DNA of 64,000 nt from assembly GCF_018736105.1 (NCBI RefSeq), contig NZ_CP076135.1, forward strand, positions 1,734,001-1,798,000. Reading direction: 5' to 3'. The stretch is from Bradyrhizobium sediminis. GTDB lineage: Bacteria; Pseudomonadota; Alphaproteobacteria; Rhizobiales; Xanthobacteraceae. The translations under genes and the position numbers were made by a program. Under the pieces are notes generated by a model that searched no databases, was not told where the DNA came from, and worked only from the letters and a program-made list of their open reading frames with translations. Each line of letters begins with the position of its first letter. Position 1 is the first letter of the stretch. This document shows, in pieces, positions 1-64,000 of this stretch.

Positions 1-1580
1 ATCGTCACGGCTGCGCCCTCATCGTCGACGAGAGCGAGCTCTCCAACCGCCTGCTGGCACGCCAGCGCGGCCCGGCAGCAGTCGACGGCATGATCGGGGT
101 TAAGCGCAGGCGCTCCCCAAAATGCCATCACGGCATCGCCAATGAACTTGTCGATGGTGCCGCCATGGCGCTGAACCTGCGCCGATACCGAGTCGAAATA
201 GCGGGACAGCAAGGGGATGATCCGATCACCCATGCGTTCCGACATTCCGGTAAAGCCTGCCAGGTCGACGAACATCACGCTCATCGATCGCACGGCGCCG
301 CCGAGGCGCGCACCGCCGCCGTCGCTTATTAGACGCTTAACCAGATCGGCAGGGATGTATTTTCTGAACGCAGCGAGCCCCTGCGCCATATCTCCGATAG
401 CTCCGGACAGGTTCTCGATCTCGGTCAGCCGCGACGGATGCCGTTCGACCTTTTCGAGATCGAATCGTTCGACGTGCCTGATTTCGTTGACAACCTTGAG
501 GAGCGGGCCTGCGATCAGACGCTGGGCGAACCAGGCTGAGAACAGGCCGGCGGCAATGATCAGAGCCGCAAGGCCTACGAGCAGTCTCTGGATCGTCATC
601 CGGACCGGTCCCAGAAACTCTGATTCAGGAACAACCGTCACCAGTGACCAGCCCGGAAACGAAATCGGCGTCAGTACCGCTTCGTAGGCTTGATCACCTT
701 GAAGAACCCGCGTGCGATAGGCGTCTCCCTGCTCGGGGTCATAGCTCAGTGCGGATTGCCGGGCTGCAATCACCGCGACCGGAAAGAGCGGATGGTTGGT
801 CTTGAGCGCGTTGATCTCGTCGGCGTCTGGGTCCGGCGAGGCGATGGCCGCACCGCTACGATCGAGGATGAAGGCTCCCGCCGACTTTCCAACCGTGAGC
901 TGCGACAGGAATCGCGACACCCGGGTCAGTTCGATGACGATGCTGAGCACGCCCTGGCGCTTCTGATCGATGTCGATCGGACCGGCAAGCGCCACGGCAA
1001 GCCGGTCGCTTCCGGGCTGGCTGGTGAGATTGAACCAGCGCGGTCCCACCGATTGCATCGCCTCGTCGAACCATTCCTGCTTGATGACGGAATACGACGT
1101 TTCTTCGGATCGGGTGTCCTTGAAGCGGAGATCGCCGTCGACCAGCTCATAGCGGTCGATCCGCAGCTTCAACTGACTGTCGGGAGCTTTCTCGGGAAGT
1201 TCCAGCATCTCGACAGCCGCGTCGCCGAGTTTGTGAACAGCAGAGAGCGATCCGTCCGGCCAGCCGAACACCACCCATGAAATGGTCGGCTGGGCCTGCA
1301 ACTGCGAGAGGAAAACGAACCTGCGTTTCTCGGCTTCCCGCGGATCGAGGACGCCGCCCTGAAACAGGGTGCGGACGGCGGCATGGGCGGATCTGGCCTC
1401 CGTCGTGATCGACTGCAGCTCATCGCCGACGGCAGAGACGATCTGCTCGTTGATCGTGGTGGCAAGCGTCTGGCTGGTTTGTTCGGCGGTTCTCCACCAC
1501 AGCAGATGAACGCCTACAGCGCTGACGATGATAGACGCCAGCACAAGTCCTGAAATAGCGCTGCGAATTCCGATGCGCAT
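1..1580 (-). CDS. Membrane-anchored class III adenylate/guanylate cyclase (C-terminus cut by window edge)
   Basis: About 526 codons are visible reading leftward with no stop before base 1, so the C-terminus is missing. The start ATG at 1580 has AGGTGA just upstream. A first hydrophobic segment (about residues 8-26) is followed by a long periplasmic region of dCache-like size, a second membrane segment near residues 331-352 and a HAMP-like linker. The catalytic domain begins near residue 430. It shows the metal-binding Asp in FVDLAGFTGMSERMGD and the substrate/second-metal motif IDKFIGDAVMAFWGAP; the Lys in this motif favours ATP. By family knowledge it makes cyclic nucleotide in response to an extracytoplasmic signal. 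Ligand and regulation are not visible. It is convergent with nothing and divergent from the bufferin operon. Confidence 0.85.
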   Translation of the reverse strand, partial: MRIGIRSAISGLVLASIIVSAVGVHLLWWRTAEQTSQTLATTINEQIVSAVGDELQSITTEARSAHAAVRTLFQGGVLDPREAEKRRFVFLSQLQAQPTISWVVFGWPDGSLSAVHKLGDAAVEMLELPEKAPDSQLKLRIDRYELVDGDLRFKDTRSEETSYSVIKQEWFDEAMQSVGPRWFNLTSQPGSDRLAVALAGPIDIDQKRQGVLSIVIELTRVSRFLSQLTVGKSAGAFILDRSGAAIASPDPDADEINALKTNHPLFPVAVIAARQSALSYDPEQGDAYRTRVLQGDQAYEAVLTPISFPGWSLVTVVPESEFLGPVRMTIQRLLVGLAALIIAAGLFSAWFAQRLIAGPLLKVVNEIRHVERFDLEKVERHPSRLTEIENLSGAIGDMAQGLAAFRKYIPADLVKRLISDGGGARLGGAVRSMSVMFVDLAGFTGMSERMGDRIIPLLSRYFDSVSAQVQRHGGTIDKFIGDAVMAFWGAPALNPDHAVDCCRAALACQQAVGELALVDDEGAAVT

Positions 1581-1775
1581 GCCGTCACCTTCGCTGCGGA
1601 CTACCGCGACAGATTCGCGAGCATATCGTCAATGGCGGTCGGAAGCCTATCCGGCAACCAGTCTCGGAGCGCCAATCTGGGGAAGCGTATCCGTCCTGAA
1701 CCCTCGAGAATTGGCCGATGATCCGGAATTCGGGGGTCCGGTCGAGGGGATCACCAAATAAATTCGAACTGCGGC

Positions 1776-1801
1776 GTAACCAACAGCAAACCTTGTGCGT
1801 A
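1776..1801 (+). promoter_or_regulatory. ECF-sigma-type promoter for the bufferin operon
   Basis: GTAACC at 1776-1781, then exactly 16 bases, then CGTA at 1798-1801. The -35 GTAACC/-10 CGTA pattern with this spacing is the classic extracytoplasmic-function sigma promoter of alphaproteobacteria. In Caulobacter, bufferin genes belong to an ECF (SigF) regulon with a very similar motif. The bufA start lies about 80 bases downstream of the expected transcription start. No sigma or anti-sigma gene lies in the window. Confidence 0.6.
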
Positions 1802-1887
1802 CCTATGCTGGGTACAGGCCGGTCGGCTGGAGATCATTCGGCGGCCCAGGCCTGTCCTTGTCAGAACCCCATTTAGGAGGAATGCTC

Positions 1888-2145
1888 ATGAAACTTACTT
1901 CCCGGTCCGGCGCCGCCATCGCCGCCGCAGCCGCAAGCCTGTTCCTGGCGGGAACGACGCTGTCGACGGTTGCCTATGCGGCCGGCGAAGGTCACTGCGT
2001 CGGCGCAAATGCCTGCAAGGGCCAGAGCGCCTGCAAGAGCGCTTCGAACGCCTGCAAGGGCCAGAATGCATGCAAGGGCCAGGGCTTCTCGGCGATGACC
2101 AAGGAAAAATGTGCCGCGGTGAAGGGCAAGTTCCAGCCGGGTTGA
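1888..2145 (+). CDS. bufA: Bufferin-type metallophore precursor (BufA2-like, Cys-rich, exported)
   Basis: An 85-residue protein. The start is at 1888 because AGGAGG (1875-1880) sits 7 bases before it; the ATG at 1882 would be too close. Residues 1-32 form a Sec-type signal peptide ending VAYA. The mature part carries six cysteines (37, 43, 49, 56, 62, 75), with three CKGQ units and a CKSA variant. This is the pattern of the BufA2 class of bufferins, in which an MNIO enzyme converts core cysteines to 5-thiooxazoles that bind copper. Assignment rests on the cysteine pattern plus the downstream DUF692 and DUF2063 partners. The product is expected to be periplasmic and to sequester metal. The exact modified residues cannot be read from sequence. 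Confidence 0.88.
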   Translation: MKLTSRSGAAIAAAAASLFLAGTTLSTVAYAAGEGHCVGANACKGQSACKSASNACKGQNACKGQGFSAMTKEKCAAVKGKFQPG

Positions 2146-2265
2146 TCTGTCCTGTTCGGGAGCTACAGGCCACAGGCTCATTTTCGTGGCAATCCGGACC
2201 GTTCCAAGGCGCCAGAGAGCGATATGGCCGGTGTCCATCGCCGGCCCGCCACCAGCAGAGGCCAA

Positions 2266-3168
2266 ATGAACATTGCAGGCAAATCGTCGCAACCGACTTT
2301 GCAACCGATGACAGGTCGTCAGATCGATGCGGGCAAGCCGCCGTTTCTCGGCTTTGGGCTCGGGCTGCGTGCGCAGCACTATGATGAGATCCTCAGCGGA
2401 AATCCGCCGATCGACTGGTTCGAGATCATCAGCGAAAACTACATGCTGCCGGGTGGCCAACCGCTTCGGGTGCTGGACAAGATTCGTGCGCGCTACCCGG
2501 TGGTGATGCACGGCGTGTCGCTTTCGATCGCGTCGACGGCGCCGCCCAATTTCGAGTATTTGCGGGAGTTGCGTGATCTCGCGCGCCGGGTCGAACCGCA
2601 GTGGATATCGGACCATTTGTGCTGGACCGGTGTGCATGGCAAGAACCTGCACGATCTGCTGCCGATACCATACACCCGCGAGGCGCTCGATCACGTGGTG
2701 GACCGCGTTCAGCTGGTTCAGGACTATCTCGGCCGCGCCCTGGTGATCGAGAATGCCTCGACCTATGTGCAGTTCAACAATTCCGAAATGACGGAGTGGG
2801 AATTCATCTCGGAGCTCGCACGCCGCTCCGGATGCTGGCTGCTGTTCGATGTCAACAATGTCTATGTCAGCGGCTTCAACCACGGATTCGACCCCTATGC
2901 CTTCCTTGAAGGCATTCCGGCGGACCGGGTGGTCCAGTTTCACATGGCCGGGCATAGCCATATGGGCACCCACATCATCGATACCCACGATCATCCGGTG
3001 TGCGAAGATGTCTGGGACCTCTACGCCGCAGCCCTGAAGCGCTTCGGTCGCGTCTCGACCATGATCGAGCGCGACGACAATATCCCGCCACTCGACGAGC
3101 TCATTGTCGAAGTCAACCGGACCCGGGAGATCGCCGGGAAGGTCTTGGCGGATGGACAAACGGGATGA
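2266..3168 (+). CDS. bufB: MNIO-family (DUF692) peptide-modifying enzyme BufB
   Basis: About 300 residues with a TIM-barrel MNIO/DUF692 signature: GFGLGLRAQHYDEIL near the N-terminus, WFEIISENYM, HGVSLSI, SDHLCWTG, VIENAS, LLFDVNNVYVS, then FHMAGHS and DTHDHPV, which supply the His/Asp/Glu ligands of the multinuclear iron centre. Family knowledge: MNIO enzymes use mixed-valent iron to oxidise cysteines of a RiPP precursor, here presumably BufA encoded just upstream. The start is uncertain. The ATG at 2266 has AGAGG 4 bases upstream; an in-frame ATG at 2224 and another at 2308 are alternatives. The stop overlaps the bufC start (ATGA), implying translational coupling. Confidence 0.9.
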   Translation: MNIAGKSSQPTLQPMTGRQIDAGKPPFLGFGLGLRAQHYDEILSGNPPIDWFEIISENYMLPGGQPLRVLDKIRARYPVVMHGVSLSIASTAPPNFEYLRELRDLARRVEPQWISDHLCWTGVHGKNLHDLLPIPYTREALDHVVDRVQLVQDYLGRALVIENASTYVQFNNSEMTEWEFISELARRSGCWLLFDVNNVYVSGFNHGFDPYAFLEGIPADRVVQFHMAGHSHMGTHIIDTHDHPVCEDVWDLYAAALKRFGRVSTMIERDDNIPPLDELIVEVNRTREIAGKVLADGQTG

Positions 3169-3950
3169 GCGATCTGGCGCGGCAACAGAGCGAGTTTCAG
3201 CGCTGCATATTGGCCGGTGAAGACTCTGTTCTCACGGAAATTCTCGATAGCCCGCGGGAAAGGCGCGACGTGCTGCTTGGGGTTTACAGGCATGCTTACG
3301 GTTCGCGGCTGGTCGAGGCCATGCGCAACGACCACAAGCTGCTGCACAGCTATCTCGGCGACGAGATGTTTGATGAGATGGGGTATGCCTATGTCGCGGC
3401 GAACCCCTCGCAGCATCCGAACCTGCGCTGGTTTGCGCAAGCTCTTCCGGAATTTCTGAAATCATCGGCACCCTACAGCAATTACCCCATCCTGTCCGAT
3501 CTTGCCGCGCTTGAAAAAGCCCTCAACGATGCTTTCGATGCCAAGGATGCGCCGACGCTTGCCGTTGCCGATATGGCCGGTTTTGCTCCGGAGGTCTGGA
3601 ACGATCTCGAATTCATGTCCCACCCCAGTGCCATCAGGCTCGACCTGAGCACCAATGTGTCCGCAGTCTGGCTGGCGCTCAAGAATGACGAGACCCCGCC
3701 GGATGCCGTGGCGCTGAAAGAGCCCAGCCGCCTCCTGATATGGCGCCAGGACGTGACGCCGATGTTCCGCGAGCTTTCCACCGAAGAAGCGATGATGTGG
3801 GACGAGGCCGCGCGCGGAATTCCGTTCGGGGTGCTTTGCTCGATGTTGGCGACCTATGACGACCCCGAAGGCGCTGCAGCCAGAGGTGCCGGCTACCTGC
3901 ACGGCTGGGTGACGGCGGGACTTCTGGCGGATGTTTCCGGCGACAAGTGA
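3165..3950 (+). CDS. bufC: BufC, DUF2063-type partner protein of the MNIO enzyme
   Basis: A 261-residue protein starting MSDLARQQSEFQ. It begins in an ATGA overlap with bufB and has the DUF2063 N-terminal pattern: RQQ..F...I, then RRDVLLGVYRHAYGSRLVEAM, LGDEMFDEMGYAYVAANPSQHPNLRWF and LPEFL. DUF2063 proteins act as the substrate-recognition or delivery partner for DUF692 enzymes in bufferin and related RiPP pathways. Position and overlap strongly support a BufA-BufB-BufC operon. It has no signal peptide, so it is cytoplasmic like BufB. The C-terminal half is typical of the family in being weakly conserved. Confidence 0.88.
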   Translation: MSDLARQQSEFQRCILAGEDSVLTEILDSPRERRDVLLGVYRHAYGSRLVEAMRNDHKLLHSYLGDEMFDEMGYAYVAANPSQHPNLRWFAQALPEFLKSSAPYSNYPILSDLAALEKALNDAFDAKDAPTLAVADMAGFAPEVWNDLEFMSHPSAIRLDLSTNVSAVWLALKNDETPPDAVALKEPSRLLIWRQDVTPMFRELSTEEAMMWDEAARGIPFGVLCSMLATYDDPEGAAARGAGYLHGWVTAGLLADVSGDK

Positions 3951-3987
3951 AAGTCGGGTGCATGAGCGGAGGCAAGCTCAGGCTTCC

Positions 3988-4977
3988 ATGTGTCTCCAGA
4001 TGAGGGATATCGAAAGATCGAACGGTATCGTGCCGGCCGTGATCGCAGTGCTGGCGCTGCTCGTGCTGTGTCCGTTGCGCGCAGATGCGCAATCGGAATT
4101 CCTGCGCGGCGATCGAATGCCGTACGATGCATTCGACGGGCTCGACAAGATCGACCTCGATGTTTCCGGCGGCGTGATTCATGCCGCATTTGCCCCCGGC
4201 GACCTTTCGCTGCCAAAGGACAAGGTTCTGGATTGGGTGAGAGCGGCGGCCCGTGCCGTTTCGACCTATTACGGGCGGTTTCCCGTCAAATCGCTGAAGC
4301 TCCTGCTGGTGCCGGTCGACGGTCAGCGTGTCCGGGGCGGGACCACATGGGGCTATCGCGGCGCCGCCATTCGGGTGCTGCTCGGTCGCGATTCCACCGA
4401 GGAGGATCTCCGCCGCGACTGGATCATGGTCCACGAGATGGTGCATCTGGCTCTTCCCGACGTGCAGCGGCGCTATAGCTGGTTATCGGAAGGACTGGCG
4501 GTGTATATCGAGCCGATCGCGCGCGTACAGGCCGGAGACTTGGCCGCAAAATCCATCTGGCAAGCGATGATGCGGGACATGCCCAAGGGGTTGCCGCAGG
4601 CCGGCGATCAGGGACTCGACAATACCGATAGCTGGGGCCGGAAATACTGGGGTGGTGCCATGTTCTGCCTGCTGGCCGATATAGAAATTCGCAAGCGGAC
4701 ATCCAACCGGCTCGGCCTGCGAGATGCGATGCAAGGTGTCATCGCGGCCGGCGGCAGTCATGAGGTCAATTGGCCCATCGAGCGCATTCTCTCGACCGCC
4801 GACAAGGCGGTCGGCGTGGATGTGCTTACAGATCTCCACAAGCTGATGGGACCGAAGCCCACTGCACCCGATCTCGATAGCCTTTGGCTTGAACTGGGAC
4901 TAACGATGCGTGGAGGTCATTTGAATTTTGATAATGTTGCACCGCTTGCAGCGATCCGAGAGTCTATCACCGAGTAA
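3988..4977 (+). CDS. Exported HExxH zinc metallopeptidase-like protein (gluzincin type)
   Basis: About 329 residues. A hydrophobic stretch after the N-terminus (NGIVPAVIAVLALLVLCPL) ending ADAQ indicates export. The motif IMVHEMVHLALP gives HExxH at about residues 149-153. It is followed by WLSEGLAVYIEP, whose Glu lies about 15 residues later, as expected for the third zinc ligand of peptidase-MA/gluzincin folds. I do not recognise the substrate. It begins shortly after bufC on the same strand and may share its transcript; whether it works with bufferin (for instance in processing) is speculation. The start is uncertain, with ATGs at 3988 and 4000 in frame. GGAGG at 3968-3972 is rather far upstream. 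Confidence 0.65.
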   Translation: MCLQMRDIERSNGIVPAVIAVLALLVLCPLRADAQSEFLRGDRMPYDAFDGLDKIDLDVSGGVIHAAFAPGDLSLPKDKVLDWVRAAARAVSTYYGRFPVKSLKLLLVPVDGQRVRGGTTWGYRGAAIRVLLGRDSTEEDLRRDWIMVHEMVHLALPDVQRRYSWLSEGLAVYIEPIARVQAGDLAAKSIWQAMMRDMPKGLPQAGDQGLDNTDSWGRKYWGGAMFCLLADIEIRKRTSNRLGLRDAMQGVIAAGGSHEVNWPIERILSTADKAVGVDVLTDLHKLMGPKPTAPDLDSLWLELGLTMRGGHLNFDNVAPLAAIRESITE

Positions 4978-5623
4978 TCCGTTTTCCGGAATGTCTCAAA
5001 AGGCGCCGGTTATGCATCAAATCTAATGTCACCAGCACGAGAAAGCCGAGACCGCTTGAGCGTGCGAACAATCTCTTCTGCTGATTTCTCTTTCGCAGCC
5101 GAACGCGGATCGGACTGTCTGCGTTTCCATGCTCTGACGTTATCTTGTTCCTTCTTGTCTCCAGAGCAATGAGATTCCCTGTTCTTGGTACTCAATTGCC
5201 TGTTCTGCAAAGAGTTTTACCTGATATCGCGGATAGGGAATCTTGCGAGAAAGCCCCTTAGCATCGGGATTTCTTGCCGTGCAAGAAGTTCCCTGTTTGC
5301 AGGGGATTTGGCTCGGAGACTGGTGCGATCAGCACCGCGTTGCCAGTCAGGCAGTGCGGCGCCCGGAGAACAAGACTTGTTACTCGCAGAAAGGCAACTT
5401 TATCGAAGTTCTTTGCCCGAGCTGCATATGCGCGTTAGTTCTTGTACGCCTGTCGACGGCCCTCTGTCCGAGTGGCAGGAGTGGCTCGATACACCGCAAG
5501 ATCTCTTATAGTATCCTTTGCACCCGTTTTCGGTTTCGACTATCGGCGCCGAAGCGCGCGCGTGTCAAAACGCGAACGATTTGACCGCCTGTCCAAAATG
5601 ACGACCATACGAGTCATACTGCC
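4978..5623. other. Intergenic region with degenerate TTCCCTGTT repeats, no convincing gene
   Basis: About 645 bases between the metallopeptidase and the flavoprotein. Short open frames here lack ribosome sites and recognisable domains. The notable content is several copies of a TTCCCTGTT-containing repeat (see the separate repeat entry). The bases are visibly more AT-rich than the flanking genes. No tRNA or integrase is seen. The flavoprotein promoter is presumably within 5480-5610, but no clear -35/-10 pair is evident. Confidence 0.5.
5174..5309. repeat. Cluster of degenerate AATTCCCTGTT-type repeats
   Basis: Copies seen: ATTCCCTGTTC at 5174-5184, AATTGCCTGTTCTGCAAAG starting near 5194, an inverted copy GATAGGGAATC near 5233-5243, and TTCCCTGTTTGCAGGGGATTT near 5289-5309. 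The last is itself palindromic (TCCCTG...CAGGG). From memory, AATTCCCTGTT repeats are common in Bradyrhizobium and Rhodopseudomonas intergenic and recombinase-rich regions, where they generate spurious small ORFs. Their function is unknown. Confidence 0.5.
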
Positions 5624-6199
5624 ATGCGAATACTTGTCCTCAATGCCCATCCAGACCAAGGTAGCTTCAGTGATGCCGTAGCAGCAGCCTATGTGGAAGG
5701 TGCTGGCGAGATGGGTCACGAGGTGAAGAGCGTCATGCTCCGTGAGCTGCAGTTCGATTTAGTGTTGCGTGGCGGTTATCACAGCAACAAACCTCTCGAA
5801 CCCGATATCGCGCAACAACAAGAACTTATTAGCTGGTGCCAGCATCTTGTCGTGATATCGCCGAACTGGTGGTGGGCAGCGCCTGCCCTTCTCAAGGGCT
5901 ACGTCGACCGCGTTTTCCTGCCGGAGTTCGCGATGCGCTATCACGCCCGCTTTCCCTACGTGGAACCGCTCCTGCGCGGGCGGTCGGCGCGCGTCATTTA
6001 CACCCAGAACTCGCCGAGGCTCGTCGGCTGGCTTTTTCGCGGGGACCTGTTCTGGCGGTGGATCTCTCACGCGGTGCTCGGGCATTGCGGATTTCACCCC
6101 GTGAGGCGTCTTGCGATGTATGGTGCAAAGGATGCATCGGCCGCATGCAAGTCTCACTTTCTGGACTCGGCGCGAAAACTGGGGCGCGGCGGAGCGTAG
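5624..6199 (+). CDS. NAD(P)H:quinone oxidoreductase family flavoprotein (flavodoxin-2 fold)
   Basis: A 191-residue protein. The N-terminus MRILVLNAHPDQGSFSDA is the FMN/FAD phosphate-binding beta-alpha turn of the DT-diaphorase/MdaB/YwrO family. SPNWWWAAPALLKGYVDRVFLPEFA matches the conserved P.WW...P..LKG..DRV segment that lines the flavin and dimer interface. The expected reaction is two-electron reduction of quinones or related electrophiles with NAD(P)H in the cytoplasm. The length is near the family norm. It stands alone between two long non-coding stretches. The TetR regulator 525 bases downstream on the same strand could regulate it, but nothing in the sequence shows this. Confidence 0.85.
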   Translation: MRILVLNAHPDQGSFSDAVAAAYVEGAGEMGHEVKSVMLRELQFDLVLRGGYHSNKPLEPDIAQQQELISWCQHLVVISPNWWWAAPALLKGYVDRVFLPEFAMRYHARFPYVEPLLRGRSARVIYTQNSPRLVGWLFRGDLFWRWISHAVLGHCGFHPVRRLAMYGAKDASAACKSHFLDSARKLGRGGA

Positions 6200-6723
6200 A
6201 AGGGAGGTCTGCGCACCCAAATCGTGAGACGAGTCCAGGTCCGAGCAACGGGTGCGTCGGATCGAGCGCCGTGATCTGCTCACCCGATGATTCGTCAGAC
6301 TCTCGAGAGGAAATTTCGATGTGCCCTTGCTGGAAGGGATCGACTGGCGTGCACCATGGGTGCAGTGAAGCGAACGGCGCGACGCTTTCTGTTGCGTGCT
6401 GATGCAGCGGCAACACCGAGAGCCCGGGAACGAGGCCCGGTGCAGACGGCGCGCGCTGTGTCGATTATCACATGTTCGGTGTTATCTGGCCCGCCCCGTG
6501 GCCCGAGCTGGCGGTCTGTTGCATTGGAGGCCCTTAGGCTATTATAATCCGACCAGCCGTTCAAACAATTTCTGCATATGATTTGCATTTTTATTTTGGA
6601 GGGGCCCGGCGATTCTTGAAAAGATGATGGCGCGGAGGTCAGTCTGCGTCGAATGTGGGTGCGACAGGCCGATGAAGCGGTGCGGGAAATCGAGCCGAGA
6701 CGACGAAGTCAGAAGGAATCGGA
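6200..6723. other. Long intergenic region upstream of the TetR gene
   Basis: About 520 bases with no supportable gene; small frames on both strands lack domains and ribosome sites. Its right part carries a sigma70-like promoter (separate entry) and an AT-rich stretch at 6541-6600. The long 5' leader of roughly 170 bases between that promoter and the TetR ATG at 6724 is unexplained. Confidence 0.5.
6519..6548 (+). promoter_or_regulatory. Sigma70-like promoter upstream of the TetR-family gene
   Basis: TTGCAT at 6519-6524 and a consensus TATAAT at 6543-6548, 18 bases apart. This is unusual in such GC-rich DNA. It points towards the TetR-family gene at 6724. The segment just downstream, CCGACCAGCCGTTC (6549-6562), could hold an operator, but its symmetry is poor. 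Confidence 0.4.
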
Positions 6724-7359
6724 ATGGCGCGAACACGCTCTGAAAATTACGACGGCATTCATCTCGGGATCCTGACCCAGGCGGCCGCGTTGTTTTCGGC
6801 GCAGGGGTACATGCGCAGTTCGATCGCCGACCTTGCCGACGCCTGCAAGCTGTCGCGCGGCGCGCTTTATCACTATTTCGACTCCAAGGAAGCGATCCTG
6901 TTTGCGATCCTCGATGCGCACATTCGGGAAATGATTGCGCATGTCGATGCCGCGATTGCCGAGGGCGGCCCGACACTGACGCAATTCAGGAACGTCATCC
7001 GCACGACCGTCGAGGTCAACGCCAAGTCGCCGCACGAGCAGCGCGTCCTGATTCACGATCTGTCGTTTCTGAACGAAGACGAGCAGCACACGATCAAGGA
7101 TCTCGAGCGCCAGCTCGTCGATACCGTCACCGATCTGTTGGTCAGGCTCGACGCCGAAGGCAAGATCGTCAAGCGCACCAGGAAGATCTATACGATGATC
7201 CTGTTCGGGATCATCAACTATACCTACACTTGGTACGACCCGAAGGGCGGCATCGGCCCCAGGGAATTCGCCGACATCGCAGTCGATCTGTTCCTGAACG
7301 GGTTTGCGCCCGGCGATGCGGCCAGGCCTGCTCCGGCCGGCCGACGCGAGAAGGTCTAG
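6724..7359 (+). CDS. TetR/AcrR family transcriptional regulator
   Basis: A 211-residue protein. The N-terminal helix-turn-helix is clear: ILTQAAALFSAQGYMRSSIADLADACKLSRGALYHYFDSKEAILFAILDAH (about residues 15-65, written here as one domain in pieces: AAALFSAQGY, SIADLADACKLSRGALYHYF, SKEAILFAIL). The C-terminal ligand domain ends YTYTWYDPKGGIGPREFAD, a pattern seen in regulators of fatty-acid or aromatic acyl-CoA metabolism that carry TetR_C_33-like domains. The effector is unknown. It is the only clear regulator near the flavoprotein at 5624. The start is preceded by GGAATCGGA, a modest ribosome site. Confidence 0.9.
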   Translation: MARTRSENYDGIHLGILTQAAALFSAQGYMRSSIADLADACKLSRGALYHYFDSKEAILFAILDAHIREMIAHVDAAIAEGGPTLTQFRNVIRTTVEVNAKSPHEQRVLIHDLSFLNEDEQHTIKDLERQLVDTVTDLLVRLDAEGKIVKRTRKIYTMILFGIINYTYTWYDPKGGIGPREFADIAVDLFLNGFAPGDAARPAPAGRREKV

Positions 7360-7607
7360 CCCGATCGGAGTAGCGATTGGCCGTGCTCAGTCATCGATGG
7401 AGCGCTTGGTGGATGCTCCGGACGGATTTCGCCCGCGCCTATTCGCACTGATCCCTTCGTCCCGGGATCGGGATATCAAAACCACCTGTGGAGGCCCAAA
7501 ACTCGGAACAAAGCATTCGTTATCGGTCGAACATTGCAAGTTCCGACTATTGTTCTGGCGGCCGGTCTTGCGACATAAATCATCGCAGGAACGACGCCGG
7601 AACAGCG

Positions 7608-7832
7608 ATGTTGACCGAGAAATTCGACGCTTATGGTGAGGTGTTGACGGATGCCGCGGGCGGTAAGCCCGAGACGGCAAGGGCGGCGTCGGCGATGCCG
7701 GGCCGCGTCGGTCAATACCTGTTCTGGCTGCTCGTCGTCATTATCGTGTCTGTCCGGGTCATCTACTATCCGGCGGCGCCGGCTTTTGAAGTCGGCACCG
7801 CGACCGACGTGAAACCGGCGGTCACGCGCTAG
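7608..7832 (+). CDS. Small single-pass membrane protein of unknown function
   Basis: A 74-residue protein starting MLTEKFDAYGEV at 7608. A single hydrophobic helix (QYLFWLLVVIIVSVRVIYY, about residues 38-56) is preceded by a soluble N-terminal tail. I do not recognise a family. An upstream in-frame start at 7488 would add 40 low-quality residues and is less likely. Its 3' end overlaps the convergent LysR gene end by about 11 bases. Confidence is moderate because it is short and has no strong ribosome site. Confidence 0.4.
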   Translation: MLTEKFDAYGEVLTDAAGGKPETARAASAMPGRVGQYLFWLLVVIIVSVRVIYYPAAPAFEVGTATDVKPAVTR

Positions 7833-8751
7833 CAGCCTGATTCAATCTTTCGGCGGGAAAAGCCGAACGATCGAGCAGCATTTTTTCAAAGGCGCGAGCC
7901 GAGGGCATGGCGACCCTGCCGGGCAGCTTCAATTGCCACAAGGTGCGTTCGATCGTCATGTCGCGCAGATCGAGCACTTTCAGGCGCCCGAGCTGCACCT
8001 GATCCTTCACCGTGACGGCCGATACGATCGCGATGCCGAGTCCGGCGGCAACGACCTGCTTGATCGCCGCGGTGCTGCCGATTTCCAGGGTCCGCAGCGG
8101 TTCGATGCCGCGGGCGGCAAGGGCCTGAGTCACCACCTCGCGGGACCCTGAGCCCGGTTCGCGGACGATCAACACTTCATTTTCCAGCTGCCTGGGATCG
8201 ATCGGTCCAGCCTCTGCGGAGAATGCATGATCGGGCGCGGCGATCAGCTTCATGACGTCGGTAAGCCAGGGCTCCGCGATCAGATTTTTGTCGTCGACCG
8301 GCCCCTCCACCAGGCCGATGTCAATGTCCTGCGCAACCATCTGCTCGGCGATGTCGCGGGTGTTGGCGCTGATGAGATGGAGGTCGACGCCCGGATAGGC
8401 CCGGTGAAATGCACCGAGATATCGCGGGATTATGTAGGTGGCGATCGTCGTACTGGCGCCGATCCGCAGCGAGCCGTTGTGTAACCCCCGCACGGCGGAC
8501 AGCTCATCCTCGGCCGCGCGCTCGATCGCGAACAGCGCCTCGGCGCGCTGGGACAGCGCGAGCCCTTCCGGGGTCGGCACCACGCCCTTGGGAGAGCGAT
8601 TGAGCAATCGGCAGCCGACCTGAAGCTCGAAGTCGCGTACGCCCTTGGAGATCGCGGGTTGGCTGACATTGAGTATTTCAGCAGCCTTCGAAAAGCTTCC
8701 ACTGCGAACGACGGCGGCGAACATGCGAAGCAGATGAAGGTTGAGGGACAT
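7822..8751 (-). CDS. LysR family regulator (CysB/CbbR-like), divergent from YeiH-type exporter
   Basis: A 309-residue protein with an N-terminal winged HTH (LLRMFAAVVRSGSFSKAAEI, LNVSQPAISKGVRDFE), typical of LysR, and a C-terminal periplasmic-binding-protein-like effector domain (GSLRIGASTTIATYIIPRYL). The length matches the family. It is divergent from the yeiH homologue with only 86 bases between them. This is the usual arrangement for YeiH exporters and their LysR regulators, so it probably controls that gene and itself. The effector is unknown; sulfur or nitrogen compounds are plausible by analogy. Confidence 0.9.
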   Translation of the reverse strand: MSLNLHLLRMFAAVVRSGSFSKAAEILNVSQPAISKGVRDFELQVGCRLLNRSPKGVVPTPEGLALSQRAEALFAIERAAEDELSAVRGLHNGSLRIGASTTIATYIIPRYLGAFHRAYPGVDLHLISANTRDIAEQMVAQDIDIGLVEGPVDDKNLIAEPWLTDVMKLIAAPDHAFSAEAGPIDPRQLENEVLIVREPGSGSREVVTQALAARGIEPLRTLEIGSTAAIKQVVAAGLGIAIVSAVTVKDQVQLGRLKVLDLRDMTIERTLWQLKLPGRVAMPSARAFEKMLLDRSAFPAERLNQAASA

Positions 8752-8837
8752 AACCTCTTTCTATCCGGCTATTCTGAAACGATATTATCCATCCTGGCCG
8801 GCTTAGCGCATAATTCCTTCTCTTTGAAGGATTTCGC
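8752..8837. promoter_or_regulatory. Divergent promoter/operator region between LysR regulator and yeiH
   Basis: An 86-base shared control region, AT-richer than its flanks. ATTCTGAAACGATAT near 8770-8784 fits a T-N11-A LysR box. Promoters for both genes must lie here, but I cannot place -35/-10 elements securely. Confidence 0.4.
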
Positions 8838-9911
8838 GTGTCAAATCGGATCGATTCTCCTGACGAAGTCAGGCTCCTTGCCGGAACGATCGGTAAAGCC
8901 GTCCCTCTGCTTTGGGGGATAGCACTTTGCGCCCTGGTCACGCTGGCGGCGGTGACGATTCAGGCGGTCGAAGAGAGCCTCGTTGGGCACCCCTACGTCG
9001 AAGCCATCGTGATCGCCATTCTGCTCGGCACCGCCATCCGCACGCTCTGGGAACCGGGCCGCCGCTGGCGCGCGGGGATCGCCTTCAGCGCCAAGCAATT
9101 GCTGGAGGTCGCCGTCGCGCTGCTCGGAGCCTCGTTGACCTTTGCCGCGATCGGCGCCTCGGGCTTTGCCCTGCTGGGCTCGGTCGTCGCGCTGGTGATC
9201 CTTTCGCTTGCGGTCTCCTTCGGCATCAGCCGGTCGCTCGGCCTGCCGGTTCGGCTTTCGATCCTGATCGCCTGCGGCAACTCGATTTGCGGCAATTCGG
9301 CGATTGCCGCGGTCGCGCCGGTGATCGGGGCCAGCACCGATGACGTCGCCTCCTCGATCTCCTTTACCGCGGTGCTCGGCGTCATCGTGGTGCTGGGCCT
9401 GCCGCTGCTGATCCCGCTGCTGCAGCTCTCGGAAACCCAGTACGGGATCCTGGCCGGAATGACCGTTTACGCGGTGCCGCAGGTGCTCGCGGCGACGGTC
9501 CCGGCAGGCCTCGTGAGCACGCAAGTCGGCACGCTGGTCAAGTTGATAAGGGTGATGATGCTCGGCCCGGTTGTCGCATGCATTGCGGTAGCGGCGCGAG
9601 GCCTCCGCGGCGATTGCGCGCCGGGCGGTTCGCGGCAGAACGGTTTCTTTCAGGCTGTGCCGTGGTTCATTGTGGCGTTTTTCTTGCTGGCGACATTCCG
9701 CTCGTTGTCCTGGATGCCGGATGCGGCGGTCTTCCCGATCCGGAAGACGGCCGGCATCCTGACCGTCATGTCGATGGCAGCGCTCGGCCTCGGCGTCGAC
9801 CTGCGCGTCATCGGTCGCATCGGAGGCAAGGTCACCGCGGCGGTGACACTGTCCTTGTTGTTTCTTCTCGTCATCAGCCTTTGCCTGGTTCGCTTCGTTG
9901 CCGCGGCCTGA
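8838..9911 (+). CDS. yeiH: YeiH/UPF0324 family membrane protein (putative sulfate/taurine-type exporter)
   Basis: A 357-residue polytopic membrane protein with about 10 helices, starting at a GTG. Hallmarks of the family are AIVIAILLGTAIRT, FSAKQLLEVAVALLGASLTF, IACGNSICGNSAIAAVAPVI (the highly conserved CGNSICGNSAI signature) and a terminal half rich in short loops with MAALGLGVDLR. Family members are annotated as putative sulfate exporters, but biochemical evidence is thin. The divergent LysR gene supports regulated expression. Start choice: GTG at 8838, immediately after the regulatory interval; no better ATG exists nearby. Confidence 0.88.
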   Translation: MSNRIDSPDEVRLLAGTIGKAVPLLWGIALCALVTLAAVTIQAVEESLVGHPYVEAIVIAILLGTAIRTLWEPGRRWRAGIAFSAKQLLEVAVALLGASLTFAAIGASGFALLGSVVALVILSLAVSFGISRSLGLPVRLSILIACGNSICGNSAIAAVAPVIGASTDDVASSISFTAVLGVIVVLGLPLLIPLLQLSETQYGILAGMTVYAVPQVLAATVPAGLVSTQVGTLVKLIRVMMLGPVVACIAVAARGLRGDCAPGGSRQNGFFQAVPWFIVAFFLLATFRSLSWMPDAAVFPIRKTAGILTVMSMAALGLGVDLRVIGRIGGKVTAAVTLSLLFLLVISLCLVRFVAAA

Positions 9912-10092
9912 TGCAAAGGTTTGAAGCGGTGCAACGCTCCTCCCGTCCGGGCACGGTTTACCGATCAACCTTACCAATGCGGTCGGGATCAATCGATAGG
10001 TCGAGCGTTAGCGACGAGCCGGGCGGACGTTCGCTTGCCTCCGCTTCCGCACTCTGGCATTTGCAGCAGGTGCATCGGTAGAGGAGACGGCG

Positions 10093-11109
10093 TTGGCGTC
10101 GAAAGCTGTTCTTGTCACGGGGGCTGCCGGTTTCATCGGCATGCAGGTCTGCGAGCGCCTGCTTGCGCGCGGCGAAGCGGTGGTCGGCATCGACTCGCTT
10201 ACGCCTTATTACGATCCGGCCCTGAAACGAGCACGGCTGAATTATCTGAAGCAGCATGCGGGCTTCGGCTTCTACGAATCCGATCTCGCCGATCCCAGGG
10301 CCACCGAAGCCGTTTTCGATGCCGTCAGGCCGGATCGCGTGGTGCATCTGGCCGCGCAGCCGGGCGTGCGTGCCTCTATCGACGATCCCATCGCCTGCAT
10401 TCGCGCCAATTGCGACGCCTTCGTCTGCGTACTCGAATACAGCCGTCGTCATGACGTCAAACACCTGGTCTATGCTTCATCGAGTTCGGTCTATGGCGCC
10501 AACCGCACTCTGCCTTATGCGACGCATCAACCGGTCGATCATCCCGTCAGTCTCTACGCGGCGAGCAAGAAGGCGAATGAGTTGATGGCGCACACCTATG
10601 CGCATGTTCACGGCCTGCCGGTCACGGGGCTTCGTTTCTTCACGGTCTATGGCCCCTGGGGCCGGCCCGACATGGCGGTCTATCTCTTTACGCGCGCGAT
10701 CTTCGAGAACACGCCGATCCGGATCTTCAATAATGGAAACATGCGGCGCGATTTTACCTATGTCGACGATATCGCCGAAGGCGTGCTGCGCACGCTCGAT
10801 CGGCCGGCGGCGCCCGACCCGACCTGGAATCCGGAGCAACCTGAGGCCGCCACCAGTTCGGCGCCATACCGCGTCTACAACATCGGCAACAATCAGCCGG
10901 TCAATCTGCTGGATTTCGTGGCGACGCTGGAAGGCATCATCGGCAAGCCGGCGATCCGCGATCTTCGTCCGATGCAGGCCGGCGACATGTTCGAGACCTG
11001 TGCCGATATTTCAGCACTCCAGCGCGATGTCGGATTCTCGCCATCGACGCCGCTGGCGGAGGGGCTGCGCCGATTTGTCGACTGGTACCGTGGCTATCAC
11101 GGTGTCTGA
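10093..11109 (+). CDS. UDP-glucuronate 4-epimerase (extended SDR)
   Basis: A 338-residue protein. Translation starts at TTG 10093, with AGAGGAG about 7 bases upstream. The NAD-binding GAAGFIGMQVCERLL (GxxGxxG) is at the N-terminus and VHLAAQPGVRAS follows. The catalytic YAASKKANELMAHTY gives the YxxxK pair, with the upstream Ser in YASSSSVYG. FFTVYGPWGRPDMA, FNNGNMRRDFTYVDDI and YNIGNNQPVNLLDFV match UDP-GlcA/UDP-GalA interconverting enzymes (LpsL/Cap1J type). It supplies UDP-galacturonate for surface polysaccharide. It stands alone here, with no glycosyltransferase neighbours. Confidence 0.9.
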   Translation: MASKAVLVTGAAGFIGMQVCERLLARGEAVVGIDSLTPYYDPALKRARLNYLKQHAGFGFYESDLADPRATEAVFDAVRPDRVVHLAAQPGVRASIDDPIACIRANCDAFVCVLEYSRRHDVKHLVYASSSSVYGANRTLPYATHQPVDHPVSLYAASKKANELMAHTYAHVHGLPVTGLRFFTVYGPWGRPDMAVYLFTRAIFENTPIRIFNNGNMRRDFTYVDDIAEGVLRTLDRPAAPDPTWNPEQPEAATSSAPYRVYNIGNNQPVNLLDFVATLEGIIGKPAIRDLRPMQAGDMFETCADISALQRDVGFSPSTPLAEGLRRFVDWYRGYHGV

Positions 11110-11185
11110 ACAAAATCTGGGCAACCGTGGCATGACTTGCCGCATGTCTGACCGCCATTCTGCAATCGCTACCTGCGCCTGAGCC

Positions 11186-11983
11186 TCAAAACGGATTGGT
11201 GACGATGCCGCCGTCCGCGCGCAGTGCGGCTCCATTGGTCGCGCTCGACGCCTTCGAGCAGACGTAGCAGATCAGGTTGGCCACTTCTTCCGGCGTGGCG
11301 TAGCGCTGCAGCAGCGACGCCGGCCGCCGCTCGGTGAAGGTTCTGGCGGCGAGATCGTCGATGGTGGTCCCCATGCCTTCGGCGCGCGCGGCAAGGCGGA
11401 CCGGCGCCATCTCGACCCAGGTCGGGCCGGGCAATACCGAATTGACCGTGATGTTGGTGGCCTTGGTCTGCTCGGCGGCGCCGCGCGCGACGTAAAGCTG
11501 GGCGGCTTTCGAGAAGCCGTAATGAATCATCTCCTTCGGCACGAAGATCGCGGATTCTGAGGAGACGAACACGACGCGGCCCCAGTCCTTGTGCTCGAGC
11601 ATGTGCTTCAGGTAGTGCCGGGTCAGCCGCACGCCGCTCATGACGTTGACTTCGAACATCCTGGTCCAGGCGTCGTCCTCGATGTCGAAAAATGCGCCCG
11701 GCTCGTAGATGCCGAGATTGTTGACGAGAATGTCGACTTCCGGAAATTGCGCCGTCAGCCCGGCGCAGCCCGCGGCGCCGCCGAGATCGAACGCCGCCGC
11801 ATGCGCCTTGGCCGCCGGCACCGCCTGCTTGATTTTGGCGATCGCCCTCGCAACCGTGGCGGCTTCGCGCCCGTTGACGATGACTTCCGCCCCCATCTGC
11901 GCGAGCCCAGTGGCCGTGGCGAGCCCGATGCCGCGCGTCGATCCCGTGACCAGCGCGAGCTTCCCGGTGAGGTCGAGGTTCAT
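11186..11983 (-). CDS. SDR family oxidoreductase
   Basis: A 265-residue classical short-chain dehydrogenase. Cofactor motif: LVTGSTRGIGLATATGLAQM (TGxxxGIG) with NG-R at the end of strand 2, suggesting NADP preference. NNLGIYEP corresponds to NNAG. The catalytic Ser is in VSSESAIF and YGFSKAAQ supplies the YxxxK. The C-terminus NGAALRADGGIVTNPF is typical. The substrate is not predictable. It is convergent with the epimerase and separated from the next gene by about 250 bases. Confidence 0.88.
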   Translation of the reverse strand: MNLDLTGKLALVTGSTRGIGLATATGLAQMGAEVIVNGREAATVARAIAKIKQAVPAAKAHAAAFDLGGAAGCAGLTAQFPEVDILVNNLGIYEPGAFFDIEDDAWTRMFEVNVMSGVRLTRHYLKHMLEHKDWGRVVFVSSESAIFVPKEMIHYGFSKAAQLYVARGAAEQTKATNITVNSVLPGPTWVEMAPVRLAARAEGMGTTIDDLAARTFTERRPASLLQRYATPEEVANLICYVCSKASSATNGAALRADGGIVTNPF

Positions 11984-12237
11984 GGTCGATACGTCCTTTC
12001 AGGCGATGGAACTGGACGGCAATTTGGAAGCCGGCAGGCGTATTTCGACGGGGTTCAGCGAGGCAATTCGTTCAGGGGCGGAGATGGCGTTGACCAGGAT
12101 CAAGGTCGGCTATGATACTCATTCTAGACTTATAAAATGCAGGACGCCAATCTTTGGCAGCAGCGGCGAACGGTCCGCTTCCGGGAGTTATCGGCGGTCG
12201 TTGTCGCGGCGGCCAGCGGTGTCGCGGAGTGAGCGCG

Positions 12238-15090
12238 ATGGGCTGGAGAAATGTCCTGCCTCGGCTCCTCGTGACGCTGGCGGCGCTGACGCTGTTCGGG
12301 CCGGCCTTTGCCGACCGGGAGAAGCTGTCGGATGCGTGGCCCGCGGGAAAATGGATATTCTCATTTTACCTTGCCGACGCGTACCTGCCCGAAGGATTCT
12401 ATTACGACCCGGACGGCCGCCATTTCATCTTCAAGACCATCGATCCCGGCTGCAACGAGGCGCATTGCCGGCGTTATTTCATCGGTGCAGGCGGTTACTG
12501 CGCGAACTACAACCTCTCCGCCAAGCCCGGCGAGCCAACCGCGCCGATGGGTTACGGACCCAACACCATATTTACCCCGCGCAGCATAGGCGACGGCATT
12601 CAGGGATATTGGAACCAAGTCTACCAGTCCGACAGCGCGCTGCAGACAAATTTCGTCTTCAAAATCGGTTCCTGCGTGATGAACCTCTATGTCGACGCCA
12701 GCGAAGCGACTCCGAAGCGGGGCAATCGCAGATTTGCCCGTCCCAGCGAAGACGAGGTTCTGCAAACCTATCGGCAGTTTCACGCCGCGTTTGGCCGATA
12801 TATCGCCGATCGCGGCTGGACCAACCTCGAGGCATCGCGAACGAAACCTGACTTCGACCGCAAGACACCACCGCCCGGCGATGTGAGCAACGACTCAGGG
12901 CAGCCACCATCCGATACGGAGACCGCGCCGGAACCGCCAGGTCTAACGGATCAGACGGAGTCCGACCTCACCCCCGCGGAGATCGCGGCGGTATCGGCGA
13001 TTGCCGGCGGCGCGGCGTTGCTTGGATCGCTGATGATGCTGGGTGCGACCGGCGTGCGGCGCGAGGAGGCGTTGCAAGCGATCCGCGATCTCCTGCGCGG
13101 TCGTGTTCCGGAGGATCCGTTCGAGGCGTGGAAGCGGAAGTACGAGGCGCTGGGCTGGAAGTACAACGAGAAGAATGGGGTGGCGACCTTCGATCCGGTG
13201 GACGGCGCGCGCAACGAAGGCGGCGAGATCTATTCGGCGGAGCGCGGCGGCTTCGTGCGGCCTGCGGGCGAGACGCCGGTTGTGCCGCCGCGTCTGCCGC
13301 GCGACGGCGACGTCAACGAGCGCGGCGAGGTGTGGAGCTCGTTCTCCGGCGGCTATGTTGAGCGCAAGACCTATGACCAGGATATGGCGAGCCGGGCGAC
13401 ACTCGCCGAGAAGGATCGTAGCGACCTCGCCGACATGCAGCGGCCGGACGAAGACGTCGCCGAACTCCAGTGCAAGATCGCCGCGACCCGCCAGCAGGGC
13501 GCGGAGATGCGCACCTACTTCAAGGCGCGCGACGAACTGCTGGGCGCGCTCGGCGACCAGCGCAGCGGCGAAGGCGTCGATGCGCTGCTGGACGAGTCCC
13601 GCTCCGGCCTGTTCGACGAGCTCAGCGACCGCCTGCTTAAGGTCCCCGCCGACAACGACTACCGCAAGGGCCTGAAGGGCCTGCTGCCGCTGGCCGATGT
13701 GATCGGCAACCAGATGCGCCCGGGCTACACCCCGACCTATACCTACAAGGACGCAGCCCAGGACACCTTGCTGCAGTCTGGCGCGGCGGCGCTCGATGCG
13801 GTGCTGACCAAGGGCTGGGCGAGTTCGGCGGTCGGCAGTTCGCTGGCAATGCGCGACGCGGCGCGCGCCGGCGGCGGTATCGTCGAGATCGCGACCGCAG
13901 GGGTCAAGTCGGCGGTGACCGACTTCCTGTTCGGCAAGGTGATCCACTACGGCGCCGGTTATGCCGGCGAGGCCTGGCGCGCCGGCAAGAAGGCGGTCGC
14001 CGGGATCGCCGAGAGCGGTGCCGATCTCTTGGCGCAGGCGAGCCGGCGCTCCAAGGTCGCCACCGACCTGGTCGAGAAGCTGCGGAAGAATCTGGGCACG
14101 CTGGACCAGGGCGTGCATGTCGACGGCTCCGGGCGGCTGCGCGCTTCGCTCACCGACGTGCTGGAGGTACAGAAGAACCCGCATCAGGTGCGGGCGCTCA
14201 AGCAGAGCGGATCGCCGTCGACCCAGGAAGCCTTCAACAACACGCTGCGCAACGAGGTCTACAAGCCGCACGACCAGATGCTGCTAGAGCGGCTGAGGAA
14301 GTCGAGTCCGGAACTGGCCGACAAGAAACTTGTCGTCCACGAGTTCCGCACCCCGGGCAAAACCGCCAATCCCATCAACACCGACCGCGACTTCCGGGTG
14401 CTGATGCAGGACAGCAAGGGCCAATGGGTGGAGGTGCCGAAGACCAAGTGGGAGCATCACTCCAACGACGCCTTCGCCGAACTGACCTTCTTCGACAAGT
14501 CGAAATGCCCGAAGGGGATGGACCCGGCGCAGCAGAAGGCGTGGTGGGCGGAGCAGCACGGCCACACCCCGACCGACCGCACCTTCCGCGAGGCCGGGCG
14601 CGACTACTCCGACCAGATCGCCGACCTCAGGACCGGCGAGCGCGTCAACCTGCCGGGCGGCGAGGCGGCGGGCACCGGTAAAACCCGCATCGCCGAGCTG
14701 AAGGAGATCGCGTCAGGCAAGGCGCCGCCGCCGCAGCAGCCCGTAAAACTCGCCGATCCGCAGGGGCTGGCGCAGCAGTTCCACGAGAAGGTCACCGGCA
14801 ATCTGCGGCGCGGCGATCCGTTCGAGGCGATCGCGCAGGCGCAGAAGGGCGTCGACACATTGGACACCGTGCGCACCGCCTATGGCGCGCAGAACATCCC
14901 GGCCGGCCAATTGCCCGGCAATCTGCGCCAGGCGATGGACCTCGTGAAGAGTTCGAACCTGCCCAGCCATCCCGACGCCGCGGTGCTGCACACGCTGGAG
15001 GGCAAACTGGAGCGGCTCGGCTTCAGCGATCTCGGCGACTTCAGCCACCAGCTTTCCAGCCAGTTCGAGAGCCTGAAATGGGCACAGTAA
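12238..15090 (+). CDS. Large exported, membrane-anchored protein of unknown function with internal repeats
   Basis: About 950 residues from the ATG at 12238 (GGAGTGAG upstream); an in-frame ATG at 12154 would bury the signal peptide. Residues 1-25 form a signal peptide (...FGPAFA). Residues 26-200 form a Cys-containing domain (C72, C77, C88, C146). Residues 205-245 are a Pro/Asp-rich linker, and 248-270 a hydrophobic helix. Two tandem units N-E-x-G-E-[IV]-[YW]-S-x3-G-G-[FY]-V follow at 326-340 and 360-374. A long alpha-helical region comes next, and then a compact region at about 698-795 containing FRTPGKTANPINTDRDFRV. I do not recognise the family. The size, export signal and modular layout resemble polymorphic-toxin or surface-effector proteins, but no known toxin motif is certain. 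It is followed 31 bases later by a zinc-ribbon protein. Confidence 0.75.
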   Translation: MGWRNVLPRLLVTLAALTLFGPAFADREKLSDAWPAGKWIFSFYLADAYLPEGFYYDPDGRHFIFKTIDPGCNEAHCRRYFIGAGGYCANYNLSAKPGEPTAPMGYGPNTIFTPRSIGDGIQGYWNQVYQSDSALQTNFVFKIGSCVMNLYVDASEATPKRGNRRFARPSEDEVLQTYRQFHAAFGRYIADRGWTNLEASRTKPDFDRKTPPPGDVSNDSGQPPSDTETAPEPPGLTDQTESDLTPAEIAAVSAIAGGAALLGSLMMLGATGVRREEALQAIRDLLRGRVPEDPFEAWKRKYEALGWKYNEKNGVATFDPVDGARNEGGEIYSAERGGFVRPAGETPVVPPRLPRDGDVNERGEVWSSFSGGYVERKTYDQDMASRATLAEKDRSDLADMQRPDEDVAELQCKIAATRQQGAEMRTYFKARDELLGALGDQRSGEGVDALLDESRSGLFDELSDRLLKVPADNDYRKGLKGLLPLADVIGNQMRPGYTPTYTYKDAAQDTLLQSGAAALDAVLTKGWASSAVGSSLAMRDAARAGGGIVEIATAGVKSAVTDFLFGKVIHYGAGYAGEAWRAGKKAVAGIAESGADLLAQASRRSKVATDLVEKLRKNLGTLDQGVHVDGSGRLRASLTDVLEVQKNPHQVRALKQSGSPSTQEAFNNTLRNEVYKPHDQMLLERLRKSSPELADKKLVVHEFRTPGKTANPINTDRDFRVLMQDSKGQWVEVPKTKWEHHSNDAFAELTFFDKSKCPKGMDPAQQKAWWAEQHGHTPTDRTFREAGRDYSDQIADLRTGERVNLPGGEAAGTGKTRIAELKEIASGKAPPPQQPVKLADPQGLAQQFHEKVTGNLRRGDPFEAIAQAQKGVDTLDTVRTAYGAQNIPAGQLPGNLRQAMDLVKSSNLPSHPDAAVLHTLEGKLERLGFSDLGDFSHQLSSQFESLKWAQ

Positions 15091-15121
15091 TTATCGCGCC
15101 GACGCGCGCAGGAGGATTGCC

Positions 15122-16096
15122 ATGATTGAAACCATTGCACCGGACCAGGTTCTGCTCGATCGCGCGGCAAAGACAGGGCCATTGCCGCCGGCGGTGCGCG
15201 CCGGGCTCGCTGATCCGATGGCGCGCATTTCGGTGACGACGGTGACGCGCGATGGCGGGCGGCGGCTCGATTGCTATGCGGTCGCAGGCGCAGGGAAACA
15301 ACTGGCGGCGGTGACGCCGGACGCCAAGGGCGAGGCCGCGGTGTCATTCCCGGTCGATGGCATGTTGGCGGAAGCCCTGATCGTCGAAACCCTCGGCTTC
15401 GATCAACCGCTGGCGCAGATCGACCATCGCAGCGAGTTCGATATCGCGGCACTTTGGGCGCTGGCGGCCATGGCGGATGCGCACCGGCAAGCCGAGCTGG
15501 AAAGCCTGCTGGCGCGCACGCCGACGCGTCAGGTCGCGCTCAGCGAAGACAGCATCTATCTGCGTGCTCTCGACGGTGCGGCGCTGCCCGATCCGCGCTG
15601 GCTGTCGGGGATGCTGACGCAGGTCTTCGGTCCGGGCGACGTCACCGAGGCGCGGCTGCTCGAAGGCCTCGCCGCGCTGGCACGCGCCGGATTGATCGCG
15701 CGGGGACCGACCGGACTGTGGTCGCCGCAGCCGGCCTTCATCACTGCGTTCGCGCATCTCGAATTGCCGCTCGCCGCAGCGGTGTTGTCAATTGACCGCC
15801 GTCGAGCGGGCGGATTCGATTCGGCGATGCGAGTATTCCTGCGCAGCTTCGCTGCCATCTGGGTCATCGAACCGCGCGGGCCGGCCGGCGCGTCGACCGC
15901 CGTGCGCCTCGGCTCCGTCGGCGCCGCCGATGCCAGGACCTTCGTGCACGACGCCATTGCGCTGGCGCTGAAGCAGCCGGCCGCGCCGCCGCCAGCGCAG
16001 AAGGCGGCCGAAGCGCGGCGCTTCTGCCGGCAATGCGGTCATCCCGCGACGGCAGCCGATCGTTTCTGCGGCGAATGCGGCGCCGAACTGGCGTGA
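15122..16096 (+). CDS. Unknown protein with C-terminal double-CxxC zinc ribbon
   Basis: A 324-residue protein starting at ATG 15122 with AGGAGG about 6 bases upstream, 31 bases after the large exported protein, so the two are probably co-transcribed. No signal peptide. The last 25 residues read CRQCG...DRFCGECG, two CxxC knuckles typical of a treble-clef/zinc-ribbon tail. The preceding 290 residues show alternating hydrophobic segments and an Ala-rich linker (AAPPPAQKAAEARR), but no domain I can name. It is likely cytoplasmic, perhaps a partner or chaperone of the 950-residue protein; this is inference from gene order only. Confidence 0.75.
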   Translation: MIETIAPDQVLLDRAAKTGPLPPAVRAGLADPMARISVTTVTRDGGRRLDCYAVAGAGKQLAAVTPDAKGEAAVSFPVDGMLAEALIVETLGFDQPLAQIDHRSEFDIAALWALAAMADAHRQAELESLLARTPTRQVALSEDSIYLRALDGAALPDPRWLSGMLTQVFGPGDVTEARLLEGLAALARAGLIARGPTGLWSPQPAFITAFAHLELPLAAAVLSIDRRRAGGFDSAMRVFLRSFAAIWVIEPRGPAGASTAVRLGSVGAADARTFVHDAIALALKQPAAPPPAQKAAEARRFCRQCGHPATAADRFCGECGAELA

Positions 16097-16117
16097 GAAA
16101 TCACAAGGCCGCGCCGA

Positions 16118-16633
16118 TCACCGCGGCAACTCGGGAAGCCCGCAGGCCTTGGCGAGGACGGGCCAATGCTGTTTCAGGCCGCTGCTGGTGATCGTGGCCC
16201 TGACCGCTCCGGTGTTGGTGCCTTCGATCCTGCCGTTGCTGCGGGCAAGTGCCAGCAGGGCCGCGACCGGCAATTCGCTGCGGCTTCCGGCATTGCCCAC
16301 CTGCTCCAGGATGCTGTCGTCCCATGCGAACGACAGCGAAAATACTTCCTGGCCCACGGTAAGCTTGGCGATGCGGCCGTTTGCACCCAAGTCTGGATTG
16401 CCGAAGGGGCCGCCGCCGGGTGAAATATTGACGAGCTGCAGCTTGTTGCCGGGACATGCGATCGCGAAGCAGAAGTCGCGCTGATCGCATTGCATGACGA
16501 GAAAGCCGAGCGCCGCCGGAAGTGCGGGCCTGATCCATGCCGGCGCGGCGACGGCCTTGCCGCCGATGGCGCAGGCGAGGACGACGAGAAGGGCGCCCAC
16601 CCGTCGGCGAAGCCAAGGCACCATCAATTGCAC
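16118..16633 (-). CDS. Exported small protein of unknown function
   Basis: A 171-residue protein with an N-terminal signal peptide (VGALLVVLACAIGGKAVA). The mature part has four cysteines, with the run QCDQRDFCFAIACPGNKLQL near residues 48-68 suggesting disulfides, and a basic-neutral globular remainder. Its start overlaps the end of the YARHG gene by 10 bases, so the two are translationally coupled. I do not recognise the family. It is convergent with the zinc-ribbon gene, ending 21 bases from it. Confidence 0.6.
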   Translation of the reverse strand: MQLMVPWLRRRVGALLVVLACAIGGKAVAAPAWIRPALPAALGFLVMQCDQRDFCFAIACPGNKLQLVNISPGGGPFGNPDLGANGRIAKLTVGQEVFSLSFAWDDSILEQVGNAGSRSELPVAALLALARSNGRIEGTNTGAVRATITSSGLKQHWPVLAKACGLPELPR

Positions 16634-16908
16634 CCCATGCGCCGTTCGATCCGGGTGATCTCGGCGATGCGGGCGCGGATTTCGCGCGGCAGCGGCACTT
16701 GGGCCTCGATGTCATAGATGCAGCCGCCATTGCCGAAATAGGAAATCGCCCTCGATGTCTTGAAGCAATAGCCGGCTTCCTTGTAGTAGGAATTGCGCTC
16801 GACCCACAGCTCCTGACAGCTCTGGGCGCTTGCAGCCGAGATAGTACCGAAGCCGGAAGCCGCAATAACCAGTGCGGCAATCATGCACCGCTGAGTCCCG
16901 ATCTTCAT
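16624..16908 (-). CDS. Secreted YARHG-domain protein
   Basis: 94 residues from the ATG at 16908, which has AGAGG 8 bases upstream; an upstream in-frame ATG at 16932 is less well placed. The signal peptide ends SAASA. The mature protein is almost entirely a YARHG-type domain: CQELWVERNSYYKEAGYCF, KTSRAISYFGNGGC, then REIRARIAEITRIERRMGC. YARHG domains are small extracellular modules of unknown function found in many bacterial secreted proteins. It forms a two-gene unit with the next exported protein. Confidence 0.75.
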   Translation of the reverse strand: MKIGTQRCMIAALVIAASGFGTISAASAQSCQELWVERNSYYKEAGYCFKTSRAISYFGNGGCIYDIEAQVPLPREIRARIAEITRIERRMGCN

Positions 16909-17021
16909 GGCAATCGCCTCTTTCTGTAACAAATGATGCGTTCATTTACGGGCCGCTCGCAAGGATCGCCTTGCGCTGAATCAATGAGGCAACCCGGCGC
17001 GGACAATCCGTCCGGAAACCG

Positions 17022-18110
17022 TCATGTTGCGGTTGGGCCGGACTGGTCGACCTGATCCAGCGCAAGCAGCAACGATGCGACGCGGTTCGCGGAGGCTGCC
17101 CAGTCCGCAATGCGCGTATAGTTGTCGGTGAACCAGTTGCATGCGCCCTGTACCACGACAAAGGCGGCGGCCGCCTGGACGACCTCGCCGAGCAGCATCG
17201 TTCCGGCGACATATTTCGGCATGCAGAGCAGCAAGCCGACAACGGGCGCCAGCAGCGAATTCGAGTGCGTGACCACGGTGAGGCGCATCAGTTGCCAGCA
17301 ATATTCCAGCCAATTGTCGATCACCGCCTGCAGCGCTACGCCGACGGCGCGAAGCCCGCCTTTCGTCTCATCCGGCAACGCCTGGCCTTCGCCGCTCTCG
17401 CGGATGTGCGTCCCGATCGCCCTCAGCTCGGCTTCGGTCCGCTTGTTGTCCTCCAGCACATGCGTCAGGCGGCGGCCGATCAGCATCATCGCACCCGCGA
17501 CGAGTATCGAGTAGACGATGACCGCAATGACGAGGTAGCCGGGAATTTCGATGCCGAACCCGTCGATGGCCAGATTGCCTCCCACCGTCCAGAGAATGCC
17601 GATAAAGGTGATTCCGGTGATGAACGAGGAGAACAGTCCGAGCACGAGGTCGACCGGCAGATCGGTTGCGACCCTGGCGTCCTCGGCGATGCGGTATTCC
17701 GGGGCCTGGTGCTCGCCCGGCATGAACCGCAGCCGGGCATAGCGGTCCTTTTCCAGCCAGTAGTCGTAGAGGCGGTGGCTCAGCCATTCCCGCCATTTCC
17801 GTTGCAGCGTCATGCGGCCCCAGACCGAGAATACCGCGAGCGCCAGGCTGGCCGCGGCCAACGGCGCGAACCGCAAGGCCTGCCTCAACAGCTCGGCGCT
17901 ATCCTTCCGTTCCACCGCATTGAAAAAATCGCGGTTCCAGAAATTCAGCGAGTACTGGGTCAACAGTTGCAGCAGCACGATCGCGATCAGCAGCACCGTC
18001 AGCAGCCAGGCCCACGGCGCCGACGCGCCGCTCCAGAAGCCTCGTGCGCCTTGCCAGAAGCGGGAAAGCAGGCGCTCTTCGCTGGGCGCTATGTAGCTGA
18101 CGTCGTTCAT
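17022..18110 (-). CDS. SbmA/BacA-like ABC-type membrane domain lacking an ATPase
   Basis: About 362 residues starting MNDVSYIAPSEERLL in an ATGA overlap with pfkB. It has several membrane helices and the signature of the SbmA/BacA and YddA/ABCD membrane families: NFWNRDFFNAVERKD, WREWLSHRLYDYWLEKDRYARL and NPE-like PEYRIAEDARVATDL. The protein ends soon after the last helix, so no Walker A or signature motif exists in it or beside it. SbmA/BacA homologues are proton-driven peptide importers without an ATPase, which fits. Some relatives (YddA) have a C-terminal ATPase, so truncation is possible, though the clean stop and operon position argue against it. Substrate unknown. Confidence 0.7.
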   Translation of the reverse strand: MNDVSYIAPSEERLLSRFWQGARGFWSGASAPWAWLLTVLLIAIVLLQLLTQYSLNFWNRDFFNAVERKDSAELLRQALRFAPLAAASLALAVFSVWGRMTLQRKWREWLSHRLYDYWLEKDRYARLRFMPGEHQAPEYRIAEDARVATDLPVDLVLGLFSSFITGITFIGILWTVGGNLAIDGFGIEIPGYLVIAVIVYSILVAGAMMLIGRRLTHVLEDNKRTEAELRAIGTHIRESGEGQALPDETKGGLRAVGVALQAVIDNWLEYCWQLMRLTVVTHSNSLLAPVVGLLLCMPKYVAGTMLLGEVVQAAAAFVVVQGACNWFTDNYTRIADWAASANRVASLLLALDQVDQSGPTAT

Positions 18111-19063
18111 GAGGTAATCGGCCTTACCGTTACTTCCGCAGCCAGCCGATGCATGTCCTCCGGCTGGCACAGTTCCGTCCCGGGACTGAGCAGCGCGGCC
18201 GAGCCGCCGGCCACCCCGAAGCGCAGCGCGTTTTCCAGACTGCCATCGTTGACCAGGCTCCAGACCATGGCCCCCAAAAAGCTGTCGCCGGCGCCGGACA
18301 CGCTGACCGGTTCGATCGGAAGACCGTTGGCGCGCATCGCCAGATCGCGGGTGATGAGAAGGGCGCCGTCCGGTCCCAGCGAGAGCGCAATCACCTCGAC
18401 CTGGCCGCGAGCGATCAGGCGCCGCGCGGCCTCGATCAGCGCGGCATCGTCGGAAGCGGCGATCCCGGCCAGATCCTGAAACTCGTGAAGGTTGGGCTTG
18501 ATCAGATAGACCCCCTGTTGCAGCGCCGCCTTCAGGAACGGGCCGGAAGTATCCACGATGACCTTGCTGTTCGCCTTCGAGGCCTGCGCGACCCGGCCGT
18601 AGAAATCATCCGGCACGCCGGCAGGCAGGCTGCCACTGGCGATGACGAAGGCCGGCGGCGGCTTGATGCGGGCGAGCGATGCCAGGCATTCCTTCCATTC
18701 GAGATCGTTGAGCGGTGCTCCCGGGAACACCAGGCGATATTGCTCGCGGGTGGCCTCGTCGAAAATCGTCAGGTCCTCACGCGTCTCGTTCTCCGCCGGG
18801 ATCAGCACGCTTCGCACGCTTTCGCGCTCGACCAGGGTGCCCAGCAGTTTTCCGGTGGCGCCGCCGGCCGGGTAGATGGCCGAGGCCTCGATGCCCAGCC
18901 GCTTGAGAACCCGGGCGACGTTGATGCCGCCGCCGCCGGGATCGCGCTGCGCCTGCGCGCAGCGCATCTTGGTGAAAGGCACCATTTTCTTCACCGACGT
19001 CGAGACGTCGACGGCGGGATTGATGGTGAGGGTTACGATCCCTGTCGATGGGATTTCAGCCAA
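18107..19063 (-). CDS. pfkB: 6-phosphofructokinase of the PfkB (ribokinase) family
   Basis: 318 residues from a TTG at 19063 that overlaps the end of glk (GGAGG lies 9 bases upstream). A longer reading frame to 19258 would run deep into glk. The sequence matches E. coli Pfk-2: TLTINPAVDVSTS, the hallmark PGGGGINVARVLKRLG, IYPAGGATG, EQYRLVFPG, VIASGSLPAGVPDDFY, LIKPNLHEF, and the catalytic SGAGDSFLGAMVW with the Asp base in GAGDS. Reaction: ATP-dependent phosphorylation of fructose 6-phosphate; tagatose-6-phosphate or 1-phosphofructokinase activity cannot be ruled out. Overlap with glk and the membrane gene shows an operon. Confidence 0.85.
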   Translation of the reverse strand: MAEIPSTGIVTLTINPAVDVSTSVKKMVPFTKMRCAQAQRDPGGGGINVARVLKRLGIEASAIYPAGGATGKLLGTLVERESVRSVLIPAENETREDLTIFDEATREQYRLVFPGAPLNDLEWKECLASLARIKPPPAFVIASGSLPAGVPDDFYGRVAQASKANSKVIVDTSGPFLKAALQQGVYLIKPNLHEFQDLAGIAASDDAALIEAARRLIARGQVEVIALSLGPDGALLITRDLAMRANGLPIEPVSVSGAGDSFLGAMVWSLVNDGSLENALRFGVAGGSAALLSPGTELCQPEDMHRLAAEVTVRPITS

Positions 19064-20036
19064 TGCCTTCGACCTCCGCCAATGCACGCAGGCCGGTGAA
19101 TGCGGCATCCCCATCCAGAATGAGCCAGGCCGGTATCGGTTCGAGATAGCTGCGAAGCCGGCCCTTGGCCTCGAAGCGCGCTCGGAACTGCGAGCGGGCA
19201 AGATAATCGGGCATGTGACGCAAGATGCCTCCGGCGATGAATACTCCGCCCCTTGCACCTAACGTCAGCGCGAGATTGCCGGCAACCGTCCCGAGCATCG
19301 CGCAGAACATGTCGACGGCGGCGCGGCTGGTCGCGCAGGTCCCTTCGATGCCGGCCCGGGTGATCTCAGCGGCGCGGCTCCTCGGCAGCGCGACGTTGTC
19401 CAGCGTAGCCAGCGCCTCGTGCAGATCTTCCAGGCCGGGCCCGGAAAGCACGTGTTCGGCCGAGACATGGCCCGATCGCTGCCGCAGCCAGGCAATGACG
19501 GCGTCCTCGCGCGGCGAGTTCGCGGCCATCGTCGAATGGCCGCCCTCGCTCGAAAGCACGAGGTGGCCGGTGGCGTGCGGTATGGTGGCGGCCATGCCGA
19601 GGCCGGTACCGGGGCCGAGCGCCGCCAGCGGAGCGCCCGCGATCGGTTGCCGGCCACCCAGCCGGAGCAGTTTTTCCGGGGAAAGGTGGGGCAGGGCCCA
19701 CGCCACGGCCTCGAAATCATTGAGCAGGCGCACGCTGGAAAATCCGTAAGCCGCGCGCAACTCGGCGGCGTCGACCACCCAGGAATTGTTGGTGAGATCA
19801 CAATGGCCGTCCCGGACCACGCCGGCAACGGCAAGAATGGCGGCGCGGATCGCATCATGCTGCGGCAAACCGCCGAGATACGCATCCAGCGCCTCGCGGA
19901 AGCTTCCGTACTTGCTGACCGCCATATGGGCAATCATGCCGACCGTTCCTCCGGCCAGCAGCGCGAAGCGCGCGTTGGTCCCGCCGATGTCGGCCAATAA
20001 CACCTTTTCGCTGGTGGGTGTGGAGGCCGCTTTCAT
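19056..20036 (-). CDS. glk: Glucokinase (ROK-independent, Glk family)
   Basis: 326 residues from the ATG at 20036, which overlaps the beta-glucosidase stop (ATGA). The phosphate-binding motif LLADIGGTNARFALL is at the N-terminus. LTNNSWVVDAAELR, LLNDFEAVAWALPHL (catalytic Asp region), ALGPGTGLGMA and SSEGGHSTMAAN follow, all diagnostic of bacterial Glk. GGVFIAGGILRHM near the C-terminus completes the fold. It phosphorylates glucose released by the neighbouring beta-glucosidase. The position between bgl and pfkB gives an ordered glucoside-to-fructose-bisphosphate arrangement (isomerase excepted). Confidence 0.92.
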   Translation of the reverse strand: MKAASTPTSEKVLLADIGGTNARFALLAGGTVGMIAHMAVSKYGSFREALDAYLGGLPQHDAIRAAILAVAGVVRDGHCDLTNNSWVVDAAELRAAYGFSSVRLLNDFEAVAWALPHLSPEKLLRLGGRQPIAGAPLAALGPGTGLGMAATIPHATGHLVLSSEGGHSTMAANSPREDAVIAWLRQRSGHVSAEHVLSGPGLEDLHEALATLDNVALPRSRAAEITRAGIEGTCATSRAAVDMFCAMLGTVAGNLALTLGARGGVFIAGGILRHMPDYLARSQFRARFEAKGRLRSYLEPIPAWLILDGDAAFTGLRALAEVEGIG

Positions 20037-21418
20037 CGCCGCCGTGCCGTCCTGATCAAATCCGCGTACCAGTGGAACGATGATTTTGGAATGCGCCGCT
20101 GCGAGCCATAATCGACATAGGTGATTCCGAATCGTTCGCTGTATCCGGACATCCATTCGAAATTGTCGAGCAGCGACCAGACGAAGTAACCCCTGACATC
20201 GACGCCTGCGGCGGCGGTATCATTCATCGCGCCGATATAGCGGCGCAGAAACGCGACCCGGTCCGGATCGACGACTGCTCCCGTCTCGTCAGGCTTGTCG
20301 AAATTGCCCAGTCCGTTTTCGAGAACATAGATCGGCAGCCGATAGCTGCCATGAACGAGGCGCAGCGTCTCGCCAAAGGCTTCGGGATTGATCGGCCATC
20401 CGATCGGCGTCAGCGGAACGCCGGCCGGCTTGTCGCCGAAGTCGTAGCCCAGCATCGCGGTCGGGAGTGCCTTGGTGTAGACCGGGCTGTAGTGATTGAG
20501 GCCGAACCAATCGACGGGGCGGCAAATCCGCTTGAGATCGCCCGGCTGCATATGCGGCTCGATCGCAGACCGCATCGCCGGCGGATACTCGCCGCGGCAT
20601 TGCACATCGGGGAAGGCGTTGTTCCAATAGAGATCGAGGCGCGCCGCCGCAGCCGCATCGGCTTCGCTGGCGCTGGAGGGCCAGCACGGCTGAAGATTGT
20701 GAATGCATCCGATCGTGGCGCCGGAAACCTGCTCGCGCAGCACGTCCACCGCCGCGCCATGGGCGAGGTTGACGTGGTGCGTCACCCGGTAGAGCGCGTC
20801 CTCGCTGCTACTGCGGTCCCGGTTGCGCAGCGAACGGTTGAACAGACTGAAGATCGATGGTTCGTTGAACGTCGCAAAGCGCTTGACGCGATCGCCGAGA
20901 CGTGCGGCGATCAGCGCGGTGTAGTCGGCAAACCACTTTACCGACTCCCGGTTCTGCCAGCCGCCGAGATCCTCCAGCGCCTGCGGCAGATCCCAGTGAT
21001 ACAGGCACAGCCACGGCTCGATGCCGGCGGCGAGGAGTTCGTCGACCAGCCGGTCGTAGAAGGCGAGGCCCGGCTCGTTGACCGGCCCTCGGCCCTGCGG
21101 CAGCACGCGCGGCCAGGCTACCGAGAACCGGTAGGCCTGAACGCCCAGCCGCTGCATCAGCGCGACATCCTCCCGGTAGCGATGGTAGTGGTCGCAGGCG
21201 ACGTCGCCGGTGTCGCGATTCCTGATTTCTCCGTTCTGGCAGTAGACGTCCCAGATACTCGGCCCGCGCCCGTCTTCCTTCGTGGCGCCCTCGATCTGGA
21301 AGCTCGAGGTGGAGACCCCCCAGACGAAATCCGGACGCAAGCTGGCTGTGGAAGGCAGGTCCAATGCCGGCGCAGGGTGGTTCGCTTGATCGCCGGTTGA
21401 ATTTTCGTTCGAATTCAC
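20033..21418 (-). CDS. Beta-glucosidase, glycoside hydrolase family 1
   Basis: 461 residues, starting at a GTG (21418) with GGAGGG about 10 bases upstream. N-terminal FVWGVSTSSFQIEGATKEDGRG is the GH1 signature. The acid/base motif reads TFNEP rather than the usual T[L/I]NEP, and the nucleophile is in YVLENGLGNFD (ENG). FVWSLLDNFEWMSGYSERFG is the conserved aglycone/substrate-binding end. No signal peptide, so it acts in the cytoplasm on imported glucosides. It is the first gene of an operon with glk, pfkB and an SbmA-like membrane protein. Specificity (gluco- versus galactoside) cannot be set from sequence alone. Confidence 0.92.
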   Translation of the reverse strand: MNSNENSTGDQANHPAPALDLPSTASLRPDFVWGVSTSSFQIEGATKEDGRGPSIWDVYCQNGEIRNRDTGDVACDHYHRYREDVALMQRLGVQAYRFSVAWPRVLPQGRGPVNEPGLAFYDRLVDELLAAGIEPWLCLYHWDLPQALEDLGGWQNRESVKWFADYTALIAARLGDRVKRFATFNEPSIFSLFNRSLRNRDRSSSEDALYRVTHHVNLAHGAAVDVLREQVSGATIGCIHNLQPCWPSSASEADAAAAARLDLYWNNAFPDVQCRGEYPPAMRSAIEPHMQPGDLKRICRPVDWFGLNHYSPVYTKALPTAMLGYDFGDKPAGVPLTPIGWPINPEAFGETLRLVHGSYRLPIYVLENGLGNFDKPDETGAVVDPDRVAFLRRYIGAMNDTAAAGVDVRGYFVWSLLDNFEWMSGYSERFGITYVDYGSQRRIPKSSFHWYADLIRTARRR

Positions 21419-21486
21419 TGCTAACCCTTCCCTCCAGGCAGAGTGCGTCGCCTTGCAGCATTAGGCAGGCCGACGTCCGGACGATC

Positions 21487-22899
21487 TTGAGCTATATCAA
21501 GCGCTTTCGGCCTGCCGATGCGACAAATGATTCGCTGTTATTGTGCCGTTGGGGTGTCGGATTGCAAAGAACCAGATGGGGTGGAATCGCCGATGAATGC
21601 TTCCGCGGAAGCGGCTTCTTCCGCGTGGAGGAGCGTGACGGGGTGTTCTGGCTGGTCGATCCGGACGGCGGCCGCTTTCTGTCCAAGGGCGTGAACAATG
21701 TCCGTCTCGATGCGGACCATGTCGGCAGTACCGGCCGGATGCCCTACACCGATGCGTGCCGGAAGAAATACGGCAGCCAGCACGTCTGGCGCGGGGCGGT
21801 GGCCAACCGGCTGGCGAGCTGGAAATTCAACACACTCGGCTGCTGGTCCGATGAACTCGTCGCCCATGCAGGCTCAATGCCGCTTGCGACCGCGCCGACC
21901 AATGAGCTCGGCGCCTCGTTCAAGCGCCACCGGCGTGACCAGATCTTTCCCGATGTCTTTGATCCCGCGTTTTCAGCTCACATCCGGGAACGAGCGAACG
22001 ATCATTGTTCAATGCGATGTCATGAAGCCGGGTTGCTCGGCACCTTCATCGACAATGAGTTGTACTGGTCGCCCGACTGGCGTGGCGGCGACGAGGTTCT
22101 GACGCTGTTCCTCAACCTGCAGTCGCACCGTCCCGGCCGCGTTGCGGCCATCGAGAGGTTACAGGAGCGCTATCGGGAATTCCCCCAGTTCAATGCAATC
22201 TGGCGGACGCCGGCACGATCATGGGAGGAACTCGCCACGATGGCACGCATCGAAGCGCCGTACACCAGATTGCCGGCCGGCGGGCTGAATAGCCTGCTGG
22301 AGGCCAAGGCCAACCTCGCCGATCCCCTCCGCGCGGCATTTTCCGCTGACTGCGACGCCTTCGTTGCCGTGGTCGCCGAGCAATATTTCGACGTCTGCGT
22401 CTCCGCCATCAAGGGCGCCGATCCCAATCATCTCGTGATCGGCTCCCGCTTCGGCTATCAGCCGCATTCACGCGTGATCGCGGCGGCCGGCCGTTACCTC
22501 GACGTGATCTCGTTCAATTGCTACGAGATCGAAGCGAGTGCGCTGATCGACGCCTATGCGGCCACCGGCAAGCCGTGCCTGATTTCCGAATTTTCCTTTC
22601 GCGGCGACGATGCCGGCCTGCCCAACAGCCGCGGCGCCGGTCCCCGGGTGGCCAGCCAGACCGAGCGCGCCAAGTGCTTCGAGCTCTACGTGACGACGGC
22701 GCTGCGCAAGCCGTCGGTGGTCGGCTATCACTGGTTCGAGCATGCCGATCAGCCGGCGGAAGGACGTTTTGACGGTGAAAATTCCAACTACGGCACCGTG
22801 ACCATCGAAGACGACCCCTATGCCGAACTCACGGAAACCATGACCAGGGTCAATGCCGCGGCCGAACAAATCCACGCCGCAGGTGCCCTGCGCGATTAG
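21487..22899 (+). CDS. Agarase-like clan GH-A glycoside hydrolase
   Basis: About 470-510 residues; the start is uncertain. The open frame extends back to an ATG at 21364 inside the divergent beta-glucosidase gene, which is unlikely; TTGs at 21487, 21541 and 21559 are alternatives. Recognisable homology starts near GFFRVEERDGVFWLVDPDG. TFIDNELYW (about 22045) carries the presumed acid/base and CLISEFSFRG (about 22580) the nucleophile. The end VGYHWFEHADQPAEGRFDGEN resembles beta-agarase/GH50-like proteins. No signal peptide is obvious, so it may act on imported oligosaccharides, in line with the divergent beta-glucosidase operon. The true substrate in a soil bacterium is unlikely to be agar. 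Confidence 0.65.
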   Translation: MSYIKRFRPADATNDSLLLCRWGVGLQRTRWGGIADECFRGSGFFRVEERDGVFWLVDPDGGRFLSKGVNNVRLDADHVGSTGRMPYTDACRKKYGSQHVWRGAVANRLASWKFNTLGCWSDELVAHAGSMPLATAPTNELGASFKRHRRDQIFPDVFDPAFSAHIRERANDHCSMRCHEAGLLGTFIDNELYWSPDWRGGDEVLTLFLNLQSHRPGRVAAIERLQERYREFPQFNAIWRTPARSWEELATMARIEAPYTRLPAGGLNSLLEAKANLADPLRAAFSADCDAFVAVVAEQYFDVCVSAIKGADPNHLVIGSRFGYQPHSRVIAAAGRYLDVISFNCYEIEASALIDAYAATGKPCLISEFSFRGDDAGLPNSRGAGPRVASQTERAKCFELYVTTALRKPSVVGYHWFEHADQPAEGRFDGENSNYGTVTIEDDPYAELTETMTRVNAAAEQIHAAGALRD

Positions 22900-22963
22900 G
22901 GAATATCCTCATGGCGAGAAGTGCGGGCAACGCCGCGCGTCTCGAGCCATGAAGGCCCAGATG

Positions 22964-25375
22964 TCAGACCCCGGCCTTCGCCGGACCGGCTTCGGCCTCG
23001 ACCACCGCCGCCATGGTGCGAAACACGCTCGACGGATTGACGCTGATCGAATCGATGCCGAGCTGGGTCAGGTAACGCGCGATCTCGGGGTAATTCGCCG
23101 GCGCTTCGCCGCAGATGCCGACGTGCCGCCCGTTGCGCTTGGCGCCCGTCACCGCCAGTCTGAACATCTCCAGCATGCCGGGATCGCGTTCGTCGAAATC
23201 GAAGGCGACGATATCGGAATCGCGGTCGACCCCCAGCGTCAGCTGGGTGAGATCGTTGGAGCCGATCGAAAAGCCGTCGAATAATTGCGAGAACGCGTCG
23301 ATCTGAATGACGTTGTTCGGGATCTCGCACATCACGTAGATCTCCAGCCCGTTCTCGCCGCGCTTGAGGCCATTGGCCGCCATCGTCGCGATCACGCGCT
23401 TGCCTTCCTCGACGGTCCGGCAGAACGGCACCATGATGCGCAGATTGGAAAGACCCATTTCCTCGCGCACCCGCCGCAGGGCAGCGCATTCCAGCGCAAA
23501 GCCTTCCGCATAGGCCGGGTGGCTGTAACGGGAAGCGCCCCGGAACCCCAGCATCGGGTTCTCTTCCTTGGGCTCGAAAGTCTCGCCGCCGAGCAGGCTG
23601 GCATATTCGTTGGTCTTGAAATCGGACAGCCGCACGATCACCGGCTTGGGATAGAACGCCGCGGCAATGGTGCCGACGCCTTCCGAGAGCCTTGCGATGA
23701 AGAAATCGGCCGGCGTCCTGTAGCCCTGGACCAGGCGGGCGATCGCGGCCTTTGCCTTGGCCGAGGCGATCTTCTTCGGCTTGAGCAGCGCCATCGGGTG
23801 CACGCCGATATGCTCGCTGATGATGAACTCCATGCGGGCGAGGCCGACGCCGCCCTGCGGCTGCATCGCGGTCCGGAACGCCATTTCGGGGGTGCCGACA
23901 TTGACCATGATCGCGGTGCGCGGCTGCTTCAGTTCGCTCACCGGCGTGCGCGTGACGTCGAAAGCCACCGTCCCCTGATAGACGCTGCCGATGTCGCCTT
24001 CGGCGCAGGAGATCGTGACATTGGTTCCGGTCTTCAGCTTCTCGGTCGCATGCGTCGCGCCCACCACGGCGGGAATGCCGAGCTCGCGCGCCACGATGGC
24101 GGCGTGGCAGGTGCGGCCGCCCTTGTCGGTGATGATGCCGGCCGCGATCTTCATGACCGGTTCCCAGTCCGGGCTGGTCGCCGGTGCGACCAGGATCTCG
24201 CCCGGCTTGAAATTGGCGAGGTCCCGCGCGCCTGCAATGCGGCGCGTGCGGCCGACGGCGATCTTTTCGCCGACCGCGCGGCCGGTGACGACGACGGCGC
24301 CGCGCCCCTTCAGCGCATAGGTTTCGTAGACGTCAGGCGAACGCTGCGAGGCCACGGTCTCGGGCCGCGCCTGAATGATGTAGAGCTTGCCGTCGGCGCC
24401 GTCCTTGGCCCATTCGATATCCATCGGCATCGGCCTGCCGGCATGTTTCGAATAGTGCGCCTCGATCCGCATCGCAAAGTCGGCCAGATTCAGCACCTCC
24501 GCATCGGAGATGCAGAATTTCCGCCGCTCGGCGTCCGGCACTTTGCGGGTCAGCGTCGCATGGCTGCCGCCGCGCTTGCCGTAGATCATGCGGACCTGCT
24601 TGCCGCCGAGCCGTCGCCGCAGCACACGGCGAAAGCCCTGGGCCAGCGTCGGCTTGTGAACATAGAATTCGTCGGGATCGACCTGACCCTGGACGATGGT
24701 TTCGCCGAGGCCGTAACAGCCGGTGACGAACACCACATCGCGAAATCCGGATTCGGTATCGAGCGTGAAGATCACGCCGCTGGCTCCGATATCCGAGCGG
24801 ACCATCTTCATGACGGCAACGGAGAGGAAAACTTTGAAGTGGTCGAAGCCGTTGTCGATGCGGTAGGAAATCGCGCGATCGGTGAAGATCGAGGCAAAGC
24901 AGCGCCGGCAGGCTTCGAACAGATCCTTCGCGCCGCGCACATTGAGGAAGCTTTCGTGCTGGCCGGCAAAGCTCGCGGTCGGCAGATCTTCCGCCGTCGC
25001 CGAACTTCGCACCGCGACGGCGATGCCTTTACCGGCCTCCTTTTCCAGCTGCCGGTACGCCTCCACGATCTGCTCGCGGATCAGCGCGGTATCCATCGCC
25101 CGGTAGATAACGGTGCGGGCCTTGGCGGCGGTGGCCGCAAGCTGCTTGATCTTGCGCTTGTCGAGGCCGTCGAGCAGGCGATGCAACTCCTCCGCGACGC
25201 CGGGCTGCAACAGTGCATCGCGATAGGCGTCAGCCGTGATCGCAAAGCCGTTGGGCACCGCGACGCCTTGCGAGGCGAGCGTCGAATAGAGTTCGCCGAG
25301 CGAGGCGGTCTTGCCGCCGACCAGCCCGACATCGTTCAATCCGATTTCGAGAAAGGACCTGATATAGTTTGCCAT
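22964..25375 (-). CDS. ppsA: Phosphoenolpyruvate synthase (pyruvate, water dikinase)
   Basis: 803 residues, close to the family norm. The N-terminal ATP-grasp domain begins LNDVGLVGGKTASLGELY. The swivelling phosphohistidine domain carries GGRTCHAAIVARELGIPAVVG with the catalytic His. The C-terminal PEP/pyruvate-binding barrel has MLGFRGASRY, FSIGSNDLTQLTLGVDRDS and the catalytic Cys in HVGICGEAPANYPE. Reaction: pyruvate + ATP + H2O to PEP + AMP + phosphate, for gluconeogenesis from C3 acids. It is monocistronic in appearance, 55 bases from macB on the same strand. Confidence 0.95.
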   Translation of the reverse strand: MANYIRSFLEIGLNDVGLVGGKTASLGELYSTLASQGVAVPNGFAITADAYRDALLQPGVAEELHRLLDGLDKRKIKQLAATAAKARTVIYRAMDTALIREQIVEAYRQLEKEAGKGIAVAVRSSATAEDLPTASFAGQHESFLNVRGAKDLFEACRRCFASIFTDRAISYRIDNGFDHFKVFLSVAVMKMVRSDIGASGVIFTLDTESGFRDVVFVTGCYGLGETIVQGQVDPDEFYVHKPTLAQGFRRVLRRRLGGKQVRMIYGKRGGSHATLTRKVPDAERRKFCISDAEVLNLADFAMRIEAHYSKHAGRPMPMDIEWAKDGADGKLYIIQARPETVASQRSPDVYETYALKGRGAVVVTGRAVGEKIAVGRTRRIAGARDLANFKPGEILVAPATSPDWEPVMKIAAGIITDKGGRTCHAAIVARELGIPAVVGATHATEKLKTGTNVTISCAEGDIGSVYQGTVAFDVTRTPVSELKQPRTAIMVNVGTPEMAFRTAMQPQGGVGLARMEFIISEHIGVHPMALLKPKKIASAKAKAAIARLVQGYRTPADFFIARLSEGVGTIAAAFYPKPVIVRLSDFKTNEYASLLGGETFEPKEENPMLGFRGASRYSHPAYAEGFALECAALRRVREEMGLSNLRIMVPFCRTVEEGKRVIATMAANGLKRGENGLEIYVMCEIPNNVIQIDAFSQLFDGFSIGSNDLTQLTLGVDRDSDIVAFDFDERDPGMLEMFRLAVTGAKRNGRHVGICGEAPANYPEIARYLTQLGIDSISVNPSSVFRTMAAVVEAEAGPAKAGV

Positions 25376-25431
25376 GGCGCCAGTAAATCAGCCCGGATTT
25401 GGTGGGCATTGAGCAAGGTCAAGCCGCTTCC

Positions 25432-27543
25432 TCACTCATAGCGCAGCGCCTCGATCGGATCGAGCCGGGCGGCCTTGCGCGCCGGATAATAGCCAAAGAA
25501 GATGCCGACGGCCGCCGAAAACAGGAATCCGCCGGCAATCGCCGTTATCGATATCGGCGCCGGCCATCCGGTGATGGCCGAAACGGCGACCGAAAGCGCC
25601 GCGCCGATGACAATTCCGACGATGCCGCCGCTGACGCTGATGAATACCGCCTCGGCCAGAAACTGCAGCAGCACGTGCAGCCGGCGGGCGCCGATCGCCA
25701 TCCGCAGCCCGATTTCACGGGTTCGCTCCGTCACCGACACCAGCAGGATGTTCATGATGCCGATGCCGCCGACGACAAGCGATATCGACGCCACCGCCGC
25801 CAGCAGGAGCGCCATGATGCGGCTGCTGCCCTCGGCGGTCTCGGCGATCTGGCTGAGATTGCGGACCGAGAAATCATTCGGCGTGCCCGGCCGGACGCGG
25901 TGGCGGCGCGCCAGGATGTCGGTGGACTGGTTGATGGCTGTCTGAATGGCGTTCTGGTCCACCGCCTGGACGTAGATCTGATTCACAAATCCGGTCAGGC
26001 GCGGTTGCAGCCCGTATGGATTGGGCGGCGTCGGATAAATCCAGTTGATGGGCGTTTGCTGGCTCGGCGCCGCAACGCCGATGATCTTGCGCTCGGCGGT
26101 CGTGAACGGAACCATGATCAGATCGTCCTGGTCCTGTCCAAAGGATGTCTGTCCCTTTGATTCGAGAACCCCGATCACCCGCAGCGAGACGCCCCTGACC
26201 TGGACCAGGGCGCCGATCGGGTTCTGGGAGGCGCCGAACAATTCCCGGCGCACGGTCTCTCCAAGGACGACGACAAGCCCGGCGCTTCGCTCGTCCTCCG
26301 CCGTGATCGCCCGCCCGGAGGCGATCCGCCAGTTCGTCATCGGAGGATAGTTGAAGCTCACGCCCTGGATGCCGGTGGTCCAGTTCTGGCTGGCAAACCG
26401 GATCTGGCCGGACTGGCGGATCAGATAGCCCACCTCGCCGACGGCGGTCGCTTCCTGCAGGATCGCGCGGACGTCGGCAACCGTCAGTGTCGATGCGCTG
26501 CCGAAACCGCCGCGGGCACCTCCGCGGGTGGCGGCGCCCGGCACGATCACCACGAGGTTGGTCCCGAGCCGTGCGATCTCCTTGCGCACGGCCTCGTTGG
26601 CGCCCTGGCCGACCGACACCATCACGATCAGGGCGGCGACGCCGATGAAGACCCCGAGCATGGTCAGCGCCGAACGCATCTTGTTGCGCCAGATCGCCTC
26701 CGCCGCCGCCGTCATCACCATCCAGGCGAACGGCCAGGATGCGCCGGACGATCCGGCAAAGGATGGCGGCGCCGCGGCCGGGGAGGGCAGCGGCGGTTTC
26801 GCAGCGGCGGATCCGGCAGTGCTTTCCGGCGTCGTCACCGGCCTGGTCTTCTTTACGTCCGAGATGATCTGGCCGTCGCGCATGGTCAGCACGCGATCCG
26901 CAAAGGCCGCAACGTCAGACTCGTGGGTCACCACGATGATGGTGACGCCCTGTTCGCGGTTGAGCGAACTCAGCGTCTGCATGATCTCATGGGAGTTGCG
27001 GGTATCGAGATTGCCGGTCGGCTCGTCTGCCAGCAGCAGGCTCGGCCGGTTGATCAGCGCCCGCGCGATGGCGACGCGCTGCTGCTGCCCGCCGGAGAGC
27101 TGGCCGGGCGTGTTGCGCTCGCGGTCGCGCAGGCCGATTTGGTCCAGCACCGCGCGCGCCCGCTCGAAGCGCGCCCGCGCATGGCCCTGGCCGGACGTCG
27201 CGTACAGCAGCGGCAGGGCGACGTTGTCGATGGCGCTGGTGCGCGGCAGCAGGTTGAAGCTCTGGAATACGAAACCCAGCCGCTCGCTGCGCAGGCCCGC
27301 GAGGTCGGGCTCGGCAAGCTGCGCCACATCGATGCCTTCGAACCAGTAATGGCCGCCGCTCGGCCGGTCGAGGCAGCCGAGGATCGACATCAGCGTCGAC
27401 TTGCCCGATCCGGAAGCGCCCATGATGGCGATGAACTCGCCGCGTTCGACCGTCAGGCTGACGTCGCGAAGCGCATGAACATCGATATCGCCGACATGAT
27501 ATGTCCGCGACACCCGTTCGATCCTGATGACCGGCTCCGCCAT
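25432..27543 (-). CDS. macB: MacB-type ABC transporter, fused ATPase and permease
   Basis: 703 residues. Residues 1-230 are a LolD/MacB-type ATPase: Walker A GASGSGKSTLMSILG, Q-loop FVFQSFNLL, signature LSGGQQQRVAIARAL, Walker B LLLADEPTGNLD, H-loop VVTHE. A Pro/Ala linker leads to the first membrane helix (MLGVFIGVAALIVMVSVGQGA), a large periplasmic domain, and three C-terminal helices (FtsX family). MacB with MacA and an outer-membrane TolC expels macrolides, peptides or other amphipathic substrates. The adaptor gene lies directly upstream; no TolC gene is in the window. Confidence 0.92.
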   Translation of the reverse strand: MAEPVIRIERVSRTYHVGDIDVHALRDVSLTVERGEFIAIMGASGSGKSTLMSILGCLDRPSGGHYWFEGIDVAQLAEPDLAGLRSERLGFVFQSFNLLPRTSAIDNVALPLLYATSGQGHARARFERARAVLDQIGLRDRERNTPGQLSGGQQQRVAIARALINRPSLLLADEPTGNLDTRNSHEIMQTLSSLNREQGVTIIVVTHESDVAAFADRVLTMRDGQIISDVKKTRPVTTPESTAGSAAAKPPLPSPAAAPPSFAGSSGASWPFAWMVMTAAAEAIWRNKMRSALTMLGVFIGVAALIVMVSVGQGANEAVRKEIARLGTNLVVIVPGAATRGGARGGFGSASTLTVADVRAILQEATAVGEVGYLIRQSGQIRFASQNWTTGIQGVSFNYPPMTNWRIASGRAITAEDERSAGLVVVLGETVRRELFGASQNPIGALVQVRGVSLRVIGVLESKGQTSFGQDQDDLIMVPFTTAERKIIGVAAPSQQTPINWIYPTPPNPYGLQPRLTGFVNQIYVQAVDQNAIQTAINQSTDILARRHRVRPGTPNDFSVRNLSQIAETAEGSSRIMALLLAAVASISLVVGGIGIMNILLVSVTERTREIGLRMAIGARRLHVLLQFLAEAVFISVSGGIVGIVIGAALSVAVSAITGWPAPISITAIAGGFLFSAAVGIFFGYYPARKAARLDPIEALRYE

Positions 27544-27575
27544 TTCAGTCCATCGCCGCTTTGTCGTCGCTGCAC

Positions 27576-28811
27576 TCAGAGTCGCGGCCGCGGCACGCCG
27601 GAGCGCGCGTTGCCCGTCTGATTGCGCGCTTCGCCGACGATCACCTTGTCGCCCGGCTTGAGGTCGCCCTTGACCACCTCAGTCAATTCGTCGTCGTCGA
27701 GACCGGTGGTCACCTGAACCGGTGTCGGAACTCCGTCGCGGAGCACCCAGGCATGCGCCGGTCCCGTCTCGCGCAGAACGTTTCCGGCCGGAACATAGCG
27801 CAACGCCTGATTGGGAATGCGGAGCACGTCATGGCGCTGATCGACCAGGATCCGCGTTGCCGCGGTCAGGCCCGGCTTGAGCGCCAGATCCGAATTATTG
27901 ACGCTGACCACGACGTCGTAGGTGACGACGTTCTGCACCGTTTGCGGGGATTGGCGGACCTGGGTCACGATGCCGTCGAACGCGCGTTTGGGATAGGCAT
28001 CGACGGTGAAGGTCGCCTTGTTGCCGAGCTTGACGCCGCCGATATCGCTTTCGCTGACATTGGCGTCGACCTGCATTTTGGTCAGGTCGGTTGCGATCAG
28101 GAACAGCGTGGGAGTCTGGAAACTCGCCGCGACGGTCTGTCCGATCGTGACGTTGCGCGAAACCACGGTGCCGTCGACCGGCGAGATGATCTTGGTGTAA
28201 TCGAGATTGATCTGCGCCGCGTCGACCACCGCCTGGCGCTGCTGGATCGTAGCCTCGTCGAAGGTGATCTGGGCGACGGCCTGATCGTATGTGCTGTGGG
28301 CGTTGTCGTAGGCATCCTTCGATACGGCATTGGTCTTGACCAGCGACGCCATGCGATCGAACGCCAGCTTGGCGTATTCCAGCGATGCCTTGTCCTTTTC
28401 CAGCTGCGCCCGTGCGACGGCGAGATTGGCCTTGGCCTGATCGAGGATGCTCTGGTACGGGCGCCCGTCGATCCTGGCGCAGATCTGTCCGCGCTTCACC
28501 TCGGTGTTGTAATCGCAGCTCAACTCCTGGATGACGCCGGACACATAGGTCCCGACGATGATCGTCAGTTCCGGATTGACCGTGCCGGTGGCATTGACGC
28601 CGCGGGCGATCCTGCCAGTCGTCACCGGCGCCGTCTCGTACCGGACCGTGTCGCCGCTGCCGATCGACCACCATGCGCCGCCGGCAGCCGCAAGCAGCAG
28701 CACCGCGATCGCAATGACGGTGCCGCGCCGGACCGCAAGGCGTTGCGGCGCTGGCACCGGGTGTTGACCCGGCGGAGGCTCGGTTGCAGCAGTGCCGAGC
28801 TGCTTGTTCAT
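27576..28811 (-). CDS. macA: MacA/HlyD-type periplasmic adaptor (membrane fusion protein)
   Basis: 411 residues. A short cytoplasmic tail is followed by one membrane helix (RGTVIAIAVLLLAAAGGAWW). The lipoyl half-motifs are split by a coiled-coil hairpin rich in Ala/Gln/Lys (residues about 125-220). Conserved YTKIISPVDGTVVSRNVTIGQTVAASFQTPTLF is the second lipoyl piece and beta-barrel entry (quoted in parts: SPVDGTVVSRNVTIGQ). It links the MacB permease to an outer-membrane channel. It is first in a two-gene operon, 32 bases before macB. Confidence 0.9.
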   Translation of the reverse strand: MNKQLGTAATEPPPGQHPVPAPQRLAVRRGTVIAIAVLLLAAAGGAWWSIGSGDTVRYETAPVTTGRIARGVNATGTVNPELTIIVGTYVSGVIQELSCDYNTEVKRGQICARIDGRPYQSILDQAKANLAVARAQLEKDKASLEYAKLAFDRMASLVKTNAVSKDAYDNAHSTYDQAVAQITFDEATIQQRQAVVDAAQINLDYTKIISPVDGTVVSRNVTIGQTVAASFQTPTLFLIATDLTKMQVDANVSESDIGGVKLGNKATFTVDAYPKRAFDGIVTQVRQSPQTVQNVVTYDVVVSVNNSDLALKPGLTAATRILVDQRHDVLRIPNQALRYVPAGNVLRETGPAHAWVLRDGVPTPVQVTTGLDDDELTEVVKGDLKPGDKVIVGEARNQTGNARSGVPRPRL

Positions 28812-28907
28812 TCTGCGTTGGCTCCGGGGCTGATGGCTTCGAAAAAGAAAGCCTAGCCAATGACCGGGGCCGGATTGTTGATTGGGATCAAGGCCAGCGA
28901 CGGGCCG

Positions 28908-30365
28908 TCATGCCCGCACGGCCCGGGATGCACCCAAATCGTAGAGCCGTGCGAGTGCATCGGTGACTGCCTTGCGCACGCGCGGATCGGCCCCCAGCGC
29001 GCCGAACACCGAGCTGACGTCCAGCAGCGCGGGGGCCAGCCGGTCTGCGACCGGACCGGCCATCTCTGCGGCGGCCGCCAGCTCCGGCGCAATCGGGTCG
29101 CGGACGTCGATCTCTCGCCCCAGTTCGTCCACGCCCGTGACGTAGCGCATCCAGCCCGCCACCGCGAGCGCATGCGTCTCGATCGGCAGGCCCAGCATCA
29201 AGCGGTCGCGCAGCGTTCCGAGCAACCGCTGCGGAAGCTTCTGCGAGCCGTCCATCGCGATCTGCCAGGTATGATGATGCAGGGCCGGGTTCGAAAAGCG
29301 CTTCAGGAGCGTTGCGCAGTAGGCCGAAAGATCGGTTCCGGCCGGTACCGTCAGCGTCACCGCCGCTTCGTCCATCAATTGCCGGGCATAGGCCGCGAAG
29401 CGGCTGTCGGCCATCGTGGCGGCGATGGTCTCGTAGCCGGCGAGATAGCCGAGATAGGCCAGCGCCGAGTGGCTGCCGTTGAGCAGCCGCAGCTTCATGT
29501 ATTCGAATGGCGTGACGTCTGCGACGAGCTGCACGCCCGCGGCTGCGAAATCCGGCCGGCCGGCCGGAAAGCGGTCTTCGACGATCCATTGCGTAAAGGG
29601 CTCCGTGACCACCGGCCACGCGTCGATCATGCCAAGCGCAACGGAGACGTCGGCGCGGTCGGCGTCGGTGGTCTCGGGCACGATCCGGTCCACCATCGTT
29701 GACGGGAAAGCGACCTCGTCCGCGATCCATTTGCCGAGCTCCGGCGATTTCAAGCTGGCGAGCCGCTTCACAATTCGCCCCACCGTATGGCCGTTGGCCG
29801 GGAGGTTGTCGCAGCACAGCACGGTGAATGGCGCTGCACCTGAAGCCTTCCTGCGCGAAAGCGCGGCGACGATGAATCCGGCGGCTGACCGCGGCGCATC
29901 CGGATTTTCCAGGTCATGAACGATATCGGGATGCCGTTCGTTCAGTTCGCCGGTTTGCGGCGTGTGGCAGTATCCTTTCTCGGTGATGGTGAGCGACACG
30001 ATCCGCGTCGCCGGATCGGCCATGTGTGCGATCAAGCGCGCGGGGTTCGTCCTGGCGACCTCGGTCTTGATGATCGAGCCGACGACCCGGTGCTCGGTGG
30101 CCGCGCCGGATTGGATGGCGACCGTGTAGAGGCCGTCCTGCGGGGCGAGCGCGTCGTGCGTGTCTGGATTTCTCAGGCTGGCGCCGACGATTCCCCAATT
30201 GGTGGTCCCGCCGGCAAGAAGGTCGTCGATGACGACAGCCTGGTGGGCCCGATGGAAGGCGCCCAGGCCCAGATGGACGATGCCAGGCGTGACCCGCGCG
30301 CGGTCATAGCCGGGGCGGCGGACATGGCCTGGAAGGCGATCGAGGCTGGCGTTCGAGAGGCGCAA
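28908..30365 (-). CDS. uxuB: Fructuronate reductase / mannitol dehydrogenase family (UxuB-like)
   Basis: 485 residues from a TTG at 30365, with AGGAGG 5 bases upstream; the open frame runs on to 30446 but without a ribosome site. The Rossmann motif is VHLGLGAFHRAHQA. KGYCHTPQTGELNERHPDI and LCCDNLPANGHTVGRIV are family signatures. LRLLNGSHSALAYLGYLAGY contains the catalytic Lys/Asn/His set of polyol-specific long-chain dehydrogenases. The family covers mannitol, fructuronate and tagaturonate reduction. The uxuA gene in the facing arm and the shared regulatory region favour D-fructuronate to D-mannonate. It is transcribed divergently from the GntR regulator. Confidence 0.88.
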   Translation of the reverse strand: MRLSNASLDRLPGHVRRPGYDRARVTPGIVHLGLGAFHRAHQAVVIDDLLAGGTTNWGIVGASLRNPDTHDALAPQDGLYTVAIQSGAATEHRVVGSIIKTEVARTNPARLIAHMADPATRIVSLTITEKGYCHTPQTGELNERHPDIVHDLENPDAPRSAAGFIVAALSRRKASGAAPFTVLCCDNLPANGHTVGRIVKRLASLKSPELGKWIADEVAFPSTMVDRIVPETTDADRADVSVALGMIDAWPVVTEPFTQWIVEDRFPAGRPDFAAAGVQLVADVTPFEYMKLRLLNGSHSALAYLGYLAGYETIAATMADSRFAAYARQLMDEAAVTLTVPAGTDLSAYCATLLKRFSNPALHHHTWQIAMDGSQKLPQRLLGTLRDRLMLGLPIETHALAVAGWMRYVTGVDELGREIDVRDPIAPELAAAAEMAGPVADRLAPALLDVSSVFGALGADPRVRKAVTDALARLYDLGASRAVRA

Positions 30366-30408
30366 AACTGCCTCCTGTCGGGGTTGAATGGGGGTTTTCG
30401 CCGTTGGC

Positions 30409-30472
30409 TTGACACAGAGGGCTTTTCTCGTCAATCTTTTGGTCAATTGGTAAGGCCAATATACCGAATTGG
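30409..30472. promoter_or_regulatory. Divergent hexuronate control region: TTGACA box and palindromic GntR operator
   Basis: TTGACA at 30409-30414 is a good -35 for the rightward transcript, though the matching -10 is weak. Next comes an operator-like palindrome: CAATTGGTA at 30444-30452 mirrored by TACCGAATTG at 30462-30471, enclosing ATTGGTAAGGCCAAT (30446-30460), itself a perfect 5-base inverted repeat. UxuR/ExuR-type FadR-subfamily operators have the form ATTGGTnnACCAAT, so the adjacent GntR protein is the likely binder, repressing both arms until a hexuronate intermediate is present. Confidence 0.55.
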
Positions 30473-30544
30473 GCAGGCCGCGGTCCCAGCTGGAAGGCAG
30501 GATCGTCTCGATCTGCCGAGGGGACTCGTTTCAGGGAGACCAGC

Positions 30545-31282
30545 GTGCCGCTCGAAGCCGTGGAGGCGCGGCGCCTCTATCGCCAGGTTGCCGATCAACT
30601 GCGCGCCCTCATCGACAGCGGTGAATACGCCGTCGGGAGCCGGCTGCCGACGGAACGGGATCTCGCCGAACAGTTGAAGGTTTCGCGGCCGACGGTGCGC
30701 GAAGCGCTGATCGCGCTGGAAGTCGAGGGCAGGGTCCGCATCCGTGTCGGCTCGGGGATTTACGTCATCGAACCGGCGGCACTCGCTTCACCCTTGCCGG
30801 CGTCCGCCACGATCGAAGGGCCGTTCGAAGTATTGCGCGCCCGCGAATTCATCGAAGGCGCGATCGCCGAGCAGGCTGCGCGGGTCGTCAGACCTGAGGA
30901 CATCGAGCGTATCGACGCTTCGCTGACGGCGATGGCGACGGTGCCGCATCCCGGCGAAGGATCGATGATCCATGATCGCGCTTTCCATGTTGCGGTCACG
31001 GGATGCCTCGACAACGCAGTGCTGGTCCGCGTCGTCGGCGAACTGTTCGACCAGCGCCTCAATCCCTACTTCGCCAAACTGGCGCACTATTTCGAGAATC
31101 CGGAGTCGTGGCGGGCCGCGCTCGCTGAGCATCACGCGATCCGCGACGCCATTGCGGCACACGATCCCGAGGCGGCGGGGATCGCGATGCGCCGCCATCT
31201 GGCTCGTTCGCAGGAACGATTTGCCCAGAGTTTTGGGGCGGAGACTGCCTCCCCATCGCGCGCTTCAATCGGGAGCGGCTGA
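30545..31282 (+). CDS. GntR family regulator, FadR subfamily (UxuR/ExuR-like)
   Basis: 245 residues starting at a GTG with AGGGAGA 5 bases upstream. N-terminal winged HTH: RLYRQVADQLRALIDSGEY, GSRLPTERDLAEQLKVSRPTVREALIALE (in pieces PTERDLAEQLKVSRPT). The all-helical FCD effector domain has the metal/ligand His and Asp positions: DRAFHVAVTGCLDN and LAEHHAIRDAIAAHDPEAA. It heads the rightward hexuronate arm and sits next to the palindromic operator. It probably controls uxuB, the TRAP genes, idnD-like gene and uxuA. Confidence 0.9.
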   Translation: MPLEAVEARRLYRQVADQLRALIDSGEYAVGSRLPTERDLAEQLKVSRPTVREALIALEVEGRVRIRVGSGIYVIEPAALASPLPASATIEGPFEVLRAREFIEGAIAEQAARVVRPEDIERIDASLTAMATVPHPGEGSMIHDRAFHVAVTGCLDNAVLVRVVGELFDQRLNPYFAKLAHYFENPESWRAALAEHHAIRDAIAAHDPEAAGIAMRRHLARSQERFAQSFGAETASPSRASIGSG

Positions 31283-31401
31283 CAAATTGTGGCGGATGCG
31301 CGCCAGCAACGGCTGGCGCGTCGAAATACCCATTCGGGCGGTTCGGCGAAATCCCGAACCGGTTGAGTAACAAAGCAAATGCAACAAGGGAGGAAATTGT
31401 C

Positions 31402-32379
31402 GTGTTGAAGAGAGTAGTGACTGTATTGGCCGCGTCGGCAGCGGCGCTGGTGGCGGCGACCAATGTCGGCATGGCCCAGACCAAACTCAAATGGGCCCAC
31501 GTCTACGAGACGTCGGAGCCGTTCCACACCGCTTCGGTATGGGCCGCGCAGGAGATCGGCAAGCGGACCAGCGGGCGCTATCAGATCGACGTCTATCCGG
31601 CCTCGCAGCTCGGCAAGGAAACCGACATCAATCAGGGTCTGTCGCTTGGCTCCGTCGATATCATCATTTCCGGCTCGAGCTTCGCTGCAAAGAGTTTCCC
31701 GCCGATCGGCGTCACCTATTATCCCTACACCTTCCGCGACGCGGATCATCTTCTGGCCTACACCAAGAGCGACGTCTTCAAGGAACTGACGAAAGGCTAT
31801 GAAGACAAGAGCGGCCATCACATCGTGGCGGTCACCTATTACGGCGTGCGCCACACCTCGTCGAACCGCGCGATCAAGACCTGCGCCGACATGAAGGGTC
31901 TCAAGATGCGGGTGCCGGATGTTCCGGCCTATCTGGCGATGCCGCGCGCCTGCGGCGCCAACACCGCGCCGATCGCCTTTGCCGAGGTCTATCTCGCCCT
32001 GCAGAACGGCACCGTGGAAGCCCAGGAAAATCCGCTTACCACCATCGAGGCGAAGAAATTCTACGAAGTCCAGAAGCACATCGTGCTGACCGGCCATATC
32101 GTCGACCACCTCAATACCGTGGTTGCGGGCGGCCTCTGGAAGAAGCTCCCCGACGAGGACCGCAAGATCTTCACCGACGTGGCGCAGGAGGCGGCGGCGA
32201 AGGCAACGCAGGAGATCAAGGAGAAGGAAGCCAAACTGGTCGATTTCTTCAAGCAGAAAGGCCTCACCGTCACCGGGATCGACAAGAACGAGTTCCGCGA
32301 CACGGTGATCAAGACGACGAGCTTCGAGAGCTTCGATTACCGCAAATCCGACTGGGATCGGATCCAAGCCATCAAGTAA
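31402..32379 (+). CDS. TRAP transporter substrate-binding protein (DctP), hexuronate locus
   Basis: About 325 residues from a GTG at 31402 with GGAGG 8 bases upstream; an upstream ATG at 31363 has none. The signal peptide ends GMAQ. The DctP fold is shown by LKWAHVYETSEPFHTASVWA, YPASQLGKETDINQGLSLGSVDI, MKGLKMRVPDVPAYLAM (the conserved Arg that grips the carboxylate) and TVEAQENPLTTI. The ligand is presumably an aldonate or hexuronate such as glucuronate, by gene context. It is followed by a strong stem-loop and then dctQ/dctM. Confidence 0.92.
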   Translation: MLKRVVTVLAASAAALVAATNVGMAQTKLKWAHVYETSEPFHTASVWAAQEIGKRTSGRYQIDVYPASQLGKETDINQGLSLGSVDIIISGSSFAAKSFPPIGVTYYPYTFRDADHLLAYTKSDVFKELTKGYEDKSGHHIVAVTYYGVRHTSSNRAIKTCADMKGLKMRVPDVPAYLAMPRACGANTAPIAFAEVYLALQNGTVEAQENPLTTIEAKKFYEVQKHIVLTGHIVDHLNTVVAGGLWKKLPDEDRKIFTDVAQEAAAKATQEIKEKEAKLVDFFKQKGLTVTGIDKNEFRDTVIKTTSFESFDYRKSDWDRIQAIK

Positions 32380-32397
32380 TCGCGGTATTCCGCTTCA

Positions 32398-32426
32398 GCC
32401 TCTTCCCGCAGTCTGCGGGGAGAGGC
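32398..32426 (+). terminator. Strong intercistronic stem-loop between dctP and dctQ
   Basis: GCCTCTTCCCGCA (32398-32410), loop GTC, TGCGGGGAGAGGC (32414-32426): a 13-base stem with one mismatch. No run of T follows, so it is not a classical terminator. Such hairpins after binding-protein genes usually stabilise or attenuate the mRNA so that the receptor is made in excess over the membrane subunits. The CTCTTCCCGC...GCGGGGAGAG sequence is also a common dispersed repeat in bradyrhizobia. Confidence 0.5.
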
Positions 32427-32491
32427 GTGAACGCGAGGCCGGGACGATGCGCGGCCGTGTCAGCTGAACTTCATCATATAAAGAGATCCCC

Positions 32492-33070
32492 ATGTCGACG
32501 GCCGAAGTGCACAAGCAGATCACGGCAGACGAGATAGCCCACACCTTCGAGGAAGAGGCGGTACCCAAGGTCGATCTTGGGCAATATGCCATCGAGGACT
32601 GGCTGGCGCTGGCGATCTTCTGGATCATGGCGCTCTGCGTCTTTCTGCAGTTCTTCACCCGCTATGTCCTCAATGACAGCTACGCCTGGACCGAGGAGAT
32701 CGCGACCTATTGCCTGATCGGCGTGGTCTTTCTCGGTTCCGCCATGTGCGTGCGCCTGTCGCGGCATATCCAGGTCGACCTCTTGTTCCGCTATTTGCCG
32801 CGGCTGCCGGCGCGCGCGCTCTCGACCGCCATCGACCTGATCCGGATCGCCTTCTTCGGGTATGCGATCAAGCTGGTCTGGCTGTTCATCCAGGTCGTAG
32901 CCGACGAGCGGATGACGACGATCAAGTTTCCGAAAGGCTTCGTCTACTACGTCGTGCTGTTCGGCTTCGTGATGATGTTCGCGCGATCGATCCAGATCGC
33001 CGTCGACAATTGGCGGCGCGGTTACTCGATCCTGGAGCGCCCCGGCGCGTTCGACGGAACGGAAGGGTGA
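32492..33070 (+). CDS. TRAP transporter small membrane subunit (DctQ)
   Basis: 192 residues. After a soluble N-terminal tail there are four membrane helices in the DctQ pattern: LALAIFWIMALCVFLQFFTRYVL, the conserved WTEEIATYCLIGVVFLGSAM, and RHIQVDLLFRYLP on the cytosolic side. The tail of about 40 residues before the first helix is longer than usual. It pairs with DctM, whose start is only 4 bases downstream of its stop. Confidence 0.9.
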   Translation: MSTAEVHKQITADEIAHTFEEEAVPKVDLGQYAIEDWLALAIFWIMALCVFLQFFTRYVLNDSYAWTEEIATYCLIGVVFLGSAMCVRLSRHIQVDLLFRYLPRLPARALSTAIDLIRIAFFGYAIKLVWLFIQVVADERMTTIKFPKGFVYYVVLFGFVMMFARSIQIAVDNWRRGYSILERPGAFDGTEG

Positions 33071-33074
33071 CGCG

Positions 33075-34481
33075 ATGCTGCTTCTGCTTGGAGTGTTTTT
33101 GATATTGATGCTGGTCGGCCTTCCGGTCGCGTTGGCGATGGCGACGTCGTCGCTGCTGTACATTCTCGTTACCGGCATAACGCCCGATGTGACGCTGGCG
33201 CAGCGCATGATCGCCGGCGTCGAGAGTTTTCCGTTGCTCGCCGTGCCGTTCTTCATTCTTGCCGGCAACCTCATGAACATCGCCGGAGTAACCGGCCGGA
33301 TCTACAAGTTTGCGGTTGCGCTGGTGGGCTGGATGCGCGGCGGTCTCGGCCACGTCAACATCATCGGCTCGGTGATCTTTTCAGGCATGTCGGGCACCGC
33401 GATCGCGGACGCCGCCGGCCTCGGCACCATCGAGATCAAGGCGATGAAGGATCACGGCTACTCCACGGAGTTTTCCGTCGGCGTGACGGCCGCCTCGGCG
33501 ACGCTGGGACCGATCATTCCGCCGTCGCTGCCGTTCGTGATCTACGGCATGATGGCGAACGTCTCGATCGGCGCGTTGTTCCTCGGGGGCGTCATTCCCG
33601 GCGTCATGATGACGCTGTTCATGATGGTGACGGTTGCGTATTTCGCTCACAAGAACGGCTGGGGCAGCGACTCGCCGTTCTCGTGGCCGCAGCTCGGATC
33701 GGCGGCTATCGAGATCGCGATCGTCGTCAGCTTTCCGCTCGCGGTCTGGCTGCTGACCGTCGCCGGGGTTTCGACCAACGTTTCGATCGGTGTCGGGCTC
33801 GCGGTGTTGCTGCTGATCGACTGGTATTTCGATTTCTCCGCCGTGATGGCGCTGATGGCGCCGGTCATCCTGATCGGCGGCATGACGCTCGGCTGGTTCA
33901 CGCCGACGGAGGCTGCGGTTGCGGCCGTGATCTGGTCGCTGTTTCTCGGGCTGGTGCGCTATCGCACCATGACCCTGCAGACGGTCGCCAAGGCCACGTT
34001 CGACACCATCGAGACGACGGCATCGGTCCTGTTCATCGTCACGGCGGCCTCGATTTTTGCCTGGCTTCTGACCGTCTCGCAGGCCGCGCAGATCATGACC
34101 GACGCGATACTCGGGCTGACGCAGAACAAATGGGTGTTCCTGCTGCTCGCCAACATTCTCATCCTGGTCGTCGGATGCTTCATCGACACCATCGCGGCGA
34201 TCACCATCCTGGTGCCGATCCTGCTGCCGATCGTCCTCAAGCTCGGCATCGATCCGATTCATTTCGGTCTGATCATGACGCTGAACCTGATGATCGGCCT
34301 GCTGCATCCGCCGCTCGGCATGGTGTTGTTCGTGCTGGCGCGCGTCGCCAAGCTCTCGGTGGAGCGCACGACGATGGCGATCCTGCCGTGGCTGGTGCCG
34401 CTGCTGCTGGCGCTGGCCGCCATCACCTACATCCCGGACCTGACGCTTTGGTTGCCGAAATACATGGGGCTTGCAAAATGA
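33075..34481 (+). CDS. TRAP transporter large membrane subunit (DctM)
   Basis: 468 residues and about 12 helices. Signatures: ESFPLLAVPFFILAGNLMNIAG, MSGTAIADAAGLGTIEIKAMKDHGY, ATLGPIIPPSLPFVIYGM and FTPTEAAVAAVIWSL. It is the sodium-coupled translocation subunit that works with the DctP and DctQ encoded just upstream. Its stop overlaps the start of the idonate-type dehydrogenase (ATGA), tying transport and catabolism into one operon. Confidence 0.93.
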   Translation: MLLLLGVFLILMLVGLPVALAMATSSLLYILVTGITPDVTLAQRMIAGVESFPLLAVPFFILAGNLMNIAGVTGRIYKFAVALVGWMRGGLGHVNIIGSVIFSGMSGTAIADAAGLGTIEIKAMKDHGYSTEFSVGVTAASATLGPIIPPSLPFVIYGMMANVSIGALFLGGVIPGVMMTLFMMVTVAYFAHKNGWGSDSPFSWPQLGSAAIEIAIVVSFPLAVWLLTVAGVSTNVSIGVGLAVLLLIDWYFDFSAVMALMAPVILIGGMTLGWFTPTEAAVAAVIWSLFLGLVRYRTMTLQTVAKATFDTIETTASVLFIVTAASIFAWLLTVSQAAQIMTDAILGLTQNKWVFLLLANILILVVGCFIDTIAAITILVPILLPIVLKLGIDPIHFGLIMTLNLMIGLLHPPLGMVLFVLARVAKLSVERTTMAILPWLVPLLLALAAITYIPDLTLWLPKYMGLAK

Positions 34482-35527
34482 CATCGATGGCTTTGGCCGC
34501 AACTTTGTTCGGAGCGGAAGACCTGCGCATGGTCGAGCGGCCGCTCGACCGCCTTGCGCCCGGCATGGTGCGCATCCGGTTCGGCGCGGGCGGCATTTGC
34601 GGATCGGACATGCATTATTTCCGCCATGCCCGCACCGGAGACTTCGTCGTCACCTCGCCGCTCGTGCTCGGCCACGAAATCGCGGGCAAGGTCATCGAGA
34701 TCGGGGGTGCCGCGCCCGGGCTGAAGATCGGCGACCGCGTCGCCGTCAACCCGTCGCGCTGGTGCGGCCGCTGCACGCCGTGCCGCGAGGGCCGGCTCAA
34801 TCTTTGCGAAAACATCTTCTTCATGGGCTCGGCGTCGAAGACCCCGCACATGCAGGGCGGTTTCGCCACCACCTTCGATGCTGTTCCGGAGCAGTGCGTG
34901 AAGATCCCGGATCATGTGCCGTATCAGGCCGCGGCGCTTGCCGAGCCTCTGGCGGTCTGCCTGCACGCGGTCGCCCGCGCCGGCGATGTCAGCGGCAAGA
35001 GCGCGGTGCTGTTCGGCGCGGGCCCGATCGGCCTGCTCACCATGCTGGCGGCGCGTCGCGCCGGGATCGCTGAAGTCACCGTCGTCGATATTGCGGCGGC
35101 GCCGTTGGCATTTGCCAGCCGGCTCGGCGCCGATCGTGTCGTCGATGTCTCCGGCGGCGATGACGGATTGAAGGCGCAGGCCGCGGCGCGACCGTTTGAC
35201 ATCGCGTTCGAAGTCTCCGGGACGGCGGCGGGCCTTGCCAGCGCCATCGGCATTGTCCGGCGCGGCGGCATCGTGGTCCAGATCGGCAATCTGCCGGGCG
35301 GCCAGATCCCGGTGCCCGCGAATGCGGTGATGGCCAAGGAGATCGATCTCAGAGGCTCGTTCCGGTTCGGGGTCGAATTCATGACCGCGGTCGAGCTGAT
35401 CTCCGACGGCAGCGTCGACGTGCTGGCATTGGTGACGGCCGAGCGTCCGCTGGCTGCCGCACCCGACGCCATGCGGCTGGCGCTCGATCGTTCGCAGAGC
35501 GTCAAGGTGGTGCTGACCGCGCATTGA
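34478..35527 (+). CDS. Zinc-dependent medium-chain dehydrogenase, L-idonate 5-dehydrogenase-like
   Basis: 349 residues. Catalytic-zinc site: GGICGSDMHYF (Cys), GHEIAGKV (His-Glu). Structural-zinc loop: WCGRCTPCREGRLNLC with four Cys. The Rossmann motif AVLFGAGPIGLLTMLAAR follows. AVNPSRWC and FFMGSASKTPHMQGGFATTF match IdnD/L-idonate 5-dehydrogenase. It would interconvert idonate or a related aldonate and a keto acid feeding the uxu pathway. It overlaps dctM by 4 bases. Sorbitol/xylitol dehydrogenase activity is an alternative. Confidence 0.85.
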   Translation: MTSMALAATLFGAEDLRMVERPLDRLAPGMVRIRFGAGGICGSDMHYFRHARTGDFVVTSPLVLGHEIAGKVIEIGGAAPGLKIGDRVAVNPSRWCGRCTPCREGRLNLCENIFFMGSASKTPHMQGGFATTFDAVPEQCVKIPDHVPYQAAALAEPLAVCLHAVARAGDVSGKSAVLFGAGPIGLLTMLAARRAGIAEVTVVDIAAAPLAFASRLGADRVVDVSGGDDGLKAQAAARPFDIAFEVSGTAAGLASAIGIVRRGGIVVQIGNLPGGQIPVPANAVMAKEIDLRGSFRFGVEFMTAVELISDGSVDVLALVTAERPLAAAPDAMRLALDRSQSVKVVLTAH

Positions 35528-35569
35528 TTGCGCGGCCGAACCGCTGGAGAGATTGGAGGAGATTCGCGG

Positions 35570-36769
35570 ATGATGCTGCAGGGATGGCGTTGGTACGGGC
35601 CTGACGATCCTGTTTCGTTGGATGACATCCGCCAGGCCGGTGCGACCGATGTGGTCACGGCGCTGCATCAGGTGCCGATCGGCGAAGCCTGGACGCGCGA
35701 GGCCGTGGCGGAGCGCAAGCAGATCATCGAGAACGGGCAGCCCGGCCGCACGCCGCTGGTCTGGTCGGTGGTGGAATCGATTCCGGTGCCTGATGACGTC
35801 AAGCGGCTTGGCGGCAGGGCAACACGCTCGATCGAGGCGTGGATCGCCAGCCTGGAGGCGGTGGCCGCAGCCGGCATCGGGATCGTCTGCTACAATTTCA
35901 TGCCGGTGGTCGACTGGTGCCGCACCGACCTCGAATGGGAGCTGCCGAACGGCGCCCGCGCGCTGCGCTTCGACCAGAACCGGTTTGCGGCCTTCGATCT
36001 GCACATTCTGCAACGGCCGGGCGCGGCCGCGGATTATTCGCCGGCTGCGCAAGCCAGGGCGCAGCAGGTCTATGAGGCGATGAGCCAGGCGGACATCGAT
36101 TACCTGGTGATGGTGATCGCCAGCGCCTTGCCCGGCTCGACCACCGATGCGCTCTCGATCCCGCAGTTCCGCGACCGGCTCGAACAATACAGCGGTATCA
36201 CCTCGCCGGTGCTGCGCCGGCATCTGATCGAATTTCTGGCGCGCGTCGCGCCGGTTGCCGAAGCGCTCGGCGTGACGCTGACGCTGCATCCCGACGATCC
36301 GCCGCGCTCGCTGTTCGGCCTGCCGCGGATCGCTTCGACCACGGAAGACTATCAGGCGCTGTTCGATGCCGTGCCCTCGAAGGCGAACGGCATCTGCCTG
36401 TGCACCGGCTCGCTCGGCGTCCGCGCGGAAAACGACCTTCCCGCGATGGCGAAGCGGTTCGCTCCGCGCATCGGCTTTGCTCACCTGCGGGCGACGAAAC
36501 GGGAAGCCGACGGCCTGTCGTTCTTCGAGGCCGATCATCTCGACGGCGACGTCGACATGATTGCGGTATTGAAGGCGCTGCTCGCGGAAAACCGGCGTCG
36601 CACGGCTGCCGACCAGATCGTGTTCCGGCCCGATCACGGCCATCGCATGCTCGACGATCTCGCCCCGTCGAAGCGGACCAATCCCGGTTACACCGCGATT
36701 GGCAGGCTGCGCGGCCTCGCCGAACTGCGCGGCGCCATCCGCGCGATCGAACACGCCGGTCGCGCCTGA
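35570..36769 (+). CDS. uxuA: Mannonate dehydratase
   Basis: 399 residues starting MMLQGWRWYGPDDPVSL, the conserved UxuA N-terminus; GGAGGA lies 9 bases upstream. VTALHQVPIGEAW, WSVVESIPV, CYNFMPVVDWCRTDL, LHPDDPP, NGICLCTGSLG, FAHLRATKRE and FRPDHGHRMLDD carry the metal-binding Cys/His/Asp positions of the family. Reaction: D-mannonate to 2-keto-3-deoxygluconate. With UxuB it covers two of the three steps from fructuronate. No uronate isomerase (uxaC) or KDG kinase is in the window. Confidence 0.95.
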   Translation: MMLQGWRWYGPDDPVSLDDIRQAGATDVVTALHQVPIGEAWTREAVAERKQIIENGQPGRTPLVWSVVESIPVPDDVKRLGGRATRSIEAWIASLEAVAAAGIGIVCYNFMPVVDWCRTDLEWELPNGARALRFDQNRFAAFDLHILQRPGAAADYSPAAQARAQQVYEAMSQADIDYLVMVIASALPGSTTDALSIPQFRDRLEQYSGITSPVLRRHLIEFLARVAPVAEALGVTLTLHPDDPPRSLFGLPRIASTTEDYQALFDAVPSKANGICLCTGSLGVRAENDLPAMAKRFAPRIGFAHLRATKREADGLSFFEADHLDGDVDMIAVLKALLAENRRRTAADQIVFRPDHGHRMLDDLAPSKRTNPGYTAIGRLRGLAELRGAIRAIEHAGRA

Positions 36770-36943
36770 CCGTCGCCTGCAGATTGATCCCGAATTGGAA
36801 ATATTTCGGCGGGCGGGATGAAGCCGCTGCCGCGGACGCTTGCGCGCGTCCGGCGGCCCGTGCGCGCTTGACTCATCTGGAGCCATCCTCTTCTCTTTGC
36901 GGGCCGCTTTGAGCGGATACCGGGGCTCGAGAACAACAAGAAA

Positions 36944-38149
36944 ATGGCAGTCGAACGCAAGATGTCGCCGACGCACGAGACGCCTTATCGCGGCTTGCGG
37001 GTTCTGGACTTCGGGCAGGGCATCGCGTCGCCCTATTGCGCGATGCTGCTCGGCGTTTACGGGGCTGACGTCATCAAGATCGAGCCGCCCGAGGGCGACT
37101 GGTCGCGCTATCTCGGAACGACCTATGGCAGCCATACGGCGCTGTCGGCCGTCTATAACAGGGGCAAGCGCAGCCTGTGCCTCGACCTGAAGTCGGAGCA
37201 GGGGATCGCCATCGCCAAACAGCTCGCGCTTGATTGCGACGTCCTGATCGAGGGGTTCCGGCCCGGCGTCGCCGCCCGGCTCGGGATCGGCTATCAGGCG
37301 CTGGCAAAGGACAATCCCGGCCTGATCTATCTCTCGGTCTCCGGCTTCGGGCAGGACGGTCCCTATGCCAGGCGTCCGGGTTCGGATTCGGTGGCGCAGG
37401 CCTTTTCCGGCCTGGTCTCGGTCAATGTCGGCAACGACGGCATTCCGCACCGGGTCGGCACCACCATCTCCGACGTCGCGACAGGGGTCTACGCCTTCCA
37501 GGCCATCGCCACCGCGCTGTTCGCCCGCGCCAGCGTCGGCACCGGCCGCTGGATCGACGTCAATCTTGCGCAATCGACCGCCGCGCTGCTCGGCCACAAA
37601 GCCGCCGAATACGTTCTGGAAGGCGGCGCCCCGCGTGCGCTCAACGTGCCGGCGGGCTCCTATCGGACCGGCGACGGCTGGATGATGGTCACGCTGGTGA
37701 ACGAGCCGCAGTACAAGCGCCTGTGCGCGGCGATCGGACGCGACGACCTCGCCAGCGATCCGCGCTTTGCGGATTTTGCCAGGCGCGCCGACTCGGCCGA
37801 CGCGTTGATGGCGCAGCTGCGTGAAGTGTTCCTGTCGCAATCCACCGAGACCTGGCTCGGCCGGCTTCATGCGGCCGACGTCATCGCCGAGCGGATCCTC
37901 ACCCCCGGCGACTGGCTGCACAATGTTCATGTCGAGGCCACCAGGGCCGCAGTCTGTCAGGACACCCCCGGCGTCGGGCCGGTCCACGCCGCGCGCACGC
38001 CGGGCATCGCTGGGCCGTCCGAGGATGAGTTGCGGCCCGCGCCGGACATCGGCGCGGACAGCCGCGAAGTGCTGCTCGAGGCCGGATTCGATTCAGCTGC
38101 CATCGACGGTTTGATCGAGGCCGGCATCGTGCGCACCTCGCGACGCTAG
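36944..38149 (+). CDS. CaiB/BaiF (class III) CoA-transferase
   Basis: 401 residues. Hallmarks: RGLRVLDFGQGIASPYCAMLLGVYGADVIKIE, then NRGKRSLCLDLKSEQG, DVLIEGFRPGVAARLG, and SVSGFGQDGPYARRPGSD with the catalytic Asp region (quoted in short pieces). The family moves CoA between carboxylic acids. It heads a same-strand run with enoyl-CoA hydratase, MaoC hydratase and CoA-ester lyase, so it probably activates the pathway substrate (possibly a dicarboxylate) from succinyl-CoA or acetyl-CoA. The start could also be the ATG at 36962. Confidence 0.9.
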   Translation: MAVERKMSPTHETPYRGLRVLDFGQGIASPYCAMLLGVYGADVIKIEPPEGDWSRYLGTTYGSHTALSAVYNRGKRSLCLDLKSEQGIAIAKQLALDCDVLIEGFRPGVAARLGIGYQALAKDNPGLIYLSVSGFGQDGPYARRPGSDSVAQAFSGLVSVNVGNDGIPHRVGTTISDVATGVYAFQAIATALFARASVGTGRWIDVNLAQSTAALLGHKAAEYVLEGGAPRALNVPAGSYRTGDGWMMVTLVNEPQYKRLCAAIGRDDLASDPRFADFARRADSADALMAQLREVFLSQSTETWLGRLHAADVIAERILTPGDWLHNVHVEATRAAVCQDTPGVGPVHAARTPGIAGPSEDELRPAPDIGADSREVLLEAGFDSAAIDGLIEAGIVRTSRR

Positions 38150-38174
38150 ACCGGACCAAAGGGAGACAGGCGCC

Positions 38175-38951
38175 ATGGGAGCCGAACTCGTTCGCTATGC
38201 CGTTTCGGATGCGATTGCGGAGATCACGCTCGACCGCGCCCCGGTCAATGCGCTCAGCATCGCCTTGATCGACGCGCTGCTGGAAGCGCTGCGGAAGGCG
38301 AGGGACGACGAGCAGGTGCGCGCGGTGGTCATCGCCAGCGCCCACAAGGTATTTTGTGCCGGACTCGATCTCGATATCGTCAGGGGCAAGCGCGCCACCG
38401 AAACCAAGGGCTTTCTCGAGCGGCTCTATTTCGCGCTCAACGACATCCAGTACCGGATGGGCAAGCCGACCATCGCGGCGGTCGACGGACCGGCGCGGGC
38501 CGGCGGCATGACGATCGCGATCTCCTGCGACATGGTGATCGCCGGCGACGGCGCGACCTTCGGTTACCCCGAAATCGATGTCGGGTTGATTCCGGCGCTG
38601 CATTTCGTGCAATTGCCGCGGCTGGTCGGCAAGCACCAGGCCTTCGGCCCGCTGTTTCTCGGCGATCCCTTCGATGCTGCGACCGCGTTTCGAATGGGGC
38701 TGGTCAGCGAGGTGGTGCCGAAGGGAACCGCGCTGGAGCGCGCGCGGGCGATTGCGTTACGCCTGGCCGCCAAGTCGCCGATCGTGATGAAGATCGGCCG
38801 CGACGCCTTCATGCGGGCGGTCGATGCCGACTACCGCCGTGCGGTCGAGAATGCGGCGGAGAGTTTTGCGCTTGTGGCGAGCACGGAAGATTGTCAGGAA
38901 GGGCTCAACGCCTTCGTCGAAAAGCGGCCGCCGAAATATACCGGCCGCTGA
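38175..38951 (+). CDS. Enoyl-CoA hydratase/isomerase family protein
   Basis: 258 residues, crotonase fold. The first oxyanion segment is ASAHKVFCAGLDLDIV; the second is DGPARAGGMTIAISCDMVIA. GYPEIDVGLIPA provides the Glu equivalent to the rat hydratase Glu164. DPFDAATAFRMGLVSEVVP and a helical C-terminus are typical. It starts 25 bases after the CoA-transferase. The exact reaction (hydration, isomerisation, decarboxylation) cannot be told. Confidence 0.88.
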   Translation: MGAELVRYAVSDAIAEITLDRAPVNALSIALIDALLEALRKARDDEQVRAVVIASAHKVFCAGLDLDIVRGKRATETKGFLERLYFALNDIQYRMGKPTIAAVDGPARAGGMTIAISCDMVIAGDGATFGYPEIDVGLIPALHFVQLPRLVGKHQAFGPLFLGDPFDAATAFRMGLVSEVVPKGTALERARAIALRLAAKSPIVMKIGRDAFMRAVDADYRRAVENAAESFALVASTEDCQEGLNAFVEKRPPKYTGR

Positions 38952-39002
38952 CGCATTGGCGATTGACGAGAAACCAACCAACACCTGGAAAGGGGAGAGA
39001 CC

Positions 39003-39458
39003 ATGGCAGGATTATACTTCGAGGAGTTCGAGGTCGGCCGGGAATATCATCATGAATTCAGCCGGACCGTCACCGAGATGGACAACACCATGTTCAGCCT
39101 GCTGACGATGAATCCGCAGCCGCTGCATCTCGACGCCCATTTCTCCGAAACTACCGAATACGGCCAGCGGCTGTTCAACAGCCTCTACACGCTCGGCATC
39201 ATGATCGGCATGAGCGTCTACGACACCACGCTCGGCACCACCGTCGGCAATCTCGGCATGACCGACGTCAAGTTTCCGAAGCCGGTATTTCACGGCGACA
39301 CGCTGAAGGCGCATACCAAGATCATCTCCAAGCGCATCAGCCAATCGCGGCCGACCCAGGGTATCGTCGAGTTCGAGCATACCGCGACCAACCAGCGCGG
39401 CGAGGTGGTGGCAAGCTGCCGCCGCACCGGCCTGATGCACTGCAAACCAAAGGCTTGA
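39003..39458 (+). CDS. MaoC-like hot-dog-fold hydratase
   Basis: 151 residues starting MAGLYFEEFEVGREY. The hydratase-2 motif reads LTMNPQPLHLDAHFS: Asn replaces the usual Asp of D-x-N-P-x-H, and the His is kept. GQRLFNSLYTLGI and the C-terminal VEFEHTATNQRGEVV fit itaconyl-CoA/mesaconyl-CoA hydratase-like proteins (Ich/RipB). The very next gene encodes a CitE-like lyase, the pairing used for itaconyl-CoA to citramalyl-CoA cleavage. A strong GGGGAGA ribosome site lies just upstream. Confidence 0.85.
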   Translation: MAGLYFEEFEVGREYHHEFSRTVTEMDNTMFSLLTMNPQPLHLDAHFSETTEYGQRLFNSLYTLGIMIGMSVYDTTLGTTVGNLGMTDVKFPKPVFHGDTLKAHTKIISKRISQSRPTQGIVEFEHTATNQRGEVVASCRRTGLMHCKPKA

Positions 39459-39462
39459 ACTG

Positions 39463-40326
39463 ATGCGATCATTCCTGTTCGTTCCCGGCGACAGTGTCCG
39501 GAAATTCGAAAGCGCGAAGAAAACCGCCGCCGACGCGCTGATCCTCGATCTCGAGGATTCGATCGCGCCGGACCAGAAGGTGGCGGCGCGCGGCATCACC
39601 CGCGACATGCTGGATGCGCGCAGTCCGAACCAGAAGAACTACATCCGCGTCAACGCGCTCGACACCGGGCTGACGCTCGGCGACCTCGCCGCGGTCATGC
39701 CGGGCCGGCCCGACGGCATCGTGCTGCCGAAATGCGCCGGCGCCGCCGACGTCAACCACCTCGCCTTGTATCTCGACGCGTTCGAGGCGGCGTCCGGGAT
39801 CGAGCAGGACACCACGCGGATCGTCGTGGTCGCGACCGAGACGGCGCGGGCGGTTACGAAACTGCTCGACTTCGAGGGCGCCAGTCCGCGGTTGTGGGGC
39901 ATGATGTGGGGCGCCGAGGATCTCGCCGCCTCGCTCGGCGCCTCGCGCAACCGCACCAATGGCCGCTATCACGGGCCGTTCCTCCTGGCGCGCGATCTCT
40001 GCCTGATCAGCGCCGCGGCTGCCGGCGTGGTGGCGATCGACACCATCGCCACTGACATCGACGATCTGGCCGCGCTGCGGGAGGAGGCGATTGCTGCCCG
40101 CCACGACGGCTTCCTGTCGAAGGCCGTGATTCATCCGAAGCACGTCGATGTCGTCAACGCAGCCTTCATGCCGACGGAGGAGGAAATCGCCTGGTCGCGG
40201 AAGATCGTCAAGGCATTCGCTGACAATCCGGATTCCGGCGTGGTCAAGATCGACGGCAAGATGATCGACAAGCCGCACCTTCGCGCCGCCGAGAAGATTC
40301 TCGCTTTGGGCTCACGCAGGCGCTGA
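39463..40326 (+). CDS. HpcH/HpaI-fold CoA-ester lyase (CitE/citramalyl-CoA lyase-like)
   Basis: 287 residues. N-terminal MRSFLFVPGDSVRKFESAK and ADALILDLEDSIAPDQKVAAR are the CitE/Mcl signatures (Arg for CoA carboxylate, Glu/Asp for Mg). RVNALDTG, IVLPKCAGAADV, ATETARAV and WGAEDLAASLGA supply the remaining metal ligands. It would cleave a beta-hydroxyacyl-CoA diacid such as citramalyl-, malyl- or methylmalyl-CoA to pyruvate or glyoxylate plus an acyl-CoA. It lies 4 bases after the MaoC gene, so the two act in sequence. Confidence 0.88.
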   Translation: MRSFLFVPGDSVRKFESAKKTAADALILDLEDSIAPDQKVAARGITRDMLDARSPNQKNYIRVNALDTGLTLGDLAAVMPGRPDGIVLPKCAGAADVNHLALYLDAFEAASGIEQDTTRIVVVATETARAVTKLLDFEGASPRLWGMMWGAEDLAASLGASRNRTNGRYHGPFLLARDLCLISAAAAGVVAIDTIATDIDDLAALREEAIAARHDGFLSKAVIHPKHVDVVNAAFMPTEEEIAWSRKIVKAFADNPDSGVVKIDGKMIDKPHLRAAEKILALGSRRR

Positions 40327-40369
40327 GCCCATCGCCGAGCGACGCCACACTCATTCCGGAGATCACGAC

Positions 40370-40942
40370 ATGCGACTGACATCCCCACGCATTGCGCCCG
40401 TCCCCCTCGAAGGCTGCACGGCAGAACAGCGCGAGATCGTGGAGCCCATGCTGGCGCGCGGTCCGGTGCTCAATATCTTCCGCACCCTCTTGACCCATCC
40501 CGCGGCAGCCAAGGCATTCCTGGTGTGGGGCGGCTATATCCTGAGCCGCAAGACCTCGCTGCCGCCGCGCGAGCGCGAGATCGTCATTCTGCGCACCGGT
40601 TTCCTGTGCCGCTCCGGCTACGAATGGACCCAGCATGTGCCGATCGGCCGACGCGCTGGCCTGACCGATGACGAGATCGCCCGGATCAAGCTCGGCGCCG
40701 ACGCGCCGGGCTGGAGTGCGGCCGATGCGGCCTTGCTGCGGGCCGCCGACGATCTGCACCGCGAGCAGTTCATCACCGAGCCGGTGTGGGCGGAACTGTC
40801 GCGGCATTTCGAGGAACGCCAGCGCATGGATCTGGTGTTCACGGTGGGCCAGTACACCCAGGTCTCGATGCTGCTCAACAGTTTTGGCGTTCAGCTCGAC
40901 GAAGGCCAGGTGCTCGATCCCGATCTGAGGGGGTTCAAGTGA
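40370..40942 (+). CDS. Carboxymuconolactone decarboxylase (CMD/AhpD-like) family protein
   Basis: 190 residues, all helical. The core LPPREREIVILRTGFLCRSGYEWTQHV places a Cys and a His nine residues apart, the C...H form typical of the CMD-related branch rather than the CxxC of AhpD peroxidases. VFTVGQYTQVSMLLNSFGVQ is the conserved C-terminal helix. The role within this pathway is unknown; it may be a lactone decarboxylase-like or base-catalysed enzyme. Its stop overlaps the next gene's GTG (GTGA). Confidence 0.82.
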   Translation: MRLTSPRIAPVPLEGCTAEQREIVEPMLARGPVLNIFRTLLTHPAAAKAFLVWGGYILSRKTSLPPREREIVILRTGFLCRSGYEWTQHVPIGRRAGLTDDEIARIKLGADAPGWSAADAALLRAADDLHREQFITEPVWAELSRHFEERQRMDLVFTVGQYTQVSMLLNSFGVQLDEGQVLDPDLRGFK

Positions 40943-41742
40943 GCGGGCGTCTGCAGGGCAAGATCGCGGTCATCACCGGTGCCGGCCAGTCTGCCGGCGA
41001 AACCATCGGCAATGGCCGGGCGATGGCGGTGCTGTTCGCCCGCGAGGGCGCGCAGGTGCTATGCGTCGACCGCCGGCTGGAAAGCGCGGCCGAGACGGTC
41101 GCGATGATCGCGGCGGAAGGCGGCAGTGCCGCGGCGTTTCAGGCCGACGTCTCGCGCGACGCCGAATGTGCGGCGCTTGTCGCCGAGGGGAAGTCGCGCT
41201 GGGGAAGGATCGATATCCTCGTCAACAATGTCGGCATTGGCGGTAGCGGCGATGGTCCCGCCCATCGTGCCGATGAGGCAGCCTGGGACCGCATCATGGC
41301 GGTCAATCTCAAATCGGCATGGATGACCATCAAGCACGCCGTACCCGTGATGCGCGAGCAGGGCGGCGGATCGATCGTCAATATCTCGTCGCTGGCCTCG
41401 CTGGCCGGCGGCAATCAGGTCGCCTATGAGGTTTCCAAGGCTGGCGTGAACCGGCTCACCACCAGTGTCGCCAACGCCAATGCGGCCTACGGCGTGCGCT
41501 GCAACGCCGTGCTGCCGGGCCTGATGGATACGCCGATGGCGGTTTCCGGGATCGCCGGGGCGACGGGCTCGACAACCGAGGCGGTGCGCGAAGCCCGCAA
41601 CGCGCGGGTGCCGTTGCGCGGCAGGATGGGAACCGGCTGGGACACTGCGCATGCCGCGCTGTTCCTGGCGTCGGATGAAGCCAACTTCATCACCGGCGTG
41701 CTGCTGCCGGTCGACGGCGGCATGTCGGCGCGAGTCGGCTGA
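40939..41742 (+). CDS. SDR family oxidoreductase
   Basis: 267 residues from a GTG overlapping the CMD stop; the open frame extends upstream only in antisense-quality sequence. AVITGAGQSAGETIGNGRAM is an unusual glycine-rich cofactor loop with an insertion relative to TGxxxGIG. VDILVNN-like DILVNNVGIG, the catalytic Ser in VNISSLASL and YEVSKAGVNRLT (YxxxK) are standard. FITGVLLPVDGGMSARVG ends the fold. Probably NAD-dependent oxidation of a hydroxyacyl intermediate, last gene of the rightward cluster. Confidence 0.88.
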   Translation: MSGRLQGKIAVITGAGQSAGETIGNGRAMAVLFAREGAQVLCVDRRLESAAETVAMIAAEGGSAAAFQADVSRDAECAALVAEGKSRWGRIDILVNNVGIGGSGDGPAHRADEAAWDRIMAVNLKSAWMTIKHAVPVMREQGGGSIVNISSLASLAGGNQVAYEVSKAGVNRLTTSVANANAAYGVRCNAVLPGLMDTPMAVSGIAGATGSTTEAVREARNARVPLRGRMGTGWDTAHAALFLASDEANFITGVLLPVDGGMSARVG

Positions 41743-41975
41743 AGCGCGAGTTCACACCGCCCGTTTGGCAGGGTCATGGTTGTGTTCAGGATTTGCGCGA
41801 TGTTGCAAAAGTGCCGGTGATTTGCCCGACGTGTCAATGGGTTTTCGGGGGGCGAAGCCTCCGTACCGGCAACCGCTCGTTACTTTGCATGGGGTTGTTT
41901 TCGATATTTTGGTTGGGAGCGAGTGCGCAGGGGTGGCAAAGGCGCCCCTTCGCGCGATCGGTTGCTTGGCTTACC

Positions 41976-43223
41976 CTACGAATCCTTGGGCGGATTGACC
42001 AACGCACCCTCGGTGACGAGGGCCTCGATCCCCTCATCGGAAAACCCCGCCTCGCGCAAGATCGTCTCGCCGTGTTCGCCGAGCCCGGGCGGATAGTGCC
42101 GGATCGACGGCGGCGTCCTGCTCCAGGTCGCGGCGGGACCGGCGACGCGCAAGGTGCCTTCGGTCGGGTGCTCGATCGATTGCAGGAGGCCAACCGCGGC
42201 CAGATGCGGGTCGTCGATCAGGCTGTCGAGGTCGTGCAGCGGGGCGTGGGGAATGTCGGCTTCTTCGAACAGCCGCATCCATTCGGCCGTGGTGCGGGTC
42301 TTCATGACCTCGGAGAACCAGCCATAGACGAAATCGTAGTTGCCGGTTCGCGAGGCGATGCTGTTCAGGCGCGGGTCGCGGTCTGCTTCGTTCTCGAGGC
42401 CGATCGCACGAAAGAACGCGGTCCATTGCTTGTCGTTGTAGACCAGCGCGCAGACATAGCCGTCGCTGGTCTGGTAGGGGCGGCGGTCCGGCGACAGCAG
42501 CCGCGAATAGCCCGGCGGTCCGATCGGCGGCTCGAAACTGCGGCCGGCCATGTGGTCGCCGAGCACGAATTGCGCCATGGTCTCGAACATCGGGATCTCG
42601 ATCGACTGGCCCTCGCCGCTGCGGTTGCGATGAAACAGCGCGGCCAGGATCGCGTGTGCGGCGTTGAGCCCGACGATGCGGTCGGCCATCGTGGCCGGCG
42701 AGTAGCGCGGCTCGCCCGTGATCCTGCCGGTCAGCGCCGGCAATGCCGTCATGCCCTGGATCAGATCGTCATAGGCAGGCCGTCCGGCATAGGGGCCTTG
42801 CTCGCCAAAACCGTGCAGGCTGGCATAGACCAGCCGCGGATTGACCGCGAGCAAGTCGGAGGCCGCTAGCTTGAGCCGGCTCATCGCCGCCGGCCGCACA
42901 TTGTGGACGAAGACGTCTGCGGAGGCCGCGAGTCGCAACAGCGCCGCGCGGCCGCCCGCCTTCTTCAGATCGAGCACGATCGAGCGCTTGTTGCGGTTGC
43001 CCTGCAGGTACATCGCGCCCATCTGCGGATGACGCATCGGCGCCGCATGCCGCATGACGTCGCCTTCGGGGCTCTCGACCTTGATGACGTCGGCGCCGTA
43101 GTCGCCGAGGATCATGGTGGCGTAGGGCCCCATCATCACGCTGGTCAGGTCGATGATCCTGATGCCGGCGAGAGGTCCCGCCGGTGTCGCCGTCTTTGTT
43201 TCCGTCACGGAGCGTTCGGTCAA
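41976..43223 (-). CDS. CaiB/BaiF (class III) CoA-transferase, second copy
   Basis: 415 residues. IRIIDLTSVMMGPYATMILGDYGADVIKVE (quoted in pieces: SVMMGPYATMILGDYGADVI), NRNKRSIVLDLKKAGG, DVFVHNVRPAAMSRL and YASLHGFGEQGPYAGRPAYDD with the catalytic Asp. It is the last gene of the leftward TRAP operon and its start overlaps the DctP stop by 4 bases. It probably activates the acid delivered by that transporter. It faces the rightward pathway cluster across about 230 bases. Confidence 0.9.
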   Translation of the reverse strand: MTERSVTETKTATPAGPLAGIRIIDLTSVMMGPYATMILGDYGADVIKVESPEGDVMRHAAPMRHPQMGAMYLQGNRNKRSIVLDLKKAGGRAALLRLAASADVFVHNVRPAAMSRLKLAASDLLAVNPRLVYASLHGFGEQGPYAGRPAYDDLIQGMTALPALTGRITGEPRYSPATMADRIVGLNAAHAILAALFHRNRSGEGQSIEIPMFETMAQFVLGDHMAGRSFEPPIGPPGYSRLLSPDRRPYQTSDGYVCALVYNDKQWTAFFRAIGLENEADRDPRLNSIASRTGNYDFVYGWFSEVMKTRTTAEWMRLFEEADIPHAPLHDLDSLIDDPHLAAVGLLQSIEHPTEGTLRVAGPAATWSRTPPSIRHYPPGLGEHGETILREAGFSDEGIEALVTEGALVNPPKDS

Positions 43224-44257
43224 CGGCCTGCGGCCAGGGCCCCGGTGAAGGCCTTGAACACCTCGGTGCCGGGCTTGCCGCGCTTGTCCATGTCCTTCAC
43301 CCAGTCTTCCGCGACATTCTTGAAGGCGGCGTCGAACACCTTCTTGTCCTCGGCGCCGAACTCGATCACCTTCATGCCCTGCGACTTGATCTTCTCCGCA
43401 GCGACCTTCTCGCCATCCTCGAAACGCTTGCAGCCCTCGCGGGTGGTCTGCTCGCCGGCCTCGACCAGCGCCTTGCGGACGTTCTCCGGCAGCGATTTGA
43501 ATTTGGTCTCTCCGATCGAATAGGTGAAGATCGCGGTGCCGAAGTTCAGTCCCTCGGTGCCGGCTTTGAGGATCTTGCCGAAGTCGTAGGACACCGAGCT
43601 CTGATAGGAGAAGATCAGGCCGTCGAGCGTGCCACGGGTCAGCGATTCATAGATCTCGGGCGCTGCCATGCGAACCGGAACGCCGCCGATCGAACGCATC
43701 ATCAGGTCCATCGCGCCGCCGGTGGTGCGGATCTTGAGGCCTTCCAGATCCTTCGCGGTCTTCACCGTGCGGCTGGTGGCGAGCTGGATCTGGTAGGCCG
43801 GCAGCGCAATCGTCACCAGCGGCCGAAGCTGGTTCGGCCCGAATTCCCTGGTCTCGAGGATGCCGCCATTGTGCGAGATCTTGTAGAAGGCAAGGGTTCC
43901 CTGGCATTCGGTATCGAAGATGCCGGGCAGTTCGGCGACCGCCGTGAGCGGATATTTTTCCGACGAATAGGACGGCACGACATAGGAAACGTCGGCAACG
44001 CCCGCGACCGTCAGCTGCGCCATGTCCTTGGCCTTGCCAAGCTGCTCGGCGGGATAGTGCTGGAATGTAACCTGACCGTTGGTCGCTTTCGTCACCAGCT
44101 CCATGAACGGCTTGGCTACCAACTCATGGATGACGTGACCGGCGGGAAGGCTTTCGGCGAGGCGCAGCGTGATCTTTTCCTGCGCGAGAGCGGGGCTCAT
44201 GCCAGCTGCGAGCACTGTCGTCACGGCGACGATCCGCCTTTTCAAACCAGTGGTCAT
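43220..44257 (-). CDS. TRAP transporter substrate-binding protein (DctP), copy A
   Basis: About 345 residues from the ATG at 44257 (GGGAGA upstream). The signal peptide ends PALAQ. FQHYPAEQLGKAKDMAQLT, GVADVSYVVPSYSSEKYPL, DLEGLKIRTTGGAMDLM with the ligand Arg, and SLTRGTLDGLIF are DctP features. It is a clear paralogue of the protein at 46166-47188: shared blocks include HYPA-QLGKA-DM, CQGTLA, and PVRMAAP-YESL-RGT-DGL. Copy A lies after DctM, copy B before DctQ, so one transporter may use two receptors. Confidence 0.9.
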   Translation of the reverse strand: MTTGLKRRIVAVTTVLAAGMSPALAQEKITLRLAESLPAGHVIHELVAKPFMELVTKATNGQVTFQHYPAEQLGKAKDMAQLTVAGVADVSYVVPSYSSEKYPLTAVAELPGIFDTECQGTLAFYKISHNGGILETREFGPNQLRPLVTIALPAYQIQLATSRTVKTAKDLEGLKIRTTGGAMDLMMRSIGGVPVRMAAPEIYESLTRGTLDGLIFSYQSSVSYDFGKILKAGTEGLNFGTAIFTYSIGETKFKSLPENVRKALVEAGEQTTREGCKRFEDGEKVAAEKIKSQGMKVIEFGAEDKKVFDAAFKNVAEDWVKDMDKRGKPGTEVFKAFTGALAAGR

Positions 44258-44286
44258 GAGGTTTCTCTCCCGTTGTTGTTGCTCTT

Positions 44287-45576
44287 TCAGTAACCCATCT
44301 TGATCGGCAGCCACAGAATGATCTGCGGCCATGCGACCAGAATCGCGATCGCAAACAGATGTGCGATGAAGTGCGGAAACACCCCGTGGAACACTTCGGC
44401 CACCGGGCGCCCCGAGTAGCGCGCCACCACGAAGCAGTTCAATCCGACCGGTGGGGTGATCATGCCGACCTCGGCGGTGACGATCTTGATGACGCCGAAC
44501 CACAGCGGGTCGTAGCCGAGCGACTTGATCAGCGGCAGCACGATCGGAACCGTGAGCACCAGGATCGCAATCTGGTCCATGAATGAACCGAGCACGATGT
44601 AGCCGAACAGGATGATGGTCAGGATCACCCAGGGTGGCACGTGCAGCCCGCCGACAAGGGCCACCAGGTTCTGCGTCACCTGGGTCAGGGTGAAGAAGTA
44701 GCCGAACACCGATGCGCCGAACAGGATCATCGCGATCATGCAGGTGCCGTGCGCCGAGCGTAGCAGGGCGCTGCGCAGGCTCGTCAGGTTGATCTTGCGC
44801 TTCCAAATGGCGAGGCAAAAGGCGCCGAAGGCGCCGAGCGCGGAGGCTTCGGTCGGCGTGGCGATGCCGGAATAGATCACGCCGGTGACCATGCCGAACA
44901 GCAGCAGCATCGGCCCGACGACTTTCAGCATCCGGAATTTTTCGCGCAAGGTCACGGACGGGCCCGCGGGCGCCCGCGAAGGATCCTGCCAGGCCAGAAA
45001 CCAGACCGTCGCCATGATGGTGATGGTGACGAGAATTCCGGGGATGACGCCGCCGATCAGCAGCGCCCCGATGTTCACTTCCGCGAGCAGGCCGTAGATC
45101 ACCAGCGCCACCGAGGGCGGAATCAGCATCGCCAGCGTGCCCGAGATCGCCACCACGCCTGCGGCCATCTTCGGCTCGTAGCCCTGCTTCAGCATCGCGG
45201 GCAGGCTGGTCGCCGACAGCGTCGCCGCCGAAGCGGTGCTGGTGCCGCAGATCGCGCCGAAACCGGCGCCGGCCAGTGCGGTTGCCATGCCGAGCCCGCC
45301 CGGGACCCGGCCGACCCAGGCGGCGGTAGCCTTGAACAGGTCGTCGGCGATGCCGCTGACCAGAACGAATTCGGCCATCAGCAGGAACATCGGGATCGTG
45401 ATCAGTTCGTAGGAGGTGACCGCCGACAGCGGCGCGGTCTGCAGGATGCCGGACATGATCGGCATGCCGCCGATCATATAAAGTCCGAGCACGCCGGAGC
45501 CCGCCATCGCAAAGCCGACCGGCGTGCCGATCGCCAGCAGCACGAACAGAACAACCATGACCAGGGTGAGGATCAT
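44287..45576 (-). CDS. TRAP transporter large membrane subunit (DctM)
   Basis: 429 residues starting MILTLVMVVLFVLLAIGTPVG at 45576, in an ATGA overlap with DctQ. About 12 helices. LITIPMFLLMAEFVLVSGIADDLF, GAGFGAICGTSTASAATLSA, LAMLIPPSVALVIYGLLAEV and TPTEASALGAFGAF are DctM landmarks. It works with the DctQ encoded immediately upstream and with one or both flanking DctP receptors. Confidence 0.92.
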   Translation of the reverse strand: MILTLVMVVLFVLLAIGTPVGFAMAGSGVLGLYMIGGMPIMSGILQTAPLSAVTSYELITIPMFLLMAEFVLVSGIADDLFKATAAWVGRVPGGLGMATALAGAGFGAICGTSTASAATLSATSLPAMLKQGYEPKMAAGVVAISGTLAMLIPPSVALVIYGLLAEVNIGALLIGGVIPGILVTITIMATVWFLAWQDPSRAPAGPSVTLREKFRMLKVVGPMLLLFGMVTGVIYSGIATPTEASALGAFGAFCLAIWKRKINLTSLRSALLRSAHGTCMIAMILFGASVFGYFFTLTQVTQNLVALVGGLHVPPWVILTIILFGYIVLGSFMDQIAILVLTVPIVLPLIKSLGYDPLWFGVIKIVTAEVGMITPPVGLNCFVVARYSGRPVAEVFHGVFPHFIAHLFAIAILVAWPQIILWLPIKMGY

Positions 45577-46121
45577 TCGAAGGTTTCCTCGGTCGCGTGC
45601 GACGCCGGCAGGGCGATCACGTCGCGTCCGGTAGCAAGAGAAAGGACATGGGCGACCAAATGGAGCACGAGACGCAGCGTGATGAGCCCGGCGCCGAGCG
45701 GCACCAGCCCGATCGAGGGCCACATCGGCCATGGAATGGCGCCGGCCATGACGTCGCTGGACCTGAAGCTCTCGACCGCGCGCAGGAAGCCGAGCCAGGC
45801 GATCAGGGAGAACACCACGATGCCGACCAGGCAGGTGACGATTTCGGTGACGCGGATCATCGCCGGCGGGAATTTCTGCTGCAGGATGTCGACGCTGACA
45901 TGGGCGTGACTGGCATAGGCTTCCGACAGGATCAGGAAGAAGATGCCGGCCATCAGATAGAGCGAGATCAGGTCGTAGGCCCAGGAGAACGGCCGGTTGA
46001 AACCGTAGCGCATGACGACGTCGCTGAAGACGATGATCATGATCGCAAACATGAAGAACGCGGCGATCGAGGACACCGCCTTCTCGACTGCCGAGAGCGT
46101 TCTCAATAATCCGTCGAGCAC
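45573..46121 (-). CDS. TRAP transporter small membrane subunit (DctQ)
   Basis: 182 residues from a GTG. Four helices: IAAFFMFAIMIIVFSDVVMRYGF, FSWAYDLISLYLMAGIFFLIL, VTEIVTCLVGIVVFSLIAWLGFL and a C-terminal one. The YASHAHVSVDILQQKFP loop is the DctQ signature. It overlaps dctM by 4 bases and lies 44 bases after copy B of the receptor gene. Confidence 0.9.
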   Translation of the reverse strand: MLDGLLRTLSAVEKAVSSIAAFFMFAIMIIVFSDVVMRYGFNRPFSWAYDLISLYLMAGIFFLILSEAYASHAHVSVDILQQKFPPAMIRVTEIVTCLVGIVVFSLIAWLGFLRAVESFRSSDVMAGAIPWPMWPSIGLVPLGAGLITLRLVLHLVAHVLSLATGRDVIALPASHATEETFE

Positions 46122-46165
46122 CTTGATCCCCTCCGAGCGTCTTGCCGCGGCGCGCCGGACACGAA

Positions 46166-47188
46166 TTATTTGGCGGGAATGGCGGCGGCGGCGGCTTCGA
46201 ATTCCTTCAGCGCGTCGCTGCCGTGCTTGCCGCGGGAGTCGAGCCCCTCGGCCCAGGTCTTGTTGACGCCTTTCATCAAGTCCTTGAATTTCTCGGGCTG
46301 CAGCGTCTCAAAGTGCACGCCTGCGGCTTCCAGCTTCTGCTTGGTGGTCGCGTCGGCCTTCTGCACTTCCTGGCAGGCGGAGGGAATGATCTCCTCGGCG
46401 ACGTCGGTCATCGCCTTCTGGATTTCCGGCGTCAGCTTCTTCCAGGCGGTATCGCTGATCGAGTAGGACACCACGAAGCTGCCGAAGCCGAGCCCGTCGG
46501 TCGCATGCTTCACCAGCTTGTCGGCGCCGTAGGCGACCACGCTTTCCAGCGGAAACAGCAACCCGTCCATGGTGCCGCGCGACAGCGATTCATAGGCGTC
46601 GGGTGCGGCCATCCGGACCGGCACCGCGCCGATCGCGCGCAAGGTCAGATCCTGCGCGCCGCCGGTGGAACGCAGTTTCAGGCCGGCGACGTCGGCGACA
46701 TCCTTGACCGGCTTGCTGACGGTGAAGATGCGGTATTGCGGCAGGCTCACCGCCAGCAGCAGCCGGATATTGTTGCTGGCATAGTCCTGCTGCGCGATGA
46801 CGCCGCTGCGCGCCAGCTTCCAGTAGGCGAGGGTACCTTGGCAGGAATGCGCGAAGGCGCCGGGCAACATCGCGACTTCGGACACCGGCATCTTGTCGGA
46901 GGTATAGCCGGGGGCGACGTAGCCGATATCGGCGACGCCGGTCTGCGTCAGCTTCAGCATGTCCGCCGCCTTGCCGAGCTGCTGCGCGGGATAGTGTTCG
47001 AAGATCACCGCGCCGTTGGTGCGCTTCGTGACCCCCTCCATCCACGGCTCGAGGATCAGCTTGACGAGAAAGTGGCCCTTCGGAAATGAATCGGCGACCC
47101 GCAGTTTGATCGGATCGGCAGCTTGCGCGAAAATCGTCGACGCGATGAGAAAACTGCAACCAACCAACGCCTGCCGCACCGTTGTCAT
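46166..47188 (-). CDS. TRAP transporter substrate-binding protein (DctP), copy B
   Basis: 340 residues from the ATG at 47188, with GGAGGG 8 bases upstream. The signal peptide ends FAQAA. FEHYPAQQLGKAADMLKLT, GVADIGYVAPGYTSDKMPV, DVAGLKLRSTGGAQDL and SLSRGTMDGLLF parallel copy A block for block. It is the first gene of the operon copyB-dctQ-dctM-copyA-CoA-transferase. Ligand unknown, likely an organic or aromatic acid. Confidence 0.9.
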   Translation of the reverse strand: MTTVRQALVGCSFLIASTIFAQAADPIKLRVADSFPKGHFLVKLILEPWMEGVTKRTNGAVIFEHYPAQQLGKAADMLKLTQTGVADIGYVAPGYTSDKMPVSEVAMLPGAFAHSCQGTLAYWKLARSGVIAQQDYASNNIRLLLAVSLPQYRIFTVSKPVKDVADVAGLKLRSTGGAQDLTLRAIGAVPVRMAAPDAYESLSRGTMDGLLFPLESVVAYGADKLVKHATDGLGFGSFVVSYSISDTAWKKLTPEIQKAMTDVAEEIIPSACQEVQKADATTKQKLEAAGVHFETLQPEKFKDLMKGVNKTWAEGLDSRGKHGSDALKEFEAAAAAIPAK

Positions 47189-47402
47189 TGTATAACCCTC
47201 CCGCCGGACGCCCGAGATTTTTTTATAGCTGCACATAAACGCCATGCATCGTCAAGGATAACCCCGGCGACGCCGCCCGAGCGAGTGCAGCGAGCAATTC
47301 TGGTTCTTATCGAGGCAGGCAGATTTGCAGCACCTTCCGCGTCACGGAATTTTACCCGGACATCTGAATCGCTGTGTCGGAAACTTCCGATATTTGCGCG
47401 CG

Positions 47403-48383
47403 CTAACCGCGCGACCGCCACCGCGCCCATTGCGCCTCGAACAGCGGCAACAGCCCGCGCGGCGTCACCAGGATGACGGCGATCACGACAACTCCGTAGA
47501 TGAAGTAGTGCAGTCCCGGCAGCGTGCCGCCGAGTTTGCCGCGCAGCACCTCGCCGAGCGGCACCAGCAGCAGCGCCCCGAGCGCCGGTCCGAAGGCCCG
47601 GCCAAGGCCGCCGACGGTGGCGAACAGCACGATTTCGATGGTGATCACCGGCGAGATCAGAAGGTAGGGATCGGCAAAGGTCAGATAGCGCACATAGGCG
47701 GTACCGACCACCGAGGCCAGCACCGCCGAGATCACCATCGCGGCGATCTTGTAGCGGAGAATGTTGACCCCGATCGCCTGCGCCGCCTTCTCATTGTCGC
47801 GGATGGTGCGCAAATAATATCCGAGCGGCGCATTGAGGATGGCGAGGTTGACGACGATGCAGACCGCCGCCAGCGCCAGCATTACCCAGAACGTGCCGTG
47901 CCCGCCGCCGAACTGGAACGCCAGGAAATTTCCGGTGTCGCGCGGCAGCATCAGGCCCGAGGCGCCGCCGAGGAAGTCCCAGCCCTCGACCACGATGGCG
48001 CCCATTTCGGCGAATGCCAGCGTGATCAGCACGAAGGAGAGATGGCCGAGCTGAAAGCGGAAGTCGATCCAGGCGATCACGGCACCCAATACGCCCGAGA
48101 TCGCCGCCGAGATCAGCATGCCCAGCCACATGTTGACGCCGAGCTTCAGCAGCAGCGCGCTCGACAGCATGGCGCCGATACCGATGAACAGGCTGTGCGC
48201 CATCGAGATCTGGCCGGCCATGCCGCCGACGATGTTCCACGACGAGGCCAACGCCACATAGACCAGCGACAGAGTCACGATGTGCAGATAATAGCTCGAC
48301 AGCACGAACGGCAGCAGCGCGGTCAGCGCCAGCGCACCCAGCCAGACCGGCGACATCAGGGTCTTGAAGAATTCCTCCCTCAT
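47403..48383 (-). CDS. livM: Branched-chain amino-acid type ABC transporter permease (LivM)
   Basis: 326 residues starting MREEFFKTLMSPVW, in an ATGA overlap with livH. About 9 helices. SSWNIVGGMAGQISMAHSLFIGIGA, the conserved cytoplasmic loop YYLRTIRDNEKAAQAIGVNILRYKI and FATVGGLGRAFGPALGALLL identify LivM. It forms the heterodimeric channel with LivH. It is the last gene of a five-gene operon in the order binding protein-livG-livF-livH-livM. Confidence 0.92.
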   Translation of the reverse strand: MREEFFKTLMSPVWLGALALTALLPFVLSSYYLHIVTLSLVYVALASSWNIVGGMAGQISMAHSLFIGIGAMLSSALLLKLGVNMWLGMLISAAISGVLGAVIAWIDFRFQLGHLSFVLITLAFAEMGAIVVEGWDFLGGASGLMLPRDTGNFLAFQFGGGHGTFWVMLALAAVCIVVNLAILNAPLGYYLRTIRDNEKAAQAIGVNILRYKIAAMVISAVLASVVGTAYVRYLTFADPYLLISPVITIEIVLFATVGGLGRAFGPALGALLLVPLGEVLRGKLGGTLPGLHYFIYGVVVIAVILVTPRGLLPLFEAQWARWRSRG

Positions 48384-49246
48384 CGCTGGGAACTCCAGGT
48401 CAGTCCCTGCGGGCGGAACAGCATGATCGCCACGAAGATGATGTAAGGCATCAACAGGCCGAGCGGGCCGGACAGATAGATCGTGCCGAAGGCCTCGGAA
48501 ATGCCGATCACTAGCCCGCCGAGCATGATGCCGACGAAGTTCGTCATCCCGCCGAGCACCACCACCAGCAGCGTGATCACGGTATAACGAAGCCCCTGGC
48601 TCGGCTGGATCGGCGTGCCCGGCAGCAGCAGCGCGGCCGCCAGCGCCAGGATGCCGATGCCGAGCGCGAAGGTCAGGACCTGCACGCGGCCGACGTCGAT
48701 CCCCATCAGGGAGGCTGCATGCGCGTTTTGATGGACCGCCCGGATCGAGCGTCCGAAATCGGTCGAGCGCAGCATCACGTACAGACCGATGGCGAGCGCG
48801 AACGATACGGCAAAGGCGATCAGATGCGGCACCCGCAGCACGACCTCGCCGAGAATGACCAGCTTGGATTCGACCATCGAGGGCGTCCGGGCGGGCTGGC
48901 CGCCGAACACCATCAGGATACCGTTCTGCAGCACCAGGCTCAAGCCGAGCGTCAGCTGCACGATCATCAGGAATTGATGCCCGACCATCGGCCGGATCAG
49001 GAAGCGGTAAACCACCGCGCCGATCGCGGTCATCACCGGAATGGTGATGACCGCCGACACGTAGGGATCGAGCGACAGCGCGGAATAGAGCGCGAGGCAC
49101 ATGAACATGCCGAGCGAAATGAAATCGCCGTGCGAGAAGTTGACCACGCCGCTCACGCCGTAAACCAGGCCCATGCCGAGCGCAAGCAGCCCGTAGGTGC
49201 TCCCGATCAACACGCCCTGCGCCAGCGCCTGCCAAAGTTCAGTCAC
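48380..49246 (-). CDS. livH: Branched-chain amino-acid type ABC transporter permease (LivH)
   Basis: 288 residues, about 8 helices. QGVLIGSTYGLLALGMGLVYGVSGVVNFSHGDFISLGMF is the LivH N-terminus (in pieces: GVVNFSHGDFISLGMFM). RSIRAVHQNAHAASLMGIDV is the EAA-like loop that contacts the ATPases. GGMTNFVGIMLGGLVIGISE closes the fold. Separated from livF by 14 bases and overlapping livM by 4. Confidence 0.92.
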   Translation of the reverse strand: MTELWQALAQGVLIGSTYGLLALGMGLVYGVSGVVNFSHGDFISLGMFMCLALYSALSLDPYVSAVITIPVMTAIGAVVYRFLIRPMVGHQFLMIVQLTLGLSLVLQNGILMVFGGQPARTPSMVESKLVILGEVVLRVPHLIAFAVSFALAIGLYVMLRSTDFGRSIRAVHQNAHAASLMGIDVGRVQVLTFALGIGILALAAALLLPGTPIQPSQGLRYTVITLLVVVLGGMTNFVGIMLGGLVIGISEAFGTIYLSGPLGLLMPYIIFVAIMLFRPQGLTWSSQR

Positions 49247-49260
49247 GTGTCATGCTCCCG

Positions 49261-49965
49261 TCAAAGTCCGAGATAGGCGCTGCGCGTCCGCGGATCGTCC
49301 CGGACCACGTCGGCCGTTCCCTCGACCGCGATATGCCCGCGCTCGATCACGTAGCAGCGCTGCGCGTGGCGCAATGTCAGCATCAGGTTCTGCTCGACCA
49401 AGAGAATCGACAGTCCGTTGGCGTGCAACTTGTCGATGATCTCAAAGATGTATTGCACGAACAGCGGCGACAGGCCGAGCGAGGGTTCGTCCATCATCAG
49501 CAGCCTGGCTTCGGCCATCAGCCCGCGGCCGATCGCGAGCATCTGCTGCTCGCCTCCGGACAGCGTTCCCGCATGCTGCGCCAGCCGCTCCTGCAGCCGC
49601 GGAAACAATTCGAGCACCCGCTCCATCTGGCGCGGCCGGTGGGTCCGCGCCCGAGCATTGATGCCGCCGAGCAAGAGGTTTTCCCGCACACTCATCTCGG
49701 GAAAGACCATCCGCCCTTCCGGCACCTGGACGATTCCGAGTTCAACCCGCTGCCGCGGTGAAAGGTTGGTGATATCCTGGCCTTCGAAGCGGATGCGGCC
49801 GGACATCGCCGGCACCAGTCCCGACAGGCTGTTGATCAGCGTGGTCTTGCCGGCATTGTTGGCGCCGAGCAGGCCGACGAATTCGCCCGCCGAAAGCTTG
49901 ATCGAGACCTCGTTCAGCACGGGCACGCCGCCATAGCCGGCGACCAGATGGTCGATCTCAAGCAT
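49261..49965 (-). CDS. livF: Branched-chain amino-acid type ABC transporter ATPase (LivF)
   Basis: About 234 residues from ATG 49965 (GGGGAG 8 bases upstream), overlapping the livG end by 8 bases. Walker A GANNAGKTTLINSLSG: the usual GxNGAGKT here reads GANNAGKT, an Asn in the fourth position. VQVPEGRMVFPEMSV, signature [16 protein letters not shown], Walker B RLLMMDEPSLGLSP. The C-terminus is the short LivF type. Confidence 0.92.
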   Translation of the reverse strand: MLEIDHLVAGYGGVPVLNEVSIKLSAGEFVGLLGANNAGKTTLINSLSGLVPAMSGRIRFEGQDITNLSPRQRVELGIVQVPEGRMVFPEMSVRENLLLGGINARARTHRPRQMERVLELFPRLQERLAQHAGTLSGGEQQMLAIGRGLMAEARLLMMDEPSLGLSPLFVQYIFEIIDKLHANGLSILLVEQNLMLTLRHAQRCYVIERGHIAVEGTADVVRDDPRTRSAYLGL

Positions 49966-50677
49966 CGAGGTGCTCCCCGAAGTAGGCATCGATGACCTTC
50001 TGGTCCTTGACGATTTCGTCTGGCGTGGCTTCGGCGATCTTCTCGCCGAAATTGACGACGACGATCCGGGTCGCGAGTCGCATGATGACAGGCATCACGT
50101 GCTCGACCATCACGATGGTGACGCCCTGATTGTTGAGCTCGCGGATGATCGCCATCGGCGCGGCGGTCTCTGCCATGGTCAGGCCGGCCATCACTTCGTC
50201 GAGCAGGATGCAGCGCGGATCGGTGGCGACGCATTTGGCGAGTTCGAGCAGCTTCTTGTCCTGCAGCGACAGCGTCGCGGGCGTCAGGTTCTCCTTGCCG
50301 CCGAGGCCGACGCGGTCAAGCACATGCGCGGCGTAATCGATGGCTTCGCGGATCGGCCGCCGCGCCAGTGCGGCCGTCGTCACCACGTCGAGCGTCGTCA
50401 TGTCGGCAAAGGTCTGCACGATCTGGAAGCTGCGGATCAGGCCGCGGCGCACCAGCCTATCAGGCGAAATGCCTGTTATCGCGGCGCCGTCGAAATGAAC
50501 GTCGCCCTCGCTCGGCGGCATGAAACCGGAGATGACGCTGAACAGCGTGGTCTTGCCGGCGCCGTTCGGGCCGATGATCCCCAGGATCTCGCCCTTGGCG
50601 ACGGAAAAGCTAATCGCATTCAATGCCACCAGGCCGCCGAAGCGCTTGGTGACATTGGTTACTTCGAGAAATGCCAC
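49958..50677 (-). CDS. livG: Branched-chain amino-acid type ABC transporter ATPase (LivG)
   Basis: 239 residues from a GTG at 50677. Walker [33 protein letters not shown]-loop region, Walker B RCILLDEVMAGLTMAE. The signature segment reads LSLQDKKLLELAKCVA: the canonical LSGGQ is replaced by LSLQDKK, a substitution found in a sizeable branch of LivG proteins. Starts 7 bases after the binding-protein gene. Confidence 0.9.
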   Translation of the reverse strand: MAFLEVTNVTKRFGGLVALNAISFSVAKGEILGIIGPNGAGKTTLFSVISGFMPPSEGDVHFDGAAITGISPDRLVRRGLIRSFQIVQTFADMTTLDVVTTAALARRPIREAIDYAAHVLDRVGLGGKENLTPATLSLQDKKLLELAKCVATDPRCILLDEVMAGLTMAETAAPMAIIRELNNQGVTIVMVEHVMPVIMRLATRIVVVNFGEKIAEATPDEIVKDQKVIDAYFGEHLDA

Positions 50678-50684
50678 TGTCGTC

Positions 50685-51929
50685 TCAGGCCCGTGGTCGC
50701 GGCGCGGTCTGCGCGAACTCTTTCGGGAAGATCACCTGCTGTTCCTGCTCGGGCGTCCACTGGATGAACATCGCCGAACCGTCCTTGAGCAGGCGGTCGT
50801 CGGCGAATTGCAGGCCCTTCGGCTTCGAGATGTAGAGGTTGGGATCGCCGAAGGGAATATGGACGTTCTTGAACGAGTCGAGCAGCGCATCGCGCTCCAG
50901 CGAAGCGGCATTCTCCAGGGTCTGCTGCAGCACGCGTGCGGCCTGGGCGTACTGAATGGCGCCCTGGCCGATCTTGTCGAGCTTGGCGACGTCGCGCAGT
51001 TCGGCGATGATCTTCTGCATCGAGTCGATCTTGGCGCCCGGGCTGAAACCGGTCATGCCGTACAGATTCTTGGTCAGCACCGCCTTGCCGATTTCAGGGC
51101 CGAGATCCTTCCATAGCGACAGGTCCGAATAGCCCCCGGTGCCGCCGCAGAAGATGCTGCCGTGATAGTTGAGATTGTAGCGCGCCTGGTGCAGCAGGAT
51201 GCCGTCGCGCGGCGTCACCAGCCCGACGACGATGTCGGGCTTCAGCGAGCGAATACGGATCATCGCCGCGGTCTGGTCCTGCGCCCGGGTGTCGAGCGGC
51301 GCTTCGCCTGTTATTTCGATGCCGCTGGCTTTCAGCCGTTGCGTCAGGAACTGGTTGACCTGCTGTCCGGCCTCATAGTTCGAATAGCCCATGACGGCCG
51401 TCTTGATGTTGAATTTGTTCGCGTCGCGAAGAAAAACAACGAAGTCATGGATGGTCTGCGCATAGCCGCGATCGTAGGGGTAGCCCAGGGTGAACATGTA
51501 GTTCGAATGCGAGCCGCCGGCCCAGACCGACAGCGTCGGCATCTTGAGTTCATCCAGCACCGGCGTCAGCGCCAGCATCTGTGCGCTGAGGATTGTGCCG
51601 GTCAGCAGGTGAACCTTCTCTTCGGTGATCAGCCTGCGGGCTTCCGCTGCCGTCCGCGCCGGCTGGCTGGTGTCGTCGGCCTGGATGAGCTCGATCTTGG
51701 CGCCGCCCTTGCTCTTGATGCCGCCCGCGTCATTGATCTTCTTGATGACGTATTCGAAGGCGGGCTGGCCTTCCTGGGCGTAGGCGGCGAGACCGCCGCT
51801 CATCGAGTTGACGACGCCGATTCGGATTGTCGAACCTGCCGCACTCGCCTTGCGGATGTAGGGCGCGGCAATCGGGCCGAGCAATATTCCGGCGGCCGCA
51901 ATTCCAAAGGTCCGGCGAGTAACGGTCAT
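50685..51929 (-). CDS. Liv-type ABC transporter substrate-binding protein, Tat-exported
   Basis: 414 residues from the ATG at 51929 (AGGGAGA upstream). N-terminus TVTRRTFGIAAAGILLG is a twin-arginine signal. The mature domain begins STIRIGVVNSMSGGLAAYAQ, a periplasmic-binding fold type I (LivJ/AmiC-like). VHLLTGTILSAQMLALTPVL and MIRIRSLKPDIVVGLVTP are typical. The ligand is likely an acid or amide rather than an amino acid, given the CoA-transferase and acyl-CoA dehydrogenase neighbours. Confidence 0.9.
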   Translation of the reverse strand: MTVTRRTFGIAAAGILLGPIAAPYIRKASAAGSTIRIGVVNSMSGGLAAYAQEGQPAFEYVIKKINDAGGIKSKGGAKIELIQADDTSQPARTAAEARRLITEEKVHLLTGTILSAQMLALTPVLDELKMPTLSVWAGGSHSNYMFTLGYPYDRGYAQTIHDFVVFLRDANKFNIKTAVMGYSNYEAGQQVNQFLTQRLKASGIEITGEAPLDTRAQDQTAAMIRIRSLKPDIVVGLVTPRDGILLHQARYNLNYHGSIFCGGTGGYSDLSLWKDLGPEIGKAVLTKNLYGMTGFSPGAKIDSMQKIIAELRDVAKLDKIGQGAIQYAQAARVLQQTLENAASLERDALLDSFKNVHIPFGDPNLYISKPKGLQFADDRLLKDGSAMFIQWTPEQEQQVIFPKEFAQTAPRPRA

Positions 51930-52132
51930 TGTTGTTTCTCCCTGCTTTTGGAAAGCAGCAAAGCAGCGTTGTGCGCGGCTTGTAAATAGGCATTTGGCGG
52001 AGCATTGCGCTGGACGCATCGCAGAAGCGGCATTTGTGCACGAAATGACCGCGTGTGACCGCTATTGCCGATGGCGCGGTGTTGCGCTTTGGTGATGGAA
52101 ATTCGCAGGTGAATCAGACTGGGTGTTTTCCG

Positions 52133-53368
52133 ATGGGCGGCGTCGCGTTCGATCTTCCCGAAGATGTCGTGGACGTGCGCGACGGCGTGCTGCGTTTCGT
52201 CGAGGCGCAGGTGGCGCCGCGGATCGAGCGGAGCCGGGCACTGCTGGACGACCAGCGGCGGCTGTATGACGAAAGCGGGCGTTACTCGCCCGACGCACGC
52301 AAGCTGATCCGCGACATCAGGATGCTGTCGGCGCAGGCCGGATTCTACGCGATGTGCGCGCCGGTCGAAATCGGCGGCGGCGGCCTCGGGCATCTCGCCT
52401 ATTACGTTTCCTGGGAGGCGATCTATCGCCGGCTCGGCGGCCAGGGCGTCATTATTCCATGGGTGATCGCGCATTGGGCGTTCGGTCCGAGCCGGCTCTT
52501 GACGCAGGCGACCGAGCAAGCCCGCTCACGATGTCTGGCGGGAATGATATCGGGCGAAACCTCGATGTGCTTCGGCCTGTCCGAACCCGGCGCCGGTTCC
52601 GACGCCAGCATGATCAAGACCCGCGCCGTCAAGACCGCCCGGGGCTGGAAGATCTCGGGCCGCAAGCTCTGGACCACCAATGCACCGACGGCGGAATGGT
52701 GCATCGTCTTTGCCATCACCGACGCCGAAAAGGCCGCCCGCAAGGCCGGCGGCATCAGCGCGTTTCTGGTGTCGACCGATGCCCCCGGCTTCACCGTGGA
52801 AAGCGTGGTTCGCCTGTTCGGCCACGCCGGCGGCCACGAGGGCGCGCTGGTGCTGGAAGACGTCGAGGTCGAGCCGTGGCAGCTCGTCGGCGAACTCGAT
52901 CAGGGCTTCAAGATCGCGCTGTACGGCGTGTCGCTCGGGCGGGTCTATAATTCTGCGCGCGCGGTCGGGCAGGGCCGGTGGGCGCTCGAAATGGCGATCG
53001 GTTATGCCAAGCAGCGCGAGGCGTTCGGCGCGAAAATTTCCGAATATCAGGGCGTCTCGTTCCCGTTGGCCGAGTCTGCGACCGAACTGCATGCGGCGCA
53101 TCTGATGGGGTTGAATGCCGCGACCCTGCTCGATCGCGGCGACAAGGCCCTGAAAGAGCTTTCGATGGCCAAGGCCTATTCGGTGCAGGCCGGATTCCGC
53201 GCGGTCGACCGCGCCATCCAGACCCATGGCGGCATGGGCCTGACCAACGAAGTCGGCCTCGTTCATGCGTGGCAGGACTTGCGGATCGTCAACATCGCCG
53301 ACGGCACCAACGAAATCCTGACCCGGATGATCGCCCAGCGGCTCCTGGCCGGCGATCTCGATTTGTGA
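52133..53368 (+). CDS. Acyl-CoA dehydrogenase
   Basis: About 411 residues from the ATG at 52133 (MGGVAFDLPEDVVD); the open frame reaches 52055 but the extra residues look non-family. MCAPVEIGGGGLGHLAY, MCFGLSEPGAGSDASMIKTRAV (flavin/substrate motif), GRKLWTTNAPTAEW, AKQREAFGAKISEYQGVSF and IQTHGGMGLTNEVGLVHAWQDLRI are standard. The end DGTNEILTRMIAQRLL is the FAD-binding tail. Divergent from the Liv operon. Probably oxidises the acyl-CoA made from the imported substrate; chain specificity is unknown. Confidence 0.9.
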   Translation: MGGVAFDLPEDVVDVRDGVLRFVEAQVAPRIERSRALLDDQRRLYDESGRYSPDARKLIRDIRMLSAQAGFYAMCAPVEIGGGGLGHLAYYVSWEAIYRRLGGQGVIIPWVIAHWAFGPSRLLTQATEQARSRCLAGMISGETSMCFGLSEPGAGSDASMIKTRAVKTARGWKISGRKLWTTNAPTAEWCIVFAITDAEKAARKAGGISAFLVSTDAPGFTVESVVRLFGHAGGHEGALVLEDVEVEPWQLVGELDQGFKIALYGVSLGRVYNSARAVGQGRWALEMAIGYAKQREAFGAKISEYQGVSFPLAESATELHAAHLMGLNAATLLDRGDKALKELSMAKAYSVQAGFRAVDRAIQTHGGMGLTNEVGLVHAWQDLRIVNIADGTNEILTRMIAQRLLAGDLDL

Positions 53369-53470
53369 CGCAAGGGATTTCTATATGGAGGGATTTCTCT
53401 ATAAGAAGAGCCGGCCGGCCGGGGTTTGCGCGGCGGTGAAGCGGATGGAGCGGCGGTGGTGGCAGTTTCG

Positions 53471-54439
53471 ATGCGTATCGGCACGCGCAAGAGCACCATG
53501 GCGCTTGCCCAGACCGAGGAGATTGCGCGGCGTCTGACGGCGGCGGCGTCCGATCTCGACGTCGAAATCGTCAAGTTCGAGACTGTCGGCGATACCGACC
53601 AGACCAGCAAACTGTTGATGCATGGCGGCAAGGGCGGCGCCTTCGTCGCCGAAATCCGCGCCGCGGTCAGGGCCGGCCGTCTGCACGCCGCGATGCATTC
53701 GCTCAAGGACATGCCGGGCAACGAGGACACGCCGGGGCTGGTGATCGGCGCGACGTTGTCGCGCGACCGGCCGACCGATGCGCTGGTGCTGCGCGAAGGC
53801 GTATCATTGGAGGACATCAGGCGTTCGCGCGGCAAGGGTTTCAAGATCGGCACCAACGCGGTGCGCCGCGCCGCCTATGCGCGGCGGCTGTTTCCGGACA
53901 TCGAGGTCGTGCACTTTCGCGGCGCCGCCGACACCCGCGTCCGCAAGCTGGATAACCGCGAGATGCAGCGGTTGCCTGGCGGCGGCGAGGCCGGCCCCGC
54001 CGACGCCCTGATCATGGCGCGCTCCGGGCTGGAGCGCGTCGGGCTTTCAAATCGGATCGCCCATGATTTCACGCCGCAGGAAATGCTGCCGGCGGTGGGG
54101 CAGGGCATCGTCGCTGTGGAATGCGCAGCGAGCGACTGGCAGACGCGGCGCTACCTTGCCCTGATCGACGATGCCGCGGCGCATCTTTGCTGCGATGCCG
54201 AGCGCGAGGTGCTGTGGGTGCTCAACGGCCACTGCAATTCGCCGATCGCGGGCTTCTCCTCGATCGACGGCGCGCAGATGTCGCTGACCGCCTCGGTGCT
54301 GGACGAAGCCGGCGGGCGGTTCATCGAGGTCACGCGTCAAGGCCCGGCCGATCGCCCGCGTGAACTCGGCCGCGCCGTCGGGCTCGAACTGCTGGCCAAG
54401 GGAGCTGCCGACATCATCGAGCGCAGCCGGCCCGTGTGA
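53471..54439 (+). CDS. hemC: Hydroxymethylbilane synthase (HemC), divergent form
   Basis: About 322 residues from ATG 53471 (MRIGTRKSTMALAQTEEI). The essential residues can be matched: Arg/Lys in IGTRKS, the catalytic Asp in HSLKDMP, the Arg pair in IGTNAVRRAAYARRL (canonical TSSLRRxAQ), FRGAADTRVRKLD, LPAVGQGIVAVE, and the dipyrromethane-anchoring Cys in GHCNSPIAG (canonical GGCQVPIG). The motifs depart from the normal wording, so this is a distinct branch or a second copy. Reaction: four porphobilinogens to hydroxymethylbilane. It faces hemE, the next-but-one enzyme. Confidence 0.85.
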   Translation: MRIGTRKSTMALAQTEEIARRLTAAASDLDVEIVKFETVGDTDQTSKLLMHGGKGGAFVAEIRAAVRAGRLHAAMHSLKDMPGNEDTPGLVIGATLSRDRPTDALVLREGVSLEDIRRSRGKGFKIGTNAVRRAAYARRLFPDIEVVHFRGAADTRVRKLDNREMQRLPGGGEAGPADALIMARSGLERVGLSNRIAHDFTPQEMLPAVGQGIVAVECAASDWQTRRYLALIDDAAAHLCCDAEREVLWVLNGHCNSPIAGFSSIDGAQMSLTASVLDEAGGRFIEVTRQGPADRPRELGRAVGLELLAKGAADIIERSRPV

Positions 54440-54470
54440 TTGACCGACGCTCGTTTCCGCAAACAAAGCT

Positions 54471-54567
54471 GTCATCATCCGCGAAAGCGGATGATCCAGT
54501 ATTCCAGAGACGCCTGCGGTAAATCGAGAAGCTGCAGCGTACTGGATCCCGCTTTCGCGGGGATGAC
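54471..54567. repeat. Long palindromic intergenic repeat between hemC and hemE
   Basis: Left arm 54471-54501 (GTCATCATCCGCGAAAGCGG then ATGATCCAGTA) and right arm 54540-54567 (TACTGGATCCCGCTTTCGCG then GGGATGAC) are near-complementary, with a central TTCCAGAGACGC...GCTGCAG core. This GTCATC...GATCCAGTATTCCAGAGACG pattern is, from memory, a dispersed repeat of bradyrhizobial genomes. Located between converging genes, it may serve as a bidirectional terminator. Confidence 0.65.
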
Positions 54568-54612
54568 AACCGGGTGAAGGCGAGACCCGTTGGCGGGTAT
54601 GCGCCTCTTGAC

Positions 54613-55659
54613 TCACCCCTTATACGCCCGCACCCGCTTCACCATCTGCTCGACATGCGCGATCGGGGTTTCCGGCTGGATGCCGTGGCCGAGATTGAAG
54701 ATCAGCCTGCCGCCGGCGAAATTCGCCAGCACGTCGTCGACCGCGCGGTCGAGCGCGTCGCCGCCGGCGATCAGCACCAGCGGATCGAGATTGCCCTGCA
54801 CCGCGACTTTGGTTTGCACGCGCTCGCGGATCAGCGACGGCTCGGCCGTCCAGTCGATGCTGACGGCATCGACGCCGGTCGCCTCGACATAGCCGGGCAG
54901 CAGCGCGCCGGCGCCGCGGGGAAAGCCGATGATCTTCGCATCGGGCACCTGTCTGCGGACGCCTTCGACGATGCGCCTGGTCGGCTCGACCGACCAGCGC
55001 TGGAACTCGTGCGGCGGCAGCACCCCGGCCCAGGTGTCGAAGATCTGCAGCACGTCGGCGCCAGCCTTGAGCTGTCCGAGCAGGTACTGAACTGAATTCT
55101 CCACCAGCACGTCGATGATTTTCGCGAACGCCTCGGGATGGCGATAGGCCATCATCCGCGCCGGCGCCTGGTCCGGCGTGCCTTGCCCCGCGACCATGTA
55201 GGTCGCGACCGTCCACGGCGCGCCGCAGAAACCGATCAGCGCGACTTTGGAATCGAGTTCGCAGCGCACGCGGCGCAGCGCCTCGAATACAGGCTCCAGC
55301 TTGGTGAAGTCGCCCTTTGAAGCCAGCGTGCCGACCTTGTCCGGCGTATCCAGCGGATCGAGCCGCGGACCCTCGCCGGCCTCGAACCGCACGTCGCGGC
55401 CGAGCGCGTAGGGGATCACCAGAATATCCGAGAAGATGATCGCGGCGTCGAAGTTGAAGCGGCGGATCGGCTGCAGCGACACCTCGGCGGCATATTCCGG
55501 CGTGAAGCAGAGGTCGAGAAAGCCGCCGGCCTTGGCGCGCAATTCGCGGTACTCCGGCAGATAGCGGCCGGCCTGCCGCATCATCCAGATCGGCGGAACC
55601 GGCTGCCTGCGCCCGGAAAGCACTTCGAGGAAGGGTTTGATGGTCGGGTTCTGGGTCAA
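54613..55659 (-). CDS. hemE: Uroporphyrinogen decarboxylase
   Basis: 348 residues from a TTG at 55659 ([16 protein letters not shown]); the open frame goes on to 55884 but the extra residues are not family-like. [20 protein letters not shown] is the HemE signature with the catalytic Arg pair. [13 protein letters not shown] contains the catalytic Asp. [18 protein letters not shown] and [13 protein letters not shown] (conserved His) complete it. Reaction: four-fold decarboxylation of uroporphyrinogen III to coproporphyrinogen III in haem synthesis. The ribosome site is weak. Confidence 0.95.
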
Positions 55660-55916
55660 GCCGCTTATCCGTGGGGTTCGACGGTGCAATTTGCCGCCCC
55701 TGATACACTGCCGCTGCGGTCTTGGCCACGGCAACCGCGCGGACGATTTCTCCGCCCCCGGCCGCGAGCTGAACCGCCCATCTGATTTTCCCGTCGGGTC
55801 GTTTTTCAAACACCCTGTCCAGCCCCATCTAGAAAAATAAATCGCTTCGCCGTCAGGTAGAAACACCATTATTGATTCCGTCATCCCGGCCCACTCGAGG
55901 GGCGTATCCGGATCGT

Positions 55917-56157
55917 CAGAGACGCGGGGCGGGATGCGGTGGACGCGGCAGCGTCGGGCGCGCAGGTGATCGCAGGGCGGGCTCGCTGAGTCTGTGAGCG
56001 AAGCACGGCGTGCAGACGAACGATGCTATCGCGTACGGTGAAGCCGTGTGGTCCTGGCACCCGGCATTCCCCACGCCCTCATTGGGTGGAAAATTCTTCA
56101 AAGCCTCGGGCGCCTCGCGCCGCGGGAGATAAACGCGTATCTGGAGATAGGGCGCCG
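55917..56157 (-). repeat. Probable dispersed repeat (pseudo-coding GVGNAGC element)
   Basis: Read leftward, this stretch gives an apparent peptide with FPPNEGVGNAGCQDHT and [16 protein letters not shown] recall that peptide fragment (GVGNAGC) from many spurious hypothetical proteins in bradyrhizobial and Nitrobacter genomes, which indicates a repeated non-coding element. No ribosome site or domain supports a real gene. Confidence 0.4.
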
Positions 56158-56250
56158 TCGTTGTGAGGAGCACTTGCGACGAAGCAATCCAGCTTCCATC
56201 TTTTTTCATTGCGCGGCGAGATGGATTGCGTCGCTTCGCTCGCAATGACG
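56158..56250. repeat. GTCATTGCGAGCGAAGCGA-type inverted repeat (REP/MITE-like)
   Basis: The right arm, read leftward from 56250, is CGTCATTGCGAGCGAAGCGA followed by CGCAATCCAT. The left arm is TGTGAGGAGCACTTGCGACG then AAGCAATCCAG. The arms pair through GAAGCAATCCA / TGGATTGCGTCGCTTC around a TTTTTTCATTGCG centre. This is one of the commonest dispersed palindromes in Bradyrhizobium-like DNA. No transposase is present. Confidence 0.65.
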
Positions 56251-56339
56251 GTGGTAATGTCGACGGTTGGATTGCTTTCGCGGAGCCTGTCATCGGGCAC
56301 GCGACCCGCCGGCCCGCAATGACATCACATGCGTGGCTG

Positions 56340-58880
56340 TCACAGCCACAGAATCTTCTTGCGGTAATCCAGATCGATCAGCAGCGGGGTGGCCGGCCCC
56401 TCGTGAAACACCGCACCGCGCTCCAGCGCGAAGACGCGGTCGGCCAGCGCCAGCACCAGGTCGAGATTGTGCTCGACGATCACGATCGAGGTGTGCCGGC
56501 GCAACAGGTCGAACACTTTGAACAGTTCGAGGATCACGGTCGGCGCCAGGCCCTCGAACGGCTCGTCCAGCAGCAGCAGTTTGACGTTGCCCGACATCGC
56601 GCGCGCCACCGCCACCATCTGTTGCTCGCCGCCGGACAGGTAATCCGCCGCGACATCGAGCCGCTCCTTCAGGCGCGGGAAATAATCGAGGATCTGCTCC
56701 TCGCTCCACACCACGCCATGGCTGCCGTCGGTCTTGCGCGCCAGGCGGCCGAGCGAGAGATTTTCCCGCACGGTCATGCCGGCAAACAATCCGCGCCCCT
56801 GCGGCACGTAGCCGATTCCAGCGCGCGCGATATCCGGAGCGGGGAGGCCAGCGATATTGCGGCCCTCGAATTCCATCGTGCCGGACGCCAATGGCACCAG
56901 CCCGGCGATGGTCTTCAGGAGCGTGGACTTGCCGGCGCCGTTGCGCCCGAGCAGCGCGACGATCTCGCCTCCGCGAACGTCGAGCGTGGCGTCGTGAAGG
57001 ATATGGCTCTTGCCGTAGAAGGTGTTGACGCCCTCGAAGCGCAGAACATGCGCCGCGCCTTCGCGGGCCTCGTCGCTGCGGCTGTGCTCGACCTCGGGAA
57101 TGCCGGTGCCGGTATAGATCTCCTGCACCCGGCGGTTGGTGCGCACCGCTTCGGGCGTGCCGGTCATCAGCACTTCGCCCTGATTCATCACGGTGACTTG
57201 TTGCGAGAAACCGAGCACGCGATCGATGTCGTGCTCGACGATCAGGACCGGAATGTTGGCGGCCACGTTCTTGACCAGGTTGGAGACGCGTTCGCGCTCG
57301 GCGGCGGCAAGGCCCGCCAGCGGCTCGTCGAGCAACAGCACCTGCGGCTTGGAGCCGAGTGCGATGCCGAGATCGACCAGCCGTTGCCCGCCATAGGACA
57401 GCTCGCCGCCCTGGATTTCCTCGATGCCTTCCAGTCCAAGGAATTTTATGAGTGCGGCGGTCTCGGAATGAATCTGCGGATAGCTGTCGATGTCGCGCCA
57501 GATGTTGAAGCCGATTCTGTGCTGCGCCTGCAGCGACAGTCGCAAATTCTCGTAGATCGACAGTTCCTTGAACAGGTTTGTGATCTGAAACGAGCGTGCC
57601 AGACCCTGGTGGCAGATCAGGTCGGACGGCACGCCCTGGATCTCGCGGCCGTTGAGGCGCACGGTGCCCTGATCGGCCGGGTAGAGACCCGAGACCAGAT
57701 TGAACAAGGTGGTCTTGCCGGCGCCGTTTGGGCCGATCAGCGCGTGGATTTCGCCGGCGCCGACCTCGAGGCTGGCGTTGGAGACGGCGCGGATACCGCC
57801 GAAATGTTTGGCGATGCCTTTGACCTCGAGCACGGTGCCCTTGAGGCTTTCCGGCCTCAGGAAATCCGGCAGCGGCAGGCCCTCGTAGATCTTGCGCCGG
57901 CTCATGGCCGCGGATTCTTCCGGCACCGGCCACCAGCGCCGGCTCAGCGTGGCCCAGATACCGACGAGGCCACCCGGCGAATACAGCACGAAGGCAACGA
58001 AGATCAGCCCGAACCAGAGTAGCCAGTCCGTGGTCCAGATAGAAAATAGCTCGCGGAACAGAAAGAAGAACAGCGCGCCGAGCGCGGGCCCGAGCATGCT
58101 GCGCATGCCGCCGATCACGACGATCGCGAGCAGCTCGCCGGAAAACGGCACCGAGACCGCTTCGGCCGAAACCAGGTAGTTCTGGAATCCGACCAGCGCG
58201 CCGGCGAGGCCGGTCACCACAGCCGATATCACGAACACGGCGAGCTTGTAGCGCTCGACCGGATAGCCTTGGAAGGTGGCGCGCAACTGGTTCTCGCGGA
58301 TCGCGACCAGCACATGGCCGAACGGCGATCGCACCAGGCGCAGCAGCAGATAGAGCACGCCGAGCCCGATCAGCGCGACGACGATGTAATAGGTGAGCGC
58401 ATTGTCGAGACTGAATGGCCCGATGCTGCCGCGCTTGAGGCCACCGAGACCATCCTCGCCGCCGGTGACGGCGGTCCAGCGGAACGCGGTGGTGTAGGTC
58501 AACGCGGCGAGCGCCAGCGTCAGCAGCGAGAAGTAGACGCCGCGCCGGCGCAGGATGATGACGCCGACGATGGTCGAGGAGATCGCGACCGCGACCATCG
58601 ACAGCAGTAGCGGCAACCAGATCTGGCCGCCGAACCAGTGGAGCTGGATCAGGCCCGCGGCATAGGCGCCGATGCCGAACCAGGTGCCGTGGCCGAACGA
58701 GACGAGGCCGGTATAGCCGACGCAGAGGTTGAGCCCCATGGTGGCGATCGCCACCGCCACCACCATGATGCCGGTGTTGAGCGACAGGCCGAGCGCCTGC
58801 AGGCCGAACGGCAGCACGATCAGCGCGAGGGTTGCCAGTAGCAATGGCCGGTATTTCGACATCGGCGATGCGGTGGTCAT
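56340..58880 (-). CDS. Triple-fusion Liv-type ABC transporter: LivM permease + LivG ATPase + LivF ATPase
   Basis: 846 residues, one continuous frame. Residues 1-320: LivM permease with [45 protein letters not shown] and [16 protein letters not shown]. Residues about 350-590: LivG ATPase with Walker [36 protein letters not shown] in place of LSGGQ, Walker [13 protein letters not shown]. Residues about 610-846: LivF ATPase with [47 protein letters not shown]. Normally these are three genes. Fusion fixes the stoichiometry of one permease to two ATPases. It overlaps livH by 4 bases. Confidence 0.93.
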
Positions 58881-59752
58881 TCGAATTTCTCGATACGCTC
58901 GCCAAGCAGACCACGTGGCCGCACCAGCAGGATCAGGAACATCAGGATGTAGATCGATGCTTCGCCGGCGGCGGGTGCAAAATGGATGGTGATGCCGCGC
59001 ACGACGCCGACCAGCATGGCGGCGAGCACCACGCCCCAGAAGCTGCCGAGACCGCCGATCACGACCACGACAAAGGCGACTGTGATGATCTCGGCGCCCA
59101 TCGCCGGGTGCACGATGGTGATCGGCGCAAAGAACGCGCCGCCCATCGCGGCCATGCCGACGCCGAGCATGACGATGGCGGTCATGTAGGGCTGCAGCCG
59201 GATGCCCAGCGCGGCCACCATGTCCGGCCGCTGGATGCCGGCGCGCACCACGCGGCCGAATGAAGTCTTGTGCAGCAGCAGCCAGACCGCGAGCAGTATC
59301 GCCGCGACCACGGCGAGGATCAGCAGGCGATAGCGCGAGAACAGGAAGTCACCGAGGATGACGGAGCCGCGAAACACCGGCGGGATCGACGCCGACAGCG
59401 GCGGCGCGCCCCAGACGATGCGGATCGCCTGCTCGGCGACCATGGCAAGGCCGAAGGTCACCAGCAGGCTGAGGATCGGATCGGCGGTATAGAAACGGCG
59501 CAGGATGAACCGCTCGAACAGGATGCCCAGCATCGCAACGGCGATCGGCGACAGCACCACGGCGGGGCCGAAGCCGAGATATTTGGTGATTTCGACCGAG
59601 GCATAGGCGCCGAGCGCATAGAACGCGCCATGCGCCAGGTTGACCACGCCGCCGACGCTGAAGATCAGCGACAGCCCGAGCGCAATCAGCAGATAATAGC
59701 CTCCGAGCACGAGGCCATTCACCACCTGCTCCAGCAAAAACCCGAACTGCAT
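58877..59752 (-). CDS. livH: Liv-type ABC transporter permease (LivH)
   Basis: 291 residues, about 8 helices. NGLVLGGYYLLIALGLSLIFSVGGVVNLAHGAFYALGAY (key part GGVVNLAHGAFYALGAYASV) is the LivH N-terminus. GRVVRAGIQRPDMVAALGIRL is the ATPase-contact loop. GGLGSFWGVVLAAMLVGVVRG near the end. Partner of the permease domain in the downstream fusion protein. It follows the binding-protein gene by about 190 bases containing a hairpin terminator. Confidence 0.92.
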   Translation of the reverse strand: MQFGFLLEQVVNGLVLGGYYLLIALGLSLIFSVGGVVNLAHGAFYALGAYASVEITKYLGFGPAVVLSPIAVAMLGILFERFILRRFYTADPILSLLVTFGLAMVAEQAIRIVWGAPPLSASIPPVFRGSVILGDFLFSRYRLLILAVVAAILLAVWLLLHKTSFGRVVRAGIQRPDMVAALGIRLQPYMTAIVMLGVGMAAMGGAFFAPITIVHPAMGAEIITVAFVVVVIGGLGSFWGVVLAAMLVGVVRGITIHFAPAAGEASIYILMFLILLVRPRGLLGERIEKFE

Positions 59753-59871
59753 ATGTGTTCCGCTGCCTTAGAGCGTTTTCCAGCGAAGCGGACACCGGCT
59801 CGCGTGAAGAAAACGCGTCATACAAGAGATAGAGCCTCGTTTCGATTCATTCGTCGGAACGGAAATGGCTC

Positions 59872-59908
59872 CAGAAAAAGCGGCGCCGGCCTTTCGGTGC
59901 CGGCGCCG
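59872..59908 (-). terminator. Rho-independent-type hairpin after the binding-protein gene
   Basis: On the minus strand, CGGCGCCGGC (59908-59899), loop ACCGAAAG, GCCGGCGCCG (59890-59881), then CTTTTTC (about 59877-59871). A perfect 10-base GC stem followed by a T run lies 37 bases past the binding-protein stop. It probably causes partial termination, so that the receptor is made in excess over LivH and the fusion protein. Confidence 0.65.
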
Positions 59909-59944
59909 TCGACGCCAACGAAGTCAGGCGTGCGAAGCGGAGCG

Positions 59945-61189
59945 CTATGCCTTCATCTCGCAGGGGTTCTGCACCTTGGTCGGGTAGATCTTTTCCAGGG
60001 GCTCGCTCGGCACCGGTACGGCGTTGCCGAGCACAAGCATGTCCCACTTGTCCTTCATTTCGTTCTTCGGCTTCACCGTGAACGGATAGGCCTCCTGAAC
60101 CAGCTGATGGTCCCAGTTGCGGAAATAGCCCTTGCGCGCCTTCATGATGTCGAACTGCGTCTGCTTCTCGAAATGCGCGATCAGCGCTTCGCTGTCGGTC
60201 GACTTGAGCTCGTTCATCGCCTGCGCCAGCAGTTTGAGCGTGATGTAGTCGATCCAGGCGTGGTTTTCCGGTGGCTTGCCGTACTTCTTGCTGAAGGCGG
60301 CGACGAAGGCCTTGGAGGCGGGATTGTCGAGCGTGTGATACCAGACGGTCGGCCAGGTGCCGCTGAGATTGCCCTCGCCGGCGGCCCAGGCATCGCCGGT
60401 GTTGAGATTGAAGCCGACCAGCGGGTAGGGGAATCCGAACTCGGCATATTGCTTGACCAGGTTGGTCACCTGATTGCCGGCAAGGTTGCAGCACACCACG
60501 TCCGGTTTGGCCTGCCGGATCTTCAGGAGATAGGGGCTGAAGTCGGTGACGTCGGTCGCGATCAATTCGTCGCCGATCAGGTTGGCATTGTTGGCGGCGA
60601 AGAAGGTCTTGGCCGCCTTCAGCAGGTCGTGGCCAAAAATGTAGTCGGCGGTCAGCGTGAAGAACTTCTTGTCCTTCACCATGCCTTTTTGCAGCAGCGC
60701 GGTGCCGACGGCATTGACCATCACCGTGTTCGGAATGTCGCAGTGGAAGGAGTAGCGGTTGCAGCTCTTGCCGCGCAAAGCGTCGGAGCGCGCGCCTGTC
60801 GAGAAGAACACCTTCTTATTGCGTTCGGCGACCTGCATGATGGTGAGCGAGGATGCCGACGAGATTTCGCCAAGCAGCACCACGGCGCCGTCCTGCTCCA
60901 GCATGCGCTGTGCCTTGGTGGCGGCGGTGGCGGGATTGACCGAGTCTTCCGACATCAGGTCGATCTGCTTGCCCATGATGCCGCCGACCTGATTGATCTC
61001 TTCCGCAGCCAGTTTCACGCCCAACTGGGCATAGCTACCGATCGCGCCGAGAAATCCGGTCAGCGGCGTCACATGGCCGATCTTGATCGTGCTGGCCTGG
61101 GCGCGGACGATCGCCGGAAATCCGAGTGCCGATGCGCCGGCAAAGGCGGCGCCCCCCTTCAAAAGTGTACGTCGGCTGTAGCGGGTCAT
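59945..61189 (-). CDS. Liv-type ABC transporter substrate-binding protein, Tat-exported
   Basis: 414 residues. N-terminus YSRRTLLKGGAAFAGASALG is a consensus twin-arginine signal (SRRTLLK). The mature part begins TIKIGHVTPLTGFLGAIGSY, periplasmic-binding fold type I. QIDLMSEDSVNPATAATKAQ, VVLLGEISSASSLTIMQVAE and SCNRYSFHCDIPNTVMV suggest an amide/urea or aliphatic-acid type ligand (AmiC/UrtA-like group), but the substrate is not certain. First gene of the second Liv system; a promoter is seen about 90 bases upstream. Confidence 0.9.
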   Translation of the reverse strand: MTRYSRRTLLKGGAAFAGASALGFPAIVRAQASTIKIGHVTPLTGFLGAIGSYAQLGVKLAAEEINQVGGIMGKQIDLMSEDSVNPATAATKAQRMLEQDGAVVLLGEISSASSLTIMQVAERNKKVFFSTGARSDALRGKSCNRYSFHCDIPNTVMVNAVGTALLQKGMVKDKKFFTLTADYIFGHDLLKAAKTFFAANNANLIGDELIATDVTDFSPYLLKIRQAKPDVVCCNLAGNQVTNLVKQYAEFGFPYPLVGFNLNTGDAWAAGEGNLSGTWPTVWYHTLDNPASKAFVAAFSKKYGKPPENHAWIDYITLKLLAQAMNELKSTDSEALIAHFEKQTQFDIMKARKGYFRNWDHQLVQEAYPFTVKPKNEMKDKWDMLVLGNAVPVPSEPLEKIYPTKVQNPCEMKA

Positions 61190-61280
61190 CGTTGGTCTCC
61201 TCCCAAAGGGCGTTTTCCGCGATGTCCCCCTTCAATCCGCATATGCGAGAATGTGAGAGACGTTTTTCTATTGTCGGATG

Positions 61281-61309
61281 ATAGTTCCGGACGCGGAGGT
61301 TCCTGTCAA
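61281..61309 (-). promoter_or_regulatory. Sigma70-like promoter for the second Liv operon
   Basis: On the minus strand: TTGACA at 61309-61304, 17-base spacer, AACTAT at 61286-61281. The -35 is perfect and the -10 poor, as expected for a regulated promoter. The binding-protein start at 61189 lies about 90 bases downstream. The palindromic CGCATATGCG near 61231-61240 could be a regulator site in the leader. Confidence 0.45.
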
Positions 61310-61336
61310 CGCCAAATGCGGGCGCCGGCTTCGTCC

Positions 61337-62242
61337 TCAGGTGGATTTCGCGATATCCTTGGCGCCAAATTCGGCGGACAGCCGATTGGCCGCAGCCCGT
61401 ATCGTCTTGGCATGATTTTGCAGCGCCTGAATCGAGAGCCGCCAGATCGGGCCGGATATGCCAAGCGCCCCGACGGTCTGGCCGGTAAAATCCATCACCG
61501 GTACGGCGATGCACCGCACTTCCGGATTGAACTCGCCATCGTCGAAGGCGATGCCGCTGTGCTTGATCTCGGCGATTTCGCGCATTAGCGCCGGAACGTC
61601 GGTGATCGATTTCTCGGTCGATGGTTTCAGGTCGACGCGTTCGAGAAACCGTTTCAACTGCTCCGGACGCAACGACGCCAGGATGATCTTGCCGAGTGCG
61701 GTGCAATGGGCCGGCCGTACCACGCCGACGCGGTCGGTCAGTTGAAATGCTCCGGGGCCGCTGGTGCGGGCGATCACCACCACGGCATCGCCCATTCGCA
61801 CTGCAAAATGGCCACTTTCGCCGGTTTCCCGCGACAGATCCTCAAGCACCGGCGTCGCGACATTCACCATCTCGATCTCGTCGAGCGCGCTCGCCGCCAG
61901 TGCAAACAGCGGCCGGCCGACGCGGTATCGCTTGGAATCCTTTTCCTGGCGGATATAGCCGAGCGACACCATGGTCTTGGCAAGATGAAACGTGGTGGAG
62001 TTGTGCAGGCCGACCAGCTTGCTCAGGTCTGCCAGCCCGATCCCGTCACGATGACGCGCAACTTCCTCGAGGATGGCGAAGGCACGGCCGAGCGACTGAA
62101 CGCCACCGCCGCGCTGGCGGTCGTCCGCGTCGTCATCGATATCAGCCTGTGGAGTTTTCACCAGCTTGGCGATCGCTGACTTGCGCGGGCTTGCCGGCTT
62201 CTCATTGGCCTTTGGCTTGGTACGCGGTCTCACAGATCTCAT
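61337..62242 (-). CDS. IclR family transcriptional regulator
   Basis: About 301 residues if started at ATG 62242; the frame is open to an ATG at 62329, and a GTG at 62233 has GGAG at better spacing. A charged, low-complexity N-tail is followed by the winged HTH: VQSLGRAFAILEEVARHRDG, GLADLSKLVGLHNSTTFHLAKTMVSLGYI (key part LVGLHNSTTFHLAKTMVSLG). The IclR effector domain includes HCTALGKIILASL and GIAFDDGEFNPEVRCIAVPV with the conserved Cys. It lies between the Liv operon and a divergent thiamine-diphosphate enzyme and probably controls one or both. Confidence 0.9.
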   Translation of the reverse strand: MRSVRPRTKPKANEKPASPRKSAIAKLVKTPQADIDDDADDRQRGGGVQSLGRAFAILEEVARHRDGIGLADLSKLVGLHNSTTFHLAKTMVSLGYIRQEKDSKRYRVGRPLFALAASALDEIEMVNVATPVLEDLSRETGESGHFAVRMGDAVVVIARTSGPGAFQLTDRVGVVRPAHCTALGKIILASLRPEQLKRFLERVDLKPSTEKSITDVPALMREIAEIKHSGIAFDDGEFNPEVRCIAVPVMDFTGQTVGALGISGPIWRLSIQALQNHAKTIRAAANRLSAEFGAKDIAKST

Positions 62243-62442
62243 CTCCACGCGACGGTGCCGCACTCTATCAGGCCATCGGAACGGCTGAACAGCGCCCTGA
62301 TCTTCCTCTTCAGCGTCGATGTTGAGCATACCACAATATCAATTGACGTACAGTATTATGAGAAATAGGTTTCGCGCGCCGGGCGGCAATGTCACAGACG
62401 AGCCGCAGACTTGGGTAGTTGAGCGAGCAGGAGAGTAAGGCA

Positions 62443-64000
62443 ATGGTGGCAGGTAATACGCTCAATGGCGCCCAGGTTATCGTCGATTATCTGATCCAGG
62501 AGAAGGTGCCGCAGGTGTTCGGCCTGTGCGGTCACGGCAATATCCAGTTCATCGACGCGCTCTATGAGCGCTCCGACGAACTCAAGACCATCTCGGTGCA
62601 TCACGAGAGCGTCGCCGGCTTCATGGCGGACGTCTATTACCGTGTTTCGGGCCGGCCGACCGCCACCTTCACCTCCTGCGGCCCCGGCTCGGCGAACCTG
62701 CCGATCTCGCTCGGCAATGCGTTTCTCGATTCGGTGCCGTTCCTGGCGGTGACCGGCAACGTGCCGACCAGCCAGTTCAACCGCGGTGCGTTCCAGGAAC
62801 TGTACCGGCATTATCAGGCCGACTTTCCCTCCACGGTACGGTCCTATTGCAAGAAGGTGTTCCAGCCGACGCGCGGCGAGATGGTGCCGCTTGCGATGCG
62901 GCAGGCCTGGAAGACCATGACGACGGGCCGTCCGGGGCCGGTGGTGCTGGATGTCCCCTTCGACGTCTTCATGGAATCGGCCGCCGAGGAGGCGCCGAAT
63001 GCGAAGGCCTGGAACGGCAATATTTCGAGCCGCTGCGGCGCTGATCCCGAAGGCGTGGTGAAGGCAGTCGACATGCTGCTCGGTGCCGAGCGGCCGGTCA
63101 TGATCGTCGGCCAGGGCGTGCGCTATGGCGGCGCGGCCGAGGAATTACTGAGTCTCGCGGAGCGACTGCAGATTCCTGTGGCGGCGTCCGCCTCGGGCCT
63201 CGGCGCCATCGACTGCAATCATCCGCTGGCGCTCGGTCTCGTCGCGCGCGCCGGCCATTACCAGGCCAATCATGCCACGCGCCAGGCCGACGTGCTGCTG
63301 GCGATAGGGATGCGCTTCGACGATCGCACCTCGAGTTCGTGGATTCCAGGCTATTCCTTCAACATTCCGCCAACGCAGCTCATTCACGTCGACATCGATC
63401 CGGACGAGATCGGCCGCAACTATCCGGTCGCGCTCGGCCTGATGGCCGATGTGCGCACCTTCCTGCGGCAGGTTCATGCCGAACTCGACCGCCGCGCCGA
63501 CCTCACCAAGCGCGCCGATGCCCGCAAGAAATGGCTGGCGCAGATCGACACCTATCGCCAGGAATGGGACAAGTTCGTCGCCCCCGGTTTTTCCGACGAC
63601 ACCACGCCGATCAACCCGCAGCGCGCCGCGCTCGAGATCGACAAGGCGCTGCCGGAAGACGCGATCCTGGTCTCCGACATCGGCGTGCACCACAACTGGC
63701 TCTTGAGTTTCTGCAAGCCGAAGCGGCCGGACTCGCTGATCGGTTCGATGGGGTTCGGTCCGATGGGATTCGGCGTCGCCGGCGTGATGGGTGCGAAGTT
63801 TGCGGCCCCCGACCGGCCCTGCGTGTCGGTGTGCGGCGACGGCGCGTTTTTCATGCATGCCAATGTGCTGGGAACGGCGGTCGAATATAATCTGCCGGTG
63901 GTCTGGGTGGTCTGGAACAACTACGCCTATGCTTCGATCCGCGGCCTGCAGCGCGGCTATCTCGGCGGCCGCGAACTCGCCACCGACTTCCACGATCCGA
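62443..64000 (+). CDS. Thiamine-diphosphate-dependent enzyme, acetolactate synthase-like (C-terminus beyond window)
   Basis: 519 codons visible and still open at base 64000. ATG 62443 has AGGAGAG 7 bases upstream. Start MVAGNTLNGAQVIVDYLIQE. The cofactor-activating Glu lies in SVHHESVAGFMADVYYRVSG. SCGPGSANLPISLGNAFLDSVPFLAVTGN is the pyrimidine-domain signature (key part FLDSVPFLAVTGN). The diphosphate/Mg motif VCGDGAFFMHANVLGTAVEY ... WNNYAYASI is the GDG-x(n)-NN of the family. Possible activities are acetolactate synthase, glyoxylate carboligase, sulfoacetaldehyde acetyltransferase or an oxo-acid decarboxylase. Divergent from the IclR gene. Confidence 0.85.
   Translation, partial: MVAGNTLNGAQVIVDYLIQEKVPQVFGLCGHGNIQFIDALYERSDELKTISVHHESVAGFMADVYYRVSGRPTATFTSCGPGSANLPISLGNAFLDSVPFLAVTGNVPTSQFNRGAFQELYRHYQADFPSTVRSYCKKVFQPTRGEMVPLAMRQAWKTMTTGRPGPVVLDVPFDVFMESAAEEAPNAKAWNGNISSRCGADPEGVVKAVDMLLGAERPVMIVGQGVRYGGAAEELLSLAERLQIPVAASASGLGAIDCNHPLALGLVARAGHYQANHATRQADVLLAIGMRFDDRTSSSWIPGYSFNIPPTQLIHVDIDPDEIGRNYPVALGLMADVRTFLRQVHAELDRRADLTKRADARKKWLAQIDTYRQEWDKFVAPGFSDDTTPINPQRAALEIDKALPEDAILVSDIGVHHNWLLSFCKPKRPDSLIGSMGFGPMGFGVAGVMGAKFAAPDRPCVSVCGDGAFFMHANVLGTAVEYNLPVVWVVWNNYAYASIRGLQRGYLGGRELATDFHDP

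Follow-up and report, generated by a model that had tools for sequence, protein, structure and literature searches.

The closest described relatives of this locus are the bufferin clusters, which have a core of precursor, MNIO, DUF2063 and DoxX genes (Antoine 2025, PMC12452194; this and the other papers are cited for the portions of their text that are available). The family chemistry, copper binding and Sec export have been shown for Buf1 bufferins, and in a preliminary way for Buf2. The survey in that paper reports sigma/NrsF genes for Buf1 clusters and, within its available text, not for Buf2. A second point of reference is the Caulobacter sigma-F regulon, whose promoter consensus is GTAACC-N16-CGAA (PMC3511200).

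The window, a stretch of 64,000 nucleotides from a 5.45 Mb genome (G000:C1:1734001-1798000), contains a bufferin operon at 1776-3950, as an earlier note had proposed; sequence and open reading frames agree with these coordinates, and the ATGA overlap of bufB and bufC is present at 3165-3168. Positions are those of the window unless given in the locus frame L008, where window position = L008 position - 10000; other L and G numbers denote loci and genomes. The features in and at the edge of the window are:

1..1580, minus strand: dCache adenylate/guanylate cyclase gene, truncated by the window edge at its 3' end (in full, L008 9520-11580)
1776..1801, plus strand: promoter motif GTAACC-N16-CGTA, ECF sigma-F-type, 86 nt 5' of the bufA2 start codon
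1888..2145, plus strand: bufA2, operonic bufferin precursor, ATG at 1888, 85 aa, six Cys
2266..3168, plus strand: bufB, MNIO (DUF692) maturase with an ERDD motif, ATG at 2266, assigned by family models
3165..3950, plus strand: bufC, DUF2063 plus predicted RRE-type domain, ATG at 3165, assigned by Pfam and a structure model
3988..4977, plus strand: secreted-looking HExxH protein with a predicted M61/M1-like fold, alternative start at 4000

Judged by its sequences, the trio itself belongs to the known BufA2 bufferins, which are Cys-modified periplasmic metal chelators. A BufA2-type trio behind an ECF-type promoter had been proposed, with an HMM search as one of the checks. Both the family-model scores and the conservation of the promoter motif uphold this: BufA2 and BufB score over NCBIfam equivalog cut-offs, and BufC over the Pfam DUF2063 cut-off. 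The operon had also been called complete, which is right for the trio and too narrow for the system, since a peptidase-like gene begins 37 nt 3' of bufC and the cluster extends upstream. The second bufA2, the sigma/NrsF pair and the thioredoxin, DsbD, DoxX and peptidase-like genes are absent from the earlier note, being outside the window or unnamed there. We consider it probable that the locus as a whole works as a BufA2 bufferin system with sigma-F-type control, by the steps proposed below.

We saw no attenuator between bufA2 and bufB, where the 125-nt stretch folds no better than its shuffles (z -0.94), and no Rfam family reached its gathering score in L008 4000-15500. A search of a plasmid collection returned 74 records at 60-80% identity, and in each of them the match extends over less than 80% of the query.

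The precursor scores 86.6 bits against NCBIfam NF050166 (cut-off 60). Its N-terminus (about 1888-1980), judged by eye, resembles a Sec signal peptide, with a charged start, a hydrophobic stretch and an AYA-A site. The top Pfam match, DUF7640, falls below its cut-off (21.8 vs 28.1 bits) and was set aside. The six Cys had been described as lying in CKGQ units; there are indeed six, but KGQ follows only three of them, the others being followed by VGA, KSA and AAV. Their intervals, 6,6,7,6,13, had been read exactly. The further claim that this spacing is irregular, and that the modification may therefore differ, fails, because 6,6,7,6,13 is the usual spacing of the family. Among 80 loci related to this one, 58 show the pattern in an ORF that precedes bufB by at most 1.6 kb, the last interval is 14 (6,6,7,6,14) in 8, and neither pattern is present in 14; among the best 120 of 6,928 precursor homologues, 117 carry 6,6,7,6,13 at their end. 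Precursors with five Cys, the fourth missing, occur in G254, G255 and G256, and are the sole BufA2 found in G254 and G255; at L017, the first bufA2 copy encodes four Cys. These natural five-Cys and four-Cys precursors are ready variants for testing which Cys count.

BufB scores 384.2 bits against NCBIfam NF050167 (MNIO_BufB, cut-off 310) and 375.1 bits against PF05114. Aligned to 3bww, TglH and MbnB, it reads ERDDN where 3bww reads ERDFN. The Asp that follows its proposed catalytic Asp is the criterion for Cys-Lys MNIOs in the available text of Gadgil 2026 (PMC13097082), where the Phe-to-Asp change is reported for MNIOs of this group and its interaction with the substrate Lys is modelled. Among 83 BufB-like ORFs (L008-L088), the site is D in 70, S in 1 and T in 1, with 11 outside the search pattern. 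The named loci nearest in BufB come mostly from Bradyrhizobium.

BufC scores 67.1 bits against PF09836 (DUF2063, cut-off 27.2) and 14.2 bits against the HvfC model of NCBIfam, under the cut-off of 142. A sequence search of known structures found no relative of BufC, only a chance match at E 0.65, and we therefore folded it. The model (45 sequences, pLDDT 93.6) matches TglI (8hi7/8hci) and NGO1945 (3dee) over 231-286 columns at E about 1e-6, and weakly matches the RRE of TbiB1 (5v1v; E 0.84). TglI and NGO1945 serve as the DUF2063-RRE reference in Antoine 2025 (PMC12452194). As modelled, BufC is a DUF2063 protein with an RRE-type second domain.

Upstream of the operon, and at one distant site, we identified the following features:

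L008 4503-5186, minus strand: NrsF anti-sigma (PF06532, 95.3 bits)
L008 5186-5749, minus strand: ECF sigma (PF04542, 43.5 bits; PF08281, 32.2 bits)
L008 5991-6371, plus strand: thioredoxin, motif at 5921
L008 about 6370-7098, plus strand: DsbD
L008 7187-7717, plus strand: DUF302
L008 8308-8781, plus strand: DoxX, motif at 8240
L008 8951-8976: motif of the stand-alone bufA2
L008 9185-9442, plus strand: second, stand-alone bufA2, 2.4 kb upstream of the operonic copy and outside the window
L008 9461-9489: terminator-like hairpin of 12 pairs after the stand-alone bufA2 (as a class, such sites are no commoner in this region than chance predicts, with 5 found and 5.9 expected)
G000:C1:2081265-2081873: the other NrsF of the genome

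The ECF sigma and NrsF genes share one base, and the thioredoxin, DsbD, DUF302 and DoxX genes, together with an FAD-protein fragment, are divergent from them. The motif GTAAC-N17-CG(A/T)A has 27 sites genome-wide, six of which fall inside 7,652 bp at the bufferin cluster, and four of these six precede genes: thioredoxin, DoxX and both copies of bufA2. The sites at L008 5397, inside the sigma gene, and at L008 4150, within a longer ORF that precedes an AhpC/TSA-like stretch, were not counted as promoters. The Poisson probability is 9e-13 for the six motifs and 3e-8 for the four before genes, for a span picked after the hits were known. Genome-wide there is no enrichment of the motif (27 sites vs 64 for a reversed control), nor of its stricter form (4 vs 34). 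Because the reversed control is the commoner of the two in the genome, it is clustering and conservation that carry the case for promoters. We inspected four of the 21 strict sites outside the cluster, and the genes behind them, one of which encodes a response regulator, have no common theme.

Conservation was measured at 16 Bradyrhizobium-type loci, where a GTAAC/CG(A/T)A motif with a spacer of 15-17 lies at most 300 nt upstream of all 28 bufA2 genes; by comparison, 152 of 3200 random 300-nt windows from the same loci and strand contain it, true sites included. The ECF promoter that had been recognised at 1776-1801 is one of this conserved set.

Of the 265 genomes that represent the genus, 6 contain the linked NrsF at an identity of at least 83%. 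Five of them (G000, G254, G255, G256 and G258) have the sigma/NrsF pair together with bufA2 and bufB on a single stretch, and in G006 the pair and bufA2 are on different contigs. Looser arrangements exist as well: in G079, an NrsF of 53% identity lies about 0.4 kb from bufA2 with no sigma match beside it, and a sigma/NrsF pair 7-9 kb off adjoins a second MNIO gene; in G113, a 57% sigma/NrsF pair is beside another MNIO gene, away from bufA2. Across nine NrsF sequences, one Cys is invariant; at a second position, the other NrsF of this genome has Cys and the remaining eight sequences have His. The link of sigma/NrsF to bufA2 suggests that a Buf1-type switch can stand with Buf2 as well.

The promoters could instead be read by the other sigma-F/NrsF pair of the genome, with the linked pair serving other genes or adding to the effect, and we give this somewhat less than an even chance. 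An NrsF match is present in all 36 same-genus genomes of a set of 60 relatives, and nine tandem-bufA2 loci (L010-L017, L051) keep the motif with no linked sigma/NrsF match in the stretch searched, up to 10 kb on each side (L012 is a short contig). A GTAAC-CGAA-like site, found with a relaxed pattern, also lies near the 5' end of the other sigma's longest ORF. The -10 reading is CGAA in 6 of 6 bufA2 promoters beside a linked NrsF and CGTA in 22 of 22 others, in related and hence not independent genomes. This split, which could point to the other pair, need not imply two readers, because the DoxX motif also reads CGAA in eight loci that have no linked sigma/NrsF pair. Against the other pair, the strict motif in G000 clusters around the linked one.

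The two bufA2 copies, separated by the cyclase gene on the opposite strand, encode proteins that are identical at residues 32-68, which hold the first five Cys. The split layout is found also in G256, which allowed each part of the stand-alone copy to be compared with two candidates. In the signal part, 77 of 93 sites are the same as in the G256 counterpart vs 66 of 93 for the operonic copy; in the core, 103 of 108 sites are the same as in the operonic copy vs 81 of 108 for the G256 counterpart. A signal part near the G256 counterpart and a core near the operonic copy is the pattern expected from gene conversion of the core, and the stand-alone core looks to have been overwritten from the operonic copy in this way. 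The dCache cyclase gene is a recurrent neighbour.

The peptidase-like ORF downstream of bufC encodes the motif HEMVH. Pfam searches at E up to 1 gave no match for this protein or for its homologues at L047 and L018, and the NCBIfam flagellinolysin model gave a sub-threshold 12.5 bits (cut-off 205). Among the 120 of 6,877 homologues listed, the name is "hypothetical protein" wherever one is shown. A structure model (pLDDT 86.0) has 102 PDB matches at E of at most 0.001, the best being 7xyo at E 2.7e-9, and an alignment of 38 sequences shows no variation at H149, E150, H153 and E168; E168 would be the third metal ligand. According to the model, the protein has an M61/M1-like fold with an HExxH-plus-Glu site.

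We measured co-occurrence in the 265 genomes of the genus, counting BufA2 where it exceeds the NCBIfam cut-off and the peptidase where the E-value is 1e-20 or lower. A peptidase match is present in 70 of the 75 genomes with BufA2 and in 0 of the 190 others, of which 33 have BufA2 matches below the cut-off (Fisher P 1e-58, relatedness ignored). In 67 of the 70 genomes, the peptidase gene shares contig and strand with a bufA2 and follows it at a distance of 1.8-3.0 kb. This co-occurrence suggests an extra maturation or turnover step in one lineage. The gene is not essential to the system, since five BufA2-positive genomes have no match (G254, G255, G256, G258 and G035, of which G256 is 67% and G035 80% complete). 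It is in pieces in G028, G131, G161, G183 and L011.

In eight related loci, a creatininase-family gene stands between bufC and the peptidase gene; the one protein scanned, from L010, scores 162 bits against PF02633. The 67 bufA2-peptidase distances comprise 55 of at least 2.56 kb and 12 that, like the one in G000, do not exceed about 2.0 kb; the longer ones would fit an extra creatininase-family gene. The creatininase-family peptidase MftE matures mycofactocin. We tentatively entertain, at a little below even chance, a dedicated processing or recycling arm for the Buf2 bufferins of this genus, in which a creatininase-family protein and a secreted M61/M1-like peptidase, both with genes behind bufBC, would act on the thiooxazole peptide, either by trimming it or by releasing and clearing its metal-loaded molecules, with the system switched by ECF sigma/NrsF in some lineages and its precursor cores passed between copies by gene conversion.

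An ordinary bufferin trio with a passenger gene, the block being gained or lost as a unit and the peptidase having some other substrate, is an alternative that we rate as conceivable and on the doubtful side of even. Linkage alone makes neighbours co-occur, 5 of the 75 BufA2-positive genomes have no peptidase match, and the plasmid collection contains no peptidase homologue. A mere passenger is harder to reconcile with homologues of 59-61% identity near bufBC at two other loci: one in Methylobacterium sp. C25 (L018), where the gap to bufC is 24 nt, and one in a Rudaea MAG (L047), 3.7 kb past the bufB start. Among the 80 loci, which include some short contigs, these are the only ones outside the Bradyrhizobium type in which the gene was found. 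A homologue of 59% identity also stands behind bufC in G079, and at L010 a gap of 12 nt separates bufC from the creatininase gene, which in turn shares 4 nt with the peptidase gene.

The survey of Antoine 2025 (PMC12452194) required unrelated genes to be at most 10 bp from a known cluster gene, so the peptidase and creatininase genes, with gaps of 37 nt (G000), 12 nt (L010) and 24 nt (L018), would escape it. The main text of that paper contains neither "peptidase" nor "creatinin", and "protease" once, in a general sense. The bufferin and MNIO literature that we covered, with most subscription journals and the original bufferin paper outside its scope, contains no report of these partners. The stress-switch gene pair and the peptidase-like gene may be undescribed parts of bufferin systems.

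The mechanism that we propose builds on what the sequences display, namely family membership, layout, conserved promoters, sigma/NrsF linkage and peptidase co-occurrence. Metal or oxidant stress would inactivate an NrsF-type anti-sigma, and an ECF sigma would read the GTAAC-N17-CG(A/T)A promoters, inducing both bufA2 copies, bufB, bufC, DoxX, thioredoxin and DsbD. BufC would present the signal-peptide-bearing precursor to BufB, which would oxidise the Cys of Cys-Lys units to thiooxazoles. Sec would export the modified bufferin, and in the periplasm this would chelate copper that is in excess, or some other thiophilic metal; here thiooxazole formation, copper binding and Sec export are carried over from the bufferin family. 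Thioredoxin, DsbD and DoxX would look after thiols, and the M61/M1-like protein would act on the exported bufferin, either trimming it or clearing metal-loaded or damaged molecules. For the inducing signal, the sigma that reads the promoters, the role of thioredoxin, DsbD and DoxX, and the peptidase substrate, these steps are what we infer. In Sinorhizobium, according to the available text of PMC6180224, none of peroxide, cadmium and chromate induced the related RpoE7 target, and we count this result against stress induction as proposed.

That copper buffering is not the chief role of the product, and that it serves instead against oxidants or against thiophilic metals such as cadmium, chromate or gold, seems to us rather unlikely. 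Caulobacter sigma-F operons of this kind do show a response to chromate and to cadmium (PMC3511200), gold-induced operons and MerC fusions are mentioned in Antoine 2025 (PMC12452194), and DoxX, thioredoxin and DsbD genes are in the cluster. Yet Buf1 of Caulobacter is a copper binder that helps growth when copper is in excess, and Buf2 is alike in preliminary results (Antoine 2025, PMC12452194).

Compared with known systems, the locus is nearest to the Buf2/BufA2 bufferins (NF050166; PMC12452194), with which it shares the precursor, the MNIO, the DUF2063-RRE partner, a nearby DoxX and the usual six-Cys spacing; tandem and stand-alone precursors are known there too. The Caulobacter sigma-F/NrsF regulon (DUF2282-DUF692-DUF2063-DoxX, PMC3511200) and the Sinorhizobium RpoE7/EcfR7 system with its DUF692 operon (PMC6180224) likewise have an ECF sigma, an anti-sigma and GTAAC-type promoters, which precede MNIO operons as they do here. 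Their precursors differ from the BufA2 of this locus, being DUF2282 proteins in Caulobacter and a conserved hypothetical membrane protein in Sinorhizobium, and the operonic -10 element here is CGTA, unlike the CGAA of Caulobacter. The captophorins (fontiphorin, oxazolin and gonophorin; PMC13097082) also pair an MNIO with a DUF2063-type partner and convert Cys to 5-thiooxazole; they have a Lys-Cys motif and Phe at the selectivity site, whereas the motif here is Cys-Lys and the residue Asp. Where it aligns with the M61/M1 metallopeptidases (7xyo, 4fgm, 6a8z), the peptidase-like protein has their fold as modelled (rmsd about 5 A, TM-score about 0.5 relative to the query), and it shares with them HExxH and, 15 residues further along, a conserved Glu, but it is much shorter, has no Pfam match and is 12-18% identical to them in the 50 structural alignments listed. 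Set against the Buf2 clusters in the available text of PMC12452194, this one has a linked sigma/NrsF pair, an apparently converted core in the split bufA2 copy and an extra peptidase-like gene; what is new is the linkage of sigma/NrsF to Buf2, the pairing of peptidase and creatininase genes and the apparent conversion of the core.

Within the bufferin cluster lies a fragment of a gene for an FAD/pyridine-nucleotide oxidoreductase, which is 86% identical to a stretch of G006, another genome of the genus, and looks like a remnant. In L008, the locus of the source genome that reaches upstream of the window, the fragment and the neighboring genes discussed here are placed as follows.

4503-5186 (window -5497 to -4814), bufferin-linked NrsF gene
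7843-8169, FAD/pyridine-nucleotide oxidoreductase gene fragment
9520-11580 (window part 1-1580), dCache adenylate/guanylate cyclase gene

Most of the Bradyrhizobium-type loci that we examined carry the cyclase gene close to bufA2, the precursor gene, with a placement that varies: between the copies, downstream or upstream. No dCache cyclase match was seen in the related loci L009, L012, L091, L094 and L096.

A gene for a WCHWCH-motif protein, not seen in the bufferin cluster of the source genome, lies between DoxX and tandem bufA2 in both relatives inspected (L010 and L014).

L010 7079-8869, gene for WCHWCH-motif protein, DoxX on one side and tandem bufA2 on the other

One genome of the genus, G259, has nine BufA2 matches, not every one above the cut-off (NCBIfam NF050166, 60 bits). 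Natural precursors with four or five cysteines, rather than six, occur in L017 (9218), L009, L091 and L093 (6305).

In an alignment of nine sequences, the bufferin-linked NrsF carries histidine at the position of the second cysteine of the genome's other NrsF, a sequence difference that might alter the signal it senses.
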